Source: an uncultured Prochlorococcus sp.
GTDB taxonomy: Bacteria; Cyanobacteriota; Cyanobacteriia; PCC-6307; Cyanobiaceae
Direction: 5' to 3'
Length of the DNA stretch: 64,000 nucleotides
NCBI GenBank assembly: GCA_902620895.1
Contig: CACNJU010000006.1
Span: forward strand, 1 to 64,000
Shown here: piece by piece, positions 1 through 64,000 of the stretch
Numbering within the stretch: position 1 is the first letter of the stretch
Layout of the letters: every line of letters begins with the position of its first letter
Notes under the pieces: model-generated
What the model was told of the DNA's origin: nothing
What the model saw: the letters and a program-made list of their open reading frames with translations, nothing else
The model's database searches: none
Position numbers and translations under genes: made by a program

Positions 1-879
1 AATGAATTTCTCAGGAAAATCGAGAAACATTTTGATAAAAATTACCTTAGTAAATTTTTAACTATTATTGAAAATTGTGATCTTTCAGATCTAGAGAATA
101 TTAAAAAAATTAAAGATTACTTTATTAGTAAAAAGATTTTTTTAGATGTTCTTGTTTTAAATGCAGGATTGCAATATACAGGTTCTTTTTACCCTAAAGT
201 ATCAAAACAAGGCATAGAACTTACTTTTGCAGTAAATCATCTTGCACATTTTTACTTGGTAAGTGTCCTAAAAGATTTTATTAGAGATAAAGAAGAATCT
301 AGAATCATTATTACATCATCAGATGTGCACGACCCCAAAAGTTCAGGTGGCAATATAGGAAAGAAAGCGGGACTTAATAACCTAGTTAATTTAAGAAAAA
401 AAGTGACTGGGCAATTTATAAATTTTAATGCTGATGAAGCTTATAAAAATAGTAAGTTATGTAATATTTTGTTTGCTAAAGAACTTGAAAAAAAATTAAA
501 AATTTCCTCTAGTAAAATTTCTGTAATTACTTGGGCTCCTGGTCTAGTAATACCAAATGATGATCTTGGTTTTTTTAGATACAGTAAGCATTTTAATCTC
601 TTTGGATATTTAATTTTTTCTAAAGCTGCAAAAAATATTTTAGGAATTTCTGAAAGTATAGAAAATGCTGGTAGGATACTTTCTGAAATTGTTTTTGATT
701 CAAATTTAAATAAGATTGGTTACGTACATTTAAGTAATAAACTTATATCTTTTAAAAAACATAAATTAGTTGAAAGTAAGGTTAGTGATGAGGCAAATAA
801 TGCTGAGTTGGCTTCAAAACTCTGGATTTTAAGTGAAGAGATTTGTAGATCACTTGGCTTTGTTACTTTCAATATTTAA
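1..879 (+). CDS. short-chain dehydrogenase/reductase (protochlorophyllide reductase-like), 5' truncated by window edge
   Basis: Frame 1 open from base 1; LNAG and YKNSK motifs of the SDR fold; NHLAHFYL as in POR-like SDRs. Confidence 0.75.
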   Translation, partial: NEFLRKIEKHFDKNYLSKFLTIIENCDLSDLENIKKIKDYFISKKIFLDVLVLNAGLQYTGSFYPKVSKQGIELTFAVNHLAHFYLVSVLKDFIRDKEESRIIITSSDVHDPKSSGGNIGKKAGLNNLVNLRKKVTGQFINFNADEAYKNSKLCNILFAKELEKKLKISSSKISVITWAPGLVIPNDDLGFFRYSKHFNLFGYLIFSKAAKNILGISESIENAGRILSEIVFDSNLNKIGYVHLSNKLISFKKHKLVESKVSDEANNAELASKLWILSEEICRSLGFVTFNI

Positions 880-1887
880 GGTTTGTGTTGGGAATGCAAA
901 CTCTATATTATTAACAGCAAATTCCTCAATAATTCTTAAATTTATAGATTGTTGAGCTTCCATTGCGGCGAGATAATTATTTGTTGGAATGTAATAAACA
1001 AGTTCGAAATTAAGACTGAAGTCGCCGAAATCTGTGAAATGACATCTATCAAAAGACGCATCTTTTGTCTCTTCAACTATTTTTTTAATTATTATTGGAA
1101 TCAATTTCATAAGTTTTGGAGAGGTTTCATAAACAACTCCCAATTTATGCACTAACCTTCTTTTTTCCATTTGTGCGTAATTTGAAATTATTCCATTTGT
1201 TAGGGCGCTATTGCTCATTACTATTACTTCTCCATTAATACTCCTTATCCTTGATGATCGTACTCCCACTCTCTCAACCATACCTAGGACTCCATCAGAT
1301 TTTATAAACTCACCTTTTTGAAAAGGTTTATCAAGCAAAATTGTTATATATTCAAAGAACTCCTGAACTGGATCTTTCAAAGCTAATCCTGCTCCAATAC
1401 CTCCTGCACTTAGTAAAGCCCAAATAGCAGTCATTTGAACACCTATATTTTGTAAGAAAAAAATTGAGCCAATAGTCCATGTTAATGCTTTTATCAATGG
1501 AGTTAGTGAAGATACCATCGAGCTTATTGAGGAATCATTAATTTTTGAGGTCGATTCTGTTAAAGAACTTATTAAAACTTTGTTGAGAGCTTTTATGATG
1601 ATTATTAATATAAATAATTTCAAAATATTCAATAAGACAGAGATGAAAGTTATTTCATCAGTAAAAAAATAGTCAATTGAAAAATAAAATGATAGGAGGA
1701 AACCTATAGGTTTTATAATTCCAGAGATCACCTCAAAAATAAAATCATCGAAATTTGTTTTTGTTCTTTTGGAAATCTTTTTAAAAAATATTTTTGAAAC
1801 TTTTGAAATTATTATCGACAATAAAGTTCCAATAAAAAAAATAGATATTGCCAGAAGGAAGTTTTCAGTTACTAATTTCATATTCAA
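850..1887 (-). CDS. MscS-family small-conductance mechanosensitive channel
   Basis: 345 aa; TM region followed by GIGAGLALKDPVQEFF and KPFQKGEFI typical of MscS. Confidence 0.85.
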   Translation of the reverse strand: MNMKLVTENFLLAISIFFIGTLLSIIISKVSKIFFKKISKRTKTNFDDFIFEVISGIIKPIGFLLSFYFSIDYFFTDEITFISVLLNILKLFILIIIIKALNKVLISSLTESTSKINDSSISSMVSSLTPLIKALTWTIGSIFFLQNIGVQMTAIWALLSAGGIGAGLALKDPVQEFFEYITILLDKPFQKGEFIKSDGVLGMVERVGVRSSRIRSINGEVIVMSNSALTNGIISNYAQMEKRRLVHKLGVVYETSPKLMKLIPIIIKKIVEETKDASFDRCHFTDFGDFSLNFELVYYIPTNNYLAAMEAQQSINLRIIEEFAVNNIEFAFPTQTLNIESNKAK

Positions 1888-1959
1888 ATAAACCCTTAAA
1901 ATTTATCTCTAATTAAATTTTAAATTATCTCAAAACAACAAACCAGTCTTTATTTTTCT

Positions 1960-2526
1960 TTAACTCATAATTATGTTTCTAATTTCTTTAAATTCTTCTC
2001 TATCCGCAGTTTTGCATAATTCAAAAATTATTGATTCAGTTGTAGTTAAGATCGCTCCACTCTGAGTCATTCTTTGTAATGCTATTTCATGATCTACCCT
2101 ATTTCGACTTCCCGTTGAATCTGATATGAGAATAACTTCAAATCCTTTTTGTATACAATCTAAGACTGTTTGTTGAATACAAATATGCGTTTCGATCCCA
2201 CAAACTATCAAATTAGTAATTTTCTTATCTTTAAGTTCTTTTAAAAAATCTTCTAATTTAGCTAGGCTGAATTCCATTTTTTCAAATTTTCTAAATTCTG
2301 CTATGGGTGATAATTCAGGTATCGTTACTCCCAATTTGAGCGGGTTCTGTTCAGATATAAATATATGTTCTTCTAAAATTTGGTAAGCATTTATTAGCTT
2401 TTTAATGTTTTTGATTATTGAATCCTTATTAAAAATTGGTCTTATTATTTTTTCCTGAATATCAATAATTATCAAGGCGTTTACTTTTGATGATTTATCA
2501 GAAGAGATTTCTTGATCATTCATCAT
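1960..2526 (-). CDS. isochorismatase-family cysteine hydrolase
   Basis: ALIIIDIQEK start, GIETHICIQQTVLD motif. Confidence 0.85.
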   Translation of the reverse strand: MMNDQEISSDKSSKVNALIIIDIQEKIIRPIFNKDSIIKNIKKLINAYQILEEHIFISEQNPLKLGVTIPELSPIAEFRKFEKMEFSLAKLEDFLKELKDKKITNLIVCGIETHICIQQTVLDCIQKGFEVILISDSTGSRNRVDHEIALQRMTQSGAILTTTESIIFELCKTADREEFKEIRNIIMS

Positions 2527-2641
2527 TTACATATAAAGATACATTTAACATAATATTTTTAAGAACTTTAGTAAACATTTAAATAAATAAGTTGTTTTAC
2601 TCTCATCTAGAGTTATTATTGAGAATAGCCAAGGGTTAATT

Positions 2642-3094
2642 TTGTCATTATCCTCTCAATACAAAGTAATAACATCTCCTCTTGGTGATGGATTACATAA
2701 AGATGGGAAGAGATTAACTCCCCAAAGGTTAAAGGTTCTTAATTTATTTGAAAATATTGGCTCTGGAAAGCATCTTAGTGCTGAAGAGGTTCATGAAAAG
2801 TTAGTTAAAACAAGTTCCAAAGTTTCACTAGCAACAATTTATAGAACTTTAAGACTTTTAGTACAAATGGGTTTGCTTCATGAATTAGAACTCAGTGAGG
2901 GTGGACACAGGTATGAATTGCTTAGTAACGACACACCGGATCATCATCATTTGATTTGCATTAGGTGTGGAAGAACAGAGGAATTCGAAAATGATGAGGT
3001 TTTAGAGGCAGGCAAAGTTGCAGCAAAAGTTAATGGTTTTAAACTAATTGAATCCTCTTTAAATGTAAGAGCAATTTGCCCTAATTGCATTTAG
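2642..3094 (+). CDS. Fur-family metal-responsive transcriptional regulator (TTG start)
   Basis: LTPQRLKVLNLF, ATIYRTLRLLVQMGL, DHHHLICIRCG, CPNC. Confidence 0.9.
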   Translation: MSLSSQYKVITSPLGDGLHKDGKRLTPQRLKVLNLFENIGSGKHLSAEEVHEKLVKTSSKVSLATIYRTLRLLVQMGLLHELELSEGGHRYELLSNDTPDHHHLICIRCGRTEEFENDEVLEAGKVAAKVNGFKLIESSLNVRAICPNCI

Positions 3095-3100
3095 CAGGTT

Positions 3101-4033
3101 TTAACTTAAAGTCCCTCCACAACTTGACCCTGCACCTGCAGTGCAAGCAAAACAATGTTCTTTTACAGCTACCCCGTAGTCAAAGGTAAATGATTCATCC
3201 AAAAGATCAAAAAGTGTCTTTGGGCCTTTATTCTCTCGGAAATTTATCTGTTGGTTAAAGTCACAATCATAAATTTCTCCTAGCCAATTTACGCTAATTG
3301 TCTTTTTACACATTAGATTTTCTAAATTTTTTTCATTAAAATTTTCTTTTAGTAATTTGTAATAAGTATTTAGTTTCCCTTCTCTTCTAAGAGATTCTTC
3401 ATATCTATTTATTGGCATATTAGTTATTGTGTATAAATTATTAAAAACGATATTGTATTTTTCGAATAGAATTTTTTTATAATCCTTCTCCAATATTTCC
3501 TGAGAAGGAGGAAGAATTGGGCTTACAGGATTGTAAACAAGGTTTAATTGTAATCCATTTTTTTTCTTTCCATAACCTAAATCATTAAGAATTTTTATGG
3601 CATTAATACTTTTTTCAAAAACGCCAAAACCTCTTTGAAAATCAACATTATTTTTTTCATAACACGGCAGCGAAGCAGTCACTATAACTTTATTTTTTGC
3701 AAGAAATTGAGGAAGATCTTCATAACCTTCTTCAAAAAAAATTGTAAAATTGCACCTATCAATAATATCAACTTGTTTTGTTTTCAAGCTGGTTATTAGG
3801 TTTTTAAAGTTTGGGTGAAGTTCTGGCGCACCACCTGTAATATCTAAAGTCTTGATTTTGTATTTTTCAATTATCTTTGGAATAAGAGATATCATTTCAT
3901 TGGACATCTGTTCAGTCCTTAGGGGGCTCGAATTGACATGACAATGCTTACAAGCCTGATTGCATTTATAACCTATGTTAATTTGCAATGTTTCTATAGG
4001 TTCTTTATATATTGTGGGGAATTTTTCTCTCAT
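3101..4033 (-). CDS. radical SAM protein, ArsS-like (Cys-rich C-terminal domain)
   Basis: CNQACKHCHVNSSP radical SAM CX3CX2C; C-terminal HCFACTAGAGSSCGG. Confidence 0.8.
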   Translation of the reverse strand: MREKFPTIYKEPIETLQINIGYKCNQACKHCHVNSSPLRTEQMSNEMISLIPKIIEKYKIKTLDITGGAPELHPNFKNLITSLKTKQVDIIDRCNFTIFFEEGYEDLPQFLAKNKVIVTASLPCYEKNNVDFQRGFGVFEKSINAIKILNDLGYGKKKNGLQLNLVYNPVSPILPPSQEILEKDYKKILFEKYNIVFNNLYTITNMPINRYEESLRREGKLNTYYKLLKENFNEKNLENLMCKKTISVNWLGEIYDCDFNQQINFRENKGPKTLFDLLDESFTFDYGVAVKEHCFACTAGAGSSCGGTLS

Positions 4034-4073
4034 GAATCTATTATTTATAAATTGTCATTCGAAAATAAAAAAG

Positions 4074-5294
4074 TCAACTATTTTTTTTAAAGTTTGATCT
4101 CTCATTAGCAAGTTCAATAAACCAACTTATGTATTCTTTGGGACCATTTTTAAAAACCATGTCAAATTTTAAATTGTCATGAACATCACTGATCCCTATT
4201 AAACCAGTTTTTTTTGTAGAGGGTCTTTCAACTTCACCAGAACTACTATCTACAAAAATTATTTTATTCTTAATCCCAAATTCATTACCTAATATTTGTA
4301 TTAATTCTAGAAATGACCTGTCACTTCCTCCTCTTGAATAACTTTTTTCATCATTATTTTTTTTTGATGTGACTGTGTCACCCACTCCTACAATCAAAGG
4401 CATATCTTCTTTTTGAATAGTTCTTTTGCATAAATCAATTTTTTCCGTAACAGAATTTGGAGAGTTTCTAAAATTAAAATTTCTACCAAAAGGAGCTTTA
4501 CCAGTTTTATCCGCAATAAATTTATTTAAAAGAAATAAAACTCCAGAATCTTTAACTGCTCCTTTAATAAGTAATTGTATGTCTGTTGATCCGATATCAT
4601 CTTGAGAAGAAAGTTTAATTGTTTCTCTACCATTTTTATTACCTAAATTTGGGGAAATATGGAGGAAAAATGAGTTTTTGAGGCCTTCGGATTCAGCTTT
4701 TAAAATGATTTCATTCATCATTTTTTCAAAACTAATTTGAATAAGCTTTCTTTTATCAGAATCTTCATGAACTAAATCAAATAGACTATTGAAATTAATC
4801 GTTGGCGAGAAGCGTGTTTCACATATTGATTTTACTGCGTGAAAATTGATATCTTCTTGGCTAAGTTCAGGAAAAATATTCTTAACTATAAAATTAAATT
4901 TTGGTCTTATTAAACTAGGTACTTTAGATAAAAAACTTAGTTCTTTTTCTGAGACTCCTTCAAAACTTATTTCACCATTACTGCCTTGATACTCTACTCC
5001 ACAGGCAGCTAGACCTCTTAAATATAGTTCTTTGTTTTTAGCCTCAGTAGTACTCCTTAAACTCCTCTCTATTATTCTGTTAACTCCTCTTGGACCTTCA
5101 TGTTCCCCGCAAGTTAATACAAAGAATTCCTCGGCAAATTCTTTTACTGCATAGATATATTTTGATTCTAATTCTCTAGTCATTGGATCTTTAACTAAAG
5201 GGATACAAACTCCGTCAATGTCTTGAATAAATAAGAGATTTTTAGAAGAAATTAATTGTTTTTGTTCATTTAAATTACTTTCTATATATTTCAT
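4074..5294 (-). CDS. stpA: glucosylglycerol 3-phosphatase (StpA-like)
   Basis: LLFIQDIDGVCIPLVKDP and overall similarity to cyanobacterial StpA as recalled. Confidence 0.7.
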   Translation of the reverse strand: MKYIESNLNEQKQLISSKNLLFIQDIDGVCIPLVKDPMTRELESKYIYAVKEFAEEFFVLTCGEHEGPRGVNRIIERSLRSTTEAKNKELYLRGLAACGVEYQGSNGEISFEGVSEKELSFLSKVPSLIRPKFNFIVKNIFPELSQEDINFHAVKSICETRFSPTINFNSLFDLVHEDSDKRKLIQISFEKMMNEIILKAESEGLKNSFFLHISPNLGNKNGRETIKLSSQDDIGSTDIQLLIKGAVKDSGVLFLLNKFIADKTGKAPFGRNFNFRNSPNSVTEKIDLCKRTIQKEDMPLIVGVGDTVTSKKNNDEKSYSRGGSDRSFLELIQILGNEFGIKNKIIFVDSSSGEVERPSTKKTGLIGISDVHDNLKFDMVFKNGPKEYISWFIELANERSNFKKNS

Positions 5295-5453
5295 ATTTAT
5301 AATTATTTTTTTTTAATTTCAACTTTCTCAGAAATTATAAATTAAAAAACTCAATATTTTCAATAAATAATTTGCTATGGTCAAAAATTGCTTTAATGTA
5401 GAAAAATGTTGGTATGCGTAAGAAATTAAAAAAATTATCAAGAGTTTCCAAAA

Positions 5454-6962
5454 ATGAACAATAATTTCATAGAAAACATCAAAGATGAAAAATATTTTTA
5501 TTCATTTATTGAAGATATAGAGAATAGCAAAGTTGGATTTTACAGTGTTGGTTTGTATCCCGCATCATTAGCATATAACTGTGCTATGCATGGAAAATCA
5601 AATAATATTCTCTTGGCTCCTAGGGAAGATAGAGATTTGTTAGGTGCTTTCTCAAATGATGTTATTTCTGATATGGATAATGAGATTATTGAAAAGATTA
5701 AGAGAATGGGAAATTATTCTTCAGAGGGAAAAATAAAGTCTTTTGATCTAAAAGATCTTCTCTTGAATTGTGAGATAGTTATTCTTGCTTCAAATAGTAA
5801 TCACATACAAGATGATGTTAAAAATGCTTTAGAACTCAGAAAAAATTTAAAAAGAGAAAATGTGGTTCTTGGATGTCTAGTCGGTTCTTTTTGTATTGAT
5901 AATAAAAATAAAAACCCTTTTATTCTTTGCAATAAATATCCAAATTTAGCTTTTTTTACAGGATTTCATCGTCACGGAGCTTTACGAAATCCTAATGATA
6001 GTTTTACTGCAAATTTCTGCCATCCTGATGCGCTAACAGCATTAATAGGAGCACGCATTTTGAATCAATTATCACCGAAAATTCAAGTTTCTCCTGGAGT
6101 TCACAATATTGAATGTCAATATATAAAATCAATAAAAAATATCTCATCAATATTTGCAGGTTTTGTAAATAACTTTCATTCCGATAAGCCAGGGATGCTG
6201 CCTACCATTAATACGATTTTGTTAACTCAATGTTTAGATCAGGCCGCATCAGTATCAAAAAAAGTTAGAAAAGAAAATAAATTAGAGAATAAATATCTTT
6301 CATTAAAAGAACTTGGTTATGGTGAAGAAATAATTAGTGCAAGGGAAATAATTAATGATAAATTTTGTGAAAAAGGAGATTATACTTTTTCTCAATTAAA
6401 TGCTGTTAAGGCTGATGTCTTAGGGAGTATGACTCTACCAACTGAAGGTAAGCCAACACGGAATTTTCAAGCAGGACAAGTTTTATCAGATATGCTTTTG
6501 CAACTCAACAGATGTCCAAATGATGTTTCAGAATTTGTGAATTGGTGTAATAAATACTCTCTTAGTCAAGGAGGTTTAGAAGGTCTAAAATCTTTAAAAT
6601 TTTGGCCAGACGTTTATAAAGAATTCAAAATTAAAAATAACAATTGTTCAATGATTAATCTGATTTATTTATGCTTTAATGCTAATTCAGAAGAAAAAAA
6701 AGAAATTTATAAGGTTTTAATTAGTTCAGAAGAAATCACTAATTTTTGTCAAGAATCTGTGAAATCTGAATTATCTTTCGAACTAAATGAAAAATTAAAA
6801 GGAGATTATCTTTTTGATGATATTGAAAACTTTTATAAGAAATTATTTATTGACAAACAACATAACGCCCTTAAAACAAATAAATTTAGTAATAAAATTT
6901 ATAAAAAAAATCCTAGTTATATCAATGTATTGAAAATTATTAATAAATATTTTAATAATTGA
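5454..6962 (+). CDS. conserved protein, possible NAD-dependent glycerol-3-phosphate dehydrogenase-like fold
   Basis: N-terminal VGFYSVGLYPASLAYNCA Rossmann-like; SIKNISSIFAGFV resembles GpsA-type K-x-N helix. Confidence 0.4.
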   Translation: MNNNFIENIKDEKYFYSFIEDIENSKVGFYSVGLYPASLAYNCAMHGKSNNILLAPREDRDLLGAFSNDVISDMDNEIIEKIKRMGNYSSEGKIKSFDLKDLLLNCEIVILASNSNHIQDDVKNALELRKNLKRENVVLGCLVGSFCIDNKNKNPFILCNKYPNLAFFTGFHRHGALRNPNDSFTANFCHPDALTALIGARILNQLSPKIQVSPGVHNIECQYIKSIKNISSIFAGFVNNFHSDKPGMLPTINTILLTQCLDQAASVSKKVRKENKLENKYLSLKELGYGEEIISAREIINDKFCEKGDYTFSQLNAVKADVLGSMTLPTEGKPTRNFQAGQVLSDMLLQLNRCPNDVSEFVNWCNKYSLSQGGLEGLKSLKFWPDVYKEFKIKNNNCSMINLIYLCFNANSEEKKEIYKVLISSEEITNFCQESVKSELSFELNEKLKGDYLFDDIENFYKKLFIDKQHNALKTNKFSNKIYKKNPSYINVLKIINKYFNN

Positions 6963-7012
6963 TTATTTTTCTAATTTGCTAGAAAGCAAAGTTCTTAATT
7001 TATTTACTAATC

Positions 7013-7714
7013 TTGATTGCAGGGTTAGAATTATTATGGTTTAAAAGGTTTTTTTTGAAAAAGGAATTAACTCATCGTTCTCATGAACTTAAAGCTCTTG
7101 GTTGGAATCAAGAAGACTTAACAAAATACGAAGATTTATGGGACTACAGTCAAAGATGGGGATTAATAAATTTAGAAAGAGAAGACAGACAGTTTTTAAA
7201 GAAGGCAGAAAAGTTACTCCCAAAGATCCAAAATAAAAAGATATCAGTTAAAAAAACTATTGAAGAAAAATCTTATTATCTATGGTTAAGTTTTTACCTC
7301 GATGAAATTAATATTTTTAGTAATACTAATCTTCCAAAAAATAAATATGGTGTTTGGACACTCTTAATTGAAGAGGAAATAAAACTTCTTAAGGAATTAC
7401 AACCAGTTATGGGTCTTCCAGATACTTTAAAAGCTAAGAAGCTGTTCGAAAATAGAAAAGAGCTTATAAATAAAGCTTTTATCGAATTTGATGCTAAAAT
7501 TAATGATAAGGTTTTCAACTTTGATGAAGTTTTAAACAACTCTGAAAAAGATGTTGGTAAGAATTGGAAATCAATTACTGAAAAAGATCCTGAGGCTAAT
7601 AAAACTTTTCCAATAATTGAATCTGCAAATATTGAGAAACTCAGATCTGCCATAAAAGAGGATTTGAGTACATATATGAAAGATAATTACCCCTCATTAA
7701 AAAAGGATTTATAA
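7013..7714 (+). CDS. conserved hypothetical protein (TTG start)
   Basis: Intact 233-aa ORF with cyanobacterial codon style. Confidence 0.7.
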   Translation: MIAGLELLWFKRFFLKKELTHRSHELKALGWNQEDLTKYEDLWDYSQRWGLINLEREDRQFLKKAEKLLPKIQNKKISVKKTIEEKSYYLWLSFYLDEINIFSNTNLPKNKYGVWTLLIEEEIKLLKELQPVMGLPDTLKAKKLFENRKELINKAFIEFDAKINDKVFNFDEVLNNSEKDVGKNWKSITEKDPEANKTFPIIESANIEKLRSAIKEDLSTYMKDNYPSLKKDL

Positions 7715-7779
7715 ATATTTATCTTTTTTTTGTTTTTTTTTTGGACTTTTCTAAGTTAAATAGATAATAGGATTATTAA

Positions 7780-9114
<1,335 letters not shown>

Positions 9115-9127
9115 GAAAGGAGATTTA

Positions 9128-10018
9128 TTGGCTTTAATAATTCCTAGTAACTATCACAAGATTAGTGATGTTGAGAAAAATCATATATCTTGGATCGAAC
9201 CAGAATTGGCAAAAAGACAGGATATACGTCCTCTTAGGATTGGTATTTTAAATATCATGCCTCTAGGCAAACAGTATGAATTTAACTTGCTACATCCACT
9301 TGGTTTATCTCCCCTTCAAATTGAGCCAGTTTGGATAAAGCTTAAAACTCACTCTTATAAAACATGGGATCTTAATCATCTGAATAATCTATACATTACT
9401 TGGGAAGAAGCAAATAATCCAGAACCGTTAGATGGAGTCATTATTACTGGAGCACCTATTGAACACCTAGCCTTTGAGGAGGTTAAGTATTGGAACGAAT
9501 TTGTAAAAATTGTAAATGAAGCCAGAAATTCTTGTGCGAGTACCCTTGGATTATGTTGGGCTGGCTTTGCCCTGGCTTATTTGGCAGGGGTCGATAAGAA
9601 AGTTTTTGATAGGAAATTATTTGGGGTATTCCCTTTAAAAAGTCTTGTTCCTGGGCACCCTTTGATGGGTACACAAGATGATGAATTTATTTGTCCTCAA
9701 AGTAGATTTGCTGGATTACCAGATTTGGAAATGGAGAAAGCCCAAAAAGAAGGGAAATTGAATTTGTTGGCTTATGGAGAAAACGTTGGATATACAATAT
9801 TTGAATCTAATGATCAAAAACAACTTATGCATTTAGGTCATCCTGAATATACGGTGCATAGAATTATTAGTGAAATTGAAAGAGACAAAGAAAAGGGAGA
9901 TGTTCCTCCTCCTAAAAATTTTGATCCAAATAGTTCAAAAACCGCTTGGAGGTCTCATAGGAATTTGCTTTTTCAACAATGGCTTTGGTTCTGTTATCAA
10001 CAAGTTAGTCTTAATTAA
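9128..10018 (+). CDS. metA: homoserine O-acyltransferase MetA family
   Basis: RPLRIGILNIMPLGKQYEFN; GLCWAGFALAY; HLGHPEYT. Confidence 0.92.
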   Translation: MALIIPSNYHKISDVEKNHISWIEPELAKRQDIRPLRIGILNIMPLGKQYEFNLLHPLGLSPLQIEPVWIKLKTHSYKTWDLNHLNNLYITWEEANNPEPLDGVIITGAPIEHLAFEEVKYWNEFVKIVNEARNSCASTLGLCWAGFALAYLAGVDKKVFDRKLFGVFPLKSLVPGHPLMGTQDDEFICPQSRFAGLPDLEMEKAQKEGKLNLLAYGENVGYTIFESNDQKQLMHLGHPEYTVHRIISEIERDKEKGDVPPPKNFDPNSSKTAWRSHRNLLFQQWLWFCYQQVSLN

Positions 10019-10024
10019 CTTTTT

Positions 10025-11590
10025 TTAATGAGCGCTTTCCATACCACCTAGTCTTTCAAATAAGTTAAGACTTTCTTTATTTAATCCTAAAATTTCCACT
10101 TTAGAACCACCATTCTGGAACTTTCTAATAATTTGCTCAAGAGCAACAACTCCACTTTGATCCCAAATATGAGCTAAAGACATATCAATTACAATATTTT
10201 CTGGATGTTCATGAATATCAAATCCTTGTAAGAAATAAATTTTACTTACAAAAAATAATTGTCCTTTTACTTTGTAGGTAGTCAAATTATTTTCTTTAGC
10301 TCTTGAGACAGTTATAACTTTTGCGACTTTTCTGCTGAAAAGGATTGCAGCTAATGCAACTCCAGCAATAACTCCAAGTGCAAGATTATGAGGTTTCGTC
10401 AGCATTGTAACCGCAAAAGTCATAAGCATTACTGCAGTATCACTTTTAGGTATCTTTCTAATATTTTTTAATCCATTTATATCTGCTGTACTTATCGCAA
10501 TCGTTATCATGATTGCTACTAAAGCAGCCATTGGTATTGCTCCAATCCAAGTCTTCAAGAGGATAATCATAATTAGTAGAGATATACCAGAGGAGAGAGT
10601 TGATAATCTAGATTTACCACCATTTTCAGTATTCATAACAGATTGCCCAACTAAGGCACATCCTGCCATCCCACCAAATAAGGATGCCACAATATTTGCA
10701 ATTCCCTGTCCTCTTGCTTCTTTATTTTTATTAGAACTTGTATCAGTTACATCGTCTAAAATGTCTTGAGTTAAAAAGGTTTCCATTAAACCCACGAGAG
10801 ATATTGCAAGTGAAGTCGGTAAAATAATTCCTAATGTTTCAAGACTAAAAGGTACTTTCCCATTTTCTATTGATCCAAAAGGAAGAGAAATACTTGGTAA
10901 TCCATCAGGTAATTTACCCAAATCGATAACTGTTGGGACATCTAGATTCAAGAATATGCTTATGAGAGTAATTACTACTATCGCGATAAGTTGAGATGGG
11001 ACTACTTTTGTGATTTTTGGAAGCCCATAGATAATTATTAATCCTAGGATTACAAGAATCCAAACTACTGGGATCTGAGAGTTAACTGGATACTGACTCA
11101 AAGTTGGTTCAATTAATCCTTTTGATTCTTTAATACCTATTCCTAACTGAGGCAGTTGTGCCTGAAATATTAAAAGTGCCAGTGCATTTACAAATCCACT
11201 TAATACTCCCGTTGGCACGAATCGCATTTGGTAGGCAAGTCTTAAATATCCCCAAAGAATTTGGAAAATTCCAGTTAATATTCCAGCTGCAATAAGATAT
11301 GGGACTCCTAATCCAGGAGCTTGTGATTCTCCATAAGCAACAAGTCCAGTCATCAAAAGAGCTGTTGAACCTGTAGCTGAAGTGATCATCCCCCTTCTTC
11401 CTCCAACAATCGCAATTGTTATAGATAAGCAAAATGCACCAAAAAGGCCAACTTTAGGATCTACACCAGCTATACCTGAAAAAGCAATTGCTTCTGGGAT
11501 CATTGCAAAAGCAACAACTAAGCCTGAGAGAATATTTGACTTTGGATCATCTAACCAATTTTTGGATAAATATCTTGAGAAATTTGACAT
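10025..11590 (-). CDS. SulP-family anion permease with STAS domain
   Basis: 521 aa; VAFAMIPEAIAFSGIAGVDP; C-terminal STAS-like region. Confidence 0.9.
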   Translation of the reverse strand: MSNFSRYLSKNWLDDPKSNILSGLVVAFAMIPEAIAFSGIAGVDPKVGLFGAFCLSITIAIVGGRRGMITSATGSTALLMTGLVAYGESQAPGLGVPYLIAAGILTGIFQILWGYLRLAYQMRFVPTGVLSGFVNALALLIFQAQLPQLGIGIKESKGLIEPTLSQYPVNSQIPVVWILVILGLIIIYGLPKITKVVPSQLIAIVVITLISIFLNLDVPTVIDLGKLPDGLPSISLPFGSIENGKVPFSLETLGIILPTSLAISLVGLMETFLTQDILDDVTDTSSNKNKEARGQGIANIVASLFGGMAGCALVGQSVMNTENGGKSRLSTLSSGISLLIMIILLKTWIGAIPMAALVAIMITIAISTADINGLKNIRKIPKSDTAVMLMTFAVTMLTKPHNLALGVIAGVALAAILFSRKVAKVITVSRAKENNLTTYKVKGQLFFVSKIYFLQGFDIHEHPENIVIDMSLAHIWDQSGVVALEQIIRKFQNGGSKVEILGLNKESLNLFERLGGMESAH

Positions 11591-11620
11591 TTTAAGTTTC
11601 TTTATAATTAAGAAGTTACC

Positions 11621-12901
11621 TCATAAAGGAGGCAAAATACCTTGTGGGTCAAAAATATTCTTTAAAGTTTTTAATTCATTCATTCTATCTCCAAATGCTA
11701 ATGTAATTTCTTCATCATGAGAATTCAAATGATTATGCAATTGGGCTAAGTGAATATTTGGATAAAACTTTTTTAGCTTGCTCCACGATTTATAAATCCA
11801 TTCCAAAGCGACTTCTTTTTCTTGAAGATCATTTTTTTTCCATGATGCATATATCCATGGTTTCCATGTGCTTTTTCTATGAACAAAAAAGCTTGAGCCA
11901 TGATTTAACTTTTTAGTTTTGCAACCTAATTGTTGAGAAGCAATGTAACAGGAATTATTAGGTTTATTATCCATTATTTCATCTAAACATTTTATGAAAA
12001 TTGGGATATCATTTTTTAAATCTTCTCCAAGAAGACTAATTACCTCAGAATGGTTATTTGCATTCAGCTCATATAAATTTAATTCCTTAGGGAAGAAATT
12101 TATTTTGTTAAAGTTTTCATAAAATTGTTTTCCTAGAGTAGGGAATTTGTCTAGAAGCATTAGGCATTTTTCTGTTCTTTTATCCTCTAAATTATTTTTG
12201 AGTTCAGCAAAAATATATATGTAAATTTTTTGGGCATAAATCCATTGAAGACTAATATTTTCAGGAAATTCCTCTGATAGTTTTATTATTTCTGTAAGTT
12301 CATTTAGATTTACAAATCCTTCAATAACCTTAATTGAATTAGATTGGATAGTCTTAAGTTCTATTTCAGTAATAATAGAAAAGAAGGGTGCTGCGCCTTT
12401 AATTGCTTCCCAAATCAATTGTTCTTCTGGATTTATTTGATTTTTTTTTAAAGAAATAAATGTGCCATTACCCAAGAAACCTTTTATTGATTCAATATTA
12501 TCAATTGCTAATCCGTAGGTTCTACTAAGTGGGCTTACTCCACCAGTAAGTATATAGCCTGCTCCAGGAAGTTTAGAAAGTCCGATTGGAAAACTTCGAT
12601 TATATTTTTGTAAATGATTTAATAGATCCCCCATTATTACACCACCTCCAATTGTTACTAAATTGGTTTTTCTATCTAGATGAATTTTGCTGTGATTTTT
12701 TCTTAGATCAAGAGTTGTAAAACCATTTTTTGCACAGCTAGAAGTTGTACCTCCACTACACACGCAAAGGTGCTCGAATTTTTCGAAAGAATAGTTATCT
12801 TCATTAAATAAGGATTCATCCACGTCATAAATTAATTTCTTTAAATTTGCATCCTTTGAGTTGATATTTGGAACTTCAAGCAAGTTATTATTATTTTTCA
12901 C
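11621..12901 (-). CDS. FAD-binding oxidoreductase (FAD/FMN-containing dehydrogenase)
   Basis: TIGGGVIMGDLL, GAGYILTGGVSPLSRTYGLAIDNI. Confidence 0.8.
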   Translation of the reverse strand: MKNNNNLLEVPNINSKDANLKKLIYDVDESLFNEDNYSFEKFEHLCVCSGGTTSSCAKNGFTTLDLRKNHSKIHLDRKTNLVTIGGGVIMGDLLNHLQKYNRSFPIGLSKLPGAGYILTGGVSPLSRTYGLAIDNIESIKGFLGNGTFISLKKNQINPEEQLIWEAIKGAAPFFSIITEIELKTIQSNSIKVIEGFVNLNELTEIIKLSEEFPENISLQWIYAQKIYIYIFAELKNNLEDKRTEKCLMLLDKFPTLGKQFYENFNKINFFPKELNLYELNANNHSEVISLLGEDLKNDIPIFIKCLDEIMDNKPNNSCYIASQQLGCKTKKLNHGSSFFVHRKSTWKPWIYASWKKNDLQEKEVALEWIYKSWSKLKKFYPNIHLAQLHNHLNSHDEEITLAFGDRMNELKTLKNIFDPQGILPPL

Positions 12902-12942
12902 TACATGATATTGTTCTTTACTATTATGGTATAAGTAATAAT

Positions 12943-14079
12943 TTGAATTTGGATAATTTAGATTTGAAGTTAAATAATCAAGTCGCGATACTTATCTGTG
13001 GACATGGGAGTAGAAATAAACTAGCCATTACTGAATTTCAAGAATTAACTAATTTCATCCAAAAAAGATATCCAAACTTTTTAGTTGAGTATGGTTTCTT
13101 GGAATTTGCTAAACCTTCGATTGTTGATGCTTTAGACAAGTTAAAAGATCTTTCTATAAAAAAAGTAATTGCCATACCTGCAATGCTTTTCGCTGCTGGT
13201 CATGTAAAAAATGATATACCTAGCCTGCTCATGAATTATTCAAGTAACACAGGAATTGAAATAATTTATGGAAGAGAATTAGGTATTAATAATTTAATGA
13301 TTAGTGCAGCTTGTGAAAGAGTAAAAGATGTATTTAAACAAAATAATAATCTCAAACCTGAGGAATCATTATTAGTTGTTGTCGGTAGAGGCTCTTCTGA
13401 CCCAGATGCGAATTCCAATGTTTCAAAAATTACGAGAATGATCGTAGAGGGTATTGGATTAGGGTGGGGGGAAACAGTTTTTTCTGGAGTAACTTTCCCC
13501 CTTGTTGAACCTGGCTTGAAAAATGTTGTGAGACTTGGTTTTAAAAATATAATTGTTTTCCCTTATTTCCTTTTCTCAGGTGTCCTTGTTACAAGAATAA
13601 AAAGGCAAAGTGATTTAGTCGCGATTAATAATCCAAATATTTCATTTATACATGCAAAATATCTTTCGTCGCAGTCTTATGTGGTCGACACTTTTGTAGA
13701 AAGGATTGAAGAGATTCTTAATAACGAAGGTAATAATTTTATGAATTGCTCAACTTGTAAATATAGATCAAATTTATTTGGCTTTGAAAAAGAAGTTGGA
13801 ATGGTCCAAGAAAGTCATCATGACCATGTAGAGGGCTTGGGTATCAGCTGTGATTTATGTGATCCTGAATGTAATGGTGCTTGTGAAATACAAAATCAAA
13901 TACCAACTCATAATCATGAAAAATCAGACACAGGAGGAGGTGATTACTTAGAACATGAACATATAGAGGCTCATCAACATGAACATAAACACCATCACCA
14001 TCACCATCACCATAGTATTTATCCAAATTTAAAACATCCTTTAGGACCTGTTACGCTTCGCTTGCCTAATAAAGACTAA
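12943..14079 (+). CDS. cbiX: sirohydrochlorin chelatase CbiX-like with Cys/His-rich C-terminus
   Basis: ILICGHGSRNKLAITEFQEL; GRGSSDPDANSNV; C-terminal HEHKHHHHHHHHS. Start set at TTG 12943 rather than track start 12868, which overlaps the divergent gene. Confidence 0.8.
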   Translation: MNLDNLDLKLNNQVAILICGHGSRNKLAITEFQELTNFIQKRYPNFLVEYGFLEFAKPSIVDALDKLKDLSIKKVIAIPAMLFAAGHVKNDIPSLLMNYSSNTGIEIIYGRELGINNLMISAACERVKDVFKQNNNLKPEESLLVVVGRGSSDPDANSNVSKITRMIVEGIGLGWGETVFSGVTFPLVEPGLKNVVRLGFKNIIVFPYFLFSGVLVTRIKRQSDLVAINNPNISFIHAKYLSSQSYVVDTFVERIEEILNNEGNNFMNCSTCKYRSNLFGFEKEVGMVQESHHDHVEGLGISCDLCDPECNGACEIQNQIPTHNHEKSDTGGGDYLEHEHIEAHQHEHKHHHHHHHHSIYPNLKHPLGPVTLRLPNKD

Positions 14080-14197
14080 ATCTTAAGAAAATCCGTTGAA
14101 ATCAATGAATCACCTGTCTCTTTCTCGACCTAGTCTTAATAGACTCAGTATATATAAGTATTCTTAATGTAAAATCGTGAAAGTATTTTGACCTAGG

Positions 14198-14239
14198 TTT
14201 TCCACAATTTGCAGGTTGTTTTCCACGTCCAAATCCACA
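14198..14239. promoter_or_regulatory. three DnaA-box-like nonamers (TTTTCCACA, TTTTCCACG, AAATCCACA)
   Basis: Direct reading of 14198-14206, 14219-14227 and 14231-14239. Confidence 0.4.
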
Positions 14240-14280
14240 CTGGATTAGAAATGGCAGTATTTTTCAAAAAAAACAGGACT

Positions 14281-14303
14281 TCAACATTATTGTTGACTTT
14301 TTT
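14281..14303 (+). terminator. short hairpin TCAACA-TTAT-TGTTGA followed by T-tract
   Basis: Perfect 6-bp inverted repeat then CTTTTTTTT; weak AT-rich stem. Confidence 0.35.
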
Positions 14304-14457
14304 TTAAGATTTATTCAATTTCCTTATTTGAAAAAGAAGTTTTTTAAAAACCTACATATAACATGAGTCTTATTTGATAATTTGAAAAGTCTACCAGAAA
14401 ATTTTTCTTGATATTTTTAGAGAAAAATATCATTATTGTTGATGTAGAAAAAATTTT

Positions 14458-14715
14458 ATGGATCAAATCAACCAAACAAATTTAATTGGTAAGAAACTCG
14501 TAGAGTGCTCTTCTAATAAAGTCTCATTAGAAACAGAGCTTTCAGAAACTCTTTATAACACTATGAAAGATTTCGTATTAAGTAATCCGACTTGGGATCA
14601 ATATAAGCTTATAAATTCAGCATTAGCTACTTTTCTCGTTCAAAACGGTTGTACAGATAATTCTGTCTCAGAAATTTATTTAAATCAATTATTTACACCC
14701 TCTAAGTCTTTTTAA
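14458..14715 (+). CDS. conserved hypothetical small protein, 85 aa
   Basis: Intact ORF, convergent with 14702. Confidence 0.65.
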   Translation: MDQINQTNLIGKKLVECSSNKVSLETELSETLYNTMKDFVLSNPTWDQYKLINSALATFLVQNGCTDNSVSEIYLNQLFTPSKSF

Positions 14716-16342
14716 TATTTAAACAGGCTCTTCTACTCAAGGCCATCATTGTAAGTGTGGGGCTTTGCCAAGATGATGTGGGCCAGCATGCTCCATCTAG
14801 TACCAGTACATTCTTACATCTCCACAATCTGTTAAATTTATCAACTACGCTATTTTCTTCATTTAACCCCATTGGTGCTCCCCCTACCTCATGAATATAA
14901 TATCCAGGAGGAGGAGGACTATCTGAAAGTGCTATCAAATTTTTTGTAAATAAACTCCCTAATGGAATATTCATTAGTTCATCAAAATTTTTTATTTTCC
15001 CATTTGCAGCTTTGACTGATTTTTGTATTGTTTTTTCCATATGTTTTGCCATATTTAACTCATTCTCGCTCCATTCGAATTCAATGTAGGGAATTGGTAT
15101 TCCCCATTCATCTGTTTTTCTTGAGAGAGAAACTGAGTTTTTCTCTCTAGGAAGGACTTCACCATGGGCGATAAGAAAGCCAATGGATTTGTTTGCGTCT
15201 TTTTGTAAAAATTTAGGTATCCCTAATCTATCAATTGCCCCCCAGATTCCATAACCTCTATGGAAATTTATGTCGTCAATTTCTGGTAAATTTGAACCAA
15301 AAGGAATAAAGAAGCTGCCTGCTCCAGAAAGATCGGGAGGATTATCTAGTGAATTATCCGAGTTTTTTGCTTTTGGGACTGAAAAAAATCTACAGATAGA
15401 TATGTGATCCATTAGGTATTTACCTAATTTCCCTGAATTATCTTTAAACCCTGAGGAATTTGATTTGTATTCTGAGTTCAGTAGTATTCTCAGTGTTGAA
15501 ATTGTTGATGCGCAAAGAAGAATCAAATCACAATCCAATATTTCTTTGTGTCCATTTTCTTGGTTTACAATCGTAAGTTTTGAGGCAAGCTCTGTTATCT
15601 TGTTAATCTCAAAAGACTCCACTAGGTAATTAGAGATTATTTGTACATTTCCAGTATCTAAAGATTTTTTTAAAGAGCTTCCTACGCTCGAGGACTTGGG
15701 CCAATTTTTTTCTTTTACAGATGAATTACGGTCAAATCCTCTTGATTGGATAAATGGATAGTTTAATGTTGATTTAACTTTGTTGCCAAAAACATTTTCG
15801 TTTTCTGTAAGAGGAATTTCACCAATATAATTACCATTTGGGACCTCCTTGATATCATCTTTTCGTCCATAAATTCCGCAGAAATTTTCAATAAAATCGT
15901 AGTGCGGGGAAATTTCTTCGTATGAAATAGGCCAGTTTGGCCCGAATCCGTCTTTTTTAGCCGGATGAAAGTCTTCTGAGGAAAGTCTTAATGTTATGCC
16001 TCCCCAAGTTAATGATCTCCCCCCATATTGTTTACCTTGTGTCCAAAGAAATGGCTTTTTTTTTGGGAAGTCATAAGGATGTTTCAATTCATTTGAATAT
16101 AAGTCAGGATTATTTTTCCAATAACCAGGATGTTGGCACTGATTAGCATGTTTTTTTGTTATGACTCCTGATAATCTTTTTAATGTACTTTTTGGCTCAT
16201 GATTACTAGCTTCATCCCTTTTAACTTGAGGCCCTGCTTCTATTACTAAAACTTTGATCCCTTGTTCTGCTAATGTAAGTGCTGCTATTCCTCCTGTTGC
16301 TCCAGAACCAACAACAATTGCATCATAAGGACTTATATCCAA
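14702..16342 (-). CDS. GMC-family oxidoreductase
   Basis: DAIVVGSGATGGIAALTLAEQGIKVLVIEAG FAD motif; GGRSLTWGG; C-terminal GAPMGLN...DGACWPTSSWQSPTLTMMAL. Confidence 0.92.
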   Translation of the reverse strand: MDISPYDAIVVGSGATGGIAALTLAEQGIKVLVIEAGPQVKRDEASNHEPKSTLKRLSGVITKKHANQCQHPGYWKNNPDLYSNELKHPYDFPKKKPFLWTQGKQYGGRSLTWGGITLRLSSEDFHPAKKDGFGPNWPISYEEISPHYDFIENFCGIYGRKDDIKEVPNGNYIGEIPLTENENVFGNKVKSTLNYPFIQSRGFDRNSSVKEKNWPKSSSVGSSLKKSLDTGNVQIISNYLVESFEINKITELASKLTIVNQENGHKEILDCDLILLCASTISTLRILLNSEYKSNSSGFKDNSGKLGKYLMDHISICRFFSVPKAKNSDNSLDNPPDLSGAGSFFIPFGSNLPEIDDINFHRGYGIWGAIDRLGIPKFLQKDANKSIGFLIAHGEVLPREKNSVSLSRKTDEWGIPIPYIEFEWSENELNMAKHMEKTIQKSVKAANGKIKNFDELMNIPLGSLFTKNLIALSDSPPPPGYYIHEVGGAPMGLNEENSVVDKFNRLWRCKNVLVLDGACWPTSSWQSPTLTMMALSRRACLNIKKT

Positions 16343-16449
16343 AACCTATTTCGTGATTTGCTATTTCAATAAATATAGCATTCAGTAAATAATTAATTTT
16401 TAGATTTCAGCTTAAGAAGTTAGAATTTATTGAAATACTATTCAAATAA

Positions 16450-16923
16450 ATGAGATTTATAATTTTAACTTTTTTAATAGTTGTTTTAACCCTCCCTTCT
16501 AGAAGCTTCGCTGCGTTGGATTATGGTAAACAATCTTTAGTAGGGGTTGATTTTTCTGGATCTGATTTAAAAGGAGCAACTTTCTATTTGACTGATTTAC
16601 AAGACGCAAATTTGTCAGGTTGTGAGCTCCAAAATGCGACTCTCTATGGAGCAAAATTGAAAGATACTAATTTAAGTAACTCAAACTTAAGAGAAGTAAC
16701 TTTAGACTCGGCTGTTTTAGATGGAACAGATTTATCAAATACTAACTTGGAGGATTCTTTTGCTTATAGTACCCAGTTTGAAAATGTAAAGATACAAGGC
16801 GCAGACTTCACAAATGTTTTTTTGCCAAAAGATATTATTAGGAAATTTTGTGAAAGTGCTACTGGAACTAATCCAATTACAAATAGAGAAACCAGAGAAA
16901 CTTTAGAGTGCGATTACATTTAA
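16450..16923 (+). CDS. secreted pentapeptide-repeat protein
   Basis: Signal peptide; A(D/N)LSGCELQNATLYGAKLKDTNLSNSNL repeats. Confidence 0.9.
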   Translation: MRFIILTFLIVVLTLPSRSFAALDYGKQSLVGVDFSGSDLKGATFYLTDLQDANLSGCELQNATLYGAKLKDTNLSNSNLREVTLDSAVLDGTDLSNTNLEDSFAYSTQFENVKIQGADFTNVFLPKDIIRKFCESATGTNPITNRETRETLECDYI

Positions 16924-16925
16924 AT

Positions 16926-17318
16926 TTATGCACATACAAGTTCTTTTTTAATCTTTCTTTGTTTATAAAGTGATCTTCCAACAGGCCAACCTAAAGTAGA
17001 TAAATGTTTCATTAAAGAACCTGAGTATTTGAAATAAAAATTGTCTGAATATTTGATGCCAAGTTCATTTAGAGTGGTTATTAATAAACATAGATCTTTC
17101 TTTTTGCCTTTTTTCATATCCAATAATATCAATGCTTCACTTGATAATTTTTTTTCTAGTACCCTATCATTTTCAGCAAAACCAACTTTAAGTGAATTAA
17201 ATGCATCAGAATAAAGAGTATAAATTATTCCATCTTTTGATTTATCTACAGAAGTATCTACATTAAATTTTGATGATATTAATGTTTTGTATCCTTTAAT
17301 GATTTTTCTGTTATTCAT
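16926..17318 (-). CDS. hypothetical protein, 130 aa, partner of RHH-like gene
   Basis: Intact ORF 2 nt downstream of 17321-17818. Confidence 0.7.
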   Translation of the reverse strand: MNNRKIIKGYKTLISSKFNVDTSVDKSKDGIIYTLYSDAFNSLKVGFAENDRVLEKKLSSEALILLDMKKGKKKDLCLLITTLNELGIKYSDNFYFKYSGSLMKHLSTLGWPVGRSLYKQRKIKKELVCA

Positions 17319-17320
17319 AA

Positions 17321-17818
17321 TTATTTGATTTCATCCTGAGCAAATTCGTATTTCTCCAATAGATTGTTTACTTCTGCTAGTGCAATCCTCTTTTGACAGG
17401 CCGAGTCATATCTATTTACTGCTATTGAAGGTATTGAACCTTTGCTTTTCATTTCCCTTATACCAGTTTCTAAACATTGAAAAGCAACACTTGATAGATC
17501 TCTTCCTTCTGCTGCGGCCCAAACTTTCAAAAGATAAGTAAGATTTGATGGTACTGAGATCTGTACTTTGTTTGAATTTGAAGTATTTAATGCAATATCA
17601 TCGAGACTAATTTCTTTAGAGGAAATAGTTTCTTTAACCTTTTTCTTCAAAAATTTTACTTGGCTTATAGCGTCCTCTCTATTCTTTATTTTTTGTTCTA
17701 TTTCAAATAACTCTTCTTCAGAATTAATTAAAGCTTCTAATGCCCATTTAGCATCATCTTTCGCAATTGCGGTTCTATCAAGCCATTCATCTCTTATTTT
17801 TGACCAATTACTAGGCAT
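17321..17818 (-). CDS. ribbon-helix-helix-like protein with N-terminal coiled coil
   Basis: KVQISVPSNLTYLLKVWAAAEGRDLSSVAFQCLETGIREM fits a beta-helix-helix RHH pattern. Confidence 0.55.
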   Translation of the reverse strand: MPSNWSKIRDEWLDRTAIAKDDAKWALEALINSEEELFEIEQKIKNREDAISQVKFLKKKVKETISSKEISLDDIALNTSNSNKVQISVPSNLTYLLKVWAAAEGRDLSSVAFQCLETGIREMKSKGSIPSIAVNRYDSACQKRIALAEVNNLLEKYEFAQDEIK

Positions 17819-17850
17819 AAGCTTTATAAGATAATTCTATGATATATAAA

Positions 17851-17897
17851 TCTAAATAGATTGTCTACAAATTCTATTTAGATTTTAAATAGATTGT
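17851..17897. promoter_or_regulatory. candidate RHH operator: three TNTA(A/T)(A/T)TAGA sites in alternating orientation
   Basis: TCTAAATAGA 17851-17860, TCTATTTAGA 17873-17882, TTTAAATAGA 17884-17893; centres 22 and 11 bp apart; TAAATAGATTGT at 17853 and 17886. Confidence 0.5.
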
Positions 17898-18080
17898 TTA
17901 AAATTTTTTATTTTTAATAATTCCTCGTCTTAGGAATAATCTTTTACAATAATTGAAACTGCAGAATCCATCCAATGTGATCTTAAAGGTATTTTTTCGT
18001 CAATTGAAAACTATATATTTGATAATTCAATCTTTTTAAAATTTAGTTATTTGTTTATTTAATTAAAAACTTATGAGCTT

Positions 18081-18470
18081 TTAATCTCTTTCAATAAGTT
18101 CAATTTTATAACCATCAGGATCCTCAACAAAAGCTAAGACAGTAGTACTGTTTTTCATTGTTTTAGGTTTGGTTGTTATTTTACAACCATTTTTTTCTAA
18201 TCCTTGGCAAATTAGATGAATATCTTTTACTCCAATAGCTATATGACCATATTTATCTCCAAGCTCATAGTCTTCAGACTTTTTGTCCCAGTTATAAGTT
18301 AATTCAATTACTGAGTTTTCTTTTTCTGAGCCATAACCAACAAATGCCAAAGTGAATTTTCCATGAGGGTAATCCTTTTTTCTCAATAAATTCATCCCTA
18401 ATCTATTGACGTAGAAATCAATGGATTTATCTAAATCTCCAACCCTCAACATTGTATGTAGGATGCGCAT
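18081..18470 (-). CDS. gloA: lactoylglutathione lyase (glyoxalase I)
   Basis: [47 protein letters not shown]. Confidence 0.95.
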
Positions 18471-18603
18471 TTTGAATTATGAACCTGAATCAATTATCTA
18501 ATATTTAATAACCATCTGCCAAAGTTGACTTTTTTGAAAGTAAGTCTTTTTATTAAGTTCAAAAAATTAGGTTAAGATATGAATACGAAACTTCAATATT
18601 ATA

Positions 18604-19038
18604 TTGAATCAGATATTCCAAAGACTCTCATCAGTATTTTTGTATACTTTGCCATTAAAGGCATCAATACCTTTTGGATATTATTTGTTCATTAAATATT
18701 CATTTTTAAAAATACTACTATTACTAACTTTTCCGATAGCAATAATTGAAAAATCTTTGCCTTTAGGTAGTTTTTTATTATTTATAATTTTGTTTGCTGG
18801 ATTAGTAAGAAATCCAAATGTTCCCTATTTCGTTAGATATAACGCATGCCAAGCTTTATTAATTGATATTGCTTTAATAATAATTTCATATATCGTGAGA
18901 ATATTTCCCATAGTTGAATTAGGCTCAATAATTTTTATATTTACACTATGTATTTTTATTTATTCGATTTCTCAATGTATTTATGGAGTTGAACCTGAAA
19001 TTCCCTTAATTAGTAAATCTGTAAGAATGCAAATTTAA
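18604..19038 (+). CDS. Tic20/Ycf60-like membrane protein
   Basis: FVRYNACQALLIDI, four-TM profile. Confidence 0.7.
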   Translation: MNQIFQRLSSVFLYTLPLKASIPFGYYLFIKYSFLKILLLLTFPIAIIEKSLPLGSFLLFIILFAGLVRNPNVPYFVRYNACQALLIDIALIIISYIVRIFPIVELGSIIFIFTLCIFIYSISQCIYGVEPEIPLISKSVRMQI

Positions 19039-19065
19039 AAAGATTTATAGATTTACTTACTTTCT

Positions 19066-19395
19066 TCAGCACTCATTCAGAATAGATTCCCATCTTTGTT
19101 GACTTGCCTTTATTGCTTGCATTGGTGGATTAGCTCCCTCTATTTCAAAGGCTTTGATTAATGATTTATTAGCTAATAGACCTAATCTTGCTGCCTCTCT
19201 TTGCCTAGAGCATACTTTTTTTCTTGATCCCTCCTTTAGACTATTTTCGAGTTCTTTAAGAATCTTGCTAGCTTCATTCGATTTAGAATAAAAATCATTC
19301 ATGTACACATCAAGCGCCGTATCAGCAAGGTTTCTTACTGGAGAGATTATTATGACTAAGCACACTATAAAACTTGTAAATACAAATATTTTCAT
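19066..19395 (-). CDS. hypothetical secreted protein, 109 aa
   Basis: N-terminal signal-like segment. Confidence 0.6.
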   Translation of the reverse strand: MKIFVFTSFIVCLVIIISPVRNLADTALDVYMNDFYSKSNEASKILKELENSLKEGSRKKVCSRQREAARLGLLANKSLIKAFEIEGANPPMQAIKASQQRWESILNEC

Positions 19396-19402
19396 AAGAA
19401 TC

Positions 19403-19987
19403 TTAAGTTAATTTCTTGCCCGATCTCTTTAATACTAAATAAAAGGTTAGAACGCTAATTGATCCAGATGGGCCTATTAACACATGCCAAAATTGATCGC
19501 CACTAATTGATAGCCTTGTTCCAAAGAAAGTCGTAAAAAAAATACCAAATATTGGGTAAAGGATAAAAAGCCAATCTTTAAAAACTCTTTGCCAATTAAT
19601 AATTAGATGGATACTTATTATTACTTGAAAAAGAAGAGCAATAGATTTATCAAATAAAAAATATGAGATTATTGAACATAAAGAAATACAAAAATTAGTT
19701 GTTTGAATAAATTTATTTTTTATAACTGATATCGATAAACATGTTAGACCTAAAGATAGGAAAGAATAAAATATCCAATTAAATAAAGAGGAATGATCTA
19801 CATAAATCCAAGATGTTTGGGTATGATCTATCATTTCAGAAATCGATGCCAATCCTAAAAAAATAAATCCGAAAGGTATCAATTTGTTCTTGCTTATATG
19901 TTTGTATTTATTGATCGATCTAATACCTAATAATATTGGGATGATTGCCGCTTGAAGGTGGGCAAATAATAAAATTGAAAAAAACAA
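19403..19987 (-). CDS. hypothetical multi-pass membrane protein
   Basis: Hydrophobic 194-aa ORF. Confidence 0.6.
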   Translation of the reverse strand: MFFSILLFAHLQAAIIPILLGIRSINKYKHISKNKLIPFGFIFLGLASISEMIDHTQTSWIYVDHSSLFNWIFYSFLSLGLTCLSISVIKNKFIQTTNFCISLCSIISYFLFDKSIALLFQVIISIHLIINWQRVFKDWLFILYPIFGIFFTTFFGTRLSISGDQFWHVLIGPSGSISVLTFYLVLKRSGKKLT

Positions 19988-20040
19988 AATAAATTCTCAA
20001 ACTTAATTCATCCTAATTAAAATTAAAGAAGAGTTTCGGG

Positions 20041-20241
20041 TCACCTGAGTAGAGAAATGTACCATTGCCCGATTACTATAATCAATATTGTAAGAACAAA
20101 AGGGAAAGCAGGATATCGTGTTTGAAAATTAGCTGGTGGCCAAGGAGACCAAGATATTAATCTTCCTTGCGGTTCATTTGAAATAACTTTTTTTTTCGAT
20201 TTTTTGGATATTAAATTATCTGTGGCAAATCCTTTACTCAT
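20041..20241 (-). CDS. small membrane protein, 66 aa
   Basis: Intact ORF with C-terminal TM. Confidence 0.6.
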   Translation of the reverse strand: MSKGFATDNLISKKSKKKVISNEPQGRLISWSPWPPANFQTRYPAFPFVLTILIIVIGQWYISLLR

Positions 20242-20267
20242 AATCTAAATAAATTTATCCTAACAAA

Positions 20268-20286
20268 AACGTTTCAGAAAAGCGTT
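20268..20286 (-). terminator. hairpin beyond partial tRNA-Ser copy (AACGCTTT-TCTG-AAACGTT, then TTTTTG, on minus)
   Basis: Inverted repeat with U-tract on minus strand, one bulge. Confidence 0.45.
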
Positions 20287-20313
20287 CTTGTCATTTGGTT
20301 ATCTTTATTTGAA

Positions 20314-20372
20314 CGGAGGGGGTGGGATTCGAACCCACGGTACCCTTGCAGATACGCTAGTTTTCAAGACTA
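20314..20372 (-). repeat. partial tRNA-Ser(UGA) 3'-half duplication (att-like)
   Basis: 59 bp identical to 21331-21389 except 2 mismatches; identity ends just past the anticodon loop. Confidence 0.9.
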
Positions 20373-20420
20373 TAAGATATTAAGTGATAGCAGTTGATTA
20401 GATAGCATCTAAGGAACAAA

Positions 20421-20445
20421 TATGACCGAAATATACCCGTTTTTT
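20421..20445 (+). repeat. left copy of TATGACCGAAATATnnCCGTTTTT
   Basis: TATGACCGAAATATACCCGTTTTTT; matches 21197-21220 with 2 mismatches. Confidence 0.7.
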
Positions 20446-20506
20446 GAAGAGATTAATTTAATAAATATCAACAGGATTTTGCAAGTAGTTAGCGTTTCAT
20501 TTAATT

Positions 20507-21103
20507 TTAGATGTTATCTGTTGAAGACTCGTTATATTCAGACACACATTCATTTATATTTAAAAACTCATAATTCAAAGATATGTATCCCTCTTCACTA
20601 CTAGTTGCGATTGCGTTAACTGATATGTTTTTAATATTATTTTGAGGAAGATTAGAGCCAATTTCTTTATTCCAAAAAGCTGTAAGGTATCTTTCTTCTT
20701 TTAATAATCCCATCATCCAATATTTAGCATCATTCCAAATACTGTCTCTTTTAACAAAATCATATTTTTCATTGTCACCATATTTTTTTGTTAATGCTTT
20801 TTCAAAAAATTCATATTCGCTTTTGAGTTGATCTCCAAAGGAATTTGAATACATAATATCTGAATGGCTCAATATCCTACAAAGTCCTGACTTTGGGGTT
20901 ATTAATAAATCATATTTAGTTAATTTAGAGTTGCCTTTTGGAAGCTCTTCTGTCGTATACCAATAATTCCCATCATCTTTGAGAGAAACACCCTTATTAG
21001 ATATATCTTTCTTTGTCTCACCCATATTTAAACCAAATTGGCTTGATAATAGATATTGAGGAAAAATAAAAATAGAAATTATTATTGTTAGAAAAAACTT
21101 CAA
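20507..21103 (-). CDS. secreted hypothetical protein, cargo of tRNA-Ser element
   Basis: N-terminal signal peptide MKFFLTIIISIFIFPQYLLSS; FGLNMGETKKDI. Confidence 0.65.
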   Translation of the reverse strand: MKFFLTIIISIFIFPQYLLSSQFGLNMGETKKDISNKGVSLKDDGNYWYTTEELPKGNSKLTKYDLLITPKSGLCRILSHSDIMYSNSFGDQLKSEYEFFEKALTKKYGDNEKYDFVKRDSIWNDAKYWMMGLLKEERYLTAFWNKEIGSNLPQNNIKNISVNAIATSSEEGYISLNYEFLNINECVSEYNESSTDNI

Positions 21104-21168
21104 TTTAAAAAGAGCTAATTGCCCTTTATTGTAGATCGATTGTCAAAAATTTAAATACTCTATTCTGA

Positions 21169-21220
21169 TATGACCGCTTATGACCGTTTTAAATATTATG
21201 ACCGAAATATGACCGTTTTT
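21169..21220 (+). repeat. cluster of four ATGACCG repeats at right end of element
   Basis: ATGACCG at 21170, 21180, 21198, 21209. Confidence 0.75.
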
Positions 21221-21280
21221 GTTCTCCAATATACGGTAACAGAGGGGAATTCTAAGGAACTAATCTATTTTCAAGAAAAT

Positions 21281-21303
21281 AAAAAAAACTCCTAGAAGGA
21301 GTT
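21281..21303 (-). terminator. terminator of tRNA-Ser transcript (AACTCC-TAGAA-GGAGTT, then Ts on minus)
   Basis: Perfect 6-bp stem with A-tract on plus strand. Confidence 0.65.
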
Positions 21304-21331
21304 GTACTTTTAAAAGTCAGTCGTGGATTAC

Positions 21332-21417
21332 GGAGGGGGTGGGATTCGAACCCACGGTGCCCTTGCAGACACGCTAGTTTTCAAGACTAGAGCCTTAAAC
21401 CACTCGACCACCCCTCC
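21332..21417 (-). tRNA. tRNA-Ser(UGA)
   Basis: GGAGGGGTGGTCGAGTGGTTTAAGGCTCTAGTCTTGAAAACTAG...GGTTCGAATCCCACCCCCTCC; class II with variable arm, anticodon TGA. Confidence 0.97.
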
Positions 21418-21629
21418 AAAGGGTTCTTCAGTTTTATTGAACTTAAAAACTATAACATAAGAAATTAGTCACAGTCTATAAATTCAAAGATTTAAAAATT
21501 ATTTCAAGAAACTAGTTTGAGATAGGAATTTTTATTAATAATGATGAGTTAAATCGTTATAACAACCTCTTCTTAGTCAAATTTAGTCAACAAAATGAGT
21601 CCAAAAAATCTAGTCTGCTTCCAAAAAAA

Positions 21630-21779
21630 TCAACCAAAGTTGACATTTTGTTGAAATAAACCAAATAAGTTATTCCCAACTATGGCAGCGATTATTAAAA
21701 CGAAGGCAACAATGGCGAAAAGAGCACTAACATCTTTTATGTCATATGGTGCTTTAAATAAAGGTTTTTGGTCTGCCAT
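21630..21779 (-). CDS. 49-aa single-TM protein missed by ORF track
   Basis: MADQKPLFKAPYDIKDVSALFAIVAFVLIIAAIVGNNLFGLFQQNVNFG. Confidence 0.7.
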   Translation of the reverse strand: MADQKPLFKAPYDIKDVSALFAIVAFVLIIAAIVGNNLFGLFQQNVNFG

Positions 21780-21866
21780 TGTTATCTAATATATAAATGC
21801 AATTGAATCATATTATTTGAATGCTTGTGAGAAGTATTAAGTTATTGTTTAGTCTAAAAATGGATA

Positions 21867-21895
21867 ATAAAAAAGCCACTAAAAGTGGCTTTTTT
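21867..21895. terminator. bidirectional terminator AAAAAAGCCAC-TAAAA-GTGGCTTTTTT
   Basis: Perfect stem with flanking A/T tracts. Confidence 0.85.
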
Positions 21896-21912
21896 ATTAA
21901 TGGTTAAATAAA

Positions 21913-22014
21913 CTAGCTTGTATAAGTTTTTCCTCTATAAGTTAGTTCATTGTGCTGCTTTTTAGCGGCTTCTTTGTTCTGGACGTACTTTTGTCCTCTG
22001 TAAATTAGAGTCAT
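21913..22014 (-). CDS. DUF4278-like small protein, 33 aa
   Basis: MTLIYRGQKYVQNKEAAKKQHNELTYRGKTYTS, two YRGxxY motifs. Confidence 0.75.
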   Translation of the reverse strand: MTLIYRGQKYVQNKEAAKKQHNELTYRGKTYTS

Positions 22015-22110
22015 TTTTTTAGCTCCGGTTTCGCTTAAGTCCCCGTTCCATGGCTTAAGTCGATTTGCGGCTTGCTATACGCAAGTTGAACGCTTTGGTA
22101 GCGGTTGCTA
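22015..22110 (-). promoter_or_regulatory. GC-rich structured 5' leader of DUF4278-like gene with 10-codon uORF
   Basis: Hairpin CTTGC-GTATA-GCAAG, two GACTTAAGC repeats, uORF MERGLKRNRS (22019-22051) ending 4 nt before the CDS start. Confidence 0.5.
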
Positions 22111-22319
22111 CAAATTTATAATAACATCCATTAAAATTATTTGTCTAGGTTTTTAATAAATAAACTTAATATATTAATGACAGATTTGCTTTCTGATAAA
22201 AATATTTATCATAATCCCGGCTTAATTTCTCACAGGTTACATTTTGTTCGTTTTTGAGAAGTATTTTTTTTTTAAAGAACTTTTAAATGTAAAATTCTTA
22301 AGATTATAAAATTTGTTTT

Positions 22320-22514
22320 ATGTTTTCTAGAAGCAAAAAACCTACAGTAAAAAAATCCGCAATAGTTGAAGAGACTCCATTATTTGCTCAATTATTGCCA
22401 TTCGCAAACAGAATGAATGATAAGGTTCAATTGGTAAATGCTTTGGCTTTTACTTTTATCATGGGATTCTCAATTTTTGGAATTGCTCTGTGGAGACTAT
22501 CAGGGCTGACCTAA
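22320..22514 (+). CDS. small single-TM protein, 64 aa
   Basis: FANRMNDKVQLVNALAFTFIMGFSIFGIALWRL. Confidence 0.65.
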   Translation: MFSRSKKPTVKKSAIVEETPLFAQLLPFANRMNDKVQLVNALAFTFIMGFSIFGIALWRLSGLT

Positions 22515-22777
22515 TCATTTAATTTTTGCAAGGCATCAATTTTTGATTCTTTGTTTTCAATTATTGTTATTAACCATCTAGAGGCTAGACCTCTTGATAT
22601 TGATCTATTTTTTAGAAATCTACATATATAAACATGTAGATTTTTTTCGTTTTTGGAGTTAAATTTTTCCTCAAAATCTAAGATATCTTCTTCTGAGTTC
22701 CTTTTTCTTAGCTCATCTACTAAAGCATGACTAGAGGAATCATTAAATAACTTCCCGATATTTAAGCTTAATGTCAT
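22511..22777 (-). CDS. hypothetical protein, 88 aa
   Basis: Intact ORF. Confidence 0.55.
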   Translation of the reverse strand: MTLSLNIGKLFNDSSSHALVDELRKRNSEEDILDFEEKFNSKNEKNLHVYICRFLKNRSISRGLASRWLITIIENKESKIDALQKLND

Positions 22778-22865
22778 AAATAATTTATGTCCCTATTTAA
22801 GAGGTAGCCATAAATTAAATTTTTAAAAACTAATTTATATTTTTTTTTTACAAATAATTCAAAAA

Positions 22866-25199
22866 TTAATCTTTGGGTTTAGCCAGAGGGAGTAGACACT
22901 TATCTGAATCACAACCTGCTGGTCCTGCTTCAGATAGTTCTCCAACATCATATTTATTAAGAGCGTCAAAGAAATCGTTATTTACTTTCCTTTCTATTAC
23001 TTTATTCTGCAATGATATATATTCCTCTTTACTTATTGGTTCAAAGGGTAATCTCGGGAAAGTAGCGTTAGCACTAAATCTAGCCAGCAATGCTGCTGAA
23101 ATATATCCCTCATTATTTTCTATTGCATTATGAATAGCCTTAGCTAAATCCTCGATTTCATTTTCTCTAAATTCTACGGTTGCAGAGGTATTATGCTCTG
23201 TGTAAAATTTCTGCACTTGCATGTAAAAATCAAATTGAGCTAATGCTGAGAAATTATTGATGTCTATTTGGTCTGCTCCGTCTATATTTGCCCAACTAAC
23301 TTCTGTAGGGATTTCAACTAACCATTCTGTACATCTTGGATCAAATGGATTATCGAGCAAGCAACCATTTTCATCTTTATCAGATTGAGATGGAACAACT
23401 GAGTAACCATAATCCATGCAGGCTAAAGCGATTGGATCATTTTTTCTGAAAGTTATTCTTCTTATGAATCTTTGAGCCTTTGGAGGATGCCATCCTGGAG
23501 CTGCTCCCGTAAGAAGACTCTTAGTCCCGGCTGGTTGAACTGTTGTACATCGATTTGGTCTTCTTAGATTATGTTTATCACAATATTCCCAGACAGTTTC
23601 TTTTACTATTTTTCTCCAGGAATCTAAGAATTTAGCTTCCTTTTCTTTGAAAACCTCCCCTTCTTGGCTATTTGGCCTTCCAGCTTCCCACCACTTCAGC
23701 CATGGTGTCCCAAATGCATGGACGCAAAAATCAAATAATCCAGTGAAACTTACCCCTACAATAGGGTCATATTCTCTGCTTTTTCTGTAACGCTCAACTT
23801 CAAATTCATGATTAAGTAAGCATGCTACAGAAAGAGCTGCTGCTTTAAAAGCCTTTTTTTGCTCTTCAAAATTTTCGGGATCAATCTGATTTAAATGAAC
23901 TTCAGCCAAATTACAGTGAAAATCATTTCCCAAGATCTCCCCACAAGGGTTAAGTCCATATCTGCTCATCCTGTGATTAAGCTCTTCTTCAGAAAAAGGA
24001 CCATAACTATTATTAATCCAATTTCTTGCCTCATCCTTACCTTGTTCTGAGTAGATTTCGATAAATTCTTTTCTCAATTCATCATCTTTGAGAATATCTG
24101 CGTTTGATCTTGCGATTGCTTCTGGAGCAAATTGAATAGCCCCCTCACCTGAATGGAATTGTTTTGTTACAGCATCCAAAACGGTTTGGTAAGTCGGTTT
24201 TGTATGGTAAACCCTAGTATGATTGGCCATCCTTAGAGCATCTTTTTCAGGATCTATTCTCCAATTACCATTCTCATCTTGACTCCATAAATTTTCTTTT
24301 GCCGATGCTGCTTCCTTATCATCTGAAGCAAATTGTCTCATTCCAGCACTTCTTCTTATATTCCCTGCAACTATAGTTACTGCAGCTTCATCAATTAACA
24401 AACAACATTCTACTGTACTCAATTTCCTACCAATTGCCTTTCCAAGAAGTGATGCGACTCTAGAGTAGAGATCTTTCAATTTGATAGGATTTGCCATTCC
24501 ACCAAAACCTTTTAAAGATTCTCCAGCAGGCCTAATATCTTCCAAGTTAATGTGAACATCAATTTCTCTTTCAAGACTCTCGTTACTTGATGCTTCAAGA
24601 AGATATTTGTAGCTATCTACCCAGCCTCTTCTGCTATCTCCAACTTTGATATGGAGATTTTTACCTTTGATTTCTAATGATGACTTTTCTTCTCTTTGAT
24701 CTTTAGGAGTTATTCCAACTTCACTAACGGATTTAATATTTATTTTATTTATAACCGTAGGTAGATTACTTATAAAATGAGGCTCAATTATTGCACCTGT
24801 TCCACATCCCATCATTGCTAAGTCCATCATCAAAGCGAAGGCTTCCCAATCAATTAAGTTTGTTGAAGTACAGTTGTATGCTCCAGAGAAATTTTGGTTT
24901 TTATTAATCCAAGGAGTTCCTCCAATCCATAACCATCTCCCTGAAGGTTGAGCTTTTTGATTGCTTTGCATCTCTCTCATTAGGATCAGTTCTTCATCAG
25001 AAAGTTTTCCTAATTCTTTTAAGCCCGATAAATTTCTTTCACCAACTTCACTCCAGTTCTCCCTTTTGCCAGAGGTGGTTTTCCTACTGTATGATCTAAA
25101 AAAAACAGGATAAGCAGCTGGCGCAGTCTTTGGAAAATCATCTTTTTTAAGATTATTGGAATTGCTTTCTGAAGAAGCTTTATTTGGTGCAACAGTCAC
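22866..25199 (-). CDS. nrdJ: adenosylcobalamin-dependent ribonucleoside-triphosphate reductase (class II)
   Basis: 777 aa; GLNPCGEI, RRPNRCTTVQPAGTKSLLTGAAPGWHPP. Confidence 0.93.
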   Translation of the reverse strand: MTVAPNKASSESNSNNLKKDDFPKTAPAAYPVFFRSYSRKTTSGKRENWSEVGERNLSGLKELGKLSDEELILMREMQSNQKAQPSGRWLWIGGTPWINKNQNFSGAYNCTSTNLIDWEAFALMMDLAMMGCGTGAIIEPHFISNLPTVINKINIKSVSEVGITPKDQREEKSSLEIKGKNLHIKVGDSRRGWVDSYKYLLEASSNESLEREIDVHINLEDIRPAGESLKGFGGMANPIKLKDLYSRVASLLGKAIGRKLSTVECCLLIDEAAVTIVAGNIRRSAGMRQFASDDKEAASAKENLWSQDENGNWRIDPEKDALRMANHTRVYHTKPTYQTVLDAVTKQFHSGEGAIQFAPEAIARSNADILKDDELRKEFIEIYSEQGKDEARNWINNSYGPFSEEELNHRMSRYGLNPCGEILGNDFHCNLAEVHLNQIDPENFEEQKKAFKAAALSVACLLNHEFEVERYRKSREYDPIVGVSFTGLFDFCVHAFGTPWLKWWEAGRPNSQEGEVFKEKEAKFLDSWRKIVKETVWEYCDKHNLRRPNRCTTVQPAGTKSLLTGAAPGWHPPKAQRFIRRITFRKNDPIALACMDYGYSVVPSQSDKDENGCLLDNPFDPRCTEWLVEIPTEVSWANIDGADQIDINNFSALAQFDFYMQVQKFYTEHNTSATVEFRENEIEDLAKAIHNAIENNEGYISAALLARFSANATFPRLPFEPISKEEYISLQNKVIERKVNNDFFDALNKYDVGELSEAGPAGCDSDKCLLPLAKPKD

Positions 25200-25331
25200 G
25201 ATAAAAAAAGTATGTAAATAACCAGTACTGGAAGAATAACTCTACCTGTGGCGTCTGCAACCATTCTTACCACTATTTAACGGTTTGTGTAGAATTATGT
25301 TTAATATGAAATCTTTGTATCAATAAAGAGT

Positions 25332-26027
25332 ATGGAAAGAATCCCTGAACCTGAATTAATGGAAAAAAAAGATCAGGTCATTTCTTATGACGAAGCTGAT
25401 TTTTCGGAAGGGGAGGTCAATCTAATTAATCAAATAAACCATTATCTTTTGAGAAAAAATATTTCTTTAGGTGAAAAAGATTTAATAGTTGATTTAGGGT
25501 GCGGCCCAGGAAATATCTCTGAAAAGTTAGCAATAAAATGGGCTAATACTGAAGTGGTTGGAATAGATGGTTCTAAAGAGATGATTTTGAGAGCAGAATA
25601 TAATAAAAATATTTCTCAAAATAAAAAAAAATTAAAAAATTTACGCTACATTTGTTCTGACATCAAAAACATCAAATCAACTAATTTTTTAATTAATAGA
25701 GATATAAGCTTACTGGTAAGTAACAGTTTGATCCATCACATTACAAATCTTGAAGATTTCTTTAACACCATAAAAAGCTTGTCTAGTAATATCACTGTAA
25801 ATTTTCACAAGGATTTAAAAAGGCCGTTAGATGAAAAGTCTGCTCTGGAACTTAAAGCACAATGTTCAACTAAATACAATGAGATTTTGACTAATGATTA
25901 TTACGCTTCTTTAAGGGCTTCTTATACTTTTAAAGAGTTAAAAAAATTCACTTCAGAGAATGATCTATCTTCTTTAGATGTTTTTGAAGACGGTGATAAA
26001 TATTTAATAGTCTATGGTAATGTTTAA
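25332..26027 (+). CDS. class I SAM-dependent methyltransferase
   Basis: IVDLGCGPGNISEKLA, VVGIDGSKEMI. Confidence 0.85.
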   Translation: MERIPEPELMEKKDQVISYDEADFSEGEVNLINQINHYLLRKNISLGEKDLIVDLGCGPGNISEKLAIKWANTEVVGIDGSKEMILRAEYNKNISQNKKKLKNLRYICSDIKNIKSTNFLINRDISLLVSNSLIHHITNLEDFFNTIKSLSSNITVNFHKDLKRPLDEKSALELKAQCSTKYNEILTNDYYASLRASYTFKELKKFTSENDLSSLDVFEDGDKYLIVYGNV

Positions 26028-26058
26028 GAACAAAGTGAAAGGTTCTTATATTATATAG

Positions 26059-27696
26059 ATGAGTTTAGGTACTAAAATCTTTAATAATAAAGACATACTA
26101 GATGCGGTAAATAAAAGAAGAAATTTTGCGATTATTTCTCATCCAGATGCTGGGAAAACGACTCTGACTGAGAAGCTTCTTTTATATGGAGGCGCCATTC
26201 AACAAGCAGGAGCAGTAAAGGCCAGGGGTAATCAGAGAAAAGCTACGTCAGACTGGATGGAACTTGAGAAACAAAGAGGTATTTCTATTACATCAACTGT
26301 ATTGCAATTTGAATATGAAAGATCAGTAATCAATCTATTAGATACACCAGGACACCAAGACTTCTCCGAAGATACTTATAGAACATTAGCTGCTGCTGAT
26401 AATGCAGTCATGTTGGAAGATGCTGCTAAAGGACTAGAACCTCAAACTAGAAAATTGTTTGAAGTTTGCAAAATGCGAAAAATACCAATATTTACTTTCA
26501 TAAATAAAATGGATAGACCAGGAAGAGAGCCATTTTCTTTACTTGATGAAATTGAATCAGAACTTGGATTAAATACCTTACCTATTAATTGGCCAATTGG
26601 GAGTGGCGAGGAATTTAGGGGAGTTATTGATAGAATTTCAAGAGAGGTGATTTTATTTGATAAAGCTGTAAGAGGTAAACAATCAAATGAGAAAAGATTA
26701 AGTCTTGAAGATAAAGAACTATCAAAATATGTTGAGAAAGAGTTACTTGAGATCTCACTTGAAGAATTGGAGGTTTTAGATGAGGCAGGATCAAAATTTG
26801 AAAAAGAAAAAGTTTTTAATGGCTCTTTAACTCCAGTTTTTTTTGGATCTGCAATGACTAATTTTGGTGTAAGACCATTTTTAGATAGTTTTCTAAAAAT
26901 GGCTCAGAAACCAACTTCAAGAAATAGTAATAAAGGGGATATTGAACCTGCAAGCGACGAATTTAGTGGATTTGTTTTTAAGCTTCAAGCGAACATGGAT
27001 CCAAAACATAGAGATAGAGTTGCTTTTATAAGAGTTTGTAGTGGAAAATTTGAAAAAGATATGTCAGTAAAACATTCTAGAACAGGGAAAACAATCAGAC
27101 TATCAAGACCACAAAAACTATTTGGACAAGAAAGAGAAGTAGTGGATGATGCCTATCCTGGGGATGTAATTGGTTTAAATAATCCAGGAATGTTCTCTAT
27201 TGGAGATACTCTATACACAGGTACTCATCTAGAGTACGAGGGAATACCATCCTTTAGTCCTGAAATATTTAGCTGGCTAAGAAATCCAAATCCCTCAGCA
27301 TTTAAAAACTTCAGAAAAGGTGTTAATGAACTTCGTGAAGAAGGAGCTGTTCAGATTCTTTATGATTTTGATGAGAGTAAAAGAGATCCTATCCTCGCAG
27401 CTGTTGGTCAATTACAATTGGAAGTAGTAACTCACAGGTTAAAAAGTGAATATGGCATAGATGCAAATCTTGAATCAATGCCATATCAATTGGCCAGATG
27501 GGTTTCTGATGGATGGCCAGTCATTGAAAAACTAGGCAGAATATTCAATTGTAAAATAGTTAAAGATTGTTGGAACAGGCCAGTTATTCTTTTTAAAAAT
27601 GAGTGGAATCTAAATCAATTTGTTGAAGATAATAATCAATTAAATTTAAACAAAGTTGCTCCCGTTGTTAGTGGAGTCGAACCAATTGTTTTATAA
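26059..27696 (+). CDS. prfC: peptide chain release factor 3
   Basis: [45 protein letters not shown]. Confidence 0.96.
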
Positions 27697-27747
27697 AGTC
27701 TTAATGGATTATAAAATTAGTTAATCTGTTAGTATTGGTAAAAAATT

Positions 27748-28422
27748 TTGGATTCAAACAGTAGTAAAAACAATAGTGAAAAATCACCTTATGAAATTTT
27801 AGGTGTTAAGGAAGGAGCTGTTTTTGAGGAAATTCAGAAGGCTAGAGATATTAAAGTTAAAGAGGCTGGCGAAGACTTTATTTTAAAAGCGAAAATAGAA
27901 TCCTCTTATGATCAATTACTAATGGGGAGTTTGAAAGCCAGAAAATCTGGGAATGTAAGCTATGAAGCTGTGAGTGCTTCAAAAAAAGAAAAGCAAATTA
28001 ATCAATTTCCCAGTAATAATTTTCCATTGCTTTCTAAGATAAAAAATTTAAATAATAACTCTAAGAACTCAAGTCAGTATAATCTCCCAAAAATAACCAC
28101 CCCCTCTTTTGATAATCTTTCAATAAAAATATCTATTGGGCTAATATTTTTAATTTTGTTATTCATCAGTCCAGACTCTAATAATAGACTTTTGCTATCT
28201 ATCTCCACATTAATTCTTACCTATACACAAATTAAATCGGGGAAAAGATTTATAGGTTCTCTAGGTTGGAGTGTTACCTTTCTTTCGATAGGATTAATAT
28301 TTGGTGGATTACTTGAAAATAATTCTTTCATTCAGGAAGTATCAAATAATTCTTTATCAATAGAAAAAATTCAAAGTATTCCAGCCATGCTTATTTTATG
28401 GCTAGGTGTAATTTTCTTATGA
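27748..28422 (+). CDS. CPP1-like (DUF3353) J-like membrane protein (TTG start)
   Basis: [22 protein letters not shown] plus C-terminal TMs. Confidence 0.8.
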
Positions 28423-29325
28423 TTGATTTTCTATCATCGATTTAATTTCTTCATAATTTATAAGATATTTATTCCTACAAAATTCACAAACCAATTCTGC
28501 TTTTCCATCTTTCTTGAGGATGTCCTGCAACTCGCTTTTATCAAGCATTTTCATTGCATTTAAACTTCTTTGTTTGGAACACTTGCATTTAAAACTAACT
28601 TCTTGGGAACGAGCTTTTTCAGATATTGATTTATCGTCAATATCAGGAAATATATTTCTTATTAAGGAAAGAAGGTTGTCTTTTGACTGAAATAAGTCTT
28701 CGCTAAAAGAATTAATTTCTTTACATCTTTCTTCAAGTAATGAAACTAGTAAAGGGTCAGTATCTTTTTTAGGTAAAACTTGAGCTAATAAACCACCACT
28801 ACAAATAACACCTTTATTTTGAATTTTTTCTCCGATAAATACCGCTGAAGGAGTTTGTTCTGAATGATATAAATATGAAGCTAAGTCTTCAGCAATATTC
28901 CCCTTTACTAATTCTACTGTACTGGTAAAGGGCTCTCCCATTCCGCTATCTCTAATAACATTTAAATATCCAGTACCTAATGCTTTTGTGAAATCAAAAG
29001 AATATTTATTACTATTTATTTTGACTAGATCTAATTCTAAATCGGGATTCCCTACGTAACCTCTGACTTTGCCGTCTCTACCTGCATCAACTAACAAACC
29101 CTTCAAAGGTCCGTCAGACCTAACTCTCAAAGTTACTCTCCCATGCATTATCTTCATTGAACTTGCTAAAAGCAGTGAAGCACTAAATGCTCTCCCTAAG
29201 ATACAGGTGGTCAGATAAGAAAGTCCGTGTCTTTTTTTAGCTTCTAGAGAGGATTCTGTTGTTAAGACCGCAACTAATCTTATTCCTCCATTTGCTGCAG
29301 TAGCTCTAACTATTCTATCCTTCAT
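28417..29325 (-). CDS. hslO: Hsp33 redox chaperone
   Basis: C-terminal CKCSK...CEFCRNKY Zn motif; [23 protein letters not shown]. Confidence 0.95.
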
Positions 29326-29962
29326 GATTTTCTTTCATAAGATTTTTGACTTTCCCTTTTTCCAGGATTAATATCCTAGACGGAACGCCCTCAAATAAGG
29401 CAGGTTCATGAGTAACAATAATAATTGTATTTTTATTTTTTAGATCAAGAATTAAATTCTTTACATCATTTCTCATTGAAAAGTCTAATCCAGCAGTTGG
29501 TTCATCAAGTAAAAGAATTGAGGGGTTTCTAAGTAGCTGAACTGCTACAGCTAACCTTCTTTGTTGTCCACCACTTAGTTTTTCTGGTGGTTGGGTCAGA
29601 TTAATTTTTTTTAAACCAACTTTATTTAAAACTATTTCTATATGTTTCTCCCTTAATGATTTATGACCTATTTTTAATTCTTGCCCAATGGTATTACCTA
29701 TAAAGTATCTTTCAGGAAATTGGAATACTACTCCACAAAACCATCTTCTTTGTCTAGAAGATAAAACTTTATTCTTCCAAGTAATTTTTCCTTTTTGTGG
29801 ATTTGTTAATCCGCTTATTATTTCAAGTAGTGTTGTTTTCCCAGAACCACTATTGCCGCAAATTAAAATAATTTCATTTTCATGTACTTTTAAATTTAAA
29901 TTGTCTATTATTTTTCTTTCACCAGTTTGGGGTTGATAAGATATCTCTTTTAAATCAAGCAT
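29315..29962 (-). CDS. ABC transporter ATP-binding protein
   Basis: [38 protein letters not shown]. Confidence 0.93.
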
Positions 29963-30045
29963 TATTAATTAAGTTATAGGTATGAATTTTAATCTAGTAA
30001 TAACTTACTTATAATATCTTTAGATCTAAAAAGCTATTAGTCAAT

Positions 30046-30489
30046 ATGAATATTATTTTTAGGGAAGTTGATCCTTTTAATTGTTGGATATGGATCAGGT
30101 TTTCAGAATTACCAACTCAAGATGAAAAAAATTATTTAGATGGTGTTTTTGATAGTTGGTACGTTTTAGGAAGGTTAGGTGGATTTAATTCTGAAAATTT
30201 GCAAACTCATGAAGAGGGTTCCGATCTAAGTTGGATGTCCTACGATAATGAACAAAAAAATGCATCTCTTCCAGCCTTAATGCATAATTTAGGAATTATG
30301 GAATATCAAAACCTGTGGGGAAGATGTTGGGTTGATTTTGGAACTTCAGACTCCATTTCAATTGATATATTAATAAATTCTTTGAATGAGATATCAAATA
30401 ATTATGTAAAAATTGAAGAGATAATTATTGGGGGTGAAAATAATGATTGGGCAATTGAAGAACATGAAGATTTAGTTTTCAAAGATTAA
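30046..30489 (+). CDS. DUF3531-like conserved protein
   Basis: FREVDPFNCWIWIRF; recalled cyanobacterial family. Confidence 0.7.
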   Translation: MNIIFREVDPFNCWIWIRFSELPTQDEKNYLDGVFDSWYVLGRLGGFNSENLQTHEEGSDLSWMSYDNEQKNASLPALMHNLGIMEYQNLWGRCWVDFGTSDSISIDILINSLNEISNNYVKIEEIIIGGENNDWAIEEHEDLVFKD

Positions 30490-30497
30490 GTGTTTAG

Positions 30498-31271
30498 ATG
30501 GAAGACTTAACAAGATTAATTATTTCCCATGAAAGAATTGAAAATATTAAGAACAAAAATTTAAAACTTTCTAAAGAAGAGGCTCATTATATAAATAAAG
30601 TAATGAGGATAAAAAATGGTAAAGAAATATTTATAGCTAATGGAAAGGGTTCATTATGGAAAGCTATAAAAGTTAAAAATGATTGTTTAGAAATAATTCA
30701 ATTAAAAAAACCTTACTTATTTCAAGAACAAGAAATTTACTTATTAGGCATAGCTGTTGTTGTACCAAAAAGTGGTTTTGAGGATATTTTAAAAATGTGT
30801 ACTGAAATAGGAATTGATTTTATACAGCCATTATTTTCAGAAAGACAGGTAAACAAAAATTTAAATTTTTCTAAAAAACTTTTGAGATGGAATTCAATTA
30901 TCAAAGAAGCAGTTGAGCAAAGTGAGAGATTATGGAAACCATCTATTTTAAATTGTATGAATATTATTGAATGGCTAAAAAGTAGAGATAATCAAGAAAG
31001 AATTTCAATTTCTATAACTAGAGAAGAAACATTATATGACTTAAATCAATGGTTAAGAAAGCAAAAAGAATTTGTAAATAAAAAAGGAGGTATTTTTTGG
31101 AATGTAATTGGCCCCGAAGGAGGTTGGTCATCTAAAGAAATTGATTTTTTTAACAAAAATAATATTACCTTTGTTAAACTTTCCGACACTATCCTGAGAA
31201 CTTCAACAGCTAGTATTAACGCATCATCAATTCTAAATCAGTGGAGAATTGATTCGAAATTAAGGAATTAG
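30498..31271 (+). CDS. rsmE: 16S rRNA (uracil1498-N3)-methyltransferase
   Basis: IGPEGGWSSKEIDFF; LSDTILRTSTASINA. Confidence 0.92.
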   Translation: MEDLTRLIISHERIENIKNKNLKLSKEEAHYINKVMRIKNGKEIFIANGKGSLWKAIKVKNDCLEIIQLKKPYLFQEQEIYLLGIAVVVPKSGFEDILKMCTEIGIDFIQPLFSERQVNKNLNFSKKLLRWNSIIKEAVEQSERLWKPSILNCMNIIEWLKSRDNQERISISITREETLYDLNQWLRKQKEFVNKKGGIFWNVIGPEGGWSSKEIDFFNKNNITFVKLSDTILRTSTASINASSILNQWRIDSKLRN

Positions 31272-31277
31272 ACAAAT

Positions 31278-32021
31278 ATGGATTTAATTAGAAATCAATT
31301 TTTTATAGGTTTTTGCATTAACTTTATTTTGATTTATATATTTTGCAAGATTCCTTTGATGACGAAAAGTGGTTGGATAAGTGCAGGTATTTTAGGCACA
31401 ATTTTGTGGGGATGTCTGTCTTGGCAGGGATGGATGGCGGTTGTAATTTATTTATTATTTGGATCTCTCGTTACCAAAATAGGTTTCAAATTTAAAAAAG
31501 AACAAGGAATAGCTGAAAAAAGAGGTGGGAGAAGAGGTCCTGAGAACGTATGGGGATCTGCAGCTACGGGATTATTTCTTGCCATTATGACCAAATTTAA
31601 TGCTGCCAACGTAGTGATGTTTAAAGTAGGTTTTGCTGCAAGTTTTGCTGCAAAGTTGGCGGATACTTTTGGTAGCGAAATTGGAAAAAGATTTGGCAAA
31701 GACACATATTTAATTACTTCACTTAAAAAGGTGGACAGAGGAACTGAAGGAGGGATAAGTATAGAAGGAACATTAGCAAGTGTTTTGGGATCAATATTTA
31801 TGGCTTTTATTATGCTTCGTCTATCAATTATTTCTGCAAAATACCATTTCATAGTTGTGGCAGTTTCGGGTTTTTTGGCCACACTTTCTGAGAGTATTAT
31901 TGGTGCTAAATTTCAAAACAAATATAAATTAAGTAATGAATTAGTAAATGCTATTCAGACAAGTATTGCTTCTGTTTTTGCTATCTTTGCTCTTTTTTTA
32001 TATTCATATTTTTTAAATTAA
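31278..32021 (+). CDS. DUF92/TIGR00297 membrane protein
   Basis: SFAAKLADTFGSEIGKRFGK; GTEGGISIEGTLAS. Confidence 0.85.
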   Translation: MDLIRNQFFIGFCINFILIYIFCKIPLMTKSGWISAGILGTILWGCLSWQGWMAVVIYLLFGSLVTKIGFKFKKEQGIAEKRGGRRGPENVWGSAATGLFLAIMTKFNAANVVMFKVGFAASFAAKLADTFGSEIGKRFGKDTYLITSLKKVDRGTEGGISIEGTLASVLGSIFMAFIMLRLSIISAKYHFIVVAVSGFLATLSESIIGAKFQNKYKLSNELVNAIQTSIASVFAIFALFLYSYFLN

Positions 32022-32037
32022 AAATATTTGAAAAAAC

Positions 32038-32682
32038 TTAGGATTCCTTCCATTTTGTTAGAATATTCCAGCTCTTTAGTCTTTGGAAAAGCCAAAAGTG
32101 ACCTTCGGCGTTTAGATGAATTCCATCATGCGTAATCCAATTTTTACTCCTTTTATCAGAGTACATTTCTCTAAAAGTAGGAAGAAATGGGACATTCTGA
32201 TTAAGACATACTTCCTCCATTCTCCTTTCATAAGAATTACAAAAATCATTTGAGTACCATAGACATCCTGCGAATGGCATTTTGCTTTCGTCAATTGGTG
32301 TCAGACCAATAACGAAGACATTTGTTTGAGATTTCATTTCATTTATTAGTCTCTCTAATCCATATTCAAATCCATCTATATCTAATTGATGCCTTCCGTT
32401 TTTCTGACCAATTGCTGCAGTGTCGTTAAGACCAACATTAAGTAGGATTGCTTTAGGTTTATTTCTTCTCGTTTCTCCTCTAGATGACCATTCTTTTTCC
32501 CATCTAGATGAAACTTTTTCTATTCCATCTCCTCTTACGCCAAGTTGATAAATTACTGGTCCATTTTGTTTATTGCACCAATCTTTTCTAAGCCTCTCAC
32601 ACCATCCGCCACCTTCATTATCTCCCCATCCATAAACTGAGCTATCTCCAATTACAACAAGTTGTTTTTGTAAACTAATCAC
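32038..32682 (-). CDS. SGNH/GDSL-type lipase/esterase
   Basis: VVIGDSSVYGWGDNEGGGWCERL; HDGIHLNAEGH. Confidence 0.88.
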   Translation of the reverse strand: MISLQKQLVVIGDSSVYGWGDNEGGGWCERLRKDWCNKQNGPVIYQLGVRGDGIEKVSSRWEKEWSSRGETRRNKPKAILLNVGLNDTAAIGQKNGRHQLDIDGFEYGLERLINEMKSQTNVFVIGLTPIDESKMPFAGCLWYSNDFCNSYERRMEEVCLNQNVPFLPTFREMYSDKRSKNWITHDGIHLNAEGHFWLFQRLKSWNILTKWKES

Positions 32683-32730
32683 TATAACAGTAAAAAATAA
32701 TTACTTGATTCAACTAATTATTCCTACAAA

Positions 32731-34233
32731 TCAAGTTAAACTACTTTTGATTTTACCATTTATTAATTCGCCAACTATTGCGATGGAGCTATAAGCTATC
32801 AAAACTATGCTAACTTCTTGCCATGCGAAGGAACTTAGTGATTCTTGCAACTGCCAACCTAGACCAACACTTCCAATGACCCCAACAATTGCAGTTTCTC
32901 TAGTAATGATGTCAGATCTATAAGCGCAATATGCTAAGTAACTTTTTGCTTGTTGAGAAAATAAACCTAAAAGCCAACTAGTCTTTTTTGAGATTCCTAA
33001 AGATTTCATTGCAATGTAATTTCTCCTGTTTTGGCTTTCTAGATTTGTGAAAAGTAATTTGCTTGTAATACCAGCGTTATGAAGACCTAATGTTAAAGCT
33101 GCTAAAGATAAAGAAGGATTATTAAAAGTTAATAGAATTAGAAGTATTACGGGTGTAGGTATTAAACGTAATAGAAATGCAAAAATTTTTATAAAAATTT
33201 TAGAAGTTTTGTTGTTAAAAATTCCTATTACTAATGGAGGTAAACTAATTGCGATTCCTGTTGATAAAAGACTTAAAATTATTGTTTCTAATATAAGTTT
33301 TAATAAATCAAATAATCCAAAATCTGAACTTGTTTTAAATAGAGAACTAACGGAATTGAAATTATCAAAATTATTATTAAAAATAAAATAAAGAAAATAT
33401 AAAAAAGAAAATAAAATTGTTATGAAAAAAACTGCAATAAAAAAAATAGATAGGATTTTATTTGTAGTGTTAAATTTTATTTTTTTGAATATTAATCCAG
33501 AAAGAATAATCAAAATTGCTAACGACCATAAATAAGTCCATAAATCTCTAAAATTCAAAGTTTGGAAAGATAAGAAAATACTAGTACCTATTCCTCCAAT
33601 CCCAAAAAGTCCTAAAATCACCGTACTTCTTATTGAACACTCTAATCGATATAAACCAAAGTTTTTAAATGTATTTATTATTGGATTCCATATTAAAGTT
33701 AATAAAGAAGAAAATTTAGGTGCATTTATTTCATTTATAGATTCAAAACTTTTGTGGTCTATAGTTTCTAATTGTTCAGCAAAAACTTTTGAATTTACTG
33801 CAATATAAGGTATAGATATAGCTATTATTCCTATTGAAAAATTTATTCCATATATTTGCATTAATAGTATTCCCCAAACTACTTCATGAATAGATCTAAC
33901 CACAGTTAGAAAAAACCTTATTAAGTGGTAGAAAAAATTTGGAATATTAAAGATTATATAAAAAATATTTGAGGATAATATTCCAAAAATTGTTCCAAAA
34001 ATAATACTTACTAACCAACTAAAAAAACCAATTAATATAGTTTCATTTAATCGATTAATTACTGTAATAATAATTTCATTATCGATCTTGGGATTAAATG
34101 CAGAAATTAAGAATTCTTGGAATAATTTAAATCCTCCAAAATGAATATTGGTTATTAATTGATACCCTAGAGGTATGCAAACCAAAATTGGAAGAAAAGA
34201 TAATGAGGTATAGTTTAATTTTAATTTATTCAA
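32731..34233 (-). CDS. phnE: phosphonate/phosphite-type ABC transporter permease, tandem-fused PhnE
   Basis: Two permease halves in one 500-aa ORF; downstream of phnC. Confidence 0.8.
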   Translation of the reverse strand: MNKLKLNYTSLSFLPILVCIPLGYQLITNIHFGGFKLFQEFLISAFNPKIDNEIIITVINRLNETILIGFFSWLVSIIFGTIFGILSSNIFYIIFNIPNFFYHLIRFFLTVVRSIHEVVWGILLMQIYGINFSIGIIAISIPYIAVNSKVFAEQLETIDHKSFESINEINAPKFSSLLTLIWNPIINTFKNFGLYRLECSIRSTVILGLFGIGGIGTSIFLSFQTLNFRDLWTYLWSLAILIILSGLIFKKIKFNTTNKILSIFFIAVFFITILFSFLYFLYFIFNNNFDNFNSVSSLFKTSSDFGLFDLLKLILETIILSLLSTGIAISLPPLVIGIFNNKTSKIFIKIFAFLLRLIPTPVILLILLTFNNPSLSLAALTLGLHNAGITSKLLFTNLESQNRRNYIAMKSLGISKKTSWLLGLFSQQAKSYLAYCAYRSDIITRETAIVGVIGSVGLGWQLQESLSSFAWQEVSIVLIAYSSIAIVGELINGKIKSSLT

Positions 34234-34237
34234 CTAA

Positions 34238-34978
34238 TTAATATATTTTGTCTAGATGAAGCTTGTTTAAGTTGGTTCTTTTGATATTAAAAAAAATTTT
34301 ACCATCCCTTATTCCAATAACTTTATCGAAATCGTTAAGCAAATCTAATTTATGTAATGCAACTAATGCCGTCTTTGGGTATTTTTTTGTATTATTTTTA
34401 TCTACATTTTCTAACAGCAGGTTTTTAATTGTTGTTATCAATTTCGGATCAAGATTATTAAAAGGCTCATCTGCAAGTAATATATTTGATCCTTGAATTA
34501 ATGATCTAGCTATAGCCACCCTTTGTTTTTGCCCCCCAGATAGTTTTCTGATTTTTTTGTCGTAAATAGAGTAATGGAGTCTACATAATTGCATATATTT
34601 ATGAGCTTTCTTAAAAGAACTTATATTTAGTAAATTTTTAAAAGCGAAATAAAAATTGTTTTCCGCTAGTAGTCCACAATTAACATTTTGTTCTGCAGAG
34701 AGATCTTCTATTAATCTTAAATCTTGCCAAATAGTTGTGATTTTACTTTTCTGCTTTCTATCTGATTCCTCGAAACTTTTATTGAATAATTTAACCTCTC
34801 CTTGAGTTGGCTTGATAGTGCCATTAAGTACTGATATAAGTGTAGTTTTTCCTGAACCGCTTTTACCTAAAAGTGCAATTTTCTCCCCAGAATTTATTTT
34901 TAAATTTATTTTATTTAGGATCAGATTATTTTTGTATTTATAAGATATATTTTTTAATTCTAAGAGAGTATTGTTCAT
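34238..34978 (-). CDS. phnC: phosphonate-type ABC transporter ATPase
   Basis: [32 protein letters not shown]. Confidence 0.88.
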   Translation of the reverse strand: MNNTLLELKNISYKYKNNLILNKINLKINSGEKIALLGKSGSGKTTLISVLNGTIKPTQGEVKLFNKSFEESDRKQKSKITTIWQDLRLIEDLSAEQNVNCGLLAENNFYFAFKNLLNISSFKKAHKYMQLCRLHYSIYDKKIRKLSGGQKQRVAIARSLIQGSNILLADEPFNNLDPKLITTIKNLLLENVDKNNTKKYPKTALVALHKLDLLNDFDKVIGIRDGKIFFNIKRTNLNKLHLDKIY

Positions 34979-35871
34979 CTAATTTTATTTAATTTCCTCC
35001 CGATTTTCTCTATATTTTTATATTGTTTTGCTTCTGCATTTATAAATCTTTTTGCATTGAACATATCTAATATCTCTTTATGTGATTTTTGTTTTATATC
35101 TAAATTTAGAATTACTGATTTAAGTTCTTTTGTAAACCCTTCCCCGAATCTATTTTCAAGATCCCCTTGAGCAATCCAATGGTAGTCAACATATTCTGGG
35201 GTGATCCAGAATAATTCTAAATTACTTGTTCTTTTGGGATTGTTTTTAAGATTGTTTTCCCAAACTTGTTTATTTAAAGCTCCAGCATCAAATGCCCCAC
35301 TATTAACTAAAGCTATAGTGGCATCATGACTCCCACTAAAACCTGCTTTTTTCCCTTTAAAGTGTTTAATTTCTACCCCTGCTTGATTTAAAAAATATTC
35401 TGGCATTAATCTTCCAGAAGTTGAGTTTTCAGAGCCAAAAGTAAATCTCAAATTCTTTAGTTTTTTAAGTCCTTGAATATTTGAAATTTGGTTAAGTTCT
35501 AAATTTTTGTTTACTATAAAAACACTTTTAAATTCCTTATCGATATCTCTTTGAGCTATGACAATTGAATTAGGAGTTTGTAGTCTGGCTTGAACTCCTG
35601 ATAAACCGCCAAACCAAACTAAATCTAAATCTTTAGTTCTAAATCCAGTTACTGCTGCAACATAATTAATAACAGGTATATATTTAACTTCTACATCAAG
35701 TTGTTGGGATAATACTTTTGAAAATAAATTAAATCTTTTGTCCAAAACATCTTGGTTTTGATCAGGTATTGCTCCAACTTTTAAAACTTTAGGATTTGAA
35801 AATACAGGTGATGAAAAAATAGAAAATAATAGAGATGAAGTTAGTATTAAATTTTTTAAACTTAACATCAC
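34975..35871 (-). CDS. phnD: PhnD-type periplasmic binding protein
   Basis: LKVGAIPDQNQDVLDKRFNLFSKVLSQQLDVEVKYIPVINYVAAV; LDLVWFGGLSGVQAR. Confidence 0.88.
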   Translation of the reverse strand: MMLSLKNLILTSSLLFSIFSSPVFSNPKVLKVGAIPDQNQDVLDKRFNLFSKVLSQQLDVEVKYIPVINYVAAVTGFRTKDLDLVWFGGLSGVQARLQTPNSIVIAQRDIDKEFKSVFIVNKNLELNQISNIQGLKKLKNLRFTFGSENSTSGRLMPEYFLNQAGVEIKHFKGKKAGFSGSHDATIALVNSGAFDAGALNKQVWENNLKNNPKRTSNLELFWITPEYVDYHWIAQGDLENRFGEGFTKELKSVILNLDIKQKSHKEILDMFNAKRFINAEAKQYKNIEKIGRKLNKIR

Positions 35872-35881
35872 TTAGTTTCAA

Positions 35882-37078
35882 TTAATAGTATTCAGAGATT
35901 GCTTTTTCAAGCCTCTTTAGTCCATCTTTTATTTTAATTTCTGAAGTTGCACAAGATATCCTAATACATTGATCAGCCCCAAAAGCTTTTCCAGGTACAA
36001 CAACTAATCCGTAATCTTGAAGAGCTTTATTGCAGAAATCAATAGAAGTAATTGAGGAGTTAGGTAATTTTGGAAATGCGTAAAATGCTCCGTTAGGTTC
36101 TTCAATATAAATCCCATTTATATTATAAAGGCCCTCATAGAGAAGTCTTCTTCTTTGATCATAATGGCTATTTATCATTGAGAAAAACTCATTATGAATT
36201 TTTAAAGCCTCTAAAGCACCTTTTTGAACAAAAGAGCAAACATTACTTGTACTTTGACTTTGTAATGCTGAGGATGCTTTGATTATATCTTTGGGACCTA
36301 CTAAATAACCTATCCTCCAGCCAGTCATAGCCCATCCTTTCGCAAACCCATTTATTATAAAAATCCTATCTTTTAAGTCATTTGCTAATAAAGATAAACT
36401 GTAGTGTTTAAATTCTTTTTTAAGGATTAGTTCGTAAATCTCATCAGAAAGAATATTGATATTTGGATTTTCTCTAGCTAAATCGGCAATTTGTAATAAT
36501 TCTTCCTTTGACATAACTCTTCCAGTAGGATTATTAGGAGAATTGATAATTATAAATTTAGTTTTTGAAGAGATTTTAGACTTCAAATCTTTTATATTTA
36601 TTTTGAATCCATCTTCTGGAGAAGAATTTGTAAAAATTGGCTCCCCACCCGCCAATCTAACCATCTGGGGATAACTTAACCAATATGGCGAAGGAACAAT
36701 AACTTCGTCTCCAGGATTTAACAAGACTTGGAAAAGATTATATATAGCTTGCTTAGCACCATTTGTGACCATTACATTTTCAAATTCATAATTTAAATCG
36801 TTTTGAATTTGAAGTTTATTTGCAATTGCTTTTCGGAGATCTAAATTACCCGCTGCGGGCCCGTACTTTGTAAATCCGTCAAATATAGCTTTACTTGTAG
36901 CCTCAATAACTTCTTTTGGGGCATCAAAATCAGGTTCTCCTGCACTTAAATTGCAAATATCTACTCCTTCTGCAGATAATTGATTTGCTTTAGCACTTAT
37001 CTGCAATGTCAGAGAAGGCTCAATTGAAAGTGCCCGATCAGATAGATTAACTTGGCTCATTGACTTATGACTTTTCAA
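35882..37078 (-). CDS. aspartate/aromatic aminotransferase, class I
   Basis: NLSAGEPDFDAP; INSPNNPTGRVMSKEEL; FAKGWAMTGWRIGY. Confidence 0.95.
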   Translation of the reverse strand: MKSHKSMSQVNLSDRALSIEPSLTLQISAKANQLSAEGVDICNLSAGEPDFDAPKEVIEATSKAIFDGFTKYGPAAGNLDLRKAIANKLQIQNDLNYEFENVMVTNGAKQAIYNLFQVLLNPGDEVIVPSPYWLSYPQMVRLAGGEPIFTNSSPEDGFKINIKDLKSKISSKTKFIIINSPNNPTGRVMSKEELLQIADLARENPNINILSDEIYELILKKEFKHYSLSLLANDLKDRIFIINGFAKGWAMTGWRIGYLVGPKDIIKASSALQSQSTSNVCSFVQKGALEALKIHNEFFSMINSHYDQRRRLLYEGLYNINGIYIEEPNGAFYAFPKLPNSSITSIDFCNKALQDYGLVVVPGKAFGADQCIRISCATSEIKIKDGLKRLEKAISEYY

Positions 37079-37221
37079 ATATGACTTTTAATAATGACAA
37101 ATGCATAGATTAAGAATAAATAAAACTATCACACTATGGTTTAATTTAGTTCATTTTCTTAATCTATTTTATTTTCATGTTTTGAGTTCTTAAGATAAAA
37201 ATATTTAAAGTTTTATTTTCA

Positions 37222-37725
37222 GTGAAAAGGTTAGTAATTGGGAGAGGAAGTGTATTTGCAGATTTGTTAATAATTGGTGAGGCACCTGGAGCACTGGAAG
37301 ATTTAGAAGGAAAACCTTATGTAGGTAAATCTGGTAAGTTATTAAACGAATTGTTAATACAAGTTGGGATTGACTATGAGAAGGATGTTTATTTTTGTAA
37401 TGTAATTAAATGTCGTCCACCAAATAATAGAAAACCCACTGCTAGAGAAATTAATATTCATAAACCTTGGTTATTACAGCAAATAAAGCTAGTTGATCCA
37501 AAATTTATATTACTTACTGGTTCTACTGCTATGAGAGCTATTTTAGAAGTTAAAGATCCTATAAGTAATTTAAGAGGTCAATGGATTAAAAAAGATGGGA
37601 GAGAAATTATGGTAATTTTTCATCCATCTTATTTGTTGAGATTTCCTTCAAAAGAAATCAAAAAACCTTACCATCTAACTTTGAAAGACCTAGAGAATGT
37701 AAGTGGGAAACTATATGCCGTATAA
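37222..37725 (+). CDS. family 4 uracil-DNA glycosylase
   Basis: IIGEAPGALEDLEGKPYVGKSGKLL; NVIKCRPPNNRKPT; FHPSYLLR. Confidence 0.93.
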   Translation: MKRLVIGRGSVFADLLIIGEAPGALEDLEGKPYVGKSGKLLNELLIQVGIDYEKDVYFCNVIKCRPPNNRKPTAREINIHKPWLLQQIKLVDPKFILLTGSTAMRAILEVKDPISNLRGQWIKKDGREIMVIFHPSYLLRFPSKEIKKPYHLTLKDLENVSGKLYAV

Positions 37726-37760
37726 TTTAGTGAAATCCTTTTTGAATATCAAGAATTTTA

Positions 37761-38978
37761 ATGTCATTAACTCAATCAAAAGAGGTTAATAGTCTCTCCA
37801 AAAGATATTCAACTCATATCGAGAGAAGGATAACTAGAACGGTAATGGTGGGCGATGTAGCTATTGGAAGTGATTATCCAGTAAGAGTTCAATCGATGAT
37901 AAATGAAGATACGATGGATGTAGAAAATGCTTACTTAGCTATCAAAAGACTTCATGATGTGGGTTGTGAAATAGTAAGATTAACAGTCCCTTCCGTAGCA
38001 CACGCAAAAGCAGTAGGAGATATAAAAGCAAAATTATTAGAAAATAATATCAACACCCCCTTGGTAGCTGATGTTCACCATAATGGTATGAAAATAGCAA
38101 TGGAGGTTGCAAAACATGTTGATAAAGTAAGAATTAATCCAGGATTATTTGTGTTTGAAAAATCAGACCCTACAAGAACTGAATATACAGATGAGGAATT
38201 TGAAACTATTAAACAAACAATACTTAAAAGATTTACCCCTTTGGTTGAAGTTTTAAAGGCTGAAAACAAAGCTCTAAGGATTGGAGTTAATCATGGTTCT
38301 TTATCTGAGAGGATGCTTTTTACTTATGGAGATACGCCATTAGGAATGACAGAATCTGCGATGGAGTTCGTTAAAATTTGTGATGAGCTTGATTTTCATA
38401 ACATAATTATTTCTATGAAAGCTTCTAGGGCTCCGGTCATGATGGCAGCTTACAGAATGATTGCAGATAGGCTTGACTCAGAAGGATTTAACTATCCCTT
38501 ACATTTGGGAGTGACCGAAGCTGGTGATGGTGATTATGGAAGAATTAAAAGTACTGCTGGAATTGGAACGCTTTTAGCAGAGGGATTAGGAGATACCATC
38601 AGGGTTTCCTTAACAGAAGCTCCAGAAAAGGAAATACCAGTGTGCTATTCAATTTTGCAATCTTTAGGATTAAGAAAAACAATGGTTGAATATATCAGTT
38701 GCCCTAGTTGTGGTAGAACACTTTTCAATCTAGAAGAAGTTGTAGATAAAGTTAGGAACGCCACTTCACATTTAACGGGTCTAGATATAGCAATAATGGG
38801 ATGTATTGTTAATGGGCCAGGAGAAATGGCAGATGCTGATTATGGTTATGTTGGGAAAGGTAAAGGAACTATTGCCTTATATAGAAGGAAAGAAGAGATA
38901 AAAAGAGTACCTGAAGATGAGGGGGTTAATGCTTTAATCCAACTTATTAAGGATGATGGGAAGTGGATTGATCCTTAA
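37761..38978 (+). CDS. ispG: (E)-4-hydroxy-3-methylbut-2-enyl-diphosphate synthase
   Basis: [52 protein letters not shown]. Confidence 0.97.
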
Positions 38979-39039
38979 GGATTTGTCAAATTTTTGAATT
39001 ATAAATAAATTCTTTTTATAATAAAAAATATCAAATTAT

Positions 39040-40374
39040 TTGAAAATAAGAAAATTGCTTAAAAAAAAATATATATTATTGTTTGCGACATCCTTCTCTG
39101 GGCTATTTTTAAATAATTTTGCAGAGGCAACAGTTTTAAATAATAGTTATAAAGAAGTAATTGATCATGTTTGGCAAATTGTATATAGAGATTTTCTTGA
39201 TTCAAGCGGCAAATTTCAAAAGTCTAATTGGATTAATTTAAGAAAAAAAGTTTTATCAAAAACATATTCAGACAGCAATGAAGCATATGATGCGATTAGA
39301 GATATGCTTTCTAATTTAGATGATTCTTATACAAGATTTTTAGAACCTAAGGAATTTAATCAAATGAGAATTGATACCTCTGGCGAATTAACTGGAGTTG
39401 GTATCCAAATAGTTAAAGATAAAGAATCTGATGCTTTAATAATTATTTCTCCAATAGAGGGCACCCCTGCATTTGATGCTGGAATTAAAGCTAGAGATAA
39501 AATATTATCTATAGATGATATTTCTACTCAAGGTATGAATATTGATGAAGCCGTGAAATTAATAAGAGGACAAAGAGGCACTAAAGTAAAGCTTGAAATT
39601 CTTAGAGGTTCTCAATCCTTTTTTAAGACTTTATCAAGAGAAAAAATTGAAATAAAATCTGTATCAAGTAAAGTCAATCAAACCAAAAATGGCTTATTAA
39701 TTGGCTATGTAAGAATTAAACAATTTAATGCAAATGCATCAAAAGAGACTAGAGATGCTATTAAGGATTTAGAAACAAAAAAAGTCGCAGGATATGTTCT
39801 TGACTTGAGAAGTAATCCAGGAGGGTTATTAGAATCAAGCATTGACATCTCAAGGCACTTCATTAACAAAGGAGTAATAGTAAGTACAGTAAGTAAAGAT
39901 GGTTTAAAGGAAACGAAAAGAGGAAACGGTCAAGCTTTAACAAAAAAGCCCTTAGTTGTCTTGGTTAATGAGGGTTCTGCTAGTGCTAGTGAAATAGTCT
40001 CAGGTGCAATAAAAGATAACAAAAGAGGAAAATTAGTTGGGAAGAAAACGTTTGGTAAAGGTTTAGTTCAATCTATGAGAACACTAGTTGATGGTTCAGG
40101 TCTAACTGTTACAGTCGCTAAGTATTTAACTCCTAACGGCACTGATATAAACAAATCTGGAATTATTCCAGACATAGAAGTAAAAATGAATATAAACCCT
40201 ATTCTCCAAAGAGAAATTGGAACTAGAAAGGATAAACAATATAGAGCTGGTGAAAAAGAGCTAGTAAATATTATTAAAAGAAATAATCAGATAAGCGAAT
40301 TTAATCCAAAAACTACAAACCTTAATGCATTCCTAAAAATTAATAAGGAAAATAAAGTATTTTCATTAAATTAA
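39040..40374 (+). CDS. carboxyl-terminal processing protease, S41 family (TTG start)
   Basis: PDZ region; VNEGSASASEIVSGAIKDNKRGKLVGKKTFGKG. Confidence 0.93.
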   Translation: MKIRKLLKKKYILLFATSFSGLFLNNFAEATVLNNSYKEVIDHVWQIVYRDFLDSSGKFQKSNWINLRKKVLSKTYSDSNEAYDAIRDMLSNLDDSYTRFLEPKEFNQMRIDTSGELTGVGIQIVKDKESDALIIISPIEGTPAFDAGIKARDKILSIDDISTQGMNIDEAVKLIRGQRGTKVKLEILRGSQSFFKTLSREKIEIKSVSSKVNQTKNGLLIGYVRIKQFNANASKETRDAIKDLETKKVAGYVLDLRSNPGGLLESSIDISRHFINKGVIVSTVSKDGLKETKRGNGQALTKKPLVVLVNEGSASASEIVSGAIKDNKRGKLVGKKTFGKGLVQSMRTLVDGSGLTVTVAKYLTPNGTDINKSGIIPDIEVKMNINPILQREIGTRKDKQYRAGEKELVNIIKRNNQISEFNPKTTNLNAFLKINKENKVFSLN

Positions 40375-41285
40375 TTACTCATATCCAGCATTCTCTTTAT
40401 CGGTACATAAGCTTTTCTTATTATTACTGGATCAAGTTCGATAGATGGGGAATTATTTTTCAAACAATCAAGAATTTTTTCTAAGGTATTTAATTTCATA
40501 TATGGACACTCGTTACATTTACAACCTTCTATGTCGGGGACTTCAATAAAAATTTTGTTAGGTTCTTTCTTCTTCATTTGGTGGATTATTCCGGGTTCAG
40601 TTAATACCATGTAAGTTTTAGATGTATCTTTACTTACGAAGTCAAGCAGTTTACTTGTGGATCCAATAAAGTCCGAGAGAAGTAGTAAATTTTGACTACA
40701 TTCAGGATGAGCAATTACTTTTGATCCTGGATTTTGGTACTTTAGTTTTAGTAGTGCTTCTTCACTAAATGATTCATGAACAATACAGCTGCCAGGCCAT
40801 AATTTAAGATCTCTTCCTGAATTTTTCTGTACCCATCTTCCAAGATTCTGATCTGGTGCAAATATTATCTTTTTATCTTCAGGTATCTTTTTAATTAATG
40901 AGACTGCATTACTGCTTGTACATATTAGATCACTTTGAGCTTTCACTTCTGCAGTACAATTGATATAACTTACGACATAGTGATCTGGATTTTCTTCCCT
41001 GAACTTTTGAAATTCATCTGAGGGACAATCGTCTGCTAATGAACATCCTGCATCAATATCTGGTAACAGTACTGTTTTATTAGGGCTTAGTATTTTTGCG
41101 GTTTCGGCCATAAAGTGTACCCCGCAAAAAATGATTATATCTGCATCATTATTAGCAGCTTTCCTAGATAGATCTAATGAATCGCCAATAAAATCTGCAA
41201 TTTCCTGAATCTCTGGAGATTGATAATAGTGCGCAAGAATAATTGCATTAGCTTTTTTGCAAAGCTCCTTTATTTCAGAAATCAA
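40371..41285 (-). CDS. nadA: quinolinate synthase A
   Basis: ILAHYYQSPEIQEIADFIGDSL; ECSQNLLLLSDFIGST. Confidence 0.96.
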   Translation of the reverse strand: MISEIKELCKKANAIILAHYYQSPEIQEIADFIGDSLDLSRKAANNDADIIIFCGVHFMAETAKILSPNKTVLLPDIDAGCSLADDCPSDEFQKFREENPDHYVVSYINCTAEVKAQSDLICTSSNAVSLIKKIPEDKKIIFAPDQNLGRWVQKNSGRDLKLWPGSCIVHESFSEEALLKLKYQNPGSKVIAHPECSQNLLLLSDFIGSTSKLLDFVSKDTSKTYMVLTEPGIIHQMKKKEPNKIFIEVPDIEGCKCNECPYMKLNTLEKILDCLKNNSPSIELDPVIIRKAYVPIKRMLDMSN

Positions 41286-41352
41286 ATCCTCTTCGTTTTG
41301 AACTGATTTCTGGTTTGCAGTAGAAGTTATACTGGTCAGGATTTAGAATATC

Positions 41353-41364
41353 TCTAAATAGATT
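41353..41364 (+). promoter_or_regulatory. TCTAAATAGATT, same 12-mer as in candidate RHH operator
   Basis: Exact match to 17851-17862; 2 nt before the 41367 start codon. Confidence 0.3.
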
Positions 41365-41366
41365 AT

Positions 41367-42221
41367 ATGCCTTTAAACAGAAAAATTCTGACAAATTTAA
41401 AAATTGCTGTTGTTGGTGACTGTCATGGTCAATGGTCTGAATTAGACTTGAAAGTTTTATCGATTATTAAACCAAATATTGTTTTATTTGTTGGTGATAT
41501 TTCTGATGGGAGTGTCAAAATAATTAAAAAAATCAATGAGATCAAAATTCCTACTTTTGTGATTTTAGGAAATCATGATAGAGGGAAGGATTCTACAGGC
41601 GAAACTCTCTCAAAGCAGATACGTGTTCTTGGTGAAAAATATTGTGCATGGGATTTGAAAGTTTTTAATAATCAAATAAATTTATTGTCTGCAAGACCAT
41701 GCAGTTCTGGCGGCGGCTATTATCTTTCTAGGGAGGTTAAAGGCGTTTATGGACCAATTACTGAACAAGATTCAATAAATAAAATCATCAAATGTTCAGA
41801 AGAGAGTATCGAAAATATACCTTTAATAATTATGTCTCATGCAGGACCTTCGGGTTTAGGATCAGAACCTAAAAGCATTTGTGGAAAAGACTGGAAATTA
41901 CCCTCTTTAGATTGGGGAGATAGAGATTTGTCTGTTGCTATCTCTCAAATACAAAAGAGAAGAAAAGTTGATCTTGTAATTTTTGGTCATATGCATAATC
42001 GGCTTAAAAGAAATCTTGGTTTAAGAGAGATGTTTAAAATTGATAGTAAAGAGACAATTTATTTCAATACTGCTGTAGTGCCAAGATATAAAACTGATGA
42101 AGATGGGAAATTACTAATTAACTTTTCATGGATTGAGTTTGAAAAAAAGGAATTAAGACATGTCTCTCACCGATGGTATTCAGAGTCTGGTGAAATTTGT
42201 GAAGAAGATAAATTTTTTTAG
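41367..42221 (+). CDS. metallophosphoesterase (TIGR04168-like)
   Basis: VVGDCHGQWSELD, GNHDRG, MSHAGPSG, FGHMHNR. Confidence 0.88.
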   Translation: MPLNRKILTNLKIAVVGDCHGQWSELDLKVLSIIKPNIVLFVGDISDGSVKIIKKINEIKIPTFVILGNHDRGKDSTGETLSKQIRVLGEKYCAWDLKVFNNQINLLSARPCSSGGGYYLSREVKGVYGPITEQDSINKIIKCSEESIENIPLIIMSHAGPSGLGSEPKSICGKDWKLPSLDWGDRDLSVAISQIQKRRKVDLVIFGHMHNRLKRNLGLREMFKIDSKETIYFNTAVVPRYKTDEDGKLLINFSWIEFEKKELRHVSHRWYSESGEICEEDKFF

Positions 42222-42244
42222 GATTAAATATTTTTGATTAAATT

Positions 42245-43042
42245 TTAAGTATTTTTGGGCTTTTCATATCTTGAAAATAATGTTTGAGATAAAATATATC
42301 CGGCAATTCCTGCTGCTGTAAAAGCTAAACCATTCTTAAATAATGGTAATAAATCATTTGTTCTGGATATTATCGGTGCCAAACCAAAAATTCCAAATAA
42401 CATTCCCCATAAAGGAGAAAGAAGAGCTAAAAATCCAATTGATATCACTTGACCTTCTTTTCGTGGCGCAGATGCGAAACCTGCTACTAAACCTCCAAGA
42501 ATAGATGTACATAAAGTCCATATATATTGTTCTTTGGGTAGGCCAGGAACAACTTGACAACCTCCTCTTTCAAGGCAAATCTTTACTGAATTAATTGCAT
42601 CTAATACTGCGCCATCCTCACCGTGATCTTTCACATAATATTGATTACCAAATCTTGTTTGAAGTTCAACCCAAAATAACCTTGGCATGAAATTAAAATA
42701 AGCCTCTCCGACGTTAAAGTTTAGTAAATTTCCTCCTCTAGGATCAGCAACTATCAACAAACTTGTCTCATCTAAATCCCAATAGTCCTTAATTGCACTA
42801 CCAGGAGAACTCTCAAACTGAGATAAATATTTAATTTTCCACCCACTTTCTATTTCAAGATTATTAAGCTTGTCTTCTAAAGATTTTTTCTGATTAGGGC
42901 TTAATGTTTTAGCTAAATCAATTACTGGTGTTTTTTCTTCTGGTAAAAGATTTGGATTATTTATAGCGAAAACGGGTTTATGTGAAATTAAAACTAATAT
43001 AGATAGAAATATTCCCAATAAATAGTTAATCTTTGAAGGCAT
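42245..43042 (-). CDS. TPM-domain (Psb32-like) membrane protein
   Basis: PVIDLAKTLSPNQKKSLEDKLNNLEIESGWKI; C-terminal TMs. Confidence 0.85.
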   Translation of the reverse strand: MPSKINYLLGIFLSILVLISHKPVFAINNPNLLPEEKTPVIDLAKTLSPNQKKSLEDKLNNLEIESGWKIKYLSQFESSPGSAIKDYWDLDETSLLIVADPRGGNLLNFNVGEAYFNFMPRLFWVELQTRFGNQYYVKDHGEDGAVLDAINSVKICLERGGCQVVPGLPKEQYIWTLCTSILGGLVAGFASAPRKEGQVISIGFLALLSPLWGMLFGIFGLAPIISRTNDLLPLFKNGLAFTAAGIAGYILSQTLFSRYEKPKNT

Positions 43043-43073
43043 AAATAAGTTTTGTCTCTTTATATTTTCGCCG

Positions 43074-44264
43074 ATGAATAGCTTACCCGCGAATAATCCA
43101 GATTGGTTAGTAAAAAAAATAATAAAAATGGGTGGGACTATAAGTTTTTATAATTTTATGAATTTTGTTTTAAATGATCCTATTTATGGTTATTACGGCA
43201 GTGGTAAAGCCGAGTTAGGCATTCAAGGAGATTTTGTCACATCACCCTCCTTATCTGATGATTTTGCTTTTTTGGTTGGTAAACAAATAGAAGATTGGCT
43301 AATTCAGTTCAAAAATAGTTTTTTATATAATCAGAAATTAGCTGTAATTGAATTTGGAGCAGGAGATGGAAGCTTTATGAGTGGATTAATTAAATATTTT
43401 TTAGAAAATAACAAGAATTTTTTGGAAGGAGTTTCTTTCGTAATTATCGAACCTAATGAAGGGATGGTAGAAAAACAAAAAAATAAATTGGAGGAATTTT
43501 TAAACTTAGGTATTGATATTTTATGGAAACGTTTGGAAGAAGTAGAGGAAAATAATATAAATGGAATAGTTCTTGCAAATGAGGTTTTAGATGCTTTGCC
43601 AGTAGAAAGAATAACCTTTTCAAAAGGAAAATTACTACGACAAGCAGTTTCAATAGACAAAAAATCTTATAAATTATTTTTTGATGAAATGCCAATTACA
43701 ACTGAATTGAGAAAAAGTATTGAACTTGCTAAAAGTGAGTTGGGAATCACTATCCCGCCTGAAGATGCTATTGAAGGATGGACGACAGAATGGCATATAG
43801 ATAACTCAAAATGGTTAAAAGGTATTTACGGAAAAATTAATAATGGTATTTTGTTGATAATTGATTACGCTAAAGAAGCTAAAAAATACTACACCTCTAA
43901 GAATTCTGATGGGACTATAGTTTCTTATGAAAATCAAAAAATGACGAATAATGTATTAGATTCTCCTGGAAATTGCGATTTAACATCTCATGTGTGCATA
44001 GAAACTTTAATTAATGATGCTGAGACTCTTGGATTTGATACTGTTGGAATAACTAAACAAGGAGAGGCTTTGTTGGCACTTGGATTGGCAGAGAGAATTT
44101 ATGGGATTCAGAAAGAATTTAAGGAGGATTTATCAAATGCCCTTTTAAGAAGAGAGGCATTACTTAGACTCGTTGATCCTGTTTGTTTAGGTAATTTTAA
44201 GTGGTTTGTCTTTAAAAAATTTAATCAGAAGAAAATGAATATAAATTCAACCTGTTTGCGTTAA
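43074..44264 (+). CDS. SAM-dependent methyltransferase, MidA/NDUFAF7 family
   Basis: [54 protein letters not shown]. Confidence 0.93.
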
Positions 44265-45352
44265 GAAAAAAACTTTAAAAATAATGAATCTTCCACGTCA
44301 TCATATATATCAACAGCACCAATTTCTTTCGGTAATATAAATCTCATTTTGCCATCACGAACTTTCTTATCGCCCATAAGTATTGTAAGAACCTCTTCTT
44401 TATTTATTTTGGGGATCTCAGTAGGAAGATTGTAACTCTCTAATAGAATTTGCTGTCTTTCTAATTCTTCTTTAGACCATAACCCTTTCTCAATTGCTAT
44501 TTTCCCCGCGATATTCATACCAATTGATATTGCCTCACCATGTAAAAATTTGCCGTATCCACATAAATTTTCAATAACGTGACCAAAAGAATGACCATAA
44601 TTCAATATTGCTCTAACACCATTTTCATGTTCGTCTTGCGAAACAATATGAGACTTTGTTTTTATTGAACTATCAATTATTTTAATTAGATATTCATTCT
44701 TGAGATTTATAAGCTCATTCTTGTTCTTTTCAATTTCTAAGTATTCAAAAAGTTCTTTATCTCTTATTACTCCGTATTTTATTACTTCGGCCATGCCTGC
44801 ACTAAATTCTCTTTTAGGCAAACTTTTTAAAGTTTCTGGATCAATAAAAACTGCTTTAGGTTGATTGAAAGCTCCAATTAAATTTTTACCTTTTGGATGA
44901 TTTACTCCTGTTTTTCCTCCCACAGATGAATCAACCATTGATAATAACGTTGTTGGAATCTGAATATATTCGATACCTCTCAGCCAAGTCGCAGCGGCAA
45001 AACCACTTACATCTCCAACAATTCCTCCTCCAAGGGCAATAATTATTGAATTTCTATCTAAGCCAAATTCAAATGCTACATCATATATTTCAGATAAGGT
45101 TTTTAAGTTTTTATATGATTCTCCAGCCTTGATAAGGAACATTTTGGCCTGAAATTTATTATCTTTTAAATTATTTAAAAATTTTTCTCCATACAAATTT
45201 GATATTTCTTCATTTGAAATCACAAGTATTTTTCTATTCTTTGTTATTCCAATTTTTAAAAGTTCTTCGCTGATATTATTTAGTACCCCTGCTTCTAGAG
45301 TTACTTCGTATGACTTATCACCTAATGGGACTAATATTTTTCTCTCATTCAC
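44261..45352 (-). CDS. aroB: 3-dehydroquinate synthase
   Basis: [47 protein letters not shown]. Confidence 0.98.
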
Positions 45353-45477
45353 AATTGATTACCTGGTTAAAGTTTATGAATATTTGGTATTAAATACTTT
45401 ATATATTAGCAAAATCTAAGCTCTAGATCCTTAAAAATTCAGTTGTTAAGAATTAGAAATGGTAATAAAATCATGCT

Positions 45478-46668
45478 ATGAGTTTAAAAAAAAATATAAA
45501 CGACATTAAGAAAAATTATTCCCTAGGAATAATTGGAGGTGGTCAATTGGCTTTGATGTTAACCGAGGCAGCAAAAAAAAGAGATCTAGAAGTATGTGTG
45601 CAAACAAAATCTTGTGATGATCCTGCCGGTTTAAAAGCAGATCATGTCATAGAAGCTGATCCTTTAAAGATAAGAGGTAATAAATCATTAATTAATGAGT
45701 GTGAAAAAATAATTTTTGAAAATGAATGGATAAAAATTGATAAATTAAATTTAATTGACAATAAAGATATTTTTGTTCCAAGCCTTAATGCAATTAAGCC
45801 ATTAGTAGATAGGTTTTCTCAAAAAAAATTAATAGACAGAATGAATATTCCCTGCCCAAAATGGATAAGTATTGAAGATTTTAAAAATCTCTCGGATGAG
45901 GAAATCAATAATTGGACTTTTCCTCTAATGGCAAAATCAAATAAAGGTGGATATGACGGCAAAGGTAACAGAAAAATAAAGACAAAAGAAGATTTAGATT
46001 CTTTTTTAACAGAAAATAGTTCTAATGAATGGTTAATAGAAGAATGGATAGAGTATGAAAAAGAATTGGCTCTTGTTGGTTCGAGAGATTGGACAGGTAA
46101 GATAAGATTCTTTCCAATAGTTGAGACTTTCCAATCAAACCATGTTTGTGATTGGGTTCTTGCACCTGGAACAAATGAATATGATTTGAACTTATTTGCA
46201 ATAAATATTTTCTCTTCAATTGTCAATGAACTTAATTACGTTGGAGTTCTAGCTATTGAATTCTTCTATGGAGATAACGGTCTTTTAATTAATGAAATAG
46301 CTCCAAGAACTCATAACTCAGCTCACTTCTCTATTGAAGCTTGCACTTCAAGTCAGTTTGATCAATATGTTTGCATTTCTTCTGGGATAATGCCGCCTGA
46401 AATTAAAATGAACTGTGAAGGTGCAATTATGATAAATCTACTGGGGTTAAAAAAGAATTTTCCAATCTCAATGGAAACCAGAATTAAAATGTTATCTGAA
46501 ATTGAGGGTTCTAATATTCATTTTTATGGAAAATCTCGCGAAATTATGGGAAGAAAAATGGCTCACATCACATTTTTATTAAATGGTAAAACGCATTCAG
46601 AAAGATATGATGAAGCTCAAATTTTATTAACTATGGTAAGAGACATTTGGCCATCTCCAAATGCATAA
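45478..46668 (+). CDS. purK: 5-(carboxyamino)imidazole ribonucleotide synthase
   Basis: LGIIGGGQLALMLTEAAKKRDLEV; EIAPRTHNSAHFSIEAC. Confidence 0.96.
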   Translation: MSLKKNINDIKKNYSLGIIGGGQLALMLTEAAKKRDLEVCVQTKSCDDPAGLKADHVIEADPLKIRGNKSLINECEKIIFENEWIKIDKLNLIDNKDIFVPSLNAIKPLVDRFSQKKLIDRMNIPCPKWISIEDFKNLSDEEINNWTFPLMAKSNKGGYDGKGNRKIKTKEDLDSFLTENSSNEWLIEEWIEYEKELALVGSRDWTGKIRFFPIVETFQSNHVCDWVLAPGTNEYDLNLFAINIFSSIVNELNYVGVLAIEFFYGDNGLLINEIAPRTHNSAHFSIEACTSSQFDQYVCISSGIMPPEIKMNCEGAIMINLLGLKKNFPISMETRIKMLSEIEGSNIHFYGKSREIMGRKMAHITFLLNGKTHSERYDEAQILLTMVRDIWPSPNA

Positions 46669-46689
46669 AAAAATAAGTTAGAGTTAGAT

Positions 46690-46905
46690 TACTGGATCTT
46701 TGGTTAAGTTCTTCTTTATGTGCTCTGATCTGACTCTCTTTCGACATGAGGAGACTGTCGTGATGCGGTAGTAAACCGATCTTGTAATCGGAAACGAAAG
46801 CCCACTTTGAATCCTCTTCTGGCATTTCCAGGTCGATGCAGCAGAGAACTGACGGGGATCCGGTGTTACCTATCAAAATGCTTGCTAAAACAGGCTTTTG
46901 GTGGG
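46690..46905 (+). ncRNA. ssrS: probable 6S RNA, with terminator
   Basis: GC-richer non-coding stretch directly downstream of purK, the recalled location of cyanobacterial 6S RNA; ends in CAAAATGC...GCTTTTGG hairpin and T-rich tract. Confidence 0.65.
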
Positions 46906-46979
46906 TATTTTATTTTTTTTTGGAATAACTGAGCTTTTTTTATTCTATATCAGTGTAAAAAATTTATTTGCCAAAATAC

Positions 46980-47009
46980 TTGACGATCCATTTCTAATGT
47001 ATCTATATT
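46980..47009 (+). promoter_or_regulatory. sigma70-like promoter TTGACG-18-TATATT
   Basis: AATACTTGACG and TATATTAGTAGTAC shared with 49429-49457. Confidence 0.55.
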
Positions 47010-47034
47010 AGTAGTACGTATGTATTACTAAGTA

Positions 47035-47334
47035 ATGATTTTAGGAGGAGCTAATGTTTGGACTAATTTTTCTTACGGTTATCGTAATGAGTCACCAAGT
47101 GGTTGGTTGCTTAGCCCAGACCGCAGCAGATTAATTTTATTTATAAGGAATAAAAAATCTCCAAGAAATAGTATGAGAATTTTTGCTCATACATATTATG
47201 CAAATGATCTTGGTGAGCCAATGGCAATTAAATCATCCACTCAAATGTATTTGGATAATGCTTGGGATAAATGGCATGACCTTCAATTAGAAGGTTGGAC
47301 TTTTGAAGAACTTGAATTACCTGAATCTGTATGA
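47035..47334 (+). CDS. DUF1651-like protein, copy 1
   Basis: GWLLSPDRSRLILF and YANDLGEP; paralogue of 49481-49771. Confidence 0.7.
   Translation: MILGGANVWTNFSYGYRNESPSGWLLSPDRSRLILFIRNKKSPRNSMRIFAHTYYANDLGEPMAIKSSTQMYLDNAWDKWHDLQLEGWTFEELELPESV
47054..47134 (+). other. overlapping +1-frame 26-codon ORF with strong Shine-Dalgarno
   Basis: TAGGAGGAGCTAATG; MFGLIFLTVIVMSHQVVGCLAQTAAD. Confidence 0.35.
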
Positions 47335-47450
47335 CTAACTTAAATCCAATCAAAAAGAAATTATCAAAAGTAGATAGAAAGATATCTATGCAAGACCCAT
47401 CAAAATTATTAGCAGAATTTTTTAATGGTGTTGTCATTGAACTTGATTAA
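47331..47450 (+). CDS. 39-aa small protein, start overlaps DUF1651-like stop (ATGA)
   Basis: MTNLNPIKKKLSKVDRKISMQDPSKLLAEFFNGVVIELD. Confidence 0.6.
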   Translation: MTNLNPIKKKLSKVDRKISMQDPSKLLAEFFNGVVIELD

Positions 47451-47460
47451 GAATATAAAT

Positions 47461-47613
47461 ATGTCCCATAAAGAATTGATAGATCAAGTTTCTGCAAATT
47501 TATTTAAAAAAAGTGGAAAGTTAGAAAGCAGAAGATCTTGGTTGGCAATGAGAAATTATCTTGAACAATTAGATACCGAACAACTTAAATCCATGCTTAA
47601 GGACTACGGATGA
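47461..47613 (+). CDS. 50-aa small protein (track start 47425 moved to ATG 47461)
   Basis: MSHKELIDQVSANLFKKSGKLESRRSWLAMRNYLEQLDTEQLKSMLKDYG. Confidence 0.65.
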   Translation: MSHKELIDQVSANLFKKSGKLESRRSWLAMRNYLEQLDTEQLKSMLKDYG

Positions 47614-47623
47614 TTTAAAAACT

Positions 47624-47737
47624 TTATTTAGTTTTTATTTTTTTCTTAATTCTCAGAAAAACGTAAGTTGCAAACCCAACCAAAAACATATCCAAGTAAA
47701 TATGCCAAGTAGGAAAAATCTGGTGTATTAATTCCAT
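47624..47737 (-). CDS. 37-aa single-TM protein, TAATG-coupled to ligase-like gene
   Basis: MELIHQIFPTWHIYLDMFLVGFATYVFLRIKKKIKTK. Confidence 0.6.
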   Translation of the reverse strand: MELIHQIFPTWHIYLDMFLVGFATYVFLRIKKKIKTK

Positions 47738-48486
47738 TAACGTTTTATTGCCACTTGCCAATAAGGATAATCTAAATTTGATTTTTCTCTAAGTAATTGT
47801 AATTTTCTAGAATTTATTTTTACTACTATTCCATCTGTTGGATATTTACTAAAAAGTTTCCCCTCTAGCCATTGTTTTCTAAATACTTCAACTTGGCTCG
47901 TAAAGTTGCATGAAATATCCTGAGGGATCGTGAAGCCAAGCTTTGAAAGACTTTTTTTGGATTCATATTGGTTAAGTGTTGAATTAAGTATTTGAAATGC
48001 GCAGAAGCTAAGACTTTCAGAAAATCCTTCTTTAGCTCTTAGAAATCCAGAAGCGATTCTTTGGGAGATATTTGGACTTTGGTTGGGTGCATATAATTCA
48101 CCTCTAACTTGAAGAACTCCCCGTAAAGGCAGACTATTGGGAATGTCTTGAACTTTAATAAGTTTACTAGTAACGTCTGCCCCTTTTCTTGAAATTGCTT
48201 TCTCCAAGGTTCCATCCCTATATTGCAAAGCAACAGCACAACCATCAATTTTTGGTTCAATTAATAATCTGGTATCTACTAATAGTCCTTTCAAAAATTC
48301 ATCTATTGAATCCTTTTCTAATGAAGGTAAAACTAGTTTATTTTTCTTTTTAAAGTAATCACAATTTGGGTTTGTTCTTAATAAATTTTTTTCAAGTTGG
48401 TCGAACTGCTTATCAGAGATTAAAGCATTACCATTTCTATAATTATCGTCATACCATTCAATTCGTTCTTCTAAATAAGTCTTCAT
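47737..48486 (-). CDS. single-domain NAD-dependent DNA ligase-like nucleotidyltransferase
   Basis: LLIEPKIDGCAVALQYRDGTL (KxDG), VRGELYAP, DGIVVKIN, YPYWQVAIK; no OB/Zn/HhH/BRCT regions. Confidence 0.85.
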   Translation of the reverse strand: MKTYLEERIEWYDDNYRNGNALISDKQFDQLEKNLLRTNPNCDYFKKKNKLVLPSLEKDSIDEFLKGLLVDTRLLIEPKIDGCAVALQYRDGTLEKAISRKGADVTSKLIKVQDIPNSLPLRGVLQVRGELYAPNQSPNISQRIASGFLRAKEGFSESLSFCAFQILNSTLNQYESKKSLSKLGFTIPQDISCNFTSQVEVFRKQWLEGKLFSKYPTDGIVVKINSRKLQLLREKSNLDYPYWQVAIKR

Positions 48487-48693
48487 TTAATACGATGGCT
48501 TAAGTTTTTGTTCAGGTATCCAACTTGGTTTATCTATAATCCATTTTTCTCTATCTTCATATTTAACAGTCCATAAAAGAAATGAAGAAATTTCTTTTAG
48601 AGCTATGCCAACCAAATATCTTGTTTTTGGACTGATTGATATAAATCCAAATAATAATATTAATAAAATAAGTTTAAACATACCTTTAATCAT
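48487..48693 (-). CDS. hypothetical membrane protein, 68 aa
   Basis: Adjacent to ligase-like gene. Confidence 0.55.
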   Translation of the reverse strand: MIKGMFKLILLILLFGFISISPKTRYLVGIALKEISSFLLWTVKYEDREKWIIDKPSWIPEQKLKPSY

Positions 48694-48724
48694 TTAAAAA
48701 CTCAGCGTAATTTTTGCGAACTTT

Positions 48725-48982
48725 TTAATTAATGCAATTCTTATAACCCTCAATCTGTGCTAGTTCATCAATATTCAAACCTGTTTCTTCTAGTAAAGTT
48801 TCTCCTATATCTTCCTTATTAAATTTAGTTAAAGCTGCTTTAATAGAGTACTTAATACATTGGTTTTTGTATTTTGCTTCTTTGACAACAGGAGATAAAT
48901 AAAAACCAAACAAGATGATAAAAGCCCCATAGGTTACAACTTTTCTATGGTTTTTCCACCATTCATAAAATTTATTGGACAC
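48725..48982 (-). CDS. hypothetical single-TM protein, 85 aa
   Basis: Intact ORF. Confidence 0.6.
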   Translation of the reverse strand: MSNKFYEWWKNHRKVVTYGAFIILFGFYLSPVVKEAKYKNQCIKYSIKAALTKFNKEDIGETLLEETGLNIDELAQIEGYKNCIN

Positions 48983-49051
48983 GAAAAATAAATTACTATT
49001 TTCTATTTTAAATTGACTGTCAACAAATTACTTTAGAAATTTAAGGATTGG

Positions 49052-49360
49052 TTAATTTATTGTTTTTTCATTAATAGATTTAACCCAAGCATAATATCTT
49101 GATTTTCTAATCCTTTGCTCTTTCGAAACTAATCTATCCGCAGATTCTAGAGGTGATTCTCCTTTCTCAACTTTTGTTGTAATAGAAATACCGAAACCTT
49201 TTGCTTCAATTTTTGCAATGCCACCCTCTAAAAAAAATAAAAAAGACCAACCTTTGCTCCATCCTAAATAGAAGGGATTTCGATACATTGCATTCTTTTG
49301 GAGATACTCTTTAAATGATATTTTCCTTTTCAAGGAGTTACTTGTATTCACTATTACCAA
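49052..49360 (-). CDS. hypothetical protein, 102 aa
   Basis: Intact ORF. Confidence 0.55.
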   Translation of the reverse strand: MVIVNTSNSLKRKISFKEYLQKNAMYRNPFYLGWSKGWSFLFFLEGGIAKIEAKGFGISITTKVEKGESPLESADRLVSKEQRIRKSRYYAWVKSINEKTIN

Positions 49361-49428
49361 ATAAGAAGTTTACGGCTGATTATTCCTGGAAAGTAAATTT
49401 AGTATTTAAATAATTTCCAGAGGAATAC

Positions 49429-49457
49429 TTGACGTTTAAGAGTAGTACATTTATATT
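49429..49457 (+). promoter_or_regulatory. sigma70-like promoter TTGACG-17-TATATT, paralogous to 46980
   Basis: AATACTTGACG; TATATTAATAGTAC. Confidence 0.55.
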
Positions 49458-49480
49458 AATAGTACAACTGTATTATCTTC

Positions 49481-49771
49481 ATGACTTCAGGAGTCGCTAA
49501 TGTTCGGACTTATTTTTATCGTAACAGCCTTATTGACCCCCCAACTGGCTGGTTGTTTAACAAAAAAAGTGGTTTATTGATTTTTTTTGAGAGTTATAAG
49601 AAATCTCTATCTAATAACTTGCAAGTATATACTCACCTTTTCTATGCAAATGAATTAGGTGAACCAGCCCAAATTAAAAATTCAAGACTTCATTCTATTG
49701 AGTGTGCTTGTGAAACATGGAATGAATTAATTTCAGGAGGTTGGCAAATTGTTACTAATAAATTCCAGTAA
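49481..49771 (+). CDS. DUF1651-like protein, copy 2
   Basis: PPTGWLFNKKSGLLIFF, YANELGEP. Confidence 0.7.
   Translation: MTSGVANVRTYFYRNSLIDPPTGWLFNKKSGLLIFFESYKKSLSNNLQVYTHLFYANELGEPAQIKNSRLHSIECACETWNELISGGWQIVTNKFQ
49500..49580 (+). other. overlapping +1-frame 26-codon ORF, same offset as copy 1
   Basis: MFGLIFIVTALLTPQLAGCLTKKVVY; starts 19 nt after main ATG in both copies. Confidence 0.35.
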
Positions 49772-49773
49772 TC

Positions 49774-50007
49774 ATGATCAAGGTAAATCCGTCAAAATGG
49801 GAATATCTAAAAGAATCTACCCTAAAACGAAAACGAACAAAGATTTGTATTACTTGCAATCACTTTCGCTAAAGCACTACAGAAACTTTTGCTACTATCT
49901 TGATCTGTCCAAAATACGAAAAACGCATACCACAGGGTGATCATTTACTTAAAGGCTGTGATTATTGGCAAAAAAATAGGACGATATTTTCCCCGGAAGC
50001 ATCTTAA
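49774..50007 (+). pseudogene. Cys-rich small protein interrupted by in-frame TAA (49870-49872)
   Basis: MIKVNPSKWEYLKESTLKRKRTKICITCNHFR*STTETFATILICPKYEKRIPQGDHLLKGCDYWQKNRTIFSPEAS. Confidence 0.6.
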
Positions 50008-50107
50008 TTATTATCTAATTAAATTTCTCTAGGTAGAGATATTTAATTATGTAAACAAAGCATTATTTTATACAACTTAAAAAATTCTTTTTAAGTAATT
50101 TTGAAGC

Positions 50108-50209
50108 ATGATTCAATTCTACTTTTCCATATTTTTATTAGTTGTGCTTACATTTTTTGCACTTTTATTAGATGCACCAGAATTGGCATCTTTAATTCAA
50201 ACATTTTAG
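50108..50209 (+). CDS. 33-aa hydrophobic small protein
   Basis: MIQFYFSIFLLVVLTFFALLLDAPELASLIQTF. Confidence 0.55.
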   Translation: MIQFYFSIFLLVVLTFFALLLDAPELASLIQTF

Positions 50210-50291
50210 AAAATAATAAATCAGCATTTTTACTGATTTACTTTCTTAATAAGTAAGGCGTAAGTTTAACTTGTTGAATAGGAGGGATCTA

Positions 50292-50333
50292 ATGATTGAC
50301 AGTCCACCAGAGGAGTTTAATTATAAAATTTAA
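50292..50333 (+). other. 13-codon micro-ORF with AGGAGGG Shine-Dalgarno
   Basis: ATAGGAGGGATCTAATG; MIDSPPEEFNYKI; terminator hairpin follows. Confidence 0.35.
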
Positions 50334-50359
50334 ATCTAGATAAAACTAATGCTAAATCT

Positions 50360-50396
50360 GGAATGAATCTTCTATTTGAGATTCATTCCTTTTTAA
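50360..50396 (+). terminator. terminator GGAATGAATCT...AGATTCATTCC-TTTTT
   Basis: 11-bp stem with T-tract. Confidence 0.8.
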
Positions 50397-50499
50397 TTTC
50401 TTTTAAAAATGTAAATTATAAATATTAAATTTTAAAAGTAAAAAATCTCTTCATATTAAAATGATTTAGGCCTAAGTCTCTTCCAAGATAGTGCTAACT

Positions 50500-50682
50500 T
50501 TACCTGAATCCAAAACCTGTTTTTTGTTCTTCTTTTTCTTCCCATTCATTAATAATTAGTTTAAGTAAACTTTTAAGTTCTGAATTTGAAGCATTAGTAT
50601 CTTTTTGAAGATTTATACAAATGTTTTTTATTTCCTCAAAAGCATTATCAATTAATATTGTTTTTTGATCTGGATTAGCCAT
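50500..50682 (-). CDS. hypothetical protein, 60 aa
   Basis: Intact ORF. Confidence 0.5.
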   Translation of the reverse strand: MANPDQKTILIDNAFEEIKNICINLQKDTNASNSELKSLLKLIINEWEEKEEQKTGFGFR

Positions 50683-50688
50683 TGAATT

Positions 50689-50886
50689 TTAAAATGCTCC
50701 ATTACAGTTGAACCCACTGCAGTTAATAACCCTGAAAATATTCATTATAAAGTTGTGGAATCTTTCATCATAAAAAAATGCCCAGGTTGTAAATATAGCA
50801 AAACCAGAGACAGCAAAAGCAGCATATTGAAGCCAATGGATTCCATAGCTGTCTAATCCATTTTTATCAAAATCAGAATTACTCAA
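50689..50886 (-). CDS. hypothetical single-TM protein, 65 aa
   Basis: Intact ORF next to hli. Confidence 0.55.
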   Translation of the reverse strand: MSNSDFDKNGLDSYGIHWLQYAAFAVSGFAIFTTWAFFYDERFHNFIMNIFRVINCSGFNCNGAF

Positions 50887-50983
50887 TTGCTTTTTTACCT
50901 ATAATAAAAATTTTTTTTTTAAAAGGAGAGTTTGTTTTGAACGAGAGATTTATTTTTTTTTAAGTCCTTAATGTATTGATCAT

Positions 50984-51238
50984 TTAAATAAAACCAGGTA
51001 TTATCCACCCAAAAAAACCGTAGTTTATTATCAAAGCAAAAAAACCAATCATAGCTAATCTCCCATTTGTTATTTCGACATTTTTCCAAAATTTTCCCAT
51101 GTAGTTTTTATTTTTTTTCGAGTTTCTATCTATCAAATAATTTGGTTCTAAAGGTTCTTGCAACCTTTTGATGGCGTATAAAGAGAATTGAATTGTAATT
51201 GCGATGATAACAACTATAAAACTAGTAAGTGAATCCAT
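50984..51238 (-). CDS. hli: high-light-inducible protein (Hlip)
   Basis: VEITNGRLAMIGFFALIINYGFFGWIIPGF. Confidence 0.9.
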   Translation of the reverse strand: MDSLTSFIVVIIAITIQFSLYAIKRLQEPLEPNYLIDRNSKKNKNYMGKFWKNVEITNGRLAMIGFFALIINYGFFGWIIPGFI

Positions 51239-51593
51239 TTTTAGATTTCATATGTGATCAATTAGTAAGTCGAAGAGTAAATGACATTTGTATACATCAA
51301 ACATTTCCTTAATTCTGCTTTATTGACAGAGGAAACCTTTACTTGAATTATTAAAGAATGTAACATATTTAAAAAAAATTAGTATGAATTCTTACTTTTT
51401 CTTTGGATTTCACATTTTTTAAATACTTTACTGTTACATTTATGTGTCAGCAGCATACTAAGACTAGTCTTAATTTAATTACAGAATTAGCTGTAAATTT
51501 TTCACTTCAGATCAGATAAAGTTTTGAAAAATTTTTATACCGGATATATTTTCAATGTTATTTATTTAAAATATTTTTAATAACTAAAAATTA

Positions 51594-51713
51594 TTATTTT
51601 TGTTTGATTTCCGGAAGGTAGAATTTATTGCCTAATGTATAACCAATTGACATCAGAACGAACCCAATAAGTTGAGGTAAATGAGAATTTGCTAGTAAGG
51701 TTTTTTCAATCAT
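51594..51713 (-). CDS. 39-aa small membrane protein missed by track
   Basis: MIEKTLLANSHLPQLIGFVLMSIGYTLGNKFYLPEIKQK. Confidence 0.55.
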   Translation of the reverse strand: MIEKTLLANSHLPQLIGFVLMSIGYTLGNKFYLPEIKQK

Positions 51714-51764
51714 TTCTCAATCTATAAATTTCTATAATAATAAAAAATTTTAAATAACGTAAGT

Positions 51765-51950
51765 CTATTTTCTTTTTGATTCTTTAATCTCCCCAGATTT
51801 TTTTAGTGAATTAACAAGTCTTTCATTTTCTGTTTTTAAATTTTCTAATGCAGATTTTGTGAATTGTTCTTTAGCCTCAAATTTTGCTGAACTTATAACT
51901 TTTTTATTAGGGAGTTTTTTCTTCGGTTCTGACTTCATATTAAACAGCAA
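51765..51950 (-). CDS. small charged coiled-coil-like protein, 61 aa
   Basis: ALENLKTENERLVNSLKKSGE; paralogue of 55745-55870. Confidence 0.55.
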   Translation of the reverse strand: MLFNMKSEPKKKLPNKKVISSAKFEAKEQFTKSALENLKTENERLVNSLKKSGEIKESKRK

Positions 51951-52036
51951 TTTAAAAAATTTTAGAAGTTATTTTTTTGAGTTAGGTATTATTTTTTACA
52001 GTTTTCTGGTTAATAATATTTGTTTACATAGAAAAA

Positions 52037-52249
52037 TTAATCTTTATCTTTTGGGAGCCTTAACCATCCAGTAGTCCATTCTGATTTTAGTTTTGCCCAT
52101 GAGATTCTTTTAATATCTTTTTTATTTTTGGTAGGAAAAATATCAACCCATCTATCGTCATTTTTCCCACCATAAGCTTTAACTTGAAAATGCCTATTAC
52201 CATTAATTGTTTTTGGTGCTGTCCAACACAAAGTAGGAGGCCATTTCAT
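52037..52249 (-). CDS. TIGR02450-like Trp-rich small protein
   Basis: MKWPPTLCWTAPKTINGNRHFQV; SEWTTGWLRLP. Confidence 0.8.
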   Translation of the reverse strand: MKWPPTLCWTAPKTINGNRHFQVKAYGGKNDDRWVDIFPTKNKKDIKRISWAKLKSEWTTGWLRLPKDKD

Positions 52250-52273
52250 GAGAAACTTTTAAAAGTTAAAAAA

Positions 52274-52360
52274 CTAAAGGTTGCTTTGCCCTGTTAACAC
52301 TAAACCATAATATGCAATCGTACCAAGGATAAGAACTATTCCTAATATTCTAATAATCAT
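52274..52360 (-). CDS. 28-aa membrane peptide
   Basis: MIIRILGIVLILGTIAYYGLVLTGQSNL. Confidence 0.5.
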   Translation of the reverse strand: MIIRILGIVLILGTIAYYGLVLTGQSNL

Positions 52361-52430
52361 GATTAATATTTTTAAAATTCAAATTATATTAGGGAAATTT
52401 AATAAATTTGCGTTGAAGATTTAATATTTT

Positions 52431-52640
52431 CTAATTTTTCCTTTTTTTATTTCTGACTATGGAGTGGCAAGATTCAGGATGCCATTCATTCTGAATCTTG
52501 CCAATAAAATCATAAATAAATGAATCGGGACATCCAGTTTTTTTTTGAAGTTCTGAAAGTTCTTCTTTAATGAATTCATATACACTCGTTATTACCCCTA
52601 AATTTTGTTCTTGGGAGGGAGCCCATTTATTATTCTCCAT
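52431..52640 (-). CDS. hypothetical protein, 69 aa
   Basis: Overlaps 52630 gene by 11 nt. Confidence 0.5.
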   Translation of the reverse strand: MENNKWAPSQEQNLGVITSVYEFIKEELSELQKKTGCPDSFIYDFIGKIQNEWHPESCHSIVRNKKRKN

Positions 52641-52821
52641 TAATATTTTTTAAATTATTTTCCACAATATCGTAATAGGTTATGTCTCCATAATCAGCAT
52701 CTGAACAACATGAATCTCCATATAGTTGCTCTAACAAATCGTACGCATCTGAATACTTATCAAAACTTTGAACTGTTAACTCGTCATCTTTACCATCAAT
52801 TCTAATTAATTTGTAGGTCAT
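52630..52821 (-). CDS. acidic hypothetical protein, 63 aa
   Basis: YKLIRIDGKDDELTVQSFDKYSDAYDLLEQ. Confidence 0.6.
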   Translation of the reverse strand: MTYKLIRIDGKDDELTVQSFDKYSDAYDLLEQLYGDSCCSDADYGDITYYDIVENNLKNINGE

Positions 52822-52880
52822 ATTTTACTTAGATGCAAAAAGTTTTTTTGATTCATTAGATCATCTTATAAATAAAAATC

Positions 52881-53087
52881 TTATTTAGGAGTATTAGTTG
52901 GGTAAAGCTTCTGAATTTTATTTTTTTGAATTTCTATTTTTCTTCTTTCATATTTTTTCGCCATAATTTTTCTGATGAATAATTGTGGGATAAGCCAAAC
53001 TAACGCGATAGCTATAGCCATGAAAGCAGGATTTCTCCACGTTAATCTAATAATCTCTTGAATAAATTCTTGATTGAAAATTTCCAT
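52881..53087 (-). CDS. small single-TM protein, 68 aa
   Basis: Intact ORF. Confidence 0.5.
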   Translation of the reverse strand: MEIFNQEFIQEIIRLTWRNPAFMAIAIALVWLIPQLFIRKIMAKKYERRKIEIQKNKIQKLYPTNTPK

Positions 53088-53260
53088 ACATTAAATTTTG
53101 ATGATAAAAATATCTTTACTTTCTTTTATAAAATCTTTTAGATTTCATAAACCATCATAACCTTAAAAAATATAATAAGGAATTTTATAAATTTTTTCTT
53201 TTTCTAGTTCGTTTTCTTTTATATTTGGATTTAGATTAATTTTTATTTTTTAGTTTAGAG

Positions 53261-53926
53261 ATGTCGACTTATCTAATTACAGGATCAAATAGGGGTATTG
53301 GATTAGAACTATGTAAACAAATTCATAAGAGGGGAGATAATGTAATTGCAACTTGTAGGAAAGCTTCAGAAGAACTTAGAAATTTGGGAGTGAGAATTGA
53401 AGAGAATATAGAAATTTCTTCAGATGAGTCGATAACAAATTTGTGTAAAAAACTATCTGGAGTTAATTTAGATTGCTTAATTCATAATGCAGGAATTTAT
53501 GAATTTAATTCTTTCGAAAACTTAGAAAAGAAAAGTATTTTGCGTCAATTTGAAGTCAATGCATTGAGCCCAATATGTATGACTCAATCACTTAAACATC
53601 TTTTAAAAAGATCCTCTAAAGTTGCTTTTATCACAAGTAGAATGGGATCAATTGAAGATAATACATCAGGAAGTTCTTATGGTTACAGGATGTCTAAGGT
53701 CGCCTTGTCCATGGCCGCAAAATCACTTTCCATAGATTTATCAAGGGAAGATATTTATGTAGCTATTTTGCATCCTGGGTTAGTGAGTACAAGAATGACT
53801 GGCTTTACAAGAAATGGAATTAGTCCTGAAGAATCAGTAAATGGCCTTTTGAAACGTATTGATTCTCTAAATAAAAATAACTCGGGTACGTTTTGGCATG
53901 CCAACGGTGAAGTTTTGCCTTGGTAA
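53261..53926 (+). CDS. SDR-family oxidoreductase
   Basis: YLITGSNRGIGLELCKQ; LIHNAGIY; YGYRMSK. Confidence 0.92.
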   Translation: MSTYLITGSNRGIGLELCKQIHKRGDNVIATCRKASEELRNLGVRIEENIEISSDESITNLCKKLSGVNLDCLIHNAGIYEFNSFENLEKKSILRQFEVNALSPICMTQSLKHLLKRSSKVAFITSRMGSIEDNTSGSSYGYRMSKVALSMAAKSLSIDLSREDIYVAILHPGLVSTRMTGFTRNGISPEESVNGLLKRIDSLNKNNSGTFWHANGEVLPW

Positions 53927-54058
53927 TATCAATACATTTATATTGAAGAGATTTATATTTTTAATTTGTTAAAAAAATTTTAAATTTTTAACGAATTTCT
54001 TTCCTTGTTTAATTCTTTTGGTTATCTTTAAAAAAACATTAGTAAAGGAGGTGATTCA

Positions 54059-54181
54059 TTGTCGTATCTACCGAAAAATGCGGTTATCAAAGAGGCCGTG
54101 AATTCAGTATTTTCATCACATTCATCGGTCTCTTTTTCTTTGATTAAGAAAAAAGGTTTTATAATCAATAGATTTATATAA
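54059..54181 (+). CDS. 40-aa small protein (TTG start) with very strong Shine-Dalgarno
   Basis: AAAGGAGGTGATTCATTG; MSYLPKNAVIKEAVNSVFSSHSSVSFSLIKKKGFIINRFI. Confidence 0.5.
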   Translation: MSYLPKNAVIKEAVNSVFSSHSSVSFSLIKKKGFIINRFI

Positions 54182-54200
54182 ATCATTAACTTAATAATTA

Positions 54201-54240
54201 AAAGCTCTGCATCTCAAGAAGTTGCAGAGTTTTTTTTATG
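54201..54240 (+). terminator. terminator CTCTGCA...TGCAGAG-TTTTTTTT
   Basis: 7-bp stem with T-tract. Confidence 0.85.
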
Positions 54241-54267
54241 AATTTATATAATCTTTCAAATTGTACT

Positions 54268-54369
54268 CTATCTTTTTTGGCCGAAATAAATTAAGGCTAA
54301 AAAAGATATTGTGCTTACAAAAGCGATTAAATACCATCCAGTTGAGGAGTTACTAACTACTTCAGTCAT
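54268..54369 (-). CDS. 33-aa single-TM protein
   Basis: MTEVVSNSSTGWYLIAFVSTISFLALIYFGQKR. Confidence 0.6.
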   Translation of the reverse strand: MTEVVSNSSTGWYLIAFVSTISFLALIYFGQKR

Positions 54370-54459
54370 TTATTTTGAATTATCGGAGGAATTGATTATT
54401 TGGGTAAATATCACAATTGATATCATTAAAAAAACTAAAAGGATGTAAGTTAAGTTCAT
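54370..54459 (-). CDS. 29-aa single-TM protein
   Basis: MNLTYILLVFLMISIVIFTQIINSSDNSK. Confidence 0.55.
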   Translation of the reverse strand: MNLTYILLVFLMISIVIFTQIINSSDNSK

Positions 54460-54714
54460 TTATAGAAAAAAGCTAATTATCAAAAAGATTATTCCTAGAA
54501 CTACCGTGACAATTGCTCCATCTACTAATAAGTCTTTCCATGTATAACTTTTAAGCATCCTTGTTTTATCTTCTTCACTCATAAGGTTCTTTAACCACGT
54601 CCAATTTAAAAGCTTTGTCAATGCAAAACCAAAAATTAAATGACCAATCAAAATACCAATTAGATCAATTCTAGAAATATCTTTAGTAAGACCTGTAATA
54701 ATAAAAAAGTCCAC
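54460..54714 (-). CDS. 84-aa membrane protein
   Basis: Intact ORF, two TM. Confidence 0.65.
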   Translation of the reverse strand: MDFFIITGLTKDISRIDLIGILIGHLIFGFALTKLLNWTWLKNLMSEEDKTRMLKSYTWKDLLVDGAIVTVVLGIIFLIISFFL

Positions 54715-54941
54715 TAGTTTTTTTCTTTATTAGATAAGGCACCACCTTCTTCTTTGTACTTTTCCCAAGCTTTGCTTATTTTTGCTTTAGAAAAGTTTTG
54801 TTTCCCCTCAGAGAATTTAATTTTGAGGTTATTAAAACTATTAGTCAGCTCTTTTTTTGTTGGTTCATCAAGAAAGTTTGATGTTAATTTCCATAAGTAC
54901 CAGCTACTTGCTAGAAGAATAATTAATCCCAGTATTTGCAT
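54714..54941 (-). CDS. 75-aa single-TM protein
   Basis: Intact ORF, abuts 54460-54714. Confidence 0.6.
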   Translation of the reverse strand: MQILGLIILLASSWYLWKLTSNFLDEPTKKELTNSFNNLKIKFSEGKQNFSKAKISKAWEKYKEEGGALSNKEKN

Positions 54942-55031
54942 ATTGGTTTTTTAATATGCTACAACTTTTTAAATGGTTTCGATAAATTAATTTAATTAAT
55001 ACCCGCAGAATTTTTTTGACATAAATAAAAA

Positions 55032-55187
55032 TTAAAACTTCAACCAGTGGAAAAATATTCTATCCAGTAACCATATAGTTAAACCCCCCTCCAGGAAAGC
55101 CAACCAGTACATTCCATAATCAGAAAATCCCATTTGTTCTTTTACTGTTTTAATTAATTTTTTATGAGCTTGAATGAGATCTTTCAT
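55032..55187 (-). CDS. 51-aa small protein missed by track
   Basis: MKDLIQAHKKLIKTVKEQMGFSDYGMYWLAFLEGGLTIWLLDRIFFHWLKF. Confidence 0.6.
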   Translation of the reverse strand: MKDLIQAHKKLIKTVKEQMGFSDYGMYWLAFLEGGLTIWLLDRIFFHWLKF

Positions 55188-55201
55188 AAACAATCAAATT
55201 T

Positions 55202-55453
55202 TTAAACCTGCTGAATTTCTTTAATCAAAAAACCCTTCCCATAGCAAGATAGACATGTCTTAGTCTCATCTAAAGAAATTCTTAGAAAACCTGCTCCATT
55301 ACATCTAAAACAATTTACTTTAGTGTTTGAATAGATTTTTGATTTAATTTTAGCAGCACGATTTAAGTAAGAAACAGTTTCTTTACGACCGTTGGCCTTG
55401 GCAGCTTTTTTTAAAAGCTTTTTGTAGTTGACTTTAAGTTCTTGGATATTCAT
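55202..55453 (-). CDS. DnaJ-type zinc-finger-like small protein
   Basis: CFRCNGAGFL and CLSCYGKGFL CxxCxGxG motifs. Confidence 0.7.
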   Translation of the reverse strand: MNIQELKVNYKKLLKKAAKANGRKETVSYLNRAAKIKSKIYSNTKVNCFRCNGAGFLRISLDETKTCLSCYGKGFLIKEIQQV

Positions 55454-55744
55454 TTTTTATAGAAACTAAAAACTAATTCAGGAAAAACTAAATGTTTAAA
55501 AAAAATTTAAAAACTTGGAATTTCCCGTTTATATTTCTAATCTGATCTCTTACTGAGATTTAGATAATATAACTAGGATTTTTTTTATATGTTTGGTAAC
55601 AAGAGTATTAATTTGTATATTTAATAGAAATTTTATATTTGAAAAACTTAGAAGTTTTTGTGATGATTCAAGAAAATATTATTTTGTTTAAGAAAGGAAG
55701 TTTTGAAAATTTGTTGTTTAAAAATATTTTTAAGCCCTTGTAGA

Positions 55745-55870
55745 TTATCCAGCCTTTTTGAGGTTTTTAACTAAAAAATCATTTTCATTAGTAAGAACCT
55801 TAAGCTTAGATTTTTCCAACTCTTTTTTAATTTCGGGATTTAAATCTTTTTTTGTCTTATTTAGATTCAT
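55745..55870 (-). CDS. 41-aa protein, paralogue of 51765-51950
   Basis: MNLNKTKKDLNPEIKKELEKSKLKVLTNENDFLVKNLKKAG. Confidence 0.5.
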   Translation of the reverse strand: MNLNKTKKDLNPEIKKELEKSKLKVLTNENDFLVKNLKKAG

Positions 55871-56403
55871 AGGAATTGTACTTAGAATTATTCAAAAGAC
55901 AATCGAAATTTTAGTGATCCCAGAAATAAAACGTGGATAGTTTTTTCTTAAAAGAAGATAATATTTTATTTTACACATAGTAATTCAAATTTAATCAACA
56001 TATTGTGGAAAACCCTGTTGAAAAACGCTTAAAAAGTGGATAACTCTTCGGGAGCATTACCAAAACAAGCTTTTCTGGATAATTATTTAAGTATTAATAC
56101 TTCATCAAAAAAAATAAAATATAGTTTAAAAAGTATCAAAATCTATTGTTATAACTGTGGGATCATTACTTTTAAAAAAAGACAATATATTTATACCAGA
56201 AGCACATGTTGATAAAAAATTAAAAAAGATTTTTCTTCATCATGTATCAAATTGAAAATTAAAGTGAAGAAAAATTAATCTATACTTGAAATTTTTAATT
56301 TTTGTCTTATCTGATTAAAAATTGTTTAATTCGGTTTTCTCTATGGCAACACTCCCCAAACGCAAGATTAATCAAATAAGTTTGTATTAGTTAAATATTT
56401 AAA

Positions 56404-56640
56404 ATGACTGAAGAAAAAAAGGATTCAAAAAAATGTTCTGGAAAGAAAAACATTATGTTTGCCTATGGTTTTATACAACTTGGTTCTAGTTTCGTATCGG
56501 CAATAGCTTTAGCTGCAATCGCTTTTGGATTCTGTTCAGTAAAAAGGGAATCCAAACTTTTTAATAACTGTGTTGCAGAAATAATTGAAGATGGTGCCAC
56601 CAATTCTGAGGCCGTAAGGTATTGCAATGGGGGCAATTAA
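56404..56640 (+). CDS. hypothetical membrane protein, 78 aa
   Basis: Intact ORF. Confidence 0.6.
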   Translation: MTEEKKDSKKCSGKKNIMFAYGFIQLGSSFVSAIALAAIAFGFCSVKRESKLFNNCVAEIIEDGATNSEAVRYCNGGN

Positions 56641-56661
56641 AATCCCTCTCGGATTAATTAA

Positions 56662-56904
56662 ATGGATTCAACTTGTGACCTGATTATTGATTCTTTAAAA
56701 GAAGAGCCAATTGGAGAAACTGATCTTTTTATTTGGTACATAACAGATATTGGTATTGTTGCCCTATTCAAAAAAGATGATAACTTTGAAACTTATAGTT
56801 CGAAGGTCGAAATTGAGGCAAATAAAATTGCTTTAGATATAACTAAAGAAGAGAAAGAGTACCTCAAAATAAAAGGGAAACAGCTTTTCTTGTTCTATTC
56901 ATAA
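56662..56904 (+). CDS. hypothetical protein, 80 aa
   Basis: Intact ORF. Confidence 0.55.
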   Translation: MDSTCDLIIDSLKEEPIGETDLFIWYITDIGIVALFKKDDNFETYSSKVEIEANKIALDITKEEKEYLKIKGKQLFLFYS

Positions 56905-56924
56905 TCTAGGATTTAGTTCTTGAT

Positions 56925-57119
56925 TTAGTATGATGGCTCAAGGTTTAAGGCCGGCTCCATAATATTGTTTTCGCTAATTAATTCGTAGGTTAGCTCTTTA
57001 TTTAGGGCATTTATATAGGATGTATAAAGTTTTCCCCAAACAAATTCAAATTCATCTTTACTTAAATTCTTGAAAAGAATTTCTCCTTTGAAGTAAATGT
57101 GATAAGAATCATTCATCAT
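56925..57119 (-). CDS. hypothetical protein, 64 aa
   Basis: Intact ORF. Confidence 0.5.
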   Translation of the reverse strand: MMNDSYHIYFKGEILFKNLSKDEFEFVWGKLYTSYINALNKELTYELISENNIMEPALNLEPSY

Positions 57120-57212
57120 GGAAAATTAATCTTATCCTTTTTAACGCAGTGAGATATGTATGTAGTATTAGGTGCTACTAAAAATAAATTTATATTTGGA
57201 ATTCAAATACTT

Positions 57213-57524
57213 TTAGACTATCCGTGTATTCATTTTTTGTTTTTTGAATAATCCGACTGTCTCATCAAGATCCATACACGGCTGAATACTTATATCCATT
57301 AACCTTCTCCAGGGATGCCATTGCTTCCAAATTGTCTCAAGAGAATCTGCACTTACTACAGAATGTCCAATCCCATTTTGAACCATAAAAATCCAAGAAT
57401 GTACTTCATAGTTTTCAGGCCTGTTTTGGGGACCACCTGATTCGTACCAATTAATTAGCATTTCTGCACCTTCTTCTTGATCCTCGCCATCTGTAAATTC
57501 GTAGGAAATCAAATACCTTTGCAT
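57213..57524 (-). CDS. DUF3303-like protein
   Basis: RYLISYEFTDGEDQEEGAEMLINWYESGGPQNRPENYEVHSWIF. Confidence 0.7.
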   Translation of the reverse strand: MQRYLISYEFTDGEDQEEGAEMLINWYESGGPQNRPENYEVHSWIFMVQNGIGHSVVSADSLETIWKQWHPWRRLMDISIQPCMDLDETVGLFKKQKMNTRIV

Positions 57525-57807
57525 ATAGATTATTATTAAAATCTCTAAACTATATTAACTCTAGATTTAGATATTGCCTCCAAATTTAATTAATGCTATC
57601 AAGTTTATAGACTTGATTGTTTTAAATGTCTAAAAGATTTGGGAAAATCAAAAAGAATATTTTGACTAATTTTTCTTTTATAAATAGGACAATCTTAAAG
57701 TATTTTCAAAACCATGATCTGTTCGTATAGCTTCAGTTAACAGATAAAATTTGATACTTTTTAAAATACCTTAAATTAGTTACGATATTTGTACTGTATA
57801 GATACCA

Positions 57808-58191
57808 ATGATTAATAAAAAGGATCAAAGCGATCCAATTGATAATTTAGAGTATGAAAAAGTTCTAGAAGAAGAAATAATTAATTCATATGAAAGTAAA
57901 TTTCAGAAAGATCCTGAAGAAGATATTAAAAAGATTAAATTCTACAGACTTAAAAGAAGTCCATTAGAAATAATAAATAGGACTTTTTTCTTTTTCTTTA
58001 TTGGAAGTTTTCTTTTCTCTTTGTTTTTAGCTTATTCAGAAAGTAAGTTATGGTTCATACTTTATGTAATAAGTGCGTTGTCTTGTGTTTTTTATACTCC
58101 TAATAGAAAGGCACTTAAAGAATTAATAGCAGCTTGGCCAAATATACAGGATCTCATTAAAGGGAGGAGTTTGTGGAGAAAAGGCAAGTAA
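57808..58191 (+). CDS. hypothetical membrane protein, 127 aa
   Basis: Two TM segments. Confidence 0.6.
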   Translation: MINKKDQSDPIDNLEYEKVLEEEIINSYESKFQKDPEEDIKKIKFYRLKRSPLEIINRTFFFFFIGSFLFSLFLAYSESKLWFILYVISALSCVFYTPNRKALKELIAAWPNIQDLIKGRSLWRKGK

Positions 58192-58286
58192 ATAGAATAT
58201 GAAACCGTTAAATTAATTTAAAAAGTGGTTATTAAATATTCTTGTGCCATACATTGAGGGTACCAATAAGAAAAAAAGGATAAAAT

Positions 58287-58424
58287 ATGAGTCTAATAAA
58301 GGTTGGAATTATTGTTGAAATATTTTTGTTTGTGGGAGTTTTTTTATGGGTTAGGAAACTAACTAGTAAAAAAGGTAGGCAACCATCTCTATCAAAAAAA
58401 ACAATTAAAAATCTCAAATTTTAG
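58287..58424 (+). CDS. 45-aa single-TM protein (replaces antisense track ORF 58232-58417)
   Basis: MSLIKVGIIVEIFLFVGVFLWVRKLTSKKGRQPSLSKKTIKNLKF. Confidence 0.6.
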   Translation: MSLIKVGIIVEIFLFVGVFLWVRKLTSKKGRQPSLSKKTIKNLKF

Positions 58425-58452
58425 AATTTTGATCACAAAATAAGGAATCTTT

Positions 58453-58899
58453 ATGAAGAGATCAAATTTATGGAAAAATTCTTTCCTTTTTTCTCTCACT
58501 TCGTGTATGAAATCGGTTAGAACATCTATATTGTTCTTAAAAAATATGGTTTCCTCCATCCAAGGTCTTCCTCCAATAACTAATCCGTTAAATAGTGTCT
58601 TAATAGAAAAGAAACTAATAAATGTTGATCAAAAGTTTATTCAACTTGTTTCTCTGGCAGAAGGGTTACCTCGTACAGAAGTTATTGAAAGTGGTAGAAA
58701 TTATTGGAGAGGTATTTGTAGAAGCTTAATTTTTAGATTTCCAGATGACCTCGAAATTTTGAAGCTTGATGTTAGAAGTTATGTAGATAGATCAAAAGGT
58801 ATTATTCAGATAAGATCTGCAGCAAGATTAGGTCAATCGGATTTAGGCGTTAATCTTAGAAGAGTGGAATACTTGTTTAATCAATTAGAGAAATTTTAA
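58453..58899 (+). CDS. DUF1499-family protein
   Basis: FPDDLEILKLDVRSYVDRSKGIIQIRSAARLGQSDLGVNLRRVEYL. Confidence 0.85.
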   Translation: MKRSNLWKNSFLFSLTSCMKSVRTSILFLKNMVSSIQGLPPITNPLNSVLIEKKLINVDQKFIQLVSLAEGLPRTEVIESGRNYWRGICRSLIFRFPDDLEILKLDVRSYVDRSKGIIQIRSAARLGQSDLGVNLRRVEYLFNQLEKF

Positions 58900-58970
58900 T
58901 AAATCTATTTTTTATAAATTTAAGGTTCTTTTTACTTAATAGTTGTGCTTTAATTCATAAGAATATTTGA

Positions 58971-59108
58971 ATGGCCATGGTAAAGATAATCTTAGTTGGA
59001 ATTATTGTCGCACTGGTATATTCTCAACCTGATCTTCGTCTTACGGTCGCTGATTGGTTAAAAGCAGCTTCAGATTTTCTTATTGAGTCAGTACAAGTAA
59101 AACCTTGA
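58971..59108 (+). CDS. 45-aa secreted/membrane small protein
   Basis: MAMVKIILVGIIVALVYSQPDLRLTVADWLKAASDFLIESVQVKP. Confidence 0.65.
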   Translation: MAMVKIILVGIIVALVYSQPDLRLTVADWLKAASDFLIESVQVKP

Positions 59109-59291
59109 ATTAATTTTTAATGAAGCATTAAAAAAGTCTTGACACAAGAATCATTTGTTTAATACATACAGCTACGAAAATAAATATTATTATCCTGCTT
59201 AAAAGGTATTTCACTTAAACAAATAAATAGTTTTAGGAACATAATAGAAAATTTTTTTGAAATTTTTGAATAGTTAACGATAATAAGGGAT

Positions 59292-60347
59292 ATGAAGCTT
59301 AGATTATTTGAGTTCTATTTTATTAAAGACTATTTAAGGCCTTGGTTTGGTCTTATTTATTCTTTGTTCTTTCTGTTTTTTTTAGGTGCAATTGGCTATC
59401 GAATCACAGAGGGATGGGAATGGAGTGATTGCTTATGGATGGTTCTGATCACAATAACCACTATTGGTTTTGGAGAAGTTCAACCTTTAAGTCCTGAAGG
59501 CAGGATCGTAACTGTTTTAGTAATCGTTGGCGGATTGATTTTTATTCAATTTACCTTTCAAAAAGCTGTTAGATTATTCGAATCCGGCTATTTTCAAAGA
59601 GTAAACGAATTACGTTTTAAAAGAATTCTTAGAAAAATGGAAAATCATGTAATCTTGTGCGGATATGGGAGGGTAGGTCAGGAAATATCTAACCAAATAA
59701 AAACGCAAAATATTCCAATTATTGTTGTTGAGAGCGACGAAGATAGAAAAAAGATTGCAGAAGAAAATGGTTTAGAAGTGCTTTGTGCTGATGCGACACT
59801 TGATGAGACGTTAAAACTGGCAGGATTAGAAAAATGCAAAAGTTTAGTTGTTACTTTGCCCAATGATGCTGCAAATTTATATGTGGTTTTAAGTGCCAAA
59901 GGGATAAGAGGTTCTATAAGAGTAATAGCAAGAGCAGGAACGGAAGAAGCTGCAAGTAAGTTGAGATTGGCTGGGGCAAGTATAGTTGTAAGTCCTTATA
60001 TTGCTGCAGGAAGAGCGATGGCATCAATGGCTTTAAGACCCATCGCCATTGACTTTCTTGATCTTTTAGCAGGAAGTGAATGTGAAATTGAAGAATTTGA
60101 ATTAAGTAATGATATTAGTCTTTTTGAAACTGCAGAGAAAAGATCACTTTCGGAACTTGGAATAGGGAAAAAGAGTGGCGCAAAAATTTTGGCTATAAAA
60201 GAGAACGAAAAATTATTTACTAACCCTGGAGGTAATTTCATACTTCAGCCAGGTCAAGTATTAATAGCATTTGGTAGTAAAGAACAGCTAAATATTTTGA
60301 ACGGATTATTAGGAAATCTTGTCGTAGCAGTAGAGCTATTAAAGTAG
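59292..60347 (+). CDS. potassium channel protein with TrkA-N (RCK) domain
   Basis: TITTIGFGEVQPLS pore; HVILCGYGRVGQEI; IVVESDEDR. Confidence 0.93.
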   Translation: MKLRLFEFYFIKDYLRPWFGLIYSLFFLFFLGAIGYRITEGWEWSDCLWMVLITITTIGFGEVQPLSPEGRIVTVLVIVGGLIFIQFTFQKAVRLFESGYFQRVNELRFKRILRKMENHVILCGYGRVGQEISNQIKTQNIPIIVVESDEDRKKIAEENGLEVLCADATLDETLKLAGLEKCKSLVVTLPNDAANLYVVLSAKGIRGSIRVIARAGTEEAASKLRLAGASIVVSPYIAAGRAMASMALRPIAIDFLDLLAGSECEIEEFELSNDISLFETAEKRSLSELGIGKKSGAKILAIKENEKLFTNPGGNFILQPGQVLIAFGSKEQLNILNGLLGNLVVAVELLK

Positions 60348-60478
60348 ATAGATCAAGATTCAGAATTAATTGCTAAATTGATTGTGCGTGGAATAAATCA
60401 AATGAAAATATTTAAATGAGATTTAAAGCTGCTTTAAACTAAATAATCTATAAAAAAAGAGTAGAAATAATTTTTTTT

Positions 60479-60646
60479 ATGCATCCGAGCAAAGTAGTCA
60501 AAGATCCAAAAATCAACGATACTTACTACGATCCAGATGTTGATAAGCTTTATCAATATGTAAAAATTGGTGACTTTTCGCCAGAATGGGTAGTGACAAA
60601 TATAGATGAAGATGACGATTATTATTACGCTTCGATGGGATATTAG
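60479..60646 (+). CDS. 55-aa acidic small protein missed by track
   Basis: MHPSKVVKDPKINDTYYDPDVDKLYQYVKIGDFSPEWVVTNIDEDDDYYYASMGY. Confidence 0.65.
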   Translation: MHPSKVVKDPKINDTYYDPDVDKLYQYVKIGDFSPEWVVTNIDEDDDYYYASMGY

Positions 60647-60860
60647 TTTTAATATTTATTATTAAATTAAATAAATTTGTCTCTTTAAAATTTTGTGTGA
60701 GGAAATTAAAGAGACATTTTTAATTTAGGTAAAAAGGTTTAAGGTAAAATTAAAAAGGAAATAAGATTAAATAAAGAAATAATAATTCAATGTAAATTAA
60801 TTATGAAATAATTAGATCAAATAATTTTGATTATATAAAATAAAATTGTTGGAACTTTAA

Positions 60861-61589
60861 ATGGCTATTAAAGATCATAAAAGTTTGCAAGACTCAAGAA
60901 TTCTTCTTGTAGAGGATGATAAGAGTATTAGGCTTACAGTCAGTGAAACCTTGAGCAGCGAAGGTTTTAGAGTGTCAAGTTTCAAAGACGGTTTAAGTGC
61001 CTTAGATTTTATTAATAATGATATTAAAAAAGATGTTGACCTAATAATTCTAGATTTAATGTTGCCAGGACTAAATGGATTAGAGTTATGTAGAAAAATA
61101 AGAAATGATGAAGACTATACACCCATACTAATTTTGAGTGCTAAAGATAATGAATCAGACAGGGTTCTTGGATTAGAGGTTGGTGCAGATGATTATTTAA
61201 CAAAACCTTTTGGTTTAAATGAATTAATTGCTAGATCTAGAGCCTTAATAAGAAGATCTAAACGTAATAAAAAATATATAGAAAAATCAAAAACTGTTCT
61301 CGAATTTAATCATATTAAAATGTTTTTGGAAGAATGTAGGGTAACTTCTTTTGATAGAGAAATAACATTATCTCCAAAAGAGTTTAAATTATTAGAGTTA
61401 TTTATGAAAAACCCCAAAAGGGTATGGTCAAGAGATTTAATACTTGAAAAAATTTGGGAAATTGACTTTATTGGTGATACTAAAACTGTAGATGTTCATG
61501 TTAGATGGCTCAGAGAGAAATTAGAAGAAGATCCCTCGGCTCCAAAGTTTCTTAAAACTGTTAGAGGTTTTGGATATAAGTTTGGATGA
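60861..61589 (+). CDS. phoB: OmpR-family response regulator, PhoB-like
   Basis: ILLVEDDKSIRLTVSE, LDLMLPGLNG, DVHVRWLREKLEEDPSAPKFLKTVRGFGYKFG; next to histidine kinase. Confidence 0.85.
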   Translation: MAIKDHKSLQDSRILLVEDDKSIRLTVSETLSSEGFRVSSFKDGLSALDFINNDIKKDVDLIILDLMLPGLNGLELCRKIRNDEDYTPILILSAKDNESDRVLGLEVGADDYLTKPFGLNELIARSRALIRRSKRNKKYIEKSKTVLEFNHIKMFLEECRVTSFDREITLSPKEFKLLELFMKNPKRVWSRDLILEKIWEIDFIGDTKTVDVHVRWLREKLEEDPSAPKFLKTVRGFGYKFG

Positions 61590-62743
61590 AAATGAAAACA
61601 CTGCAAGAAGTATTATTGCATTTTCACCACAAGTGGAAGATACAAGTAAAGCAGTTTTCACAATCAAAAGAAAAACAATTTGAAGTTGATAAAAATAATT
61701 ATAAAAAAACTATTGATTTCCCATTTGATAAAATTAAACCTCAAGAAGTGTTGTCTTGGTTAGATTATTCATCGCAAGGGTGGATAATCTTATCATCTGA
61801 TCTAACAATAAAATTTATCAATCAGAAAGCTTTATCTCTTATTAGGGTTATCAAATATAAAGATGTTATTGGAAAAGCAATTAATGATATTAATGAGCTT
61901 GAAGTACTTAGTAATAAAATTCTATATTTAAGAAAAAAAGATTTCCCATTCAACCTTGATTTCATAATTGCGGGAGTACCCATTTCGGTAAATATTGTTA
62001 GAGGAAGGAAAAAGAATTATTTAATATTATTGGAAAGTAAATTATCAATTGAATCGATAAAAAAAAGACAAAATCAATTAATTAATGATGTGTCTCATGA
62101 ACTGAAAACCCCTCTTACATCACTTATCTTAATTGGGGAAAGACTTGAATCAGTAGTATCAAAAAAGGATAGGTATCTTGTTAAAAGACTTAAGAAAGAG
62201 TCAAAAAGATTAAGAAAAATGGCCGAAGAGACTTTAGAGCTTTCTAAGCTAGAAAGTAGCGAAGATTTTAATAAAAACAAAAAAATATCTATTTCAGATT
62301 TGATTATGGAATCTTGGCAAACACTAAAACCGCTTGCAGAAAAAAAGGATATAAAAATAAATTTATTTTCTCCAACAAAATATTATATATCTGGGGATAT
62401 TGAAAATTTAAAAAGAGCATTTATAAATATTTTAGATAACGCTATTCGTTATTCCCCAACAAAAGAGGGTATACAAATTGAAATTTTTAAGAGAGATAGC
62501 TCTGTTGTTATAAGAGTTAGAGATAAAGGTATTGGATTAGAAGAAAATGAATCAAATGACATTTTTTCTCGTTTTTATCGTGGGGATCCATCAAGGACTA
62601 AATTTAAGAAAAGTGGAAGTGGTTTAGGTCTTTCAATTACAAAAAAAATAATTAATAACAATAAAGGTTTTATAAAGGCATTTAATCATAAAGATGGTGG
62701 AGCGATTATTGAAACTATCTTTCCTTGTCTTAATACAGATTAA
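61586..62743 (+). CDS. phoR: sensor histidine kinase, PhoR-like
   Basis: INDVSHELKTPLTSL H-box; RVRDKGIGLEENESNDIFSRFYRGDPSRTKFKKSGSGLGLSI. Confidence 0.85.
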   Translation: MKMKTLQEVLLHFHHKWKIQVKQFSQSKEKQFEVDKNNYKKTIDFPFDKIKPQEVLSWLDYSSQGWIILSSDLTIKFINQKALSLIRVIKYKDVIGKAINDINELEVLSNKILYLRKKDFPFNLDFIIAGVPISVNIVRGRKKNYLILLESKLSIESIKKRQNQLINDVSHELKTPLTSLILIGERLESVVSKKDRYLVKRLKKESKRLRKMAEETLELSKLESSEDFNKNKKISISDLIMESWQTLKPLAEKKDIKINLFSPTKYYISGDIENLKRAFINILDNAIRYSPTKEGIQIEIFKRDSSVVIRVRDKGIGLEENESNDIFSRFYRGDPSRTKFKKSGSGLGLSITKKIINNNKGFIKAFNHKDGGAIIETIFPCLNTD

Positions 62744-62753
62744 TAGGGAAAAT

Positions 62754-63080
62754 TTAAAAAATATTAGGACATGATTTTTCTGCAATAAATTTTTTTAAAT
62801 TCAAAACCCCTTCTCTTGTAAAAAGAATGCTTCCTTCTTTGGAGTCATCTGCCCAATAAGAATCTCTTTTGCCAATAGCTAACCAAAGCCTATCAGGTAA
62901 TGTTGGCATGTACATACTCTCGAAAGCAGATGTTCCAATGTCATTTTCTTCTCTCATATCTTTGCATGCTTCTATCATTAGTTTGGGTCGATTTAAATAA
63001 TGCCTGACACCCTGCCAATAATATTTTGTTTCAGCTTTAACTGGGGCGATGAATAAAATAATAAATATTAGGTATTTCAT
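62754..63080 (-). CDS. hypothetical secreted protein, 108 aa
   Basis: Signal peptide MKYLIFIILFIAPVKAE. Confidence 0.6.
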   Translation of the reverse strand: MKYLIFIILFIAPVKAETKYYWQGVRHYLNRPKLMIEACKDMREENDIGTSAFESMYMPTLPDRLWLAIGKRDSYWADDSKEGSILFTREGVLNLKKFIAEKSCPNIF

Positions 63081-63109
63081 GATTTAACTTTTTTTAATTA
63101 TAAGAATTG

Positions 63110-63147
63110 CAAAAAAAAACCACCATTTATATATGGTGGCTTTTTTT
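63110..63147. terminator. bidirectional terminator AAAACCACCAT...ATGGTGGCTTTTTTT
   Basis: Perfect stem with flanking A/T tracts. Confidence 0.85.
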
Positions 63148-63158
63148 AGAAGTTTTAA

Positions 63159-64000
63159 CTAGATTTTTCCAATATTTAGGAAAAGAGTTTCACCAGTTGA
63201 TTTCTTTCCAGTCCCATCGTTGTCAGTTGAAATCCATGCTTGCCCTTCGCTTGTTATTGCTAAACCTTCAACCTTTTCAAGGATAAAACCACCCGTAGAT
63301 TGCATTACTGGTTTTAGATCAGTAACTAACTCTTTTTCAACTAAAGGATAAAGTCTGGGAGGAATATTAGTCTGAAGACCTTCGAAAATAACATCATCTA
63401 AATCTACTTTATATATAGCTTTCAATTTTGCTTTCTTTCCATAGAAACTATCTCTTTCGATTACATAAAGTGCCCCGTCATGGTAAGTCAATTCTGAAAT
63501 GCCAACGCCACCTTTTTTGATCCTATCTAATTGATAATTTACGGCCCCCCACTGTTTAGTTTTTAAATTATAGGAAAGGATCTTAGTAGTATTGAAAGTA
63601 TCATCACCCCAAGGTTTCTGTTGAGCAACATAAAGAATGTCGCCGTTTCTTGTTATGCCTTCAAAACCAGGATTTTTAGCATAATTAAGATATGAAGGTG
63701 GTGGAGTTATCTTCTCTAAAATTTCACCATCTGAGCTTACATGGTAGATAGCAGGAGGATGTTCATTTAGCTTTTTCTTGATTCCTTCAGTAGAAATGTA
63801 AAATCCACCATTACCATCAGTAGTAATACCTTCTTGATCCATAAATAATGCAGTCTTACCATCTAGCTTTATATCTATAGCTCTTTCTAGTAGTGCTGGT
63901 GAAGATGAAGGGTCAATAACATAAATTCTTGGTTGGGTTTTAAAAGTCCCATCATTTACAGCATAAATTTTACCATCATCACCTGCAACCATTCCGCTTA
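63159..64000 (-). CDS. phytase-like esterase-domain protein, truncated by window edge
   Basis: DQEGITTDGNGGFYISTEG, NPGFEGITRNGDILYVAQQKPW; frame remains open past 63992. Confidence 0.75.
   Translation of the reverse strand, partial: SGMVAGDDGKIYAVNDGTFKTQPRIYVIDPSSSPALLERAIDIKLDGKTALFMDQEGITTDGNGGFYISTEGIKKKLNEHPPAIYHVSSDGEILEKITPPPSYLNYAKNPGFEGITRNGDILYVAQQKPWGDDTFNTTKILSYNLKTKQWGAVNYQLDRIKKGGVGISELTYHDGALYVIERDSFYGKKAKLKAIYKVDLDDVIFEGLQTNIPPRLYPLVEKELVTDLKPVMQSTGGFILEKVEGLAITSEGQAWISTDNDGTGKKSTGETLFLNIGKI

Follow-up and report, generated by a model that had tools for sequence, protein, structure and literature searches.

Cis-mobilizable elements (CIMEs) are placed among the decay products of ICEs and IMEs and can accrete in tandem at a tRNA or tmRNA gene (PMC5704250). 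Recombinase-less islands at ssrA in Dehalococcoides have been proposed to be CIMEs (PMC3146451). In Prochlorococcus, the tycheposons described by Hackl et al. (2023), taken here from the accounts in PMC10872708 and PMC10187409, attach to tRNA genes and carry cargo; the former gives them a tyrosine recombinase and a size of 4-200 kb (PMC10872708). Islander recognizes islands in tDNAs by a regenerated tRNA and a displaced fragment, with an anticodon-centred crossover as a recognized subsite, and rejects candidates without an integrase and those <2 kb (PMC4383910).

Here we describe a 1,017-bp interval beside tRNA-Ser(UGA) in a 64-kb stretch of DNA (the window, meaning the whole of the stretch analysed) from an uncultured Prochlorococcus sp. 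We think it likely that this interval is a non-autonomous, one-gene, CIME-like integrative cassette that is mobilised, or was recently mobilised, in trans. Judged by its sequence, it resembles a CIME in having no integration or transfer genes while keeping both att sites, and the capacity for tandem accretion is a further likeness (PMC5704250). It differs in being ~1 kb long with one cargo gene, in carrying a full set of arm sites at both ends and in the many distinct arms found among such cassettes, and a search of 265 genomes identified no parental ICE or IME that shares its arms. It shares the lack of a recombinase with the Dehalococcoides ssrA islands (PMC3146451). With the islands recognized by Islander it shares the regenerated tRNA, the displaced fragment and a probable anticodon-centred crossover, and such cassettes fall outside that collection because of its integrase and 2-kb requirements (PMC4383910).

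The first-pass annotation of this DNA had linked the interval to tycheposons. The tRNA attachment supports that link, as do the Prochlorococcus host, the cargo and the presence of recombinase-bearing elements at the same tRNA; the missing recombinase and the small size do not. As tycheposons are characterized in the accounts cited above, the interval is not one in the strict sense, since it lacks the hallmark deep-branching tyrosine recombinase and, at 1.0 kb (1,017 bp), lies below the reported range (4-200 kb; PMC10872708). The link is also loose because the elements with 426-429-aa recombinases at tRNA-Ser(UGA) have arms unlike those of the cassette and, where one is seen, a shorter tRNA footprint. 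Integron cassettes are likewise single-gene, recombinase-less units on which a tyrosine recombinase acts in trans. The interval differs from them in targeting a tRNA gene, in its arm-type direct repeats and in having no integron platform and no identified attC-type hairpin, and its tRNA footprint argues against reading it as an integron cassette.

Footprint at tRNA-Ser(UGA)

ARAGORN and Rfam identify a single intact tRNA-Ser(UGA) gene at this locus, at 21330-21418 on the minus strand, and a repeat search finds a second, partial copy:

21330-21420, minus strand: intact tRNA-Ser(UGA), near attachment site (ARAGORN and Rfam)
20313-20372, minus strand: displaced 3' half of tRNA-Ser(UGA), far attachment site (97% identity to 21330-21389)

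The repeated segments, 20313-20372 and 21330-21389, lie 1017 bp apart from start to start, in agreement with the first-pass annotation, which had reported a duplicated 3' half with 57/59 positions identical. It had also seen identity stop just past the anticodon loop. The repeat indeed ends after the anticodon stem-loop, and in the sister cassettes described below the tRNA identity likewise ends at TTTTCAAG. Strand exchange probably took place in the anticodon loop, at TTTTCAAG on the plus strand (20361-20368). The intact tRNA and the displaced fragment flank the insert in the correct orientation for an integrative element placed in a tDNA by a tyrosine recombinase, and the earlier recognition of a tyrosine-recombinase-type footprint is supported by this repeat geometry together with the empty sites and sister cassettes of relatives.

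The tRNA copies differ at two positions, which pair with each other in the variable arm and have changed in a compensatory way (GTG..CAC versus GTA..TAC). Both alleles occur in intact tRNA-Ser genes of relatives among the loci fetched, and no unpaired combination was seen among those loci. Since the sole differences form a compensatory pair and both alleles are found in intact genes, the displaced half shows no decay. It is another working allele, which fits incoming DNA that brings its own 3' half; the 3' half of the intact tRNA-Ser would then have been supplied by the cassette. Elsewhere in the window, Rfam reports a Glutamine-II riboswitch (22034-22095, minus strand), a 6S RNA (46686-46870, plus strand) and Yfr17 (55900-56159, plus strand).

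Cargo

The 1,017 bp between the displaced half and the intact tRNA hold one long ORF, with these features:

20480-20500, minus strand: gene-start remnant ATGAAACGC.. (reading MKR..), recurrent at the ends of cargo modules (sequence recurrence)
20507-21103, minus strand: cargo gene, 198 aa, predicted secreted, no known family (ORF list and profile searches)
21104-21147, minus strand: dispersed motif TTGACAATCGATCTACAATAAAGGGCAATTAGCTC upstream of the cargo, a recurrent start boundary of cargo modules (recurrence)
21287-21303, minus strand: predicted intrinsic terminator of the tRNA, located within the cassette (conserved in sister cassettes)

ORF and profile searches bear out the first-pass annotation, which had found one secreted-protein ORF and no recombinase: there is no recombinase or integrase gene in the interval, and the remaining frames are small and spurious. 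The 198-aa protein has a signal peptide-like N terminus and no match in Pfam, NCBIfam, PHROGs or PDB sequences; viral sequences gave one weak match. Its structure model is weak (pLDDT 63), and a fold search with that model returned no significant match. The upstream motif TTGACAATCGATCTACAATAAAGGGCAATTAGCTC may be a promoter or leader. A GATCGAYTGTCAA motif with its downstream leader (window 21104-21147; L156, L157 and L158) precedes many cargo genes, many of them starting MKRLLLPLLAALALPTAVNA, and ATGAAACGCTTACTACT, the start of the reading frame behind the dispersed motif, recurs as a remnant at cargo ends.

Relatives of the cargo protein, 84-85% identical, occur in three other Prochlorococcus genomes. 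The AG-459-O09 (G152) relative is in the same type of cassette, that of AG-903-E23 (G048) immediately follows a 420-aa recombinase at tRNA-Gly(GCC), and that of AG-355-M18 lies behind a 5'-side integrase at tRNA-Ser. As relatives of the cargo are found in other element contexts, the ends and the cargo have separate histories; it looks as if cargo genes were exchanged through shared start sequences. The cargo of the G001 cassette resembles the 131-aa cargo of an element on contig C33 of the study genome.

Occupancy of the site in relatives

In G047, a near relative, the tRNA-Ser(UGA) site is cleanly empty: when the flanks of the study genome are joined, they align to it over 545 bp with 96.3% identity and a single gap position. 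Further empty sites are present in G003, G014 and G034. Recombinase-less cassettes of ~0.8-1.6 kb with a 3'-half footprint were found in G001, G039, G053, G055, G118, G152, G261 and others, with two in tandem in each of G118 and G261. These sister cassettes have the same anticodon-loop core, conserved ends and unrelated cargo. Thus, the empty sites and the elements with matching ends that the first-pass annotation had proposed to look for are both present in relatives.

Nor do all relatives share the interval. Among the 52 genomes with a resolved 3' side, the study genome included, 24 are empty, 25 hold ≤4 kb without a recombinase, two hold >4 kb without a recombinase and one (G050) has a 429-aa recombinase, counts that are not population frequencies, because the genomes were chosen non-randomly, in part by likeness to the tRNA-Ser locus, and because recombinases were detected with six queries at E < 1e-4.

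Some intervals have ends that do not match. In the first G118 cassette, G038 and G043, it is as if some units were fused or decaying, and mismatched ends look as if two cassettes had been fused by loss of the intervening tRNA fragment. Longer intervals in which the arm sequences differ between the two ends were also seen at L103:4171-5572, L057 and L062.

Arm-type repeats

The first-pass annotation had not recorded the motif TATGACCG, of which the 64-kb window has five copies (0.38 expected), always within the interval and on one strand; these are five of the eight copies in the genome. Four copies lie on the tRNA side and one, with a degenerate copy, on the far side, at within-pair spacings of 10-11 bp:

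20408-20421, plus strand: conserved box TCTAAGGAACAAAT, adjoining the far arm site (repeat search; found in sister cassettes)
20421-20439, plus strand: far arm-type pair TATGACCG-AAA-TATACCCG, with a degenerate second unit, at a distance of 48 bp from the core (repeats)
21169-21186, plus strand: tRNA-side arm-type pair 1, TATGACCG twice at 10-bp spacing (repeats, sister cassettes)
21197-21215, plus strand: tRNA-side arm-type pair 2, TATGACCG twice at 11-bp spacing, with its start 133 bp from the tRNA 3' end (repeats)
21251-21264, plus strand: second copy of the conserved box, TCTAAGGAACTAAT, on the tRNA side (repeat search)

The second far unit, here TATACCCG, is degenerate in two sister cassettes as well. 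Arm-type sites of tyrosine integrases typically take the form of tandem direct repeats, roughly a helical turn apart and close to both ends, and by analogy we infer that the paired TATGACCG repeats are such sites.

Cassettes with the anticodon core place their arms at nearly fixed positions, with arm pairs starting 130-134 bp from the tRNA 3' end (146 bp in G055) and far pairs 45-52 bp from the core. The bases themselves vary, taking the forms TATGACC, GTTCACC, GTGAGCC, TGTAACC, TRTACCC and TGTGCC. Left and right arms agree within a cassette (similarity 62 versus 41 expected, p = 1e-5, permutation over 15 cassettes), also in a reduced set of seven that was intended to have one cassette per specificity and in which two still share TATGACC (31 versus 18 expected, p = 4e-4, permutation). 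Intervals whose ends disagree are mostly the longer or composite ones (G038, G043 and the first G118 cassette).

The arms are also more conserved than their surroundings. When the tRNA-side ends of five TATGACC cassettes are aligned, 30 of the 37 columns in the arms do not vary, compared to 67 of the 153 other columns (p = 3e-5). Alignments of these cassettes give 74-92% for the far ends and 51-86% for the tRNA-side ends; in their middles, similarity does not exceed that of shuffled sequence.

Across 265 genomes, paired TATGACCG occurs only in the study genome, G055, G118, G152 and G261, always at tRNA-Ser(UGA). A second arm pair, TTCACCGAAANTTCACC, occurs in six genomes, two of them (G218 and G284) outside the earlier set. 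In both, the pair is present twice, ~1 kb apart, around a recombinase-less cassette at tRNA-Ser(UGA) that has a displaced tRNA 3' half and different cargo. The TTCACCGAAANTTCACC search was therefore an out-of-sample test of the predicted cassette form, and it yielded two previously unseen cassettes. A search with the degenerate pattern CCGAAANNTNNNCCRYTTTT, which was mis-spaced, gave one chance-like match and was set aside.

A scan of viral contigs for GTTCACC arms found none. The phage contig IMGVR_UViG_3300031867_000305, whose host is unrelated to cyanobacteria, has five copies of CGGTCATA, including two 11-bp pairs (L102:1022-1224), and the cluster adjoins a gene for a 409-aa tyrosine integrase with an arm DNA-binding domain. 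When IMG/VR was searched for the 19-mer TATGACCGAAATATGACCG, this was the only contig found, with two copies inside the CGGTCATA cluster.

Recombinases at the same site

Two kinds of recombinase-bearing element occupy tRNA-Ser(UGA). On the 3' side, G027 and G050 have elements with 426-429-aa recombinases, whose arms are TGTTGGTGA and TGTTTGGGA and whose tRNA end repeat is short or absent. The other family, tyrosine integrases of ~390-405 aa, is found on the 5' side (L067, L105, L106-L135). Among members reported at E < 1e-20, nearly all lie ~230-320 bp (up to ~790 bp) from the 5' end of the intact tRNA-Ser(UGA), and their elements displace the 5' half of the tRNA. Some have 11-bp-spaced arms, N5-CCGAA, like the N5-CCGAAA-N5-CCG of the cassette.

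The 265 genomes yielded no element that combines TATGACCG arms with a recombinase. Because of the similar arm format, the favoured candidate for the cognate enzyme would be a relative of the 390-405-aa integrases. By eye, the 5'-side elements of G050 and G261 have primase/helicase-like and terminase-like genes and in this resemble phage satellites. Gene-free 5'-side inserts of ~120 bp (L041, L049, L075 and L103:6582-6746) consist only of an arm pair and a displaced 5' half, and their arms resemble those of the integrase-bearing 5'-side elements. Apparently empty cassettes, these inserts are a direct example of enzyme-free units that share an address with an enzyme-bearing one.

Within the study genome, no relative of the 426-aa recombinase was found, and a PF00589 profile search returned only a 389-aa gene with core neighbours. 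We rejected this gene as the arm-binding enzyme, since a single conserved protein would not account for so many differing sets of matched arms. It would be incorrect to call the study genome recombinase-free: a divergent 429-aa tyrosine recombinase, below the PF00589 cut-off, lies at tRNA-Thr on contig C33 (L156:3189-4478 and about L156:4690-4760). That element has TTAGTGCG repeats, and its cargo is bounded by the same dispersed motifs.

Discussion

The footprint, the empty site, the sister cassettes, the end-matched repeats, the occurrence of the cargo elsewhere and the lack of an internal recombinase can each be read from the genomes compared; on these grounds we infer that the cassette is mobilised in trans and still competent. 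A tyrosine recombinase from elsewhere would join the attP of the cassette to the anticodon-loop core of tRNA-Ser(UGA). As the cassette would bring a tRNA 3' half and a terminator, the tRNA would stay intact and the old 3' half would end up displaced by 1 kb. The direct-repeat pairs, which keep a fixed distance to each end, would address the cassette to one particular recombinase, and cargo would be swapped independently of the ends.

The first-pass annotation had offered two readings, a non-autonomous cargo unit mobilised in trans or a decay remnant. The sister cassettes and matched ends make us fairly confident in the former. The latter, in which a larger element has lost its recombinase and most genes and the ends are nonfunctional relics, seems unlikely. 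Recombinase-bearing elements of classical form do exist at tRNA-Ser(UGA) in G050 and G027, the same cargo directly follows a recombinase in AG-903-E23 and AG-355-M18, so that the cassette might have arisen from an element of this kind by loss of the recombinase gene, and fused cassettes with mismatched ends occur. Independent losses, however, would not give many ~1-kb cassettes with a common layout, fixed and matched arms and different cargo. A relic is also hard to reconcile with arm repeats that are preferentially conserved and matched at both ends, with a displaced tRNA half altered only by a compensatory pair, or with the failure to find a recombinase-bearing parent with TATGACCG arms in 265 genomes.

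Exchange by RecA between tRNA copies, with the repeats serving regulator binding or replication, would make use of repeats of 59-61 bp, long enough to support homologous exchange, and would suit cargo that seems to have been swapped through shared start sequences. It leaves both the exact core and the matching repeats at the two ends unexplained, and integrase-bearing elements share the repeat format at the same site; we consider it very improbable. A partial tRNA copy alone could also come from an ordinary duplication in an ancestor, in which case the gene enclosed by the copies would be a core gene. The empty sites contradict this, as do cargo genes that vary between occupants of the site and recur at other places, and we give it almost no credence.

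Returning to the trans-mobilised cassette, we tentatively propose a wider picture, to which we assign somewhat less than an even chance. tRNA-Ser(UGA) may host a pool of one- to two-gene recombinase-less cassettes with at least six arm "addresses" and, for each address, a separate recombinase that acts in trans. Insertion would take place to either side of an anticodon core that is nearly palindromic, cargo would be swapped between addresses and the enzyme-free form would be the usual occupant.

If the cassette reading is correct, the matched arm repeats would be a readable address that predicts which cassettes answer to the same recombinase, and the set of cassettes would offer a natural panel in which to follow the divergence of arm-site specificity. 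In the most abundant phototroph, much of the small-scale turnover of genes next to tRNAs would then occur in units that escape island finders through their small size and paucity of enzymes.

Follow-up and report, generated by a model that had tools for sequence, protein, structure and literature searches.

Why should a 1-kb stretch of DNA next to a tRNA gene carry the same short word, at regular spacings, near both of its ends? The question is raised by a tRNA-Ser locus of an uncultured Prochlorococcus sp., analyzed here within a 64,000-nucleotide stretch of one contig (hereafter, the window). Few photosynthetic organisms are as abundant as Prochlorococcus, whose tRNA-bordered islands host much of its gene exchange. 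Judging from the layout of the locus and of its relatives, the TGACCG words are very probably arm-type sites of a non-autonomous, single-gene tRNA-Ser element moved in trans by a helper integrase.

The island comprises 1,017 bp between a displaced 60-bp copy of the tRNA-Ser(TGA) 3' end, i.e., the left attachment-site repeat (20313–20372, plus strand; 97% identical to 21330–21389), and the intact tRNA-Ser(TGA) (21330–21418, minus strand), whose 3' end is the attachment site. An empty site exists in a relative, G019, where the left flank and repeat of the window align without interruption to the flank and intact tRNA. Because the G019 left flank runs directly into the intact tRNA, the 1,017 bp represent an insertion at the tRNA 3' end. 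Thus, the locus has the direct repeat of a tRNA 3' end, the restored intact tRNA, and the empty site in a relative that define tRNA-gene integrative elements. A further defining feature, an encoded integrase, was not found within the island, which keeps its att sites and lacks recombination genes, as do CIMEs and other non-autonomous elements.

The one sizeable open reading frame (ORF) between the repeats, taken from the ORF list and family scans, encodes a 198-aa cargo protein with a TTG start and a hydrophobic N-terminus (20507–21103, minus strand). It belongs to no known family, having no match in Pfam or NCBIfam and a single weak match in PHROG (E = 0.012), and the cargo DNA is matched at 91% over 915 bp in G246/AG-459-O09. 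The strand of the tRNA also has a terminator-like hairpin plus T run supplied by the element (21287–21303, minus strand; single-sequence fold). Related right arms have such a hairpin too, with stems that vary; RNAalifold detected no hairpin shared across the tRNA-proximal arm sequences, though single sequences have the terminator. Elsewhere in the window are a Glutamine-II riboswitch (22034–22095, minus strand; Rfam RF01704, 66.7 bits) and a gene for a 249-aa protein consisting only of an NAD-dependent DNA ligase adenylation domain (47740–48486, minus strand; PF01653, E = 3.5e-19).

On the plus strand of the window, exact copies of ATGACCG start at 20422, 21170, 21180, 21198, and 21209; together with one degenerate word on the left, they give two words in the left arm and four in the right. 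Left word 1 (20422–20428) lies 50 bp inside the repeat, as in other elements, and is followed at a distance of 11 bp by left word 2, ATACCCG (20433–20439), a variant also present in G246, G101, and G074. The right cluster, with spacings of 10, 18, and 11 bp, consists of an outer pair of exact words 10 bp apart (21170–21186) and an inner pair 11 bp apart (21198–21215), the latter followed by a T run and located 132 bp from the tRNA. The 24-mers at 20421–20444 and 21197–21220 are 92% identical, with a spacing of 776. The only other ATGACCG in the window is at 38434 on the minus strand, and the total of six copies compares with 1.48 expected, a count reached in none of 100 shuffles. The preliminary description had reported these words, their positions, and their spacings, all of which proved exact upon re-reading the sequence, save that the left motif amounts to one perfect and one degenerate word. 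Its remark that coding sequence does not explain them also holds: the right cluster is intergenic, and the left ATGACCG overlaps only a 60-aa ORF that starts in the motif and runs antiparallel to the cargo ORF. Another repeated word, TCTAAGGAAC, is present in both arms of the island (20408–20417 and 21251–21260, both on the plus strand) and recurs in the left and right arms of related elements; it is possibly an accessory-protein site.

Related islands are widespread in the genus, where the tRNA-Ser 3' end often has a second copy 0.6–9 kb away (131 genomes). Most tRNA-Ser islands carry paired words ~11 bp apart, with one pair at ~50 bp from the left repeat, on its inner side, and the other at ~132 bp from the tRNA, and this paired-word layout was seen in dozens of them genus-wide. 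A right-arm profile based on 13 islands found 59 copies in 52 of 266 genomes of the genus; 57 of the 59 run into a tRNA-Ser 3' end, a proportion that is partly by construction since the profile includes 12 nt of the tRNA. In a family-level sample of 400 genomes, all matches fell within the genus except a weak one (E = 5e-4). The four-word right cluster with its 10/18/11 spacings is kept in AG-459-O09 and AG-905-G05; of the two right pairs, the inner is the better conserved across related islands. Such named Prochlorococcus records, together with homology, are the basis for assigning the window to the genus. The same tRNA also borders a 9.25-kb island with the same kind of repeats (L134, G107 C2:378783–388121), encoding proteins named by eye as a 987-aa ABC transporter, a 337-aa membrane-fusion-like protein, and a 635-aa putative secreted protein. 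Moreover, tRNA-Ser is used from its 5' side (L175:10385–18816 and L178:3328–11180) by elements bordered by repeats of the 5' half (nt ~45–89), with their own end-matched words (TTCGGAAC and GTTTCCGA) and ~200-aa integrases.

The word itself differs between elements. Classes among the islands include TGACC, TTCACC, TACCC, TAACC, TTGACC, TGAGCC, TGTGCC, and TCTGCCAAC, and elements with matching words hold them at about +50 and −132. The best ungapped match between left and right ends averaged 15.1 within elements against 10.27 ± 0.46 after permutation, with none of 20,000 permutations as high, in a set of 39 two-ended elements (38 distinct; 36 rows for tRNA-Ser and three for tRNA-Pro) and with a statistic that leaves shared ancestry uncorrected. 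Ancestry alone, however, would not be expected to turn the words at both ends into one and the same new word. A word-level concordance test is biased, the left words having been chosen partly by their match, and the left–right matching rests on the permutation test. Where elements are stacked on one chromosome, neighbors differ in their words, and each element has its word matched between its left and right ends: for instance, three stacked elements at tRNA-Pro in G105 carry GATCGCCC, AGCGCTCC, and CTTTCGCTC, and two at tRNA-Ser in AG-905-G05 carry TGACCG and TAACCG. The match is broken in some elements, including L234:6871, L137, L134, and L138, of which L137 and L134 are long; such elements could be fused neighbors. 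L234:6871–8213, where left words TTCACC face right words TACCC, may have arisen by fusion of two elements in a stack.

The layout extends to elements that encode an integrase. A de novo detector of 8-bp words with a 10–13-bp period, repeated at two places >600 bp apart, found element-specific word pairs in about two-thirds of 33 integrase-region loci, a few of which overlap, and none in Markov-shuffled loci. The pairs usually bracket the integrase, with the tRNA-side pair, as in the window island, mostly 114–144 bp from the tRNA where tRNA and integrase share a contig; the integrase loci that gave no match are mostly those with no detected tRNA. Run on the window, the detector reported no pairs, neither outside the island, a negative control, nor at the island itself, whose degenerate left pair its strict criteria exclude. 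The same layout, with a word peculiar to the element, was seen in most of the integrase-bearing elements examined at tRNA genes for Ser, Pro, and Asn.

One word, CCCAAACACA, is common to an autonomous and a non-autonomous element. At the same tRNA-Ser, G050 has an element of 6.1 kb with a gene for a 429-aa integrase (L175:5755–7044), and the six copies of CCCAAACACA in a 20-kb stretch lie only at the element ends, two left and four right, as in the window. G104 has a 1.23-kb element with CCCAAACACA, the same layout, and no detected integrase, which resembles the G050 element only at the ends, over 106 bp (94%) and 221 bp (90%). A CCCAAACACA pair occurs in seven of the 266 genomes, in six of them at two places 0.6–5.9 kb apart. 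A search of PDB sequences with the G050 integrase gave no matches; its predicted structure (mean pLDDT 84, pTM 0.53) has an N-terminal domain of a beta-sheet plus helix at residues 17–87, and the best fold match is full-length lambda Int (1z1b). In lambda-type integrases, the C-terminal part binds the core and the N-terminal domain binds the arm-type sites (PMC2951348, PMC8138268).

Taken with the word layout and matching, the occurrence of CCCAAACACA in elements with and without an integrase means that the window island is best read as non-autonomous and single-cargo. Repeated words in both arms at a fixed distance from the core are what characterize arm-type sites, and the island has them, so that the arm-type reading of the words appears well supported. 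An N-terminal domain of a lambda-type tyrosine integrase would bind the TGACCG words, two in the left arm and four in the right, with the tRNA-Ser(TGA) 3' end serving as the core site. Given that the island is without an integrase, any recombinase must act in trans, and we infer protein binding, excision, and trans action from the arrangement of the sequence: a helper that recognizes this arm word would carry out both excision and integration of the island, and the arm word would work as an address label, with each element family having its own word, matched at both ends. The preliminary description had likened the words to integrase arm-type sites and named element-encoded recombinases as candidates for binding them; the former gains support from the layout of integrase-bearing elements, whereas the island encodes no such enzyme. 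It had also anticipated equivalents beside related tRNA-bordered islands and no genome-wide scatter. Equivalent paired words do stand at both ends of such islands, and ATGACCG pairs within 30 bp of each other occur only at the island in the 1.50-Mb draft genome (zero for the backwards control); what recurs genus-wide is the paired-word layout and not TGACCG itself, since each element has its own word.

The search for the helper covered the genus and the host genome. A parent integrase-bearing element was seen for the CCCAAACACA word, and no integrase accompanied by a TGACCG-class word was found in the 266 genomes of the genus. The draft of the host genome (G000) is 89.6% complete, and its sole PF00589 match above the search threshold is a 389-aa tyrosine recombinase beside a cobO-like gene (L291:176–1342, contig C4). 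No excision circle or attP junction was seen. One scan of viral contigs for the TGACCG cluster gave 88 three-copy matches, and further scans for the cluster or the right-arm/tRNA junction returned 0, 0, and 0. Phage-record matches were set aside: those among the matches listed lie on the phages' own tRNA-Ser genes.

Other explanations differ in what they ask of these data. Chance repeats in AT-rich DNA have next to no probability: single 7-mers do arise randomly, about 1.5 per window, but the genome-wide pair search and the integrase-locus detector speak against this origin, and the shuffle and permutation controls refute it. It is quite unlikely that the words are sites for a transcription factor or an excisionase rather than integrase arms. 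The right cluster is upstream of the cargo gene, and some excisionases bind repeated sites next to the core; a cargo promoter, however, has no need of a matching site at the left end, and the fixed two-ended distances, ~11-bp pairs, end matching, and occurrence in integrase-bearing elements fit integrase arms better.

Two further alternatives accept arm sites and differ over what, if anything, reads them. In one, the island is a decayed, microCIME-like remnant, now fixed after deletion of its integrase, with fossil arm sites and any movement in cis with a neighbor. This is possible, although we doubt it: tandem stacking of islands is common, G246 has the cargo of the window in an element that lacks its left end, and such a fate is described for CIMEs (PMC7563491, PMC3146451), yet dozens of ~1-kb units with diverse cargo retain both ends and words, and plain decay would not maintain concerted word change at the two ends. 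In the other, the helper is the 389-aa recombinase of the host, running an integron-like cassette system. The protein matches both PF00589 and PHROG integrases, is the only recombinase above threshold in G000, and is near-universal in the genus, with a similar map position in complete genomes. Against this, words that vary and match by element point to several enzymes more readily than to a single one, Pfam and NCBIfam detect no arm-binding domain in the protein, and no link between its gene and the islands was seen, all of which makes a host helper unlikely.

Islands at tRNA genes are already known, as are arm-type sites and CIMEs, att-flanked islands that lack an integrase. In lambda, ICEMlSym of R7A (P1–P5; five arm sites in a 283-bp attP, PMC11963761), and KplE1, too, a tRNA-end core is flanked on either side by several short direct words at set distances; here, in contrast, the element that bears the words has no integrase, and one tRNA hosts many different words, each specific to an element. 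CIMEs, microCIMEs, and the Dehalococcoides ssrA islands are att-flanked, without recombination genes, and often in tandem beside a tRNA or tmRNA (PMC7563491, PMC3146451), much like the window island. Unlike CIMEs, the units described here hold one or two genes in ~1 kb, have matched arm words and no conjugative relative that was seen, and are proposed to move in trans, not in cis. MITEs and CALIN cassettes are short, hold recognition ends only, and are moved by the enzyme of another element (PMC11389934), which is the non-autonomous, ends-only condition proposed for the island; the enzyme class is different, and the ends are direct words plus a tRNA repeat, not terminal inverted repeats or attC. 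Tycheposons (Hackl et al. 2023, Cell), also tRNA-anchored in Prochlorococcus, are tyrosine-recombinase elements, described in a citing paper as cargo elements of 4–200 kb at seven tRNA genes (PMC10872708); by that description, an island of 1.0 kb without a recombinase falls outside them. In the literature searched, a set apart from Hackl et al. 2023, no account was found of a genus-wide set of ~1-kb units, each with one gene and an arm word of its own that matches between the ends.

For the genus, a broader and distinctly tentative picture is that of cassette-like exchange at tRNA-Ser, in which about one-fifth of genomes would carry one or more ~1-kb single-gene units whose words various integrases, perhaps among them a host-resident core recombinase, would read in trans, and in which units would stack, swap, and fuse at one site. 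If arm words do label pairs of integrases and islands, the sequence of a cargo-only island would suffice to assign it a helper, and one-gene mobile units, now a hidden pool, could be counted.
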